Virus record (IMG/VR): IMGVR_UViG_3300025687_000215
Coordinates: 1 to 29,458 of that record
DNA: 29,458 nt
Strand: one strand, 5' to 3'
Source of the DNA: a virus
Notes under the pieces: model-generated
Told to the model about the DNA's origin: nothing
Database searches by the model: none
What the model saw: only the letters and a program-made list of their open reading frames with translations
Position numbers and translations under genes: made by a program
Part shown: positions 1 through 29,458 of the stretch, one piece after another
Position numbering within the stretch: position 1 is the first letter of the stretch
How the letters are laid out: each line of letters begins with the position of its first letter

Positions 1-99
1 ATACAACAATCTGGCTTAGTATCTGTTTGCATGGGTGCGCTTACAGGTTGCTTTGGTATTTGGATGGGCAAAGAAGCAAAGACTGATAGGAGCACATAA
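1..99 (+). CDS. C-terminal end of a small membrane protein (cut by window edge)
   Basis: An open frame enters from the left edge and ends at TAA 97-99, giving 32 visible residues. Most of it is one hydrophobic stretch (LVSVCMGALTGCFGIWMG) followed by a short charged tail (KEAKTDRST). The stop overlaps the holin ATG by one base (TAATG), so the two are translationally coupled. A single-span protein just ahead of a holin fits a lysis accessory, such as a second holin/antiholin or a spanin part, but the N-terminus is missing and no family can be assigned. The reading is certain as coding only by position and overlap. Confidence 0.6.
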   Translation: MQQSGLVSVCMGALTGCFGIWMGKEAKTDRST

Positions 100-557
100 T
101 GATTACGCTTCTTGGCAGCTTGCTTGGTTTTGGCACATCGTTTTTGCCAGAGGTTTTAAATTATTTTAAAGCAAACCAAGCGCACAAGCATGAGCTTGAA
201 AGAGCGCAGCTTGAAATGGATCTGATGTCTAAACGTGCTGAATTAAAACTCAGTATCATGGACAAACAAGCAGACATCGAAGAAACCAAAGGACTGTATG
301 AACATGATAAGTCTATTGACGCTGGAGGATTTATCAACGCTCTCCGGGGTAGTGTTCGTCCTGTTATTACTTATGCCTTCTTCCTATTGTTCGTAGCAAC
401 TAAGGTTGTAATCATGCTCAAGGTTCTGGAAGATGGTGGCAATTGGATGCAGGGTGTTGAGCTTATGTTTGACCAAGAAACAAAAGGACTCCTGAGCGCC
501 GTTCTCGCATTCTGGTTTGGCAATCGCGCAATCGGTAAATATATGAGGACAAAATAA
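99..557 (+). CDS. Holin, 3-TM (GTA/DUF3154-type) family
   Basis: 152 residues. An N-terminal hydrophobic segment (about 1-20) is followed by a long charged helix, probably coiled coil (about 24-68, rich in E/K/L/M). Two further hydrophobic segments lie at about 86-108 and 130-145. The signature LRGSVRPVITY near 82-92 and the terminal FWFGNRAIGKY are typical of the three-TM holins found in gene transfer agents and many alphaproteobacterial phages. Its role is to permeabilise the inner membrane at the end of infection so that the endolysin encoded next can reach the wall. It overlaps both neighbours by one base in a TAATG arrangement. The family call is by eye but the signature is distinctive. 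Confidence 0.85.
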   Translation: MITLLGSLLGFGTSFLPEVLNYFKANQAHKHELERAQLEMDLMSKRAELKLSIMDKQADIEETKGLYEHDKSIDAGGFINALRGSVRPVITYAFFLLFVATKVVIMLKVLEDGGNWMQGVELMFDQETKGLLSAVLAFWFGNRAIGKYMRTK

Positions 558-982
558 TGCGTAAGATAAATGGCGTTGTAATTCACAGCACGGCCACAAA
601 TCCAAGCTGGTATGCAGATCGATCAGCTGAAGATGTGGTTGAGGAAATTCGCCGGTGGCACATGACCGAAAGGGGCTGGTCAGATATAGGTTATCATGCG
701 GTGATTCATCGTAATGGAGACATTGCAATGGGGCGTCCAATTGAAAACCCTGGGGCGCATACACGCGGGTTTAACAAATCAACTTTGGGGGTTGCACTTG
801 TTGGTGGCAGGGGCGGCTGTAAAGATGATGAGTTTTTAGATAATTATACTGAAGCACAACAAACATCATTGCGCCAATTGCTTGCAAATTGGCATGAAGA
901 TTATCCAATTGAATGGGTAAGGGGACACAATGATTTTGCAAATAAAGCGTGTCCGTGCTTCTGGGTTGAAAGCTGGTATTGA
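557..982 (+). CDS. N-acetylmuramoyl-L-alanine amidase (T7-lysozyme type endolysin)
   Basis: 141 residues, about the length of T7 lysozyme (151). It is an amidase_2-fold zinc enzyme that cleaves the amide bond between N-acetylmuramic acid and L-alanine in peptidoglycan. The expected zinc and catalytic residues can be placed: H10 (VVIHSTAT), Y46 (DIGYHAVIHRNG), H124 (RGHND), K130 and C132 (NKACPCF). In T7 these are H17, Y46, H122, K128 and C130. There is no signal peptide, so release depends on the upstream holin. T7 lysozyme also inhibits T7 RNA polymerase, but no phage RNA polymerase is visible here, so only the lytic role is inferred. Confidence 0.93.
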   Translation: MRKINGVVIHSTATNPSWYADRSAEDVVEEIRRWHMTERGWSDIGYHAVIHRNGDIAMGRPIENPGAHTRGFNKSTLGVALVGGRGGCKDDEFLDNYTEAQQTSLRQLLANWHEDYPIEWVRGHNDFANKACPCFWVESWY

Positions 983-1167
983 TGAAACGCAAGTTCGATC
1001 CAGTTCCCAAAGATAAAAAGTCTGGTATTCCCAAGAAGTATGTGAAGGGATCGAAAGATCCTGATGCAACCCGGCGTGAAATTCTGCGTACCAGGGCGCT
1101 GTATCGCATGGGCAAGCTTACACCGGAAATGATGGATAAGATCAGCAAGCAGCGGAGCAAGCGGTAA
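982..1167 (+). CDS. Small basic phage protein
   Basis: 61 residues, strongly basic, starting at ATG 982, which overlaps the amidase stop (TGATG). A TTG one codon upstream is also in frame but less likely. It has no membrane segment. Residues such as PKDKKSGIPKKYVKGSKDP followed by a helical RREILRTRALYRMG segment recall short proteins that sit next to DUF5824-type proteins in marine phages. Function is unknown. Its position in the late operon suggests a virion or packaging accessory. It overlaps the next ATG (TAATG). Confidence 0.75.
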   Translation: MKRKFDPVPKDKKSGIPKKYVKGSKDPDATRREILRTRALYRMGKLTPEMMDKISKQRSKR

Positions 1168-1379
1168 TGGCAAAGTTTAGCGGCATACCTGGGGCGGATC
1201 GATACAGTTCTGCGACCTTGAATAAAGTTTACAAGCGCGGTCTTGGTGCTTATTACAGTAGCGGATCCCGGCCAAAGGTATCGGCTCATCAATGGGCGAT
1301 GGGACGTGTAAAGTCTTTTGTATCTGGCAAAGGCGGAGCCAGGAAAGCGGATGCTGATATTTTAAAAGGAAAAAGCTAA
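1167..1379 (+). CDS. DUF5824-like phage protein
   Basis: 70 residues. The core (YKRGLGAYYSSGSRP, then HQWAMGRVKSF, then a terminal ADADIL) resembles the small DUF5824 domain found in many marine phages, recognised from memory and not searched. It is basic and glycine/serine rich, with no catalytic motif. Start and stop each overlap the neighbouring genes by one base, forming a chain of TAATG junctions. Function is unknown. Confidence 0.75.
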   Translation: MAKFSGIPGADRYSSATLNKVYKRGLGAYYSSGSRPKVSAHQWAMGRVKSFVSGKGGARKADADILKGKS

Positions 1380-1507
1380 TGCCGTACTCAAAGTATTCTC
1401 CCAAGCAAAAAAGATTGGCGGCGATGGCCGGTGATCGAAAGAAGATAACAGCTGAGGATCTCAAGGCTGTTGCTAAGAAGCGTATGCTGAAGAAAGGAAA
1501 AGCATAA
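1379..1507 (+). CDS. 42-residue basic protein
   Basis: ATG 1379 overlaps the stop of the previous gene, and TAA 1505-1507 overlaps the next ATG. The protein begins MPYSKYSPKQKRLAAMAG and continues with a K/R-rich helix ending KKRMLKKGKA. The PYSKYSPKQKRLAAMA pattern is one I associate with tiny conserved phage proteins near capsid or lysis genes, but I cannot name a family. The intact frame, the perfect one-base overlaps at both ends and the composition shared with its neighbours support it as a gene. Confidence 0.7.
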   Translation: MPYSKYSPKQKRLAAMAGDRKKITAEDLKAVAKKRMLKKGKA

Positions 1508-1632
1508 TGCCCTATGGTAAAGGTACATATGGTTCTAAAGTTGGCAGACCGTCAAAGGCTGACAAGATGAACCCGACTTTGAAGAAGATGGCTATGAAAA
1601 AAATGAAGGCAAAAAAGAAAAAGACCGCTTGA
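1507..1632 (+). CDS. 41-residue lysine-rich protein, last gene of the lysis operon
   Basis: It starts MPYGKGTYGSKVGRPSKADK and ends in a run of lysines (KMKAKKKKTA). The opening MPYGKGTYG resembles the MPYSK start of the preceding gene, so the two may be relatives. The A-rich lysine codons at its 3' end double, on the opposite strand, as the T-tract of the leftward terminator at 1621-1644, and the left arm of that hairpin lies within the coding sequence. It may be a DNA-binding or packaged peptide; function is unknown. Confidence 0.65.
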   Translation: MPYGKGTYGSKVGRPSKADKMNPTLKKMAMKKMKAKKKKTA

Positions 1633-1644
1633 AGTTACGGTCTT
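1621..1644 (-). terminator. Rho-independent terminator, mainly for the leftward operon
   Basis: A perfect 7-bp inverted repeat, AAGACCG (1621-1627) and CGGTCTT (1638-1644), has a 10-base loop. Read leftward, the stem is followed at once by a T-rich tract (TTTTTCTTTTTT), the classic intrinsic-terminator form. Read rightward, it is followed by a weaker T-rich stretch (aatttgctttattctttt). It therefore probably ends the leftward early operon and may also partly end the rightward lysis operon. It overlaps the 3' end of the 41-residue gene. Confidence 0.8.
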
Positions 1645-1753
1645 AATTTGCTTTATTCTTTTCGAGGGTGGCATTCCATTAACGAATCTTTTTGTGTAAA
1701 CTGCTTAAATCAGTTTGTGGTTTTGTTACTCGCAGTAACCGTCACCCTCACGA
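1633..1753. other. Convergent intergenic region with small palindromes
   Basis: About 120 bases lie between the last rightward and last leftward genes. Beyond the terminator there are two further perfect inverted repeats: AAACTG-N7-CAGTTT (1698-1716) and GTTACT-CGC-AGTAAC (1725-1739). A GAGGGTG/CACCCTC pair flanks them at about 1665 and 1744. No convincing gene or promoter was seen. The palindromes could add termination or RNA 3'-end stability. Confidence 0.5.
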
Positions 1754-1939
1754 TTATATCTGCTTACCTTCTACGCGCAAACTTCGAACAAACTTTTCCA
1801 ATTCTTTTCGCGCTCGCCATAAATCCTGTTGAACATTAGGATGTTTTGTACCGGTGCGAAGGTATGCGTCCAGACAGCGTTCTTCCTCCCGCTTGAGATG
1901 ACGTAAAAGTGCGTGATCTTGGGATGTGAGTTTTAGCAT
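1754..1939 (-). CDS. Small helical hypothetical protein, last gene of the early operon
   Basis: 61 residues, highly charged and predicted all-helical (MLKLTSQDHALLRHLKREEERCLDAYL, then DLWRARKELEKFVRSL). There is no recognised family. Its first 104 bases lie inside the previous gene in another frame. The ribosome site ahead of ATG 1939 is weak, so it may depend on coupling, or it may be the second half of a frameshifted zinc-ribbon protein. Confidence 0.55.
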   Translation of the reverse strand: MLKLTSQDHALLRHLKREEERCLDAYLRTGTKHPNVQQDLWRARKELEKFVRSLRVEGKQI

Positions 1940-2036
1940 TCTCTACCACTCTGCTCATGTAACATTCGGGACACATTGTGTCATGGTCGGATTTTACCAG
2001 AGCATCCCTATCGCAGTACATACATTTCTCAGTCAT
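1836..2036 (-). CDS. Zinc-ribbon-like small protein
   Basis: 66 residues in the open frame. The start is secure: ATG 2036 overlaps the preceding stop (ATGA) and has AAGGAG six bases upstream. The N-terminus carries two Cys pairs, CMYC (5-8) and CPEC (22-25), enough for one zinc knuckle. The last ~33 residues (after VVEN) are S/R/T-rich, look non-native, and coincide with the opening of the next gene in another frame. The real product may be shorter or may continue by frameshift into the 1754-1939 frame. Function is unknown. Confidence 0.55.
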   Translation of the reverse strand: MTEKCMYCDRDALVKSDHDTMCPECYMSRVVENAKTHIPRSRTFTSSQAGGRTLSGRIPSHRYKTS

Positions 2037-2266
2037 GGTCTACTCCTTGGTCTAATTACGGATGACACAACGTCTGTTTCCACGCAGGTCATAAAAATGT
2101 CATTGCCGTACAGCTTCACGATATGATCGTAGATCGAGTCAGCCAACCCCTGATCCATAACTTGCTGGCAGTGGCTTTCTGTGGCGTAGACTATGCTTGC
2201 AAGCGGCGCTGCATTGAATGACGCCATTTCATAGTCGATCATTAACACAGTAAAAAACTCAATCAT
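2033..2266 (-). CDS. Hypothetical early protein
   Basis: 77 residues from ATG 2266. I preferred this start over the in-frame ATG at 2281 because GGAG lies eight bases upstream and the start overlaps the previous stop. The protein is acidic to neutral and compact, with no membrane span or motif I recognise (MIEFFTVLMIDYEMASF at the start). Start and stop overlap both neighbours, so it is an integral member of the leftward operon. Confidence 0.65.
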   Translation of the reverse strand: MIEFFTVLMIDYEMASFNAAPLASIVYATESHCQQVMDQGLADSIYDHIVKLYGNDIFMTCVETDVVSSVIRPRSRP

Positions 2267-2615
2267 CCTTGCGTCTCCCATCTTTAAATGTGATTTTATT
2301 GCGCCTAGCTACACCATCAACATTGTTCCAGGTAACACCCATTGCTTTCGCCGTTTCAAGTTTAGTAAATCCAGCCTCCGCGAAAGATCTATATTGCTCT
2401 GGGGTATAGCCTCGACGACCACCTTTCCGACCATCGAACAGCGGCCAGTTTAGATCATAAAGATTTACCATATTGGACACTGATGCGGTTGCCTTGCCCA
2501 ATGCCAAAGCTGCCTGGGATCGGCTTATCTTTTGGTCGATCATTTCTTGCAACAAGGCTCTGCGCTCGAGGTGCATACGATTATTAATATCGTTCCATTT
2601 ATCGCGCCAAGTCAT
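2259..2615 (-). CDS. Double helix-turn-helix DNA-binding protein
   Basis: 118 residues. Two HTH-like segments are visible. One lies at about 31-53 (SRSQAALALGKATASVSNMV) and the other at about 84-105 (TKLETAKAMGVTWNNVDGVARR). A basic linker, DGRKGGRRGY, separates them. The form is that of small phage regulators or GcrA/MerR-like sequence readers, but no family is assigned. ATG 2615 overlaps the stop of the annealing-protein gene (ATGA). As the gene just after the recombination genes it could be a transcriptional switch between early and late phases; this is inference. Confidence 0.65.
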   Translation of the reverse strand: MTWRDKWNDINNRMHLERRALLQEMIDQKISRSQAALALGKATASVSNMVNLYDLNWPLFDGRKGGRRGYTPEQYRSFAEAGFTKLETAKAMGVTWNNVDGVARRNKITFKDGRRKDD

Positions 2616-3313
2616 TGTGATTGTAACCTGAATGTTTTCTCGACCTGCTTCATGCTTTCATCTGATAGCATATCGATGTGCGCGAAGTTGACTTCCCACA
2701 ATTCCTCAAACTGTTTCTTTGATCTCTTCTGCGCTCCATATGACCGGGCAAGATTGATAACTGCCTCGCGGTATTCTTCATCCGTCTGGCATTTCTGTTT
2801 CTCTTGACCGTTGTGATAGAATACTGTCCAAGGCGGTACTTGTGATATCTCTGTTTCATGTGAAACATTCTCCGGCTCAAGAGGTTGAACGCTGATATCC
2901 GGCGCGGCTTTCTGTTCTTCCATTGCTTTTTCTTTCCGGGAAACTGCCGCGATTTCATTAGCACTTGCGTAAGATCCACCATGCAAACCAAGTGACGCCA
3001 GGGCGCGACCGATAGCAGATGTTTCGCAGTTTTCTAGTGCCGATGTTTTGTTGACGTTGCTGGAGCCTCTGATCTCCTCGGCCATGCCGCTTCCGATGGT
3101 CTGGCCCTTGTGTGTTACGATGGCCTTCACAACAACACGCTTTCCATCATCAACCAGTATCTCGGTATCAATCCCCATGTGCTCACCAAAGGCCATACGG
3201 AATTGTTCAACGCGAACAAAAACCTCTGTGTATTTCTTGCCCCCGCGCTGGGTGACGCCGTGCGTTCTGTTCAGATCGTTCACAGCTTTCATTGCATCGA
3301 TTAGATTACTCAT
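2612..3313 (-). CDS. Single-strand annealing protein (ERF/Rad52-like)
   Basis: 233 residues. The N-terminal ~125 residues carry the hallmark of ERF/Sak-type phage recombinases. Beta-strand-like TEVFVRVEQFRMAF, a hydrophobic VVVKAIV, and then SSNVNKTSALENCETSAIGRALASLGL with GGSYASANE (about 85-120) are the conserved block. The C-terminal half is polar and helical with no known motif. Such proteins anneal complementary single strands during phage recombination and concatemer formation. The gene overlaps both neighbours by four bases, next to the Gp157 gene, a common pairing in phage recombination operons. Whether it is best called ERF or Rad52-type cannot be settled by eye. Confidence 0.75.
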   Translation of the reverse strand: MSNLIDAMKAVNDLNRTHGVTQRGGKKYTEVFVRVEQFRMAFGEHMGIDTEILVDDGKRVVVKAIVTHKGQTIGSGMAEEIRGSSNVNKTSALENCETSAIGRALASLGLHGGSYASANEIAAVSRKEKAMEEQKAAPDISVQPLEPENVSHETEISQVPPWTVFYHNGQEKQKCQTDEEYREAVINLARSYGAQKRSKKQFEELWEVNFAHIDMLSDESMKQVEKTFRLQSQ

Positions 3314-3795
3314 TTTATCCTCACTGTTACGCCGGGGTTGCCGACTTCTACGGTTGCGCCGGGAACAAATTCCCCAGCCTCTAATTGTTGTTTGATTGCT
3401 GTCAGATCCGGTGTTTCTGTGATCCTCATAAGCTGAGAAGGTATCTCGCTCGGATCTTCAATGACAACTTTCTGTCTGGGCTTGGTGCGCGAGACTGTAC
3501 CGAGCGGATGATCCGCTTTCTTCACGCCCATAGCGTCCAGCAAATGCCCTATGACTTGCGTTGTGGCGTCTACTCTGGCATCGTATCGCTTTGCACGTTC
3601 CGTGTACTGTGCGGCCGTCTCCTTGGCTGCTTGCTGGCTTGCCTTGGCCCACTGTCTTTGCTCAATCAGCTTGCCCAAGACGTCCATTGCGTCTGTCTCA
3701 CCGTCCAGTGTGTCCAGAAGTGTGTCCTCATCATCGCCGCAGATCTCTCGGATACTGTCGGCCATGCGTTTGATCTCTTCAAAGTTCACGTACAA
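3310..3795 (-). CDS. Siphovirus Gp157-family protein
   Basis: The matching segment runs from YVNFEEIKRMADSI through LIEQRQWAKASQQAAKETA, with the characteristic C-terminal SRTKPRQKVVIEDPSEIP and PGATVEVGNPGVTVRIK. There is no ATG at the expected place. TTG 3795 has GGAG six bases upstream and is my choice (161 residues); GTG 3789 and TTG 3828 are alternatives. The Gp157 family was first noted for phage resistance in Streptococcus thermophilus, and it commonly sits beside single-strand annealing proteins, as here. Its biochemical role is not firmly established. It overlaps the winged-helix gene by 17 bases. Confidence 0.8.
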   Translation of the reverse strand: MYVNFEEIKRMADSIREICGDDEDTLLDTLDGETDAMDVLGKLIEQRQWAKASQQAAKETAAQYTERAKRYDARVDATTQVIGHLLDAMGVKKADHPLGTVSRTKPRQKVVIEDPSEIPSQLMRITETPDLTAIKQQLEAGEFVPGATVEVGNPGVTVRIK

Positions 3796-4108
3796 TTTTT
3801 TCTCCTTCCTCTGTGATCTTCCAAACAATCTCTGAGTTTCCCCATGTGTTTTTTGATCTGACTAAACTGTCTGCAATCAAATTCATTTCTTGCAATTCGG
3901 TCAGTCTTGGACGTACACTGAGAACAGACAGCCCGGAGCAGGTGCTTATGTCCTCGCTGGTCCCACCACGCCTCAAGGAGAACAGCGCACTAAGTACCTG
4001 CAATCTCCTCCCCTTGACACGCCGGGCCACCTTATGCGCTGCCGCACGTTCCGTATCTGGTCCATCGCGGTGGTGCATTTTTTTGATCTGAACATCATCA
4101 ATCTTCAT
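3779..4108 (-). CDS. Winged helix-turn-helix protein
   Basis: 109 residues. A basic N-terminus (DTERAAAHKVARRVKGRR) leads into a wHTH of about residues 36-102: LQVLSALFSLRRGGTSEDIS, recognition-helix-like SVLSVRPRLTELQEMNLI, and a beta-wing ending WKITEEGEKIV. This is the shape of phage wHTH proteins that read DNA or drive MarR-like regulation. A GGAAGGAAG ribosome site precedes ATG 4108. It overlaps the genes on both sides. The target is unknown; the divergent control region at 5386-5490 is one candidate. Confidence 0.72.
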   Translation of the reverse strand: MKIDDVQIKKMHHRDGPDTERAAAHKVARRVKGRRLQVLSALFSLRRGGTSEDISTCSGLSVLSVRPRLTELQEMNLIADSLVRSKNTWGNSEIVWKITEEGEKIVREL

Positions 4109-4256
4109 CGTCGCTTCCTTCCACTTCTCCGCTTCCCTTACAAATCAAACAATCATCCCACTTTGTATCGATATACCCGATATCCCGTGTGAAGCTTTGG
4201 GGCCGGGGGATTTCGTATTCAACCTGGCCATCCCCGTCACAATATGGGCAGATCAT
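4098..4256 (-). CDS. DnaJ-type zinc-cluster mini-protein
   Basis: 52 residues from ATG 4256, chosen over an upstream TTG because it overlaps the stop of the 29-residue gene (ATGA). It holds two Cys-x-x-Cys-x-Gly-x-Gly elements, CPYCDGDG (3-10) and CLICKGSG (36-43), the repeat unit of the DnaJ cysteine-rich zinc domain, then an acidic tail (EGSDDED). Such mini-proteins are common in phage early operons and may bind host factors. No J-domain is present. The function is unknown. Confidence 0.7.
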   Translation of the reverse strand: MICPYCDGDGQVEYEIPRPQSFTRDIGYIDTKWDDCLICKGSGEVEGSDDED

Positions 4257-4342
4257 TGCAAGATCCCCGCGATCACCATGCAACCATAAAAGATTGCAAA
4301 CAAACAAACCGCACCCACTACATCACCGATAAAGTCTTTCAT
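4253..4342 (-). CDS. 29-residue single-span membrane protein
   Basis: ATG 4342 has a perfect GGAGG seven bases upstream and starts two bases after the stop of the preceding gene. The stop TGA 4253-4255 overlaps the next ATG (ATGA). The peptide starts MKDFIGDVVG and continues with a hydrophobic helix (AVCLFAIFYGCMVIAGIL). The ribosome site, coupling and membrane-like composition together make a real gene likely despite its size. It could modify the host membrane or act in superinfection exclusion; that is speculation. Confidence 0.68.
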   Translation of the reverse strand: MKDFIGDVVGAVCLFAIFYGCMVIAGILQ

Positions 4343-4344
4343 CG

Positions 4345-4560
4345 TTAAGCCTCCCAAAACAAGATTACGTTGCCGATCACTTTACTTTTCCAACCAGGCA
4401 AACCCCAAAGATAGTCAATGAAAAACTCTTCAAGGCTGTTCTGGTTTTCCGTGACGGGCTTCTCCCACCGGTAATAAACCTTACCGTCCCGCTCGCAGGT
4501 TTCAACAATGCCATCTGCAATCATGCTGTGAACATCTAACATTCTGTAAAGATCCTCCAT
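4345..4560 (-). CDS. Hypothetical early protein
   Basis: 71 residues with GAGGTAAACG directly before ATG 4560. The start (MEDLYRMLDVHSMIADGIVETC) could be a short HTH-like or helical region, followed by a beta-rich stretch (KVYYRWEKP) and an aromatic C-terminus (FIDYLWGLPGWKSKVIGNVILFWEA). No known family. The gene lies two bases upstream of the tiny membrane protein gene. Confidence 0.65.
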   Translation of the reverse strand: MEDLYRMLDVHSMIADGIVETCERDGKVYYRWEKPVTENQNSLEEFFIDYLWGLPGWKSKVIGNVILFWEA

Positions 4561-4584
4561 CGTTTACCTCATTGAACCAGCAAT

Positions 4585-4600
4585 GCGCCCCGTAGGGCGC
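4585..4600 (-). repeat. Intergenic hairpin GCGCCC-N4-GGGCGC (copy 1)
   Basis: A perfect 6-bp GC stem with a tetraloop lies in the 49-base gap between the LPD29-like gene and the next gene on the leftward transcript. A near-copy lies at 4913-4930; both share the string ATGCGCCCCGT. No T-tract follows, so a full terminator is unlikely. An mRNA processing or stability element, or a protein-binding site, is more likely. Confidence 0.6.
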
Positions 4601-4609
4601 TAAACAAGA

Positions 4610-4885
4610 TCAACAGTAAGAAACATTCACGAACATAACCTGGGGGATGTTGTCATCAATGTTGCTGAACTCATAGATATCTTCCATGCCGTTGAAGTGG
4701 CCGTACTGGTGAACATACGCGGCGGCATCGATATCATCTTTTTTAGCCATGTCTGCTTGATCGCAATAAACATAAACACCATTACAACCCGCAGCCTGAA
4801 AGCTTTTGACTTGAGCCTTGACCCCAATGTCTTTTAACTTTGCTTTGATCTGGGCCGCTGCCCGTGCTTGTACTGATTTAGCCAT
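4610..4885 (-). CDS. LPD29-like small protein
   Basis: 91 residues. ATG 4885 is preceded by GAAGGAGGAAAGATA, a strong ribosome site, so a longer frame starting at 4978 is rejected. The pattern is an N-terminal helix (VQARAAAQIKAKLKDI), beta strands (VKSFQAAGCNGVYVYC), then HQYGHFNGMEDIYEFSN near the end. This resembles the LPD29 'large polyvalent protein associated' domain seen in mobile-element and phage proteins linked to counter-defence. Recognition is from memory, so it stays tentative. It is flanked on both sides by the two repeated GC hairpins. Confidence 0.65.
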   Translation of the reverse strand: MAKSVQARAAAQIKAKLKDIGVKAQVKSFQAAGCNGVYVYCDQADMAKKDDIDAAAYVHQYGHFNGMEDIYEFSNIDDNIPQVMFVNVSYC

Positions 4886-4912
4886 TATCTTTCCTCCTTC
4901 TTGACTAGGTGA

Positions 4913-4930
4913 TGCGCCCCGTGAGGCGCA
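4913..4930 (-). repeat. Intergenic hairpin TGCGCC-N6-GGCGCA (copy 2)
   Basis: A perfect 6-bp stem in the 53-base gap ahead of the LPD29-like gene. It shares ATGCGCCCCGT with the copy at 4585-4600. Together the two hairpins bracket that gene on the leftward transcript. Confidence 0.6.
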
Positions 4931-4938
4931 CTGCGTAA

Positions 4939-5196
4939 TCAAGCTTCGTAAACCCCAAGCAACCCAGGGTTTACCCATTCAGCAAACAAACCGTATTTGT
5001 CCAAGATCTTGTTGATCTTACCGTTGACGCCAAACAACCAACCATCATGTGCCCAGTGCATACAGTCATAATAATCAGCCCAGATTTCATCACAGTTATC
5101 TTCGCCGCTGATAAACATACCATCCTCGTTTTCAAACACGGGCGCACCGATTTTTTCCAAGGCGTTAAAAGCTTTTCTAAAGTTCTGTTTCATCAT
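4939..5196 (-). CDS. Hypothetical early protein
   Basis: 85 residues. GGAGG lies just upstream; ATG 5196 or ATG 5193 (better spaced, seven bases) is the start. It is acidic and rich in aromatic residues (WADYYDCMHWAHDGWLFG) and ends LFAEWVNPGLLGVYEA. The style is that of small conserved phage proteins of the replication region, but I do not recognise the family. No membrane span or nucleic-acid-binding motif is evident. Confidence 0.68.
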   Translation of the reverse strand: MMKQNFRKAFNALEKIGAPVFENEDGMFISGEDNCDEIWADYYDCMHWAHDGWLFGVNGKINKILDKYGLFAEWVNPGLLGVYEA

Positions 5197-5205
5197 TGTT
5201 CCTCC

Positions 5206-5385
5206 TTAACAGATCCGCATTACTTCCCCGGCTTTCGCCCGGGCAATCCAATCTTCCTGACCAGCCTGATCACCGGCCTGAACCTTTGCCAACAAGCTTT
5301 CCTCGTAGGCAATCATATCTTCCAAGTCGCATTGCCGATCACCGGCACCCCGCGCGTCTTGCTGGTCAAACAAATCAAACTGCAT
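5206..5385 (-). CDS. First gene of the leftward operon, hypothetical
   Basis: 59 residues from ATG 5385, which has AGGAAGG upstream. A longer in-frame ORF reaches 5475 but runs through the promoter region and is rejected. The start MQFDLFDQQ is followed by an acidic helix (LEDMIAYEESLLAKVQAG) and a C-terminal helix. FDLF-type short motifs can bind host proteins such as sliding clamp, but a clamp-binding role is not shown. As the first transcribed gene it is a candidate host-takeover peptide. Confidence 0.65.
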   Translation of the reverse strand: MQFDLFDQQDARGAGDRQCDLEDMIAYEESLLAKVQAGDQAGQEDWIARAKAGEVMRIC

Positions 5386-5422
5386 GTCTTTTCCTTCCTG
5401 TAAAAAACAAATCACAACTTGA

Positions 5423-5451
5423 TAGATAAGTGATATCGGTTTATGTGTCAA
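5423..5451 (-). promoter_or_regulatory. Sigma70-like leftward early promoter
   Basis: On the minus strand, a perfect -35 TTGACA (5446-5451) is followed by a 17-base spacer and TATCTA (5423-5428) as -10. The start point would be about 5416, some 30 bases before ATG 5385. The spacer holds one copy of the AGTGATATCG repeat and the second copy lies just upstream of the -35, so repression by a protein binding these sites is expected. Confidence 0.6.
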
Positions 5452-5462
5452 TAGTGATATCG
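5429..5462. promoter_or_regulatory. Two identical operator-like sites in the divergent control region
   Basis: AGTGATATCG occurs at 5429-5438 and 5453-5462, 24 bases apart (start to start), so on nearly the same face of the helix over about two turns. Each contains the palindrome GATATC. They surround the -35 of the leftward promoter and precede the ribbon-helix-helix gene at 5491. The 105-base divergent gap (5386-5490) otherwise holds a weak rightward TTGATA-N17-TATGTG candidate at 5419-5447. Confidence 0.55.
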
Positions 5463-5490
5463 CAAAAAAATGCACAGAAAGGTAAAAAAA

Positions 5491-5718
5491 ATGTCCAAGA
5501 AACGCTTAGTAGCTGAAAACATTGTAGTTTTTCACACTCGAATGCCAGCCGAAACAAAGGAAAAGCTGGATCTTTATGCTGATAAGGTTGGGGAAAGTTC
5601 CGCCAGGGTCTTATCAAATCTGGTTGACCAACATCTGCCCAGCACAAAATCAGCGGTCACTTTCACAGAAAACGATGACCAGGTAGACTTAGAAACATGG
5701 CTAAGAAACCATGAGTAA
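5491..5718 (+). CDS. Ribbon-helix-helix (Arc/MetJ-type) regulator
   Basis: 75 residues from ATG 5491, which has AGAAAGG eight bases upstream; an in-frame ATG at 5470 lacks a good site. The fold can be traced: beta strand 12-18 (VVFHTRM), helix A 20-33 (AETKEKLDLYADKV), turn, helix B 37-49 (SARVLSNLVDQHL), then an acidic tail. RHH dimers insert the paired strands in the major groove at short repeats. The repeated AGTGATATCG sites just upstream are the likely targets, giving self-control and control of the leftward operon; this is inference. It overlaps rusA by eight bases. Confidence 0.75.
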   Translation: MSKKRLVAENIVVFHTRMPAETKEKLDLYADKVGESSARVLSNLVDQHLPSTKSAVTFTENDDQVDLETWLRNHE

Positions 5719-6136
5719 AAGCATACACAAAGTTAGCTTCTGGTTGGCTGATACACCAATCGGTAAGGGTCGCCCACGGTTTACCAGAGCCGGGCGCGTG
5801 TTCACGCCAAAGAAAACGAAAGACTTTGAGCTAAAGATTGCGGCCAAGGCATCGGATGAAATGCTGTCTCTGGGGATTGATCCGTTTACTGTTCCATGCA
5901 AGGTTTATATCTTGGCACAGTTCCCGATTCCTAAATCATGGCCTAAGAAGCGCGTAGAGGCCGCTACACGTGGGGAAGTGGTTCCCGGCAAGCCGGACAT
6001 CGATAACGTGGCAAAGCTCGTCCTGGACGCTCTCAACGGCGTTTGCTTTGAGGATGATAAACTTGTTCAGACGTTAAAGATCACCAAGAAGTACGGTCAG
6101 CCGTTGTTGTTGGTACAAGTGGAGGCAGAAACATGA
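5711..6136 (+). CDS. rusA: RusA-family Holliday junction resolvase
   Basis: 141 residues (E. coli RusA 120). The N-terminal motif PIGKGRPRFTRAGRVFTPKKTKDFE and the active-site block KPDIDNVAKLVLDALNG (94-110) with EDDKLV (114-119) are conserved. The likely metal-binding acids are D96, D98 and D115/D116, corresponding to D70, D72 and D91 of E. coli RusA. As a dimer it cuts four-way junctions symmetrically, resolving recombination intermediates before packaging. Its position between the regulator and the initiator, overlapping both, fits a replication-recombination module. Confidence 0.92.
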   Translation: MSKSIHKVSFWLADTPIGKGRPRFTRAGRVFTPKKTKDFELKIAAKASDEMLSLGIDPFTVPCKVYILAQFPIPKSWPKKRVEAATRGEVVPGKPDIDNVAKLVLDALNGVCFEDDKLVQTLKITKKYGQPLLLVQVEAET

Positions 6137-6987
6137 AGCCGGTCACGATCAGAGCAAAGGATCTCAGAAAGTTTGCCATCATCCCAATCAAAGCCGTGAC
6201 AGATCCCCAAGTCACAAGAACAACCGCTCTCTCTGTGCTGGCCGCTCTCTGTTCTTATTGCGATGAAACAGGCTGTACATTCGTCTCACAGGCTCGGTTG
6301 GCAAGCGATCTCGGCATCTCACGCCAGGCAGTCAACAAGCAGCTTAGAAAACTGAGAGACTTAGAATACATTGTCAGAGCCAAGCGGCGTTACAAAGGAC
6401 AGACAACCACCACGTACAAGGTCATTTATGACGACGTAAAAACAGAAGAGGAAGCACTCGCAAACCTATCACCGGCAGAGCGCATCGGCTTAGAAGAACG
6501 CAGAGAAAAGCTACGTCAACAAATGGAAAACAAGCCATCAAAAGTAATCAATTTGCCTGTGGATAACTCTGTGGATAAGTCTAACGTGTCAACCCCAGAA
6601 GTTTCACAGGGTGCAACCTCAGAAGTTTCACCCCCTGAAACCCCAGAAGTTTCACTAAACAGACCATATAACAGTATATATAACAGTATAAGTGATGTCA
6701 GTAGACAGTGTTGTTCTTTGTTTTTAAAAATTGCTGAAAGTTATGGAACGCCAAGACAGGTCAATGATCGTGATTATCAGGTCATGGAAGGCTGGGTAAA
6801 GGATGGGCTGACGGTTAGGCAATGGGGCGAGATCCTCGAAGATCATGCCAAATGGTGCCATGCGAACCGCCGGGACTATCCTCGAGGCATCGGATGGTTT
6901 GCAATTCCGGTGCAAAAGAAGCTGGGAAACGCACCAAAACGCAGCAAGAATACAATCAATGCGGTAGTAAAAAAGCTAAGACCTTGA
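6133..6987 (+). CDS. Lambda O/RepA-like replication initiator with HTH
   Basis: 284 residues. Residues 30-90 form a winged HTH (TALSVLAALCSYCDETGC, SQARLASDLGISRQAVNKQL, RKLRDLEYIVRAKR), the type found in phage O-like and plasmid replication initiators. A polar linker (about 140-185) contains the octad repeat PEVSQGAT-SEVSPPET-PEVS. The C-terminal domain (about 190-284; YQVMEGWVKDGLTVRQWGEIL, then CHANRRDYPRGIGWFAIPVQK) is of the kind that recruits a host helicase or loader. The linker DNA holds DnaA boxes and iterons, just as the lambda origin lies inside gene O. No phage helicase is encoded nearby, so the host DnaB/DnaA are probably used. ATGA overlap with rusA. Confidence 0.75.
   Translation: MKPVTIRAKDLRKFAIIPIKAVTDPQVTRTTALSVLAALCSYCDETGCTFVSQARLASDLGISRQAVNKQLRKLRDLEYIVRAKRRYKGQTTTTYKVIYDDVKTEEEALANLSPAERIGLEERREKLRQQMENKPSKVINLPVDNSVDKSNVSTPEVSQGATSEVSPPETPEVSLNRPYNSIYNSISDVSRQCCSLFLKIAESYGTPRQVNDRDYQVMEGWVKDGLTVRQWGEILEDHAKWCHANRRDYPRGIGWFAIPVQKKLGNAPKRSKNTINAVVKKLRP
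6558..6690 (+). other. Predicted replication origin inside the initiator gene
   Basis: Three elements follow each other. First, two exact copies of TGTGGATAA, the complement of the DnaA-box consensus TTATCCACA, at 6558-6566 and 6570-6578 (12 bases apart). Second, three exact copies of AGAAGTTTCAC at 6597-6607, 6621-6631 and 6645-6655, with an exact 24-base period. Third, an AT-rich 12-base tandem repeat (ATATAACAGTAT) at 6666-6690 that could melt. The arrangement of DnaA boxes, iterons and unwinding element is that of a theta-replication origin, and its place within an O-like gene mirrors lambda. Confidence 0.7.
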
Positions 6988-7012
6988 TATTAAACGATAA
7001 GTCACTTAACAT
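6984..7012 (+). promoter_or_regulatory. Possible sigma70-like promoter for the SSB/terminase operon
   Basis: TTGATA (6984-6989), 17-base spacer, TAACAT (7007-7012), beginning at the end of the initiator gene. Each box matches the consensus at four or five of six positions. It would drive the rightward packaging and virion genes with a leader of about 190 bases. Weak on its own. Confidence 0.35.
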
Positions 7013-7205
7013 AATACCTATTATACGCCGTAATCGATTTAGATTGCAGTTTCGGCGCGACTTGCCTCGGATCGACCAGCGCCCGACCGACCACCCCTGC
7101 CCCCCACCCCCGCGCGTTACTGTGCATACCCCCACATAAATATTTTCTGGTTTTTTTCTGGATTGTGTGCGATACCTATTTTTATCAATTAGGAAGGATT
7201 GAGTT
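6988..7205. other. 218-base intergenic region with a C-rich tract
   Basis: There is no convincing gene. It contains the promoter candidate above, a C-rich run at about 7091-7111 that on the minus strand gives runs of 5, 6 and 4 guanines, and a T-rich stretch at about 7141-7160. The region lies just upstream of the SSB-like and TerS genes, where packaging recognition sites can occur. Confidence 0.45.
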
Positions 7206-7445
7206 ATGAAGAAGATGTATCGAGTTGTTCAGGGACAGAAGCGGCGGAATGATCCTGATAAGAAGGATTGGGTGAGATTGGGTATTGCGTTCAGCGACAG
7301 TAACGGGATGCGAGTTAAGTTGAATGCGTTGCCATTGCCTGATGAGAATGGAGAGATTTGGTTAAACTTGTTTGAGGACGAGCCTAAGTCTGGTGGTCAA
7401 CAGATGCAGAGATCTTCTCAGACAGAAGATGCTATACCGTTCTGA
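7206..7445 (+). CDS. Small SSB-like protein with SSB-type C-terminal tip
   Basis: 79 residues, ribosome site AGGAAGG upstream. A beta-rich core (YRVVQGQKRRNDPDKKDWVRLGIAF, then MRVKLNALPLP and EIWLNLFEDE) resembles small single-strand-binding-like proteins of phages and mobile elements. The last residues are SQTEDAIPF, an acidic tip ending in Ile-Pro-Phe. Bacterial SSB ends in DDDIPF, the docking tail for replication and repair partners. The protein is far shorter than E. coli SSB (178), so it would be a minimal OB fold plus tip. The assignment combines a seen motif and inference. Its stop overlaps the TerS start (TGATG). Confidence 0.6.
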   Translation: MKKMYRVVQGQKRRNDPDKKDWVRLGIAFSDSNGMRVKLNALPLPDENGEIWLNLFEDEPKSGGQQMQRSSQTEDAIPF

Positions 7446-7873
7446 TGGCGAGAACCCGGCAAACTCCGATTGGTAGATTTGGTGGGGTACGTTTAGCGCA
7501 GCGGCGTATTCGGACCAGTGAGACATTGGAGAATAACAAGGAAGCGGTTGCCCAGGAGTTGATTGCTCTTGGGACCACTTCGATTACTGAGATTATAAAT
7601 CTTGATGGTTCTATGCGTCCGTTGGACGAGATACCGGATTATGCGTTACGGGCGATAAAGAAGATTGTTCCGATGCCGGATGGTCGTGTATCGATTGAGT
7701 TGTTTGATAAGGTGAGTGTTTTGCGGATTTTGGCGAAGGCAGCTGGTTTCTTAGATAATCCTGAGAAGGAGAATGATAAGCCATCGATTGTTGGGATTAA
7801 CATGCGTGGACCGGCGGCAACGACAGAGTATGCTGAGGTGGTGGATGATTTATCTGAGCGGGAAAAAGGTTAG
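7445..7873 (+). CDS. terS: Terminase small subunit (probable)
   Basis: 142 residues. The N-terminus is basic, the middle is helical with a possible HTH (LGTTSITEIINLDG), and the C-terminal part reads VSIELFDKVSVLRILAKAAGFL. The pattern 'x-ElFDKvxvLrxLaka.Gf' is typical of phage terminase small subunits, where it precedes the segment that contacts the large subunit. TerS recognises the packaging site on concatemeric DNA and stimulates TerL. Unusually, two DNA-modification genes lie between it and terL. No TerS name was confirmed by search. Confidence 0.68.
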   Translation: MARTRQTPIGRFGGVRLAQRRIRTSETLENNKEAVAQELIALGTTSITEIINLDGSMRPLDEIPDYALRAIKKIVPMPDGRVSIELFDKVSVLRILAKAAGFLDNPEKENDKPSIVGINMRGPAATTEYAEVVDDLSEREKG

Positions 7874-7895
7874 TTGCACTAAAGACTTGGGGGTT

Positions 7896-8450
7896 ATGCT
7901 CAGCTTCAATGCAGGAAAACAATCTCTTCGCGGCCACAGTTTGTTTGCGGCAGATAACGGGTGTTTTGTTCAATCGGAAAAGTACAGCGATGAAGGTTAT
8001 CTAGCGTGGTTAGATAAATTGGATCGAACATTTTGTCTGTTTGCGGCTGCGCCTGATGTGGTTGGGGATGCTGAAAAAACGAGAGCGCGAAGTTATCCGA
8101 TGCTTCCAAAAATCAGGAGGCTTGGATTTAAGGCTGCGTTTGTAATTCAGGACGGAGAAACACCGGATCAAATTCGATGGGATGAGTTGGATGCGATTTT
8201 TATTGGTGGATCTACGGAATGGAAACTTGGTCCTATTGCAGCGGATATTGCTTCCGAAGCAAAAAAGCGCGGCAAGTGGGTTCATATGGGCCGTGTAAAC
8301 TCATTTAAACGAATGAGATTGGCAGCGGCCATAGGATGCGATAGCGTCGATGGGACTTACCTGGCGTTTGAGCCGGATAACAGGAAGGGAAAGATAGAAA
8401 AATGGTTACAGAAACTAAAGCAACAACCGTTGCTAGAAATGGTGGGTTAA
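7896..8450 (+). CDS. dpdA: DpdA-type DNA 7-deazaguanine transglycosylase
   Basis: 184 residues from ATG 7896, 22 bases after terS; a longer frame from 7773 would overlap terS by 100 bases and is rejected. It belongs to the tRNA-guanine transglycosylase superfamily but is about half the size of bacterial TGT. Conserved blocks: ADNGCF (19-24), APDVVGDAEKT (52-62), FVIQDG (82-87), FIGGSTEWKLG (102-112), HMGRVNS (130-136), GCDSVDGTYL (147-156). By analogy with TGT GxDxFDC, D152 would be the nucleophile. The TGT zinc cysteines are absent. This form matches the short phage DpdA proteins that exchange guanine in DNA for preQ0-type bases, which protects phage DNA from restriction. It is followed directly by the transporter gene. 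Confidence 0.82.
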   Translation: MLSFNAGKQSLRGHSLFAADNGCFVQSEKYSDEGYLAWLDKLDRTFCLFAAAPDVVGDAEKTRARSYPMLPKIRRLGFKAAFVIQDGETPDQIRWDELDAIFIGGSTEWKLGPIAADIASEAKKRGKWVHMGRVNSFKRMRLAAAIGCDSVDGTYLAFEPDNRKGKIEKWLQKLKQQPLLEMVG

Positions 8451-8971
8451 TTCCCTGGGCGTATCTAGGCGGATATATCGCAACGATACCGCTGGCAAAC
8501 TGGATGATTGGCAATATCGGGACGTTTTGTGTTCCTGATGGTCCTTGTATGATACCTGTTGGGCTTGGAATGACTGCGCCAAGCGGTGTGTTAATGGTGG
8601 GCGCGGCACTTGTTTTGCGCGATCAAGTTCAAGAACATCTTGGAACCAAGTGGTCTTTGTTTGCAATTTTTATTGGTGCGGTTCTGTCTTACATTCTGGC
8701 AGATCCATTTATTGCAATCGCAAGTATATTAGCGTTTGGAGTGTCGGAGCTTGTAGATTTTTTTGCATATACAAAAGTTCGACAAAAAAGCCGTGAATTG
8801 GCGATAGCAGTTTCAGGATTAGTTGGAGCAATATTTGATAGCGTTGTGTTTCTTTACATTGCGTTTGGGTCTTTAGCCTATATCGAGGGGCAAATATTTG
8901 GTAAGCTTGCAATTAGCATCTTGGCCGCTGGCATTCTTTGGGTGATGAAAAATGGATATTCCAAGTCTTGA
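8402..8971 (+). CDS. yhhQ: YhhQ/VUT-family queuosine-precursor (preQ0/preQ1) transporter
   Basis: 189 residues, an inner-membrane protein with about five or six hydrophobic segments. The family signature is visible: APSGVLMVGAALVLRDQVQEHLG (about 59-81), then a loop ending ADPFIAIASILAFGVSELVDFFAYTK (about 100-125) and SGLVGAIFDSVVFLYIAFG (about 138-156). YhhQ of E. coli (221 residues) takes up preQ0 and preQ1 for queuosine synthesis. Next to dpdA it would feed imported deazaguanine into phage DNA modification. It overlaps dpdA by 49 bases and terL by 20 bases, so it is tightly coupled to both. ATG 8402 is the only good start, with GGAAGGG about 12 bases upstream. Confidence 0.85.
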   Translation: MVTETKATTVARNGGLIPWAYLGGYIATIPLANWMIGNIGTFCVPDGPCMIPVGLGMTAPSGVLMVGAALVLRDQVQEHLGTKWSLFAIFIGAVLSYILADPFIAIASILAFGVSELVDFFAYTKVRQKSRELAIAVSGLVGAIFDSVVFLYIAFGSLAYIEGQIFGKLAISILAAGILWVMKNGYSKS

Positions 8972-10469
8972 TTTGAACTTTGAGAACAGCCCGACTGTTT
9001 GGAAGTTTTTACATGACGATAGCTTCGTTAGGGGCTTGATGGGTCCGGTTGGATCGGGTAAATCCTATGGCTGTGCAGCCGAGATAATGCTTAGGGCAGT
9101 GAGGCAACAACCTAGTCCACGCGACGGTATCCGCTATTCCCGATTTGTTATCGTTCGTAATACATATCCCGAGCTGCGCACGACCACGATTAAGACCTGG
9201 CAAGAGCTATTTCCCGAGGACACCTGGGGATCTATGCGCTGGCAGCCGCCGATTTCACACCACATTCGTATTCCAACGCGGGGCGATATCCCTGGGATTG
9301 ATTGTGAAGTTATCTTCATGGCCCTTTCTTCTCCGCAAGATGTACGGAAACTGCTGTCATTGGAGCTTACGGGCGCTTGGGTCAATGAGGCCAGAGAGTT
9401 GCCGAAAGCGGTGATTGATGGTTTGACGCACAGAGTTGGGCGATATCCGACAAAAGCGGATGGTTCTCCGACATGGTACGGCATTTGGATGGATACGAAC
9501 CCGCCTGACAATGACCATTGGTGGCATGAGTTAGCAGAGAAAAATCCGATTGGTGGTGCCTACCCGTGGACATTCTTCAGACAACCCGGCGGTGTTTTGG
9601 CGGTGGATGGGAAAGATGTGCCGGAAAATCCAGAGGCGCAGGGCCATGTGTTTTCTGGGGGCAAATGGTGGAAAACCAATGAGGATGCGGAGAATAGAAA
9701 CAATCTGCCGCCCGGATATTATCAACAGCTTCTCGGCGGAAAGAATGCGGATTGGATCAGGTGCTATGCGCAGGGAATGTACACGTTTGTGCAAGAGGGG
9801 CGTCCGGTCTGGCCGGAGTATGACGATGAATTGATGAGCGGGGATGTTGAGGTCGATCCGTATTATCCTATGCAGATTGGCGTTGACTTTGGATTAACAC
9901 CGGCAGCGATCTTTGGGCAGAGAACACAAGCAGGGGCGTGGCGGATCTGCGATGAGCTTGTAACATTTGACATGGGCCTTGAACGGTTTGGTCAGGAAAT
10001 GATGGCATTGATTGCTCAGAAATATTCTAAGCATGATATCCTGATCTGGGGCGATCCGGCGGGGAATAAACGGGATGAGATTTACGAGGTTACAGCCTTT
10101 GACCATCTCAGATCACTTGGTTTCAAAGCACAACCAACAGAAAGCAATGCGTTTCAAGTCAGACGCGAAGCCGGGGCAAGTCCTATGGGGCGGCTGATAA
10201 ATGGCAAACCTGGGTTGATGGTGGATAAGAAATGCTTGCGGCTGCGCAAATCTTTAAGCGGTGGATACTTTTTCAAGCGTCAAAGCATGGGCGCTGGGCA
10301 AGATCGATTTAAAGATACGCCGGTGAAGAACGATCATTCACACTGCGGGGATGCGTTTGGATATCTTATGCTGGGTGGCGGTGAACAAAGACGACTGCGC
10401 AGGGGAACATATGGAAATGGCTTCTCAGCACAAAGCTACTCCGCTGAAACGGAGTTTAATGTATTCTAA
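8952..10469 (+). CDS. terL: Terminase large subunit
   Basis: 505 residues. Packaging ATPase plus nuclease. Walker A is GPVGSGKS (31-38); the Walker B/catalytic segment is LTGAWVNEARE with E146. The RNase H-like nuclease domain follows, with candidate metal acids D312 (IGVDFG), D368 (IWGDPAG) and D467 (HSHCGDAFGY). It translocates DNA into the prohead and cuts the concatemer. The N-terminal FVRGLMGPVGSGKSYG style is that of terminases in T7-like and related short-tailed phages of aquatic bacteria. Its ribosome site (GGGTGATG) is weak, so coupling to yhhQ is likely. Confidence 0.95.
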   Translation: MDIPSLDLNFENSPTVWKFLHDDSFVRGLMGPVGSGKSYGCAAEIMLRAVRQQPSPRDGIRYSRFVIVRNTYPELRTTTIKTWQELFPEDTWGSMRWQPPISHHIRIPTRGDIPGIDCEVIFMALSSPQDVRKLLSLELTGAWVNEARELPKAVIDGLTHRVGRYPTKADGSPTWYGIWMDTNPPDNDHWWHELAEKNPIGGAYPWTFFRQPGGVLAVDGKDVPENPEAQGHVFSGGKWWKTNEDAENRNNLPPGYYQQLLGGKNADWIRCYAQGMYTFVQEGRPVWPEYDDELMSGDVEVDPYYPMQIGVDFGLTPAAIFGQRTQAGAWRICDELVTFDMGLERFGQEMMALIAQKYSKHDILIWGDPAGNKRDEIYEVTAFDHLRSLGFKAQPTESNAFQVRREAGASPMGRLINGKPGLMVDKKCLRLRKSLSGGYFFKRQSMGAGQDRFKDTPVKNDHSHCGDAFGYLMLGGGEQRRLRRGTYGNGFSAQSYSAETEFNVF

Positions 10470-10951
10470 TGGGCCTGATACAGCTACCAACATTCAAAAT
10501 GCGGACGGATGAACAAATTGTTCCGCTGACACTCAATCATCTCTATAGTATTAAACTCGGACCACACGAACAAGAATACGCCAAACATATTCCAGACTAT
10601 TTGGATTATGTTTGGGATCACTCTGAACTTGGATGGTCTTGGACCGGGATTGGACGTGGTCGCGTTGTTTGCTGTTTTGGAGTAAGAGATTTTTGGCCAG
10701 GCGTAGTCGAAGCCTGGTTTCTCCCAGGAGAAGGCATGAATGATCATGTTAGATCGATTTTAATAGGCGCAAGAGCAATATTAAACAATGTGATGTCTGA
10801 TAACGATATCAGACGTATGCAAATCTGTGTAAAAGTAGACAATCAACCCGCATTAAGGTTTGCTAAAGCACTACAGTTTGAGGTAGAGTGCAAGCTAAGA
10901 AAGTACGGTCCAGAGGGGGCCGACTATTATTCTATGGCGAGGTTTGACTAA
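10469..10951 (+). CDS. GNAT-like protein (T7 gp13/DUF2833-type position)
   Basis: 160 residues. The C-terminal half, with MQICVKVDNQPALRFAKALQ (about 117-136) then a G-x-x-G-A-D-Y-Y-S-M-A-R ending, follows the GNAT acetyltransferase motif B layout, in which a residue such as N or Y near 125-150 contacts the acetyl group. The acetyl-CoA loop is not an obvious Q/RxxGxG/A. T7-type phages carry a comparable small GNAT-fold protein near their head and internal-protein genes. It may be a virion or assembly protein and not an active enzyme. It starts in TAATG overlap with terL. Confidence 0.65.
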   Translation: MGLIQLPTFKMRTDEQIVPLTLNHLYSIKLGPHEQEYAKHIPDYLDYVWDHSELGWSWTGIGRGRVVCCFGVRDFWPGVVEAWFLPGEGMNDHVRSILIGARAILNNVMSDNDIRRMQICVKVDNQPALRFAKALQFEVECKLRKYGPEGADYYSMARFD

Positions 10952-11193
10952 TGGGCGGACTGTTTGGCGGAAAAAAGAAATCGAAACCGGCTCCGGTAGT
11001 CGAGAAAGAAGTGGCGGCTGAAAAAGCACAAGAACGTCAGGAAGAGCGTGTAATAGCGCAAGAAAAGACGGAATCACAAGCAGCACAACAGCGGCGGCGG
11101 ATCCGTAGATCTGGCGGAATGCGATTGTTGTTCTCTCCATTGCGACAAGAAGGGCCGGGTGGCCAGATGAAAACCAAACTAGGCGGTGATTAA
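10951..11193 (+). CDS. Small Gly/Lys and Glu-rich virion-region protein
   Basis: 80 residues. It starts MGGLFGGKKKSKPAP, followed by a coiled, charged middle (EKEVAAEKAQERQEERVIAQ) and an R-rich end (RRRIRRSGGMRLLFSPLRQ). Small proteins of this make-up are typical between TerL and the connector in podoviruses, but I cannot name a family. It overlaps the preceding stop (TAATG). Unknown role. Confidence 0.7.
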   Translation: MGGLFGGKKKSKPAPVVEKEVAAEKAQERQEERVIAQEKTESQAAQQRRRIRRSGGMRLLFSPLRQEGPGGQMKTKLGGD

Positions 11194-11194
11194 G

Positions 11195-11563
11195 ATGGTT
11201 ACTCGCCCCAGGTCTTACACAGATGCCATTACAAGAAAACCAGCAAAAGATCTAAAAACGCTTGGTTCTAACATTTTGTCAGACATTCAAATGGGGCTGG
11301 GCTTCAAAGAAAAAACATCTGACTATCAAGCAAGAACTCGCCGCACTAGAGATCGTATGGCTGCTGAAAGAGAAAGAAAAAAAGCCAGTGGTGGAGGCGA
11401 TAGAAAGCCAGCAAAAAAAGTTGCTCCGCAAAAAACACCGGAGCAAATAGCCAAAGAAAAAGAACGGGCAGAAGGTCAAGAGCGCCGTAAGAAATTTGAA
11501 CAAAAGCGCGGTAAATTTGTTGCGAAACGCCGTGCGCTGTTGAGGAATATTATGAATGACTAA
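11195..11563 (+). CDS. Basic, highly charged hypothetical protein
   Basis: 122 residues from ATG 11195, with AGGCGG eight bases upstream; an in-frame GTG at 11186 is an alternative. The N-terminus (RPRSYTDAITRKPAKDLKTLGS) is followed by a long K/R/E-rich helix to the end (PEQIAKEKERAEGQERRKKF). The composition suits a nucleic-acid-binding or scaffolding-like protein. No family recognised. Confidence 0.65.
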   Translation: MVTRPRSYTDAITRKPAKDLKTLGSNILSDIQMGLGFKEKTSDYQARTRRTRDRMAAERERKKASGGGDRKPAKKVAPQKTPEQIAKEKERAEGQERRKKFEQKRGKFVAKRRALLRNIMND

Positions 11564-11693
11564 AATCAAGAATGATGAAAGAGTTTATCGCAAGGTAATG
11601 GCTGTTGAAGAGCCTAAGCCAGAACCTCAAAAGAAATCAGCGCCTAAAAAGAAAGCAAAATCTGGTGGTAAAAAAAGCGCATCAAAATCCTAA
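11556..11693 (+). CDS. 45-residue basic protein, probable 5' half of the DUF6321-like gene
   Basis: ATG 11556 overlaps the previous stop region. It reads MTKIKNDERVYRKVMAVEE, then a Pro/Lys-rich stretch (PKKKAKSGGKKSASKS) and a TAA at 11691-11693. Its final codons pass through a run of seven A (11670-11676), after which the +1 frame continues into a recognisable conserved domain. It is either a separate small protein, the N-terminus of a frameshifted fusion, or half of a gene split by an indel or sequencing error in the A run. Confidence 0.6.
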   Translation: MTKIKNDERVYRKVMAVEEPKPEPQKKSAPKKKAKSGGKKSASKS

Positions 11694-11952
11694 AGGTGGA
11701 CTGAACGCTGCCGGACGTGCTTACTTTAAGCGCAAAGAGGGATCTAATCTAAAGCCTCCCGTCAAATCCGGCGATAATCCCCGCAGAGCGTCCTTCCTTT
11801 CTCGCATGGCGGGGAACTCCGGGCCGGAGCGTGATAGCAAAGGTCGTCCTACTCGCCTACTGTTGTCCCTCCGCGCCTGGGGTGCTTCCTCCAAAGCAGA
11901 TGCTAGAAAGAAAGCGGCGGCGATAAGTAAAAGGAATGAAGCAAATGCCTAA
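11665..11952 (+). CDS. DUF6321-like phage protein (start uncertain, probable frameshift partner)
   Basis: The conserved stretch starts at AHQNPKGGLNAAGRAYF and continues through PPVKSGDNPRRASFLSRMAG and DSKGRPTRLLLSLRAWG, a pattern I know from small phage proteins of the DUF6321 type. No ATG with a ribosome site fits this frame near its start; GTG 11665 is the nearest candidate. Joined to the upstream frame at the A7 run it would give about 131 residues with a continuous, natural-looking sequence (GGKK-AHQNPKGG). Function is unknown; its position next to the connector suggests a structural or packaging role. Confidence 0.65.
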   Translation: MVKKAHQNPKGGLNAAGRAYFKRKEGSNLKPPVKSGDNPRRASFLSRMAGNSGPERDSKGRPTRLLLSLRAWGASSKADARKKAAAISKRNEANA

Positions 11953-13501
11953 ACTATCGATCAGAGAAGTCATGGCTCGAGAGGCTAAGGCACAGGCTCG
12001 AAAGGATGAATGGCGCACAATCTATGAAGATTGTTATGAATTTGCCCTGCCCCAGCGCAATCTTTACAATGGATATTATGAAGGCAAAACTCCCGGCAAG
12101 GGGAAGATGCAAAGAGTTTTTGATAGCACTGCAATGGCTTCCACTAAGAGATTTGCCAATCGTTTGCAATCTGGGTTGTTCCCCCCCAACCGCAAATGGT
12201 GTCGTCTCGAACCCGGTTCTGCTGTTCCTCCACGGGATCGGGAACGAGCGCAACAGATCTTGGATGCTTATGTTGATATAATGTTTGACCAATTGCGCCA
12301 GACCAGCTTTGATCTAGCGATGGGTGAGTTTCTCTTAGATCTTTGTGTTGGCACAGCTGTAATGATGGTAATGCCCGGTGATGAAGTTACGCCTGTTAGA
12401 TTTTTGGCTGTGCCTCAGTATTTGGTTGCCATTGAAGAGGGCGCATATGGCATTGTCGATAATGTTTATCGAAAGCTGCGCATCAAAGCAGAGTCAATTA
12501 CCAGAGAGTTTTCAGACGTTCAGTTGACGCCAGAGTTAGAGGATGCAATTGATCGACGCGGATCTGAAGAGTTAGATCTCTTTGATGCAATTATCTTCGA
12601 TCAGGAAACTGGCCGGTATCATTATCACGTTGTTTGGCCAGCCAAGTCACAAGAAATTGTTTATCGTGAAATGCCATCCAGCCCATTTATTGTTGCCCGG
12701 TTCAGCAAAACCGCTGGTGAAATTTATGGTCGTGGTCCTTTGGTTGATGCGATCGCTGATATTAAAACGCTTAACAAAACGCTCGAGCTTGTTTTGAAGA
12801 ATGCAAGTCTTGCAATATCCGGCGTATATCTTGCGGCAGATGATGGTGTTCTTAATCCACAGAACATTAAAATACAGCCCGGATCAATCATCCCCGTAGC
12901 AAGAAATGGTGGGCCACAAGGCGCATCTTTGGCCCCATTGCCCAAAGCCGGAGATTTTAACACAAGTCAAATCATTATTCAGGATCTAAGAGTAAACATC
13001 AAAAAGATCCTAATGGATGATACATTGCCGCCGGACACAATGTCGGCTCGATCTGCAACGGAAATAGCGCAACGCCAACGTGAACTGGCAACAAACCTTG
13101 GATCTGCTTTCGGTCGTTTGATGACTGAAATTATGAACCCACTTGTTTCCAGGATCTTGTTTGTCCTAGATCGCCAGGGCTTGATTGATATGCCATTGAA
13201 AGTCAATGGCGTCCAAGTTAAAGTTGCTCCGATATCGCCGTTGGCGGAAGCGCCAAAGATGGAGGAAGTTAATCAACTTCTAAGCTTTATGCAGATCGCC
13301 AATGCAATGGGACCAATGGGTCAATCTTTCCTTAACATCGAGGAAAGTATATCATTTATTGCCGAGAAAATGGGTATTGATCAACGGGTACTAAATACCC
13401 CAGAGGAACAACAGGCTATGATGCAACAAATGCAACAAGCTATGATGCAAGAACAGCAACCTATGCCAACTGACCAAACAATAGCAGAGGTAATGCAATG
13501 A
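11945..13501 (+). CDS. Head-tail connector / portal protein (podovirus type)
   Basis: 518 residues, like T7 gp8 (536). ATG 11945 was chosen over ATG 11936 because AAGGA is well spaced for it and it overlaps the preceding stop. The N-terminus EWRTIYEDCYEFALPQRNLYN, RVFDSTAMASTKRFANRLQSGLFPPNRKW and the middle SARSATEIAQRQRELATNLG are typical of the 'head to tail connecting' portal family. As a dodecamer it forms the DNA entry channel and nucleates the prohead. The C-terminus is a Q/M-rich tail (MMQQMQQAMMQEQQ), usual for these proteins. Confidence 0.93.
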   Translation: MPKLSIREVMAREAKAQARKDEWRTIYEDCYEFALPQRNLYNGYYEGKTPGKGKMQRVFDSTAMASTKRFANRLQSGLFPPNRKWCRLEPGSAVPPRDRERAQQILDAYVDIMFDQLRQTSFDLAMGEFLLDLCVGTAVMMVMPGDEVTPVRFLAVPQYLVAIEEGAYGIVDNVYRKLRIKAESITREFSDVQLTPELEDAIDRRGSEELDLFDAIIFDQETGRYHYHVVWPAKSQEIVYREMPSSPFIVARFSKTAGEIYGRGPLVDAIADIKTLNKTLELVLKNASLAISGVYLAADDGVLNPQNIKIQPGSIIPVARNGGPQGASLAPLPKAGDFNTSQIIIQDLRVNIKKILMDDTLPPDTMSARSATEIAQRQRELATNLGSAFGRLMTEIMNPLVSRILFVLDRQGLIDMPLKVNGVQVKVAPISPLAEAPKMEEVNQLLSFMQIANAMGPMGQSFLNIEESISFIAEKMGIDQRVLNTPEEQQAMMQQMQQAMMQEQQPMPTDQTIAEVMQ

Positions 13502-13755
13502 GTTCTCCAGACGGTTGGGAAGGTATAAGCCAAGCGTTTGTTGAGCCGCCAAAAGCGGACGACCTTGATATTCTTTATGGAAGGGTCTTTAAATCTGAGG
13601 AAGGTCAAAAGGTGTTACATCACCTACGACAGATAACTATTGAACAACCTTCTTGGTATCCAGGTGAAGATGCAAGTCATGGTTTTGTTAGAACCGGTAT
13701 GGCTGAATTGGTACGCCTGATTGAAAAGCGGGTTGATAGGAGTAACAATGTCTGA
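13498..13755 (+). CDS. Bbp19-like small phage protein
   Basis: 85 residues. The core ILYGRVFKSEEGQKVLHHL, with PSWYPGEDASHGFVRTGMAELVRLIE, fits the Bbp19-like domain often found between the connector and the scaffold in short-tailed phages. It overlaps the portal stop by four bases (ATGA). The role is not established; an assembly function is likely. Confidence 0.75.
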   Translation: MSSPDGWEGISQAFVEPPKADDLDILYGRVFKSEEGQKVLHHLRQITIEQPSWYPGEDASHGFVRTGMAELVRLIEKRVDRSNNV

Positions 13756-14512
13756 ACAAGCTGAAGTAATCGAAACATCTGAAGATGCGCCCCTGGTTAA
13801 TTTTCAAAAGCCAGAGGAACAACATCAAGAACAAGAACAGCCATTTCAATTACGGCCAGAAGAAAATGAAGAAGTTGAAATTGACAATGAGCCTATCGAG
13901 CGTCCTGATTTTTATCCAGAAAAGTTTTGGGATGATGATGGACCTGATGTTGAAAAGTTGGCAAAAAGTTATGCTGAACTTGAAAAGGCATTTAAGCAAG
14001 GCAAACACAAAGCGCCAGATGGTGATTATGAAATTAAAAATCTGGTGGATAATGGCCTCGACCCGGAGGATCCGACCTTCCAGGTATATAATGATTGGGC
14101 GCAAAAATACGGTATATCGCAACAAGCCTTTGAAGAGTTGGCCGGTGATATTCTTGGGGCATCAATGGAAGCGGCTGAATTTGCTGACTATGATCGTAAG
14201 CAAGAAATGGATAAGCTCGGTGAGCGCGGTCAAGAAAAAATTGCATATCTCGAGCGACACATAACTAAAGCAGCACTAACTAATTCAGAGCGTGAAGCTT
14301 TAGCATATAGTCTTAATAATGCTGACGCTATCAATGCAATGACCAAGTTTATTCAGGGTTATACGAATGAAGGCATACCGACAACGCCGGTTGTGGATAG
14401 CCCGGAAATGACTAGAGAAGATCTTGCTCAAGCAATTTCAGATCCTCGATGGCAGACAGACGCAGTCTGGCGAACAAAGATTGAAAAACAATGGGCGGCA
14501 GCAAATAGCTAG
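13748..14512 (+). CDS. Capsid assembly scaffolding protein
   Basis: 254 residues from ATG 13748 (TAGGAG upstream), rather than an in-frame start at 13721. The protein is very acidic and mostly helical, with an E/Q-rich N-terminus (PEEQHQEQEQPF) and the motif RPDFYPEKFWDDDGPDVEKLAKSYAELEK near 46-75, a hallmark of T7 gp9-like scaffolds. The C-terminus (EDLAQAISDPRWQTDAVWRTKIEKQW) is the conserved end that binds the coat protein. It lies directly before the capsid gene, as expected. Its first bases overlap the Bbp19-like gene. Confidence 0.9.
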   Translation: MSEQAEVIETSEDAPLVNFQKPEEQHQEQEQPFQLRPEENEEVEIDNEPIERPDFYPEKFWDDDGPDVEKLAKSYAELEKAFKQGKHKAPDGDYEIKNLVDNGLDPEDPTFQVYNDWAQKYGISQQAFEELAGDILGASMEAAEFADYDRKQEMDKLGERGQEKIAYLERHITKAALTNSEREALAYSLNNADAINAMTKFIQGYTNEGIPTTPVVDSPEMTREDLAQAISDPRWQTDAVWRTKIEKQWAAANS

Positions 14513-14518
14513 ATTTTG

Positions 14519-14547
14519 TTGCAATCACCACATTTTGCGTGTATAGG
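14519..14547 (+). promoter_or_regulatory. Candidate promoter for the capsid gene
   Basis: TTGCAA (14519-14524), 17-base spacer, TATAGG (14542-14547), directly after the scaffold gene. It would start transcription near 14554, giving a leader of about 135 bases. Boxes are only about four of six each. Confidence 0.4.
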
Positions 14548-14549
14548 CA

Positions 14550-14688
14550 GATTAAGGGCTAACCGTTGCGCGGCCCCTTGATGCGGTAAACCGCTGGATG
14601 GCGCGACCATTTTCGCGCAAGCGACTGCCCGAATTACATCGGCTAACAGTAAGCGTTTTGAGTTGAAACCTAATAGGAGGCTTCTGCT
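14550..14688 (+). promoter_or_regulatory. Structured leader upstream of the capsid gene
   Basis: No gene is seen in the 176-base gap 14513-14688. Four local stems lie in a row: AAGGG/CCCTT (about 14554-14579), GCGGT-AA-ACCGC (14583-14594), GCGCGA-N6-TCGCGC (14601-14618), and a bulged GCCCGA/TCGGC stem flanked by ACTG/CAGT (about 14625-14653). A strong GGAGG lies eight bases before the capsid ATG. This is the only long gap in the virion operon and could raise capsid expression by stabilising or processing the mRNA. Confidence 0.45.
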
Positions 14689-15522
14689 ATGGCGCAGAGT
14701 ATTACTAATGCCTTTGTAACGCTTTTCGATGAGGAAGTTAAACAGGCATACCAAGGCGAAGCATTGCTTCGCGGCACAATGCGGACACGCACAGGTGTCC
14801 AGGGTAACACAGTAAAGTTCCCAAAAATCGGTAAAGGTGTTGCAACAGTTCGTGTTCCACAAACTGACGTAACTCCATTGAACGTAACCTATAGCCAGGT
14901 TACTGCCACAATGTCTGATTATATCGCAGCTGAATATTCAGATATTTTCCATCAATCACACGTCAACTTTGATGAGCGCCGTGAATTGGTACAAGTTGTT
15001 TCAAAGGCGATTGCTCGTCGTATGGATCAGCTTTGCATCGATGCACTTGATGCGGCATCTTCGCCATCAACTGTTGCAACATCTGTTGGTGGTGCGGCTT
15101 CAAACATGAACATTGAAAAACTTCGTGCAGCTGCAAAAGCACTGAACGACAACAACGTTCCAGCGGAAGGCCGTCACCTGTTGATGCACTCATCACAACT
15201 TGACGCAATGCTAGGTGAAACTGAAATCACATCAAGTGATTTTGCTACCGTCAAAGCGTTGGTTCGTGGAGAAGTTACATCATTCATGGGCTTCAACATT
15301 ATCACAATGGGTGATCGTGATGAAGGCGGTGTTCCTAAGCCATCAACCCGCACATGCTTTGCTTGGCATCAAGATAGCATGGGTTATGCCGAAAGCATCT
15401 CTCAGAAGTCAGAAGTAAACTACATCCCAGAGAAAACATCGTTCCTTGTAAGTTCTATGTTCTCAGCGGGTGCGGTTGCAATTGACGATGAGGGCATCGT
15501 TAAAATCAGCTGTACTGAATAA
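14689..15522 (+). CDS. Major capsid protein
   Basis: 277 residues, shorter than T7 gp10A (345). Excellent ribosome site (GGAGG). It follows the scaffold and starts MAQSITNAFVTLFDEEVKQAYQ, with HQSHVNFDERRELVQVVSKAIARRMDQLCIDAL near 85-117 and FMGFNIITMGDR near 200-211, the pattern of coat proteins in marine short-tailed phages. An HK97 fold is expected for the family but cannot be seen from sequence. Position, composition and the strong leader identify it as the main shell protein. A 12-base gap separates it from the next gene. Confidence 0.88.
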   Translation: MAQSITNAFVTLFDEEVKQAYQGEALLRGTMRTRTGVQGNTVKFPKIGKGVATVRVPQTDVTPLNVTYSQVTATMSDYIAAEYSDIFHQSHVNFDERRELVQVVSKAIARRMDQLCIDALDAASSPSTVATSVGGAASNMNIEKLRAAAKALNDNNVPAEGRHLLMHSSQLDAMLGETEITSSDFATVKALVRGEVTSFMGFNIITMGDRDEGGVPKPSTRTCFAWHQDSMGYAESISQKSEVNYIPEKTSFLVSSMFSAGAVAIDDEGIVKISCTE

Positions 15523-15534
15523 GGAGACTGATAC

Positions 15535-15813
15535 ATGGCTTTTTCTAGCACTGGTTTTGGAACCGGGGGTCCATCTAAAAAAGGTAATGCCCCTTGCATC
15601 TATACATATCAAACCGCTGACACGATAGCGACTGTAAATACAGAGGGCTATTTCAATGATCTGTCAGATACTCTGGCGGTTGGCGATTTGATTTATGTTG
15701 TGTCATCTACTGGCGGCACTCGCGTAAGCACACTTACGCAAGTTCTGTCCAATACTGGCGGTGTTGTTGACGTTGCAGACGGTACGACACTGGCCGCAAC
15801 GGACGGTGACTAA
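15535..15813 (+). CDS. Small beta-rich head protein (possible decoration protein)
   Basis: 92 residues with AAGGAG upstream. It starts with a flexible Gly/Ser segment (MAFSSTGFGTGGPSKKGNAPC), then a compact beta-rich domain (TVNTEGYFNDLSDTLAVGDLIYVVS). Proteins of this form often follow the capsid gene in aquatic phages and are listed as head or decoration proteins. No direct evidence of capsid binding. A terminator follows at once, so capsid and this gene form a high-expression pair. Confidence 0.65.
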   Translation: MAFSSTGFGTGGPSKKGNAPCIYTYQTADTIATVNTEGYFNDLSDTLAVGDLIYVVSSTGGTRVSTLTQVLSNTGGVVDVADGTTLAATDGD

Positions 15814-15820
15814 AATAATG

Positions 15821-15845
15821 AGGGGCTGGGTAACTGGCCCCTTTA
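15821..15845 (+). terminator. Rho-independent terminator after the capsid pair
   Basis: GGGGC (15822-15826) pairs with GCCCC (15837-15841), extended by an A-T pair, with a 10-base loop and a short TTT. It lies in the 51-base gap before tail tubular A and probably only reduces read-through, giving less tail than capsid mRNA. Confidence 0.65.
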
Positions 15846-15864
15846 ATCACATTGGAGGATTATC

Positions 15865-16482
15865 ATGGCTGCTGGAGATACGGATCTATCTATTTGTTCG
15901 GATGCTTTAATTCTCTTAGGGGCTGCGCCTCTTTCGTCGTTTACAGAGGGAACGGATAGCGCCCAAGCATGTGATCGACTTTATCCTGATCTCAGAGATA
16001 CAATTCTTAGCACTTATCAATGGTCCTGGACTTTAAAAAAGTTGCAGTTGGCAAGGTTATCAACAAATCCTGTAAATGAGTGGAAATATGCGTATCAACT
16101 TCCCGGCGATATGCTTTCCGGTGTTTTAGCGGTTTTTGAAACAAGTGGTACGACAGAGCGTCCATTGCGATATGGATGGGAGATTTATGGAGATCAAATA
16201 TATACCAACCTTGAAACATTATACATTGATTATCAGGCAACTGTTTCTGAAAGTAAAATGCCATCATACTTTGTGAGATTGCTTCGTTTGGCTTTGGCGG
16301 CAGAGCTTGCAATAGTTATTACAGACCAAGCGGCGAAGGCAGATTTTTTTCATGCTTTAGCATTTGGATCCCCGGCTGAAAACGGTCGAGGTGGTGAAAT
16401 GCGCAAGGCAATGAATATTGACGGTCGTGGCCAATCAAGTCAGGTAATAGAGGATTACGCGCTTATACAGGCGAGGTACTGA
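15865..16482 (+). CDS. Tail tubular protein A (T7 gp11-like)
   Basis: 205 residues (T7 gp11 196). GGAGG ribosome site. The motifs DLSICSDALILLGAAPLSSF, CDRLYPDLRDTILSTYQWSWTLKK and the YQLPGDML segment are typical of the gp11 'gatekeeper' adaptor. It forms the ring between portal and nozzle. It ends in TGATG overlap with the nozzle gene. Confidence 0.92.
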   Translation: MAAGDTDLSICSDALILLGAAPLSSFTEGTDSAQACDRLYPDLRDTILSTYQWSWTLKKLQLARLSTNPVNEWKYAYQLPGDMLSGVLAVFETSGTTERPLRYGWEIYGDQIYTNLETLYIDYQATVSESKMPSYFVRLLRLALAAELAIVITDQAAKADFFHALAFGSPAENGRGGEMRKAMNIDGRGQSSQVIEDYALIQARY

Positions 16483-18680
16483 TGAGAATTACGCAGTTCC
16501 AAACTAACTTTTCTGTCGGAGAGTTGGATCCTTTACTCAGGGCTAGAACAGATCTTCAGCAATATCAGAACGCGCTTGAGGAAGCGACAAATGTACTTGT
16601 GCAACCACAAGGCGGAATTAAGCGCAGAGATGGACTAAAGTTTATCCATAACTTTGGATCTTCATTCACAGACTTTAAACTTATACCTTTTGAGTTCAGT
16701 GTGAATGATAGTTATATATTGGTAATTGTTTCTGGACGTATTTATGTTTTTAAAGATGGGACGCTTCAAACAAATATAAATGGTTCCGGTAATGATTATA
16801 TTACAGCATCGGCTATCACGGCTGCTATGCTGGACGAATTGCAATATACTCAAGCGGTAGATACTTTAATTCTTTGCCATGAAGATTTGCAAACTAAAAG
16901 ACTTGTAAGAAATACAGATACGTCTTGGACACTTGAGAATTTGCCCATCACTAATCTTCCAAAGTATGCCTATGCTTTTGATACGCATAGTCCTAATTTT
17001 GATATTACGCCCAGCGCAACATCTGGAAATATTACTGTTACAGCATCTAGTGTAACAACTGATACTGGTACGGCTCAAGCCGGTGGCAGCGATACAATTA
17101 CTTTAAAAGCGGCTAGTAGCTTTACATCTGATGATGATCCAAATGGAATGTTCATTACTTTAACATCTGGCGCTGGCTCTGGCCAAACTCGACACGTTGA
17201 AGATTATGTTGCATCTACAAAGGTTCTTACAGTTTATCCAGCATGGGATACTCAGCCCAATAACACTACTGGATATAAAGTTGAAGCATATGCTCCCGCA
17301 GCCGTTGGTGAATATCTTCAGGTTACAAGTACATTTGGCCGGGCGCGATATGTTGAATATGTAAGCGCCACACAAATGAAAGCATATGTGGAAGTTCCTT
17401 TCTTTGATACTAGCGCGGTTGTTGCTGGTAATTGGGAAAGTGAACATGGTTATGAAGATGTTTGGTCTAGCACTAGAGGATGGCCTCGATCTGCAACTTT
17501 CCATGAAGGTCGTTTATATTTTGGTGGATCAAAATCCAGACCCAATACAATATGGGGATCCCGTGTAATTGATTATTTCAACTTTGATCCTGGTACTGGA
17601 TTGGATGATGAAAGCGTTGAAGCAACGATCAACACAAATCAATTAAATAGTATTGTGAATGTTATATCTGGTGCAGATATGCGGATCTTCTCAACCGGAG
17701 GTGAGTTCGTTGTTGTTCAATCAGAAGATACACCAATAACCCCTAATAATTTCTTAATACGCCCACAAACTCGACTTGGATCAAAACCCGGTGTTCCTAT
17801 TGAAGATTTAAATGGCGCGTCAGTATTTGTGCAACGCCAAGGTAAATCCCTTAATGCGTTTCAATTTGGAAATACAACTTCATCATATCAGATCCAACAG
17901 ATCTCTGTTTTATCATCTCACTTAATTAAAAATCCCGTTGACCTAGCGGCACGTCGATCAACGTCAACTGATGAAGCAGATCGATTATTTGTTGTAAATG
18001 GTGATGATGGATCAATATCAGTGTATTCTATATTGGTCGGTCAGAACGTAATTGCGCCTAGTAAGTTCACAACGGACGGTGAATTTTTAGCTATAGCTGT
18101 AGAGATTGCGGATGTGTACGCTATTGTAAAGCGTACAGTAAATTCTGCGACTGTGTACTATCTTGAGAAATTTGATAATTCTTTGACGCTGGATAGTGCT
18201 AAGAGCGGCACAGCGGCATCGTCAGTGGCTATGTCGCACCTTGAGGGTAAAGAGGTCGAGATTGTGCGAGATGGTGTTGTGGAGCCTTCTCAGACGGTCG
18301 GAGCGTCTCCATATACTATAACATTTGAAACTGCGGCAACTTCAAGCTATCAGGTTGGTTTGAATTATACGGTCCAGGCAAAAACAATGCCAACTGAACC
18401 GGTGCTTGCTTCTGGTAGTGTTCAAGGCGTAAAGAAACGAATTGTTCAGGTTGATGCAATTGTTTCTGAAACAAAAGATCTGACAATCAATGGCAAACAA
18501 ATTTCGTTTAGAAACTTTGGTGAAAGTGTTCTGGATACTGCGGTCCAACCATTTACCGGTGTAAAAACAGCGCACGGGATACTTGGTTATAGTGCAACCG
18601 GGCAAATCACAATTGGTCAAACCGTTCCGCTCTCGATGACAGTCTTGGGCTTGGAATATAAATTAAGCGTGGGGTCTTGA
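16482..18680 (+). CDS. Tail tubular protein B / nozzle (T7 gp12-like)
   Basis: 732 residues (T7 gp12 794). The N-terminus, with FSVGELDPLLRARTDLQQYQ followed by LEEATNVLVQPQGGIKRRDGLKF, is the hallmark of podovirus nozzle and 'tail stabilisation' proteins. It is beta-rich, including IFSTGGEFVVV and SVFVQRQGKSLNAF. Six copies form the end of the short tail and anchor tail fibres. It overlaps tail tubular A by one base and is followed one base later by the next gene. Confidence 0.92.
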   Translation: MRITQFQTNFSVGELDPLLRARTDLQQYQNALEEATNVLVQPQGGIKRRDGLKFIHNFGSSFTDFKLIPFEFSVNDSYILVIVSGRIYVFKDGTLQTNINGSGNDYITASAITAAMLDELQYTQAVDTLILCHEDLQTKRLVRNTDTSWTLENLPITNLPKYAYAFDTHSPNFDITPSATSGNITVTASSVTTDTGTAQAGGSDTITLKAASSFTSDDDPNGMFITLTSGAGSGQTRHVEDYVASTKVLTVYPAWDTQPNNTTGYKVEAYAPAAVGEYLQVTSTFGRARYVEYVSATQMKAYVEVPFFDTSAVVAGNWESEHGYEDVWSSTRGWPRSATFHEGRLYFGGSKSRPNTIWGSRVIDYFNFDPGTGLDDESVEATINTNQLNSIVNVISGADMRIFSTGGEFVVVQSEDTPITPNNFLIRPQTRLGSKPGVPIEDLNGASVFVQRQGKSLNAFQFGNTTSSYQIQQISVLSSHLIKNPVDLAARRSTSTDEADRLFVVNGDDGSISVYSILVGQNVIAPSKFTTDGEFLAIAVEIADVYAIVKRTVNSATVYYLEKFDNSLTLDSAKSGTAASSVAMSHLEGKEVEIVRDGVVEPSQTVGASPYTITFETAATSSYQVGLNYTVQAKTMPTEPVLASGSVQGVKKRIVQVDAIVSETKDLTINGKQISFRNFGESVLDTAVQPFTGVKTAHGILGYSATGQITIGQTVPLSMTVLGLEYKLSVGS

Positions 18681-18681
18681 T

Positions 18682-19155
18682 ATGGCAGCATTAGCAGGGG
18701 CAGCAATGGGCGGCGGGATGTCAACGGGTTTGATGTTTGCGTCTACGGCAATGAGTGCAATGGGACAGATGCAAACCGGTCGCGCTAGAGAACAAGAATA
18801 TGATGCAAAAGCTGCGCAAGAAGAAATGCGGGGCCGGTCTGAAGCATTAGCATATAGACAACAAGGCGCTGACGTTCTTAGAAACTTAAATGAAAACCTG
18901 GCTGCAATTATTGCTAGGGCCGGAGCCGGAGGTGTTGACCCAACAAGCGGATCTGCTGCTGTGATGCAAGTATATGCAATGAGTGAAGGTTTGCGTGAGA
19001 AAAATATTGCAGCTGACAATGCTATTTTGGCAGAGGGTCAGGCCGCAACACAAGCATATCAATATAGATTAGCTGGTGATAACGCTCGTCGTGCTGCAAA
19101 TATGCAAGCATTTGGAACGATTACCACAGGCTTATTCCGCATGGGGAGCTTATAA
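18682..19155 (+). CDS. Internal virion protein (small, gp14-like)
   Basis: 157 residues. The N-terminal Ala/Gly/Met-rich hydrophobic segment (MAALAGAAMGGGMSTGLMF) precedes a helical body (REQEYDAKAAQEEMRGRSEA, then GGVDPTSGSAAVMQVYAMSE). This plan is shared with T7 gp14-type internal proteins, which eject first and form a channel in the outer membrane. The GxDPxSGS pattern is common in such proteins from many podoviruses. Confidence 0.8.
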   Translation: MAALAGAAMGGGMSTGLMFASTAMSAMGQMQTGRAREQEYDAKAAQEEMRGRSEALAYRQQGADVLRNLNENLAAIIARAGAGGVDPTSGSAAVMQVYAMSEGLREKNIAADNAILAEGQAATQAYQYRLAGDNARRAANMQAFGTITTGLFRMGSL

Positions 19156-21735
19156 ATGGCAAGACTTCCTAGATATCAAAGACTTGGTGTTACAGCGCGA
19201 CAACCTCGAAGCATAGATTTTGCTGGATTTAGAGAAGAAGCGAATGTTGGGATGGCGATGTCTCAAACATTCGATCAGATGTCTAAGTTTCTATATGAGC
19301 GTGCCGGAGAAGAAGCGCAGCAACGCGGTCTTGAGCGTGTTCGCACAGAGGGTGCGCAACCTATTTTGGAAGAACTGCGTATGCAGGGTGGTCCTAGAGG
19401 CATTGAAGAAAAGACAGCATATGAAGCAGCTAATCGTATTGCTGTTGCTGAATTGCAAAGTGAAGCTGATTTAGAAATTACCAAAATACTGACACAAGGG
19501 CAAAATAATAAAACATCGTTTTCTACAGTGCAAACGCAACTGAAAGATATAACAGATGGCTTTGCCGCATCTTTGTCTGACATTGATCCCGTATCAGCTG
19601 GATTGCTTCGCGCCAGACTTACCGAAACAACTGGTAAGGCGGAAATGCGTTATTCTAAATGGTACACTACTTACCAGGCTGGATTGCGCAAAGAAAAACA
19701 AAATCGTGTATCGGCCAATGAAGCTGAGATTATTATCGGCAATGCAACTGTTGCTGGCTACACTATAGAAGCAATAGAATCAGATATTGAAAAAGCTTCT
19801 ACGAATTTAGAGGATCTTGGTGTAAAAGCAGAGAATATTACGGCATGGGCTAAAGGTGTTCGTGAAAAAGCTATTAAGGAAAAAACGGTATTTGATTTTT
19901 ATCAAAAACCAATAACAGAACAAAAAGAACAAATTGAAGCCATTCTATCTGGTAAAGAGAGTTTACCAGGTATGGATTTTGAAGATAGTATTCGATTTGT
20001 AAATGGATTGTTGCGGCCAGAATATAATCGAAGTGTAACGGCAGTGAAGGCCGAAGCTGACTTTTTAGTAAATAAAGTTGATGAATTAGAAGATATTTTA
20101 GAAAGCGGTGGTCGTATATCTGCTGAGGACTTGGAAACTTTACGCAGCGCAGCGGTAGATGTTTCAGAGCAAGATGGAACAATTGGATCACCGGCAGTTA
20201 AAGCGGTCAACGATTTATCAGAATTAGAAGGCTTTTATGCTTCTATGCGCGGAACTTCTTTATCAGACATGGAAGAAAATGTTCTAAGTTTGCAAAATGG
20301 TATTAAAGGCGCTGGTAAAGAGGGCATTGATACAACACTTGAGGTTGATCGATTAGATCGCGCTCAGAAATTTTTGACAAACATGAAAACACAAATTAGC
20401 CAGGATCCTATGGGATATGCTGATCGTCAGGGCATAATTCAAAGACAATCCATATTATCGGTTGATGAAGATAATAAAATACAAGTTAATCAAAATGCTT
20501 TACAAAAAAGACAAAAGCAAGCTATGCAAGTTGCTGCTCAGTATGGATTGCAAACGCCTAAATTTTTATTTGCTGATGAAGCCCGGCGGATTGGGTTGTT
20601 ATTAAATCAAGCAGAGGGTGCTGCTAAATTAGACATCCTTGGTGCTTTATCATCGTTCGATGCGGCAGCGGGTCAGGTCTTAGAAGATATTGCAGAATAT
20701 AATCCTGAAATGGCATTGGTTGGTGCATTGGTAAATGCTGGAAATACAGAAACAGCATTGCTTGCCGTGCAGGGTATGGACCGAATTAAGGCGGGTGAAA
20801 AGCCTATTGATTTTACTCCAACAAATATAGAATTGGTTCATAATCGATTTGGCAGAGCAATTACAACGCCAAAACATCATGCGGCAATCAAAGATGTTGC
20901 TAAAGCAATTTATACAGAAATGGCTGCAAGTAAGGGTGTTTTTGCATGGAGTGATGAACTTTATGAGCAAGCCTATCAAATGGCGGCGGGTCAAACTACG
21001 CGCAATGGTAAAGTATATGGCGGTATTCAAGAGGTTCGCGGCATACAAACCTTTGTAATGCCGGAAATGACTGCTAATGATTTAGAAACATTTTTAAATG
21101 AAATAAATGTTGATGTTATTCAATTGGCAACGGGTCAACAAATTAGTGGCGACTTAGCTGAACAAATTAAAGAAAATGATAATTACAATTTCCGTAATGT
21201 TGGCGGCAATAAATACTCAATAGAATATGGCGATAAGGGTGAGGCATTTGTTTCGGATGCAGATGGTCGGCCAGTTATTATTGATATTACACAATTACAA
21301 AAATCTTTTGGTTTAATGCTGCCAGATGTTGGTGCAATGACAACGGAAACTAAATCAACTGAAAGGATTTTTGGTATAATAAGTGAAGAACTTTCTTTCA
21401 AAAGAAAACTTAGAAAAACAGGCTTAGAACAGATCACTGAAATATCTCCGGCAGCAGCCCCAGCGCCTCCTGGTCAAATCCTAGAGGATCTTCCAGAAGA
21501 GCTTGAATTTGTGCCTGGGTCTAAAGAAACCCGTGAATTGAAAAGAACAATCTCAGGCATTTCTGAAAGCCCTAGAAAAGAAATCGCGCTTAAAAACATT
21601 AAAAAAATGCTAGCATCAACTAGAGGGGTTAGAGATAGAAAAAATATTAAAGCATATGATGCTATGATAAGTAAGGAAATAGAGAAAAACCCAACATTCT
21701 TTATGTCTTATGATGATTGGCTGAAAACACAATGA
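19156..21735 (+). CDS. Internal virion / ejection protein (gp15-like position)
   Basis: 859 residues (T7 gp15 747). GGGAG ribosome site. The N-terminus ARLPRYQRLGVTARQPRSIDFAGF is typical of gp15-like ejection proteins; the remainder is almost all amphipathic helix with no enzymatic motif. It should form the periplasmic part of the DNA ejection conduit. It ends in ATGA overlap with the next ejection protein gene. AT-rich wobble positions here match the neighbours. Confidence 0.8.
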   Translation: MARLPRYQRLGVTARQPRSIDFAGFREEANVGMAMSQTFDQMSKFLYERAGEEAQQRGLERVRTEGAQPILEELRMQGGPRGIEEKTAYEAANRIAVAELQSEADLEITKILTQGQNNKTSFSTVQTQLKDITDGFAASLSDIDPVSAGLLRARLTETTGKAEMRYSKWYTTYQAGLRKEKQNRVSANEAEIIIGNATVAGYTIEAIESDIEKASTNLEDLGVKAENITAWAKGVREKAIKEKTVFDFYQKPITEQKEQIEAILSGKESLPGMDFEDSIRFVNGLLRPEYNRSVTAVKAEADFLVNKVDELEDILESGGRISAEDLETLRSAAVDVSEQDGTIGSPAVKAVNDLSELEGFYASMRGTSLSDMEENVLSLQNGIKGAGKEGIDTTLEVDRLDRAQKFLTNMKTQISQDPMGYADRQGIIQRQSILSVDEDNKIQVNQNALQKRQKQAMQVAAQYGLQTPKFLFADEARRIGLLLNQAEGAAKLDILGALSSFDAAAGQVLEDIAEYNPEMALVGALVNAGNTETALLAVQGMDRIKAGEKPIDFTPTNIELVHNRFGRAITTPKHHAAIKDVAKAIYTEMAASKGVFAWSDELYEQAYQMAAGQTTRNGKVYGGIQEVRGIQTFVMPEMTANDLETFLNEINVDVIQLATGQQISGDLAEQIKENDNYNFRNVGGNKYSIEYGDKGEAFVSDADGRPVIIDITQLQKSFGLMLPDVGAMTTETKSTERIFGIISEELSFKRKLRKTGLEQITEISPAAAPAPPGQILEDLPEELEFVPGSKETRELKRTISGISESPRKEIALKNIKKMLASTRGVRDRKNIKAYDAMISKEIEKNPTFFMSYDDWLKTQ

Positions 21736-24700
21736 TACAGTTTGATCGATCAGATGTATATGATTTTCCTGGCATGGTTGGTATTTCTGAGCCGGTATCT
21801 GACTTTGCAGAAAACTTTTTTGCTGCACAAGATAATATGCGTCTTAACGATCAATCTCAAAGCAAAGAGCTTATTCTTAAAGATTTGTGGACACCTATCG
21901 TTGAAGAGATGCGCGAGACATTTCCCAACCAAGGATTTGGTGGTCGTGATTTTGAAAACCCGGCAGACTTCTTAGGGATCGGACTAGGTGTTTATAGTTC
22001 AGCCGGTGGTCCACAGGACAGATATAACTTTGCTGTAAATACTCTCCTGAATTTTATGAACGAAAATCAGGAAAGCTTACCGGATCATTTAAAAGGAATT
22101 ACGGTTCAAAGCTTAGAAGATATTGCAAAGGAACGTGCGCAAGCTGCAAGAAAATATGCTGAAGAAGTTGGTGCAAGAAACTTTACGTTTAGCGGAACAC
22201 TTGGTCAATTTACTGGTGGTGTTAGTGGTCTAATTGATGATCCGGTTAATGCGTTTGGTCTTATGGGTTCAAGTGCAAAAAATTTATGGAGATTGGCATT
22301 TACCGAAGCTGCGATTGGTGCGGGTACTGGCGCAATAGCAGAGGCCGGTGTTGCAGATTGGTATGAAGAATTAGGATATGATTATACATATCAAGATTTT
22401 CTTCGCAATGTCGCATATAATACGGTTGGCAGTGCAGCATTTGGCGTGGGTATTCGAGTATCAGCGGATGCCGCAAAAAGTGGCTGGAATGTAATTAGTA
22501 ACTCCGGCAAGGCAAATAAAGACAGTCAAGCTTTAGCAGATGCGGCAGAAGCAAGAGAAGAGTTAGAAGCTGATAATCCATTTACAGATGCAAATTTGCC
22601 CCCGGCACAGGCAGAACATACTTCCAGAACAGTAAGCGCAGAAGCGGCGGTTGAAAATAATACTGCGCCTATGATACCAAATGAGGCTACTATTCAGCCA
22701 ACGCCTGAGATGATTGAAGCCGCTACCGATAATCTTAATGGCGTTATGTTTTCTGTAAATCCAAGAGATGTGAATGTTGATGCTAAACGCTTTCAGTTTA
22801 AAGAAGGCGGCGATGAGTATGGTGTCACTGAGCGGTTGCAAGGTGTAACTGAGTGGGATCCTATTAAAGCTGGGACTGTTATCTTCTGGGAAGATGTTGA
22901 TAGTAAGATATTTGTGGCCGATGGCCATCAGCGTGTTGGTTTAGCCCGGCGTATCCAAGCACAGAAGCCCGATGAGAAAATAGAAATCATTGGTTATAAA
23001 TTGCGTGAAACAGACGGTGTAAGCGCAGAGAAGGCCCGTGTAATAGCGGCAATGACAAATATCGCACAAGGCACTGGCACAGCAATTGATGCCGCTAAAG
23101 TGCTTCGTGTGGAGCCTGGGCGCATTGCAGAGTTACCGCCTCAATCTGTTTTGGTAAGACAGGCTAGAGATCTGGTCAATCTAAATAACAAAGCATTTGG
23201 TGCTGTTGTAAATGAGGTTATCCCAGCAAACTATGGTGCGATAGTTGGTCGGTTGATTGATGATCCTGATTTGCAAGATGCTGCTATCGGGGTTTTGGCA
23301 AAGTCAGATCCGGCAAACCTTTTCCAAGCAGAGGCAATAGTTCGTCAGGTGCGGGAAATGGACACTGTGCAAGAAACGCAAGTGTCTTTGTTTGGCGAAG
23401 AGATTATCACAGATAGTTTATTTACAGAACGCGCACGGGTTCTTGATAGAACAACTAAGCTTTTGCGTGGTGATAAGGCGGCGTTTGAAAGCCTAAGTAA
23501 AAACGCTGAACGTATTGAAGCAGAAGGCAATAAGCTTGCCAAAGAGCAAAACCAAAGGAGGGCCGACCAAGATGCCCAAGCGATCACGCTCCTCCAAGCG
23601 CTTGCAAACCGAAAAGGCGTCCTCAGCGATGACCTCTCAGCGGCAGCAAGAACAGCTAGAGAAACAGGAAACTATGCAGAAGCAGCCCGAAACTTCGCCG
23701 ATGCTGTCAGACGAGGAATTGAACGAGGCGATTTTGATGGGGCGTCAACTGGCGATGTTGGACGCGCTGTCGATGTTGCGCCGCAAAGCCGCGAGGCTGC
23801 GATCGAAGAAGAGCCAACCCTAGAGGGATTTGATGAACCCACCGGCCCAGCGGTAGAGGCCCAGGTTAATCAGATGGTTCTTGATACTTTTCGCGCACTT
23901 GAGGAAGTACCTGTTAAAGAAGATGTAAAAGCTATCGAAAGATCCTTGAAAGATCGTCAACCGGTAGAAACTGTTGATGATATTTTTAAAATTGCACAAG
24001 CGTCACAAGACTTTATTGATGGGATTGGCCGTGGTCTTGCAAGAGATTTGGGTATTAATTTTAAAAACCCTGGCTTGAAAAAAATTGAAACTGCAAAAGA
24101 AAAGATGCAGCGCAAGAGTTATGCATCTGCCAGGGAAATGACAGATATTTCTCGGGCTGGTTTTGTTATTAATAAAGCTTCGGATGCTGATGCGATTACA
24201 GAACGCCTAGCGCAGAATGCAGAAATATTAGATGAAGGATGGGCTGTTACTCCAGCGGGATACTTTGATCGTAAAATTTTAGTCCGTACTCCTAATGGAA
24301 TTATTTCAGAGATACAGATCTGGTCGCCTAAGCTGATTGAAGCTAAGAATGCAAAAGGTCATAAGCTGTATGAAAAACAGCGTATGTCTAAAGATCCAGA
24401 AGAAATTGACGCATTAGAAGCACAGCAACGAGAGCTTTATACTCAGGCATTATCGGAAGAAGATCCGTCATTTTCAAAGCTTGTCGGTATGGAAAAAGAT
24501 CCAAAAGTGCTTTCAAATGCAGACATAAAAGCAGCTTCATCCGCAATCACCCGGCCAGAATTACGAACATCCAGACCATCTACGGCTGTCCAAGGGCCGC
24601 CTGGTGTTAGTATGGCTAGAGCTTTAGAGGCTGAAAAAGATATAGCGGGACGCCCATCCCAAGAAACTAGAAAAGTGTCAGACATTGGCGAACCTCCTAC

Positions 24701-24887
24701 TGAAGATATAAGCGATATTACAATAGATATCAAGCCTGATGATTTTGATTTAGAGATACCGCTGACAACTAGATTTGATGAAGAAACTGGCGAGCTTTTG
24801 GCAGAAACAAAAACATTGCGTGATATTAAGGCTGATATCGATGCAGAGGATGCACTGATTAACCGTTTGGGGGTATGTGGTTTATGA
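21732..24887 (+). CDS. Large ejection protein with ParB-like and RelA/SpoT-like regions
   Basis: 1,051 residues from ATG 21732; an in-frame TTG at 21717 is less likely. Residues about 145-265 form a Gly/Ala-rich, membrane-active helical region (FTGGVSGLIDDPVNAFGLMGSS), usual in internal virion proteins. Residues about 340-460 look like a ParB/DdrB-type domain: DVNVDAKRFQF, then IFVADGHQRVGLARRI with the DGHxR element. Residues about 775-885 follow the RelA/SpoT plan: KIETAKEKMQRKSYASAREM, TDISRAGFVI, GYFDRKILVR and SEIQIWSPKL. Neither catalytic activity is proven. It occupies the T7 gp16 position, yet no lytic transglycosylase motif was seen. A second gene lies nested in another frame at 23572-23823. 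ATGA overlap with the next gene. Confidence 0.78.
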   Translation: MIQFDRSDVYDFPGMVGISEPVSDFAENFFAAQDNMRLNDQSQSKELILKDLWTPIVEEMRETFPNQGFGGRDFENPADFLGIGLGVYSSAGGPQDRYNFAVNTLLNFMNENQESLPDHLKGITVQSLEDIAKERAQAARKYAEEVGARNFTFSGTLGQFTGGVSGLIDDPVNAFGLMGSSAKNLWRLAFTEAAIGAGTGAIAEAGVADWYEELGYDYTYQDFLRNVAYNTVGSAAFGVGIRVSADAAKSGWNVISNSGKANKDSQALADAAEAREELEADNPFTDANLPPAQAEHTSRTVSAEAAVENNTAPMIPNEATIQPTPEMIEAATDNLNGVMFSVNPRDVNVDAKRFQFKEGGDEYGVTERLQGVTEWDPIKAGTVIFWEDVDSKIFVADGHQRVGLARRIQAQKPDEKIEIIGYKLRETDGVSAEKARVIAAMTNIAQGTGTAIDAAKVLRVEPGRIAELPPQSVLVRQARDLVNLNNKAFGAVVNEVIPANYGAIVGRLIDDPDLQDAAIGVLAKSDPANLFQAEAIVRQVREMDTVQETQVSLFGEEIITDSLFTERARVLDRTTKLLRGDKAAFESLSKNAERIEAEGNKLAKEQNQRRADQDAQAITLLQALANRKGVLSDDLSAAARTARETGNYAEAARNFADAVRRGIERGDFDGASTGDVGRAVDVAPQSREAAIEEEPTLEGFDEPTGPAVEAQVNQMVLDTFRALEEVPVKEDVKAIERSLKDRQPVETVDDIFKIAQASQDFIDGIGRGLARDLGINFKNPGLKKIETAKEKMQRKSYASAREMTDISRAGFVINKASDADAITERLAQNAEILDEGWAVTPAGYFDRKILVRTPNGIISEIQIWSPKLIEAKNAKGHKLYEKQRMSKDPEEIDALEAQQRELYTQALSEEDPSFSKLVGMEKDPKVLSNADIKAASSAITRPELRTSRPSTAVQGPPGVSMARALEAEKDIAGRPSQETRKVSDIGEPPTEDISDITIDIKPDDFDLEIPLTTRFDEETGELLAETKTLRDIKADIDAEDALINRLGVCGL
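23572..23823 (+). CDS. Gene nested inside the ejection-protein gene (83 residues)
   Basis: Wholly inside the 21732-24887 gene, in another frame. ATG 23572 has an AAAGGAGGG element ten bases upstream, which is as strong as any ribosome site in the window. The product starts MPKRSRSSKRLQTEKASS, is Q/E/K-rich in the middle and ends with an amphipathic helix (SDEELNEAILMGRQLAMLD, then RRKAARLRSKK). This stretch is visibly richer in G and C than the rest of the host gene, as expected when two frames are constrained. No family recognised. It could be a regulator or small virion protein. A chance ORF is possible. Confidence 0.5.
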   Translation: MPKRSRSSKRLQTEKASSAMTSQRQQEQLEKQETMQKQPETSPMLSDEELNEAILMGRQLAMLDALSMLRRKAARLRSKKSQP

Positions 24888-27355
24888 GTACGTTTAGACA
24901 GTGTGTTGAGGATGGTGTAAGGGCTGGTGAGATTACACAAGCACAAGCGGATGAATATGGTAATTTGTTCGATGAATTGGTTGAGCAATACAACCAACAA
25001 CTAGGCCCAGGCCCAGCGCAAACAAAAGCTGGGATCGATGCAGCGGCGGCGGTGCGCAAAAAATCAATTGAACGTAAGCGTCAAAGAATGTTGCAAGCAC
25101 AGACGTGGAAAAAGATTAAACTGGATATGGAGAATTATCGCACCATTACCGGGCAACAGGATATGAACAAAGCGGCCTTGGCCTTTTTTGAACAAGACGC
25201 AACGTCTAAGTATTCAAGCATTGTACAGCTACAGGCAACCATTGAGCGCAGCGCAACTCGGAAGATGGACAAGTTCTTGGCAACATTCCGCCGGGATCTG
25301 GTTGGGCGAGTGCGAAACAAAGCGCAACTTGGAAATATGATAAAGGAAGTTTTTGGTGAAAGCACTGGCGATGCTTCTGCAAGAGAATTATCATTGGCAT
25401 GGAAAGAAGCGTCTGAATATTTGCGCAAGCGTTTCAATGCGGCGGGGGGCGCTATCCCAAAGCGTTCTGATTGGGGATTACCCCAGCAACACAGCACCAT
25501 AAAAGTACGCGAGGCAAGCTTCGAAGAATGGCGTGACTTTATCTCAGCGCGTCTTGATCTGGACAAAATGAAAGACATGGAAACCGGGTTACATTTTTCT
25601 CCGCAAAAGCTTGAACTTGCTCTGAGAGATGTTTACGAAACAATCCGCACCGATGGCATGAGTAAGATTAAGCCAAGTGGTCGGCCAACTGGCGGCAAGT
25701 CTTTGGCAAATAGAAATGCAGACCATCGTTTCTTGGTGTTTAAAAACGCAGATTCTTGGATGGAGTATCAGCAAAAGTTTGGCAATGATAATCCCTTCGA
25801 TGTGATGATGGGGCATATCAGCAATATGTCCAGGGACATCGCATTCATGGAGCGCCTGGGGCCAAACCCGATGGCGACTAAAAACTTTATCAAACAGACT
25901 TTGCAGAAATCTGCGGCTGGTGAAGATAAGGCAGAAAGCGCGGCAAGATCCGCAAGCAGAAAAGTCGATGAATTATATAATATTCTTCAAGGCACACATA
26001 ACACTCCGGTTAATAGATTTTGGGCAACGACATTTGCGGGAACTAGACAGATCTTGCAATCTGCACAGCTTGGTGCTGCGGCCATATCTGCAATTACAGA
26101 TGTAAACTTTAACCGCATTGCAAGGCGCATGAATGGCTTGCCGCAAACAAAGACGCTTATGCAGTATGTAAAGTTATTGCAGCCTTTAGGTGCTGAGGAA
26201 AAGGGTAAGCTTGCAATTCGCCTGGGGCTAACGGCGGAGGGTTGGTCTACCCTGGCGGCGGCACAGATGCGCTATACCGGGGATATCTCTGGGCCAGAGG
26301 TGACGCGGCGGATCGCTGATTTTGTAATGAGAGCATCGCTTCTATCGCCAATGACACAAGCTGGGCGCTGGGCGTTTGGCATGGAGTTTCTGGGAAGTCT
26401 AGCTGATAACGTAGGCAAATCTTTTGATGAATTAGACCCAATGTTCCGCAAGGCTATGGAGCGTTATAATATCAATAGTGATCGCTGGGACATCATCAGG
26501 ACCACCGAGCTATACGATTACAAGGGCGCAAAGTTTTTACGGGCTGAGGATATAGAGTTTCGTGATGACATTGATCCTAGATTGGCTAGAGAATTAGCAA
26601 CCGATATAATGCGGATGGTTGAGACTGAAACAAATTTTGCAGTCCCATCAACATCAATCCGCGGCCGCGCTGCACTTACTGGTGATATTCCTCCAGGCAC
26701 ACTTGCCGGTGAGATGGTACGATCATTTGCCATGTACAAAAACTTTGGCGTTACGCTGGTAAACACCCACATCATGCGCGGTGCTGGTACGCCCGGTGTT
26801 AAAGGTAAGGGTCGATACTTTGCTGATCTACTTATTAGCACGACACTCATGGGTGCATTAGCTCTTCAGCTAAAAGAAATGTCTAAAGGTCGTGATCCTA
26901 GATCTGTCGAAGACCCTGAGTTTTGGGGCGCTGCGTTTTTGCAAGGCGGCGGCTTAGGAATATATGGAGATTTTCTCTTTGCAGACTTAAACAGATTTGA
27001 TCGGGGTTTGGCTGAAACTATTGCTGGTCCGGTTGTGGGGTTTGCTAACGATGTTCGAAAGCTTACTTTTGGTAATATTGTCGAAGCAATACAAGGTGAA
27101 GATACAAAGGTGGCAAGTGAAATGATTAACTTTGCTCAAAGATATACGCCGGGTGCATCGCTTTGGTATATGCGTCTTGGCTTGGAACGGATGGTCTTTG
27201 ACCAAGCAAAACTGTGGGCTGATCCTGATGCTGGCAATAAGATCCGGCGTAATATTCGCAAATATCAGAGAGAGTATGGTCAGGATTACTGGTGGTCGCC
27301 AGGTCAAACTTTACCTTCAAAAGGGCCGGAGTTCGATAATGTGTTTGGAAATTAA
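24884..27355 (+). CDS. Large internal virion protein
   Basis: 823 residues from ATG 24884, which overlaps the previous stop (ATGA); an in-frame ATG at 24875 sits too close to its G-run. Mostly helical. The C-terminal third contains SIRGRAALTGDIPPGTLAGEMVRSFAMYKNFG, hydrophobic spans (LISTTLMGALALQL) and the ending RYTPGASLWYMRLGLERMVFDQ with REYGQDYWWSPGQ, a pattern found in the last ejection-type protein of many podoviruses and prophages. Probably part of the ejectosome that crosses the inner membrane. No peptidoglycan hydrolase motif is evident. Confidence 0.78.
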   Translation: MSTFRQCVEDGVRAGEITQAQADEYGNLFDELVEQYNQQLGPGPAQTKAGIDAAAAVRKKSIERKRQRMLQAQTWKKIKLDMENYRTITGQQDMNKAALAFFEQDATSKYSSIVQLQATIERSATRKMDKFLATFRRDLVGRVRNKAQLGNMIKEVFGESTGDASARELSLAWKEASEYLRKRFNAAGGAIPKRSDWGLPQQHSTIKVREASFEEWRDFISARLDLDKMKDMETGLHFSPQKLELALRDVYETIRTDGMSKIKPSGRPTGGKSLANRNADHRFLVFKNADSWMEYQQKFGNDNPFDVMMGHISNMSRDIAFMERLGPNPMATKNFIKQTLQKSAAGEDKAESAARSASRKVDELYNILQGTHNTPVNRFWATTFAGTRQILQSAQLGAAAISAITDVNFNRIARRMNGLPQTKTLMQYVKLLQPLGAEEKGKLAIRLGLTAEGWSTLAAAQMRYTGDISGPEVTRRIADFVMRASLLSPMTQAGRWAFGMEFLGSLADNVGKSFDELDPMFRKAMERYNINSDRWDIIRTTELYDYKGAKFLRAEDIEFRDDIDPRLARELATDIMRMVETETNFAVPSTSIRGRAALTGDIPPGTLAGEMVRSFAMYKNFGVTLVNTHIMRGAGTPGVKGKGRYFADLLISTTLMGALALQLKEMSKGRDPRSVEDPEFWGAAFLQGGGLGIYGDFLFADLNRFDRGLAETIAGPVVGFANDVRKLTFGNIVEAIQGEDTKVASEMINFAQRYTPGASLWYMRLGLERMVFDQAKLWADPDAGNKIRRNIRKYQREYGQDYWWSPGQTLPSKGPEFDNVFGN

Positions 27356-27398
27356 GTTTAGATCTGCTATAGATCGATCAAATAAGCGGAGCGTGTGA

Positions 27399-29458
27399 AT
27401 GGCCGATATCGCAATTAATCCCGTAACCCGTAGGGTTCAATTCACCGGCAACACCGGTTTAGGTCCATTTGCCTTTACTTTTAATATTCTGGCAGATGCC
27501 GATATCGCTGTGTATAAAAACACAACGCTGCTTACTTTAACAACTGATTATACGGTTTCCACAAATGTAAATGGTACTGGATCTATAACTCTTACTGGAT
27601 CCGGCAACGGTACTGCGCTTATTGCGTCTGATGTTTTAACAATCATTGGTGGCCGCAATCTCGAAAGAACAACAGATTTTGTAACGGCTGGTGATCTACT
27701 GGCTTCAAGCTTGAATGAACAGCTTGATAGCCTGGTAATTATGGCGCAACAGCTAGACGAAAAGATGACACGCTCTTTCAAAGTAAATCCCGGAGATGTG
27801 TTTACAGATCTTGAGATGCCTTTGCTTGATGATCGTAAGGGTAAATACCTAGCGTTTAATTCTACGACCGGAGATCCTGAAGCCGGGCCAGATGAAACTG
27901 ATGTCACAGCACTTGCTGCAATCACATCTGATATTGCCACACTTGCAGACATTGAAGATGGCACAGATGCAACGGATGCTATTCAAACTGTTGCTGGAAT
28001 ATCAAGTAATGTTACGACAGTTGCTGGCATTTCAAGTAATGTCACAACGGTTGCTGGGATTTCTAGTGATGTAACGACTGTAGCTGGTGATTCTACAGAT
28101 ATTGGAACAGTGGCAACAAACATTGCAAGCGTAAACACAAATGCAACAAACATTGCTTCTATAAATACCAACGCAACAAATATTACTGACATTCAAAACG
28201 CTTCAACAAATGCCGCAACAGCAACAACAAAAGCTGCGGAGGCGGCAACATCTGCAACTAATGCTGCAACGTCAGAAACAAATGCGGCAACATCGGCAAC
28301 AAATGCGGCGACTTCTGCATCGGCTGCGGCAGCATCACAGACTGCGGCGGCTGCATCGGCTGCATCTGCGGCGTCTGCTTTTGATAACTTTGATGATACT
28401 TACCTTGGCAGCAAAACATCTGATCCAACAACGGACAATGATGGTGATCCGCTAAATGCTGGCGATCTGTATTTCAACAGCACTGCCAATGAGATGCGTG
28501 TGTACGATGGTGCGAACTGGATTGCAGCAACATCGGCTGGCAACGTGTCTTTGTTAAATTATAATTACACAGCCACATCGGGACAAACAACATTTTCTGG
28601 CGCTGATGATAATGCAGCTACGTTATCATATACTCAGCAAAATCTGATTGTTACATTAAATGGCATAACTTTAGAAGATGGCACAGATTACACTGCAAAC
28701 AATGGGACAAGCATTGTGCTGGCCTCTGGTGCGGCTACGGGTGACGAGCTAAACATTGTTGCCTTTAAGTCTTTCACGACTGCTGACATGGTTCCAGCGT
28801 CTACTGGTGGAACTTTTTCTGGGGCAGTTACGGCTAGTGCTGGCCTAACTGTAGACAACGATGGTGCAACCGTCCTCACTGTTGACCGTGCGTCAACCGA
28901 TGGGGCAATCATTGATGTTCAGAAGAATGGCTCCTCTATTGGGGGTATTGGAGTTGCTGCCACTGATGATGTTTACTTCGCAGGTGGAACAGGAAGCACA
29001 AAGGGCATTTACCTTAATGATAATGGGGTTCTACCTGCAACAACAGGTGGGTCGGCGTCTGATGCTACTGTTGATTTAGGAAATACAGTCTTACGTTGGA
29101 AAGACCTCTACCTCTCTGGCGGTGTCTACCTTGGCGGTACTGGTTCGGCTAATAAGCTGGATGACTATGAGGAGGGGACTTGGGTGCCTGCCTCAACTGT
29201 TGGCTTCCCCGCTGGGTTTACTGATATATCTGCAAACTATGTAAAGGTCGGATCAATCGTCCATGCTGTTGCCTATTTTAAAGCAAGAAATGACGGGACA
29301 TCAATTCAAATAGGCGGCCTGCCGTTTGTCCCAAGTTCATTCCACGGCGTAGCTATTGGTCACGAAGCCTTTACCGTCAGAAAAGAATTTGTGTCTTCTT
29401 CTACGAGCCGAATTAATGCCGTTCTGAGCAGCACATCTGGCGCAACCTTTTATGACTT
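27399..29458 (+). CDS. Tail fibre protein with T7-type N-terminus (cut by window edge)
   Basis: Starts at ATG 27399 (GGAG upstream) and stays open to the end of the window: 686 residues without stop. The N-terminal ~130 residues (INPVTRRVQFTGNTGLGPF, FNILADADIAVYKN, GDLLASSLNEQLDSLVIMAQQLDEK) match the tail-attachment domain of T7 gp17-like fibres. Next comes a repeat-rich shaft: a 10-residue VAGISSNVTT repeat, N-x-A-T-N repeats, then Ala/Thr/Ser-rich coiled coil. Beta domains typical of fibre tips follow, including YFNSTANEMRVYDGANWI and LDDYEEGTWVP. The receptor-binding end lies beyond the window. Confidence 0.92.
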   Translation, partial: MADIAINPVTRRVQFTGNTGLGPFAFTFNILADADIAVYKNTTLLTLTTDYTVSTNVNGTGSITLTGSGNGTALIASDVLTIIGGRNLERTTDFVTAGDLLASSLNEQLDSLVIMAQQLDEKMTRSFKVNPGDVFTDLEMPLLDDRKGKYLAFNSTTGDPEAGPDETDVTALAAITSDIATLADIEDGTDATDAIQTVAGISSNVTTVAGISSNVTTVAGISSDVTTVAGDSTDIGTVATNIASVNTNATNIASINTNATNITDIQNASTNAATATTKAAEAATSATNAATSETNAATSATNAATSASAAAASQTAAAASAASAASAFDNFDDTYLGSKTSDPTTDNDGDPLNAGDLYFNSTANEMRVYDGANWIAATSAGNVSLLNYNYTATSGQTTFSGADDNAATLSYTQQNLIVTLNGITLEDGTDYTANNGTSIVLASGAATGDELNIVAFKSFTTADMVPASTGGTFSGAVTASAGLTVDNDGATVLTVDRASTDGAIIDVQKNGSSIGGIGVAATDDVYFAGGTGSTKGIYLNDNGVLPATTGGSASDATVDLGNTVLRWKDLYLSGGVYLGGTGSANKLDDYEEGTWVPASTVGFPAGFTDISANYVKVGSIVHAVAYFKARNDGTSIQIGGLPFVPSSFHGVAIGHEAFTVRKEFVSSSTSRINAVLSSTSGATFYD
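27990..28079 (+). repeat. 30-base coding repeat in the fibre shaft
   Basis: Three tandem 30-base units (27990, 28020, 28050) and a degenerate fourth encode VAGISSNVTT. The bases differ mainly at third positions, so the protein repeat is what is kept. It is followed by Ala/Thr-rich triplet-like repeats to about 28380. Confidence 0.85.

Follow-up and report, generated by a model that had tools for sequence, protein, structure and literature searches.

The stretch of viral DNA analysed here (29,458 nucleotides, positions 1 to 29,458 of IMG/VR record IMGVR_UViG_3300025687_000215, hereafter the window) carries between its terminase genes two overlapping reading frames, one for a short predicted base-exchange enzyme and the other for a YhhQ-family membrane protein. 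This arrangement raises the question of what such a pair would do for a phage. The initial annotation had answered it with a salvage unit, in which a DpdA enzyme would place in the phage DNA a 7-deazaguanine that is taken up instead of being synthesized. The features on which the question turns are the following:

7445-7873, plus strand: terS (terminase small subunit), flanking the enzyme-transporter pair upstream
7845-8450, plus strand: short TGT-superfamily (DpdA-like) predicted base-exchange enzyme, 201 aa, phrog_15826
8402-8450, plus strand: 49-nt overlap of the enzyme and yhhQ genes, read directly from the sequence, with a translational-coupling geometry
8402-8971, plus strand: YhhQ/VUT (COG1738-type) predicted 7-deazaguanine transporter, 189 aa, phrog_4899
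8952-10469, plus strand: terL, terminase large subunit, downstream flank, overlapping yhhQ by 20 nt

The enzyme gene most likely spans 7845-8450 and overlaps terS by 29 nt, because the product then begins with MIYLSGK, and relatives sharing 57-97% identity start with the equivalent MI/MYLSG(K/R), encoded from the position matching 7845. The start at 7896 initially assigned, giving 184 residues, was off by 51 nt and cut 17 residues from the protein, and the longest ORF, starting at 7773, was ruled out by the same conserved N-terminus. All four motif blocks that had drawn attention to the gene (ADNGCF, FIGGSTEWKLG, HMGRVNS and GCDSVDGT) lie within the enzyme frame, whose end is at 8450; the membrane protein and its 49-base overlap with the enzyme gene were as first described. 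The same overlap is seen in the relatives L001-L007, and the gene order terS-tgt-yhhQ-terL was found again in six related contigs. Both genes are under purifying selection, pairwise dN/dS values against five relatives being 0.03-0.09 (enzyme) and 0.05-0.18 (yhhQ).

The origin of the contig in a podovirus-like, marine short-tailed phage, of which it represents a fragment, is supported by the presence in these 29 kb of a PF12236 head-tail connector, tail proteins and an internal virion protein, in line with the short-tailed phage initially proposed; a major head protein and an amidase are also encoded. The nearest cultured relative is the OM43 phage MEP301, as judged by TerL (70% identity, the window protein matching the terminase family phrog_2 with E 5e-26) and by the portal (58%). 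The terS product is 46% identical to that of this Methylophilales phage and matches Terminase_2 under the cut-off (22.7 bits, E 1.7e-4). Kinship with MEP301 suggests a marine proteobacterium as the host, though the G+C content of the contig (about 45%) is above that of MEP301-type genomes (33.5-37.8%). In MEP301 three small ORFs lie between terS and terL, which indicates a variable site with the pair as its cargo and rules out that the latter is a standard component of the packaging module. Two other genes of the window may be mentioned. An acetyltransferase-like gene (10469-10951) lies directly 3' of terL, at the same place as MEP301 gp44, annotated as an acetyltransferase, and an ORF of 1056 aa (21717-24887) partially matches both phrog_10691, a family of 3925 positions and unknown function, and the portal family phrog_21.

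Assigning the enzyme to a family was not straightforward. Searched as a single sequence, the protein matched nothing in Pfam, NCBIfam or PDB sequences, and short-family profiles returned only chance matches against PDB sequences. The sole PHROG matched was phrog_15826, of unknown function (E 1.5e-59), at least 568 relatives of which were confirmed in an IMG/VR search. The DpdA-type family phrog_887, annotated as queuine tRNA-ribosyltransferase and including the DpdAs of phages Sonali and phiG7, was not matched directly by the enzyme, and the Pfam TGT family PF01702 matched neither the enzyme nor 32 related records nor 14 family members. PF01702 also misses the Sonali and phiG7 DpdAs, so that the missing match constitutes weak evidence against a TGT relation; as it overlooks undisputed phage DpdAs, it was dropped as a DpdA marker. 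At the profile level, a profile of the short family only matched 109 phrog_887-type ORFs (best E 1.4e-6) and, in reverse, a phrog_887-type profile matched 36 short-family ORFs (best E 1.1e-8).

Structure prediction, which the initial annotation had proposed as a check together with HMM searches, yielded a confident AlphaFold2 model of the enzyme (80-row alignment, pLDDT 94.1, pTM 0.90), a TIM barrel resembling TGT, arcTGT and phage DpdA. In Foldseek comparisons with the PDB, arcTGT 1j2b (E 6e-5), the DNA preQ0 insertase DpdA 7ui4 (E 3.7e-4) and many TGTs were retrieved among other TIM barrels, the best match being a ribulose-phosphate epimerase. Since these other barrels score equally, the fold by itself is not specific to TGT. 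Against a viral library, Sonali, Bella96 and other DpdA-type proteins came near the top, and the model aligned to the Sonali phage DpdA with a TMq of 0.62 and an rmsd of 3.2 Å over 172 columns. The best structural match of all was A0A0F7L9Z1 of BFVD, a 499-aa protein of an uncultured marine virus (E 5e-13), in which a TGT-like domain may be fused to another domain. Profile-level and fold comparisons together place the enzyme inside the TGT/DpdA superfamily. The HMM-based refutation proposed at first accordingly had a mixed outcome. The DpdA identity first claimed holds at this level only: library HMMs miss the protein and direct matches to phrog_887 and Pfam TGT fail, for which reason its sequence is designated DpdA-like instead of DpdA and is kept in a separate short family, phrog_15826.

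Ten positions of the enzyme carry the same residue in all 80 relatives (D37, P70, D71, Q102, G122, K127, H147, N152, D169 and G170). Five elements, D37, D71, Q102, G121-G122 and D169, are colinear with the catalytic and base-binding positions of TGT, which we take to be D102, D156, Q203, G229-G230 and D280, respectively, equivalences that follow from the succession of motifs and from an alignment to DpdA-type proteins, not from superposed coordinates. At the position resembling TGT Q203 the short family has the glutamine Q102, and most aligned DpdA/phrog_887-type proteins have a histidine. The TGT zinc motif CxCxxC occurs in none of the 80 relatives and is likewise absent from the phage DpdAs compared.

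The product of 8402-8971 belongs to PF02592 (Vut_1; 42.9 bits, cut-off 27.2) and shows seven candidate membrane windows, partly overlapping, in its hydropathy profile. With TIGR00697, the queuosine precursor transporter model, it scored 38.5 bits, under the cut-off of 50.95. The E. coli YhhQ imports preQ0 (PMC5372724, PMC6884629), and YhhQ has been stated to be able to supply this base (PMC11945000); COG1738 is, nevertheless, not homogeneous in substrate, the preferred 7-deazaguanine seeming to vary across the family (PMC5372724). The phage protein is probably an importer of a guanine-like base, as judged from its gene context.

The association of the two genes extends far beyond the window. 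Among 116 dereplicated short-enzyme loci, yhhQ was the commonest real neighbour, other recurrent ones being queC (9), queE (6), queD (4) and full-length dpdA (4), and folE was found as a further alternative. In 64 dereplicated phage/viral loci, yhhQ lay within 1 kb of the short enzyme in 40 and preQ0-synthesis genes were present within the stretch retrieved in nine, both occurring together in a single one (Fisher P=0.001); neither was seen in 16 loci, 10 of which are cut within 2 kb. In the opposite direction, a TGT-superfamily ORF was located at most 400 nt away, on the same strand and in either order, in 141 of 148 viral yhhQ loci gathered with yhhQ profiles, a proportion of 95% that holds for these yhhQ clades and not for all viral yhhQ, since most of the yhhQ genes used as seeds were linked to the enzyme. 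Part of these loci come from contigs also present in the enzyme-based search. After dereplication, 74 of 80 yhhQ loci retained such a partner, overlapping or at most 30 nt apart in 57 of the 74. When assigned with two separate profiles, the 141 partners were divided into 118 of the phrog_887 type and 23 of the short family, and the majority of them belong to a TGT family used in no search. The two families are interchangeable in their place next to yhhQ, each of these loci having one of them. Six dereplicated yhhQ loci had no partner of either type: in L309 it is replaced by a third TGT family, phrog_1279, and in L207, L210, L222, L246 and L303 the locus is near the sequence end.

These loci take several forms. 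The commoner form of the pair among the viral contigs retrieved is a 226-aa phrog_887-type TGT (MIHYHGTP...GQSVMWDNGAF) overlapping yhhQ, as in L299 (5303-5983) and similar loci (L178-L325). In L053, L054 and L055 (around 10001-11683) the short TGT is followed by queC and yhhQ, with no queD; as QueC makes preQ0 from CDG, these phages could import a different precursor. L086 (9835-10606) has a QueC-like gene overlapping or next to its short TGT, and neither QueD nor yhhQ was found in the record. In ReqiPine5 a PAPS reductase-type gene (gp02; L018, 12604-13521) comes after the yhhQ-TGT pair; its product may either act on the base or have no connection with it. Short-TGT relatives are also found on bacterial contigs of Nocardia, Nonomuraea, Caballeronia and Paraburkholderia (L104-L176), mostly without yhhQ.

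The source of the base appears to have changed more than once. In a 76-enzyme tree, eight changes are required to account for the eight rows that carry the synthesis label, making it probable, from these sequences, that synthesis and import replaced each other repeatedly around the enzyme. In the window record no match was obtained for QueC, QueD or phrog_887; the contig being a 29-kb fragment, further pathway genes may lie outside it. Both QueC and QueD were lacking in 21 of 24 hand-chosen yhhQ-bearing records, the window included, the exceptions being phiG7 (QueC and QueD) and two related records (QueC only). Cultured phages with such pairs are GreaseLightnin, infecting M. smegmatis, and Opt-719, infecting E. 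coli, the latter with a VUT gene and a phrog_887-type partner. GreaseLightnin has neither QueC nor QueD and its host genus has no Q genes, a combination that is difficult to account for unless a base is taken up from outside.

From these data, we consider it likely that the pair is a salvage unit, in which an imported 7-deazaguanine would be exchanged by the TGT-fold enzyme, most likely into the phage DNA. The transporter-plus-transglycosylase unit put forward initially is in this respect well sustained by the fold, the invariant residues, the profile homology, the reciprocal coupling and the near-exclusivity of yhhQ and preQ0 genes. In the proposed mechanism, the YhhQ-family protein would sit in the host inner membrane and import external preQ0 or a related base (preQ1, queuine or some other 7-deazaguanine), and the 201-aa protein would act as a minimal TGT-fold transglycosylase. 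Its D169, which corresponds to D280, the nucleophile of TGT, would attack the guanosine with the help of D37 (D102), and D71, Q102 and G121-G122 would bind the base, the outcome being the departure of guanine and its replacement by the imported base. Modification would most likely affect the phage's own DNA, after replication. The site between terS and terL suggests expression of enzyme and transporter together with the packaging genes, in which case modification would occur shortly before packaging, with resistance to host nucleases as the likely benefit.

DNA as the target is favoured by the relation to CAjan and MED16. In CAjan, deletion of dpdA leads to loss of both dPreQ0 and restriction resistance (PMC6884629). 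MED16 has a phrog_887-like dpdA as its only such gene; dADG amounts to about 0.13% of the G in its DNA, and the enzymes tested were not noticeably affected (PMC8306585). The main alternative is that the pair serves tRNA, the small TGT placing an imported queuosine precursor in host or phage tRNA and thereby improving late translation. TGT itself works on tRNA, its glutamine is kept in the short family where most DpdA/phrog_887-type proteins have histidine, and phages with Que genes and no DpdA have been proposed to raise tRNA queuosine (PMC6884629). Nevertheless, the zinc site is missing from the whole set of 80 relatives, a phage copy would add little in the majority of hosts, which already have a TGT, mycobacterial hosts such as that of GreaseLightnin lack any Q genes (PMC6884629), and the nearest characterised relatives function in DNA modification. 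We therefore regard a role in tRNA as unlikely.

Against the salvage unit stand the failed direct matches of the short family, the epimerase as best PDB fold match, the absent zinc motif, the TIGR00697 score under its cut-off and the absent or very low modification of published DpdA-only phages. In addition, Sonali, phiG7, L045 (full-length DpdA at 7218-8111) and L092 carry the short protein alongside a full-length DpdA, and the former could accordingly have another role. It might be an accessory that remodels or removes the base or acts in other sequence contexts, the transporter feeding a host DpdA or an unseen phage one. This is quite improbable given that a full-length DpdA is nearby in only 4 of 116 loci, that phrog_887 is absent from the window record and from most other short-TGT records searched, that the short protein retains every base-binding and catalytic position, and that short and phrog_887-type families alternate at the same spot beside yhhQ. 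As separate observations, the short TGT of phiG7 (L023, 5896-6488) is split in two frames beside an intact full-length DpdA and preQ0 pathway, and the short-TGT match of SHIN8 is likewise in two pieces. Finally, the TIM-barrel protein might be an enzyme with no relation to TGT, set beside a transporter for some other vitamin or purine as coincidental cargo. This would agree with the epimerase as best PDB match, with the naming of PF02592 as merely a putative vitamin uptake transporter and with the mixed substrates of COG1738 (PMC5372724), but is made very improbable by the TGT-superfamily gene beside 141 of 148 viral yhhQ genes, the queC, queE, queD and folE neighbours and a profile homology to the phrog_887-type family reaching E 1e-8.

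If the salvage unit is accepted, a candidate answer emerges for the phages that encode DpdA and no substrate genes: the base would be brought in by a phage-encoded transporter. Phage DNA modification would then be conditional on the 7-deazaguanines of the surrounding medium or environment, the DNA of a given phage could be modified in nature yet not in laboratory medium, and the missing modification of laboratory cultures may reflect precursor-free growth. A function is thus proposed for two PHROG families marked as unknown (15826 and 4899), and the related pairs of many other phages suggest DNA disguised with a borrowed, not a self-made, base. We lean towards the broader view of a widespread modular cassette that would combine YhhQ with any of at least three TGT families (phrog_15826, phrog_887 and phrog_1279), the base source being repeatedly swapped and modification depending on the environment. 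The cultured GreaseLightnin and Opt-719 make the model testable.

Comparison with known systems defines what is particular to this pair. With phage DpdA of the phrog_887 type (CAjan/phiG7, Sonali, MED16), the short family has in common the TGT fold, the order of the D, PDV/DxxGD, GG, H and DS motifs, a location beside 7-deazaguanine genes and detectable profile homology. It differs in its length (about 190-210 aa versus 296-306 aa for the full-length phage DpdAs compared), in the glutamine at the Q203 position, which is histidine in most aligned phrog_887-type proteins, in the invariant DxxDG-type nucleophile site (D169-G170) and in forming a separate PHROG (15826). A 2023 paper reportedly describes DpdA subfamilies (DpdA3, DpdA4), with which the present family may overlap. 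Bacterial and archaeal TGTs (PF01702) are likewise TIM barrels with the D102, D156, Q203, G230 and D280 equivalents in the same order, but are about twice as long as the phage enzyme, which has neither a PF01702 match nor the zinc motif. The phage transporter, like E. coli YhhQ (COG1738/TIGR00697), is a small polytopic protein above the PF02592 cut-off and tied to 7-deazaguanine genes; unlike it, the phage version scores under the equivalog cut-off and its gene overlaps a TGT-like gene.

A 2019 survey listed 76 phages, Orion included, with DpdA and without substrate-synthesis genes, and found YhhQ in some phages with no correlation with any phage group (PMC6884629); two haloviruses carry YhhQ plus the preQ0/G+ pathway (PMC8651126). 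Among DpdA-only phages, Orion is unmodified, as found after growth on M. smegmatis (PMC6884629), and 7-11 and MED16 have very little modification. The present phage resembles the Group 3 DpdA-only phages (Orion, 7-11), for which precursor uptake was proposed as one option (Hutinet et al. 2019), in having a base-exchange gene without the preQ0 pathway, and differs from them in encoding an importer beside the enzyme. The SEA-PHAGES "DpdA-like tRNA-guanine transglycosylase" genes (Sonali 81, GreaseLightnin 55, Aoka 40) belong to the same family (49-56% local identity), with GreaseLightnin 54 and Aoka 38 as yhhQ partners; the enzymes were labelled there by similarity only and the adjoining transporters as hypothetical or membrane proteins. 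Phage YhhQ and DpdA were each already known, and the new element would be the linkage of a minimal TGT family with an importer.
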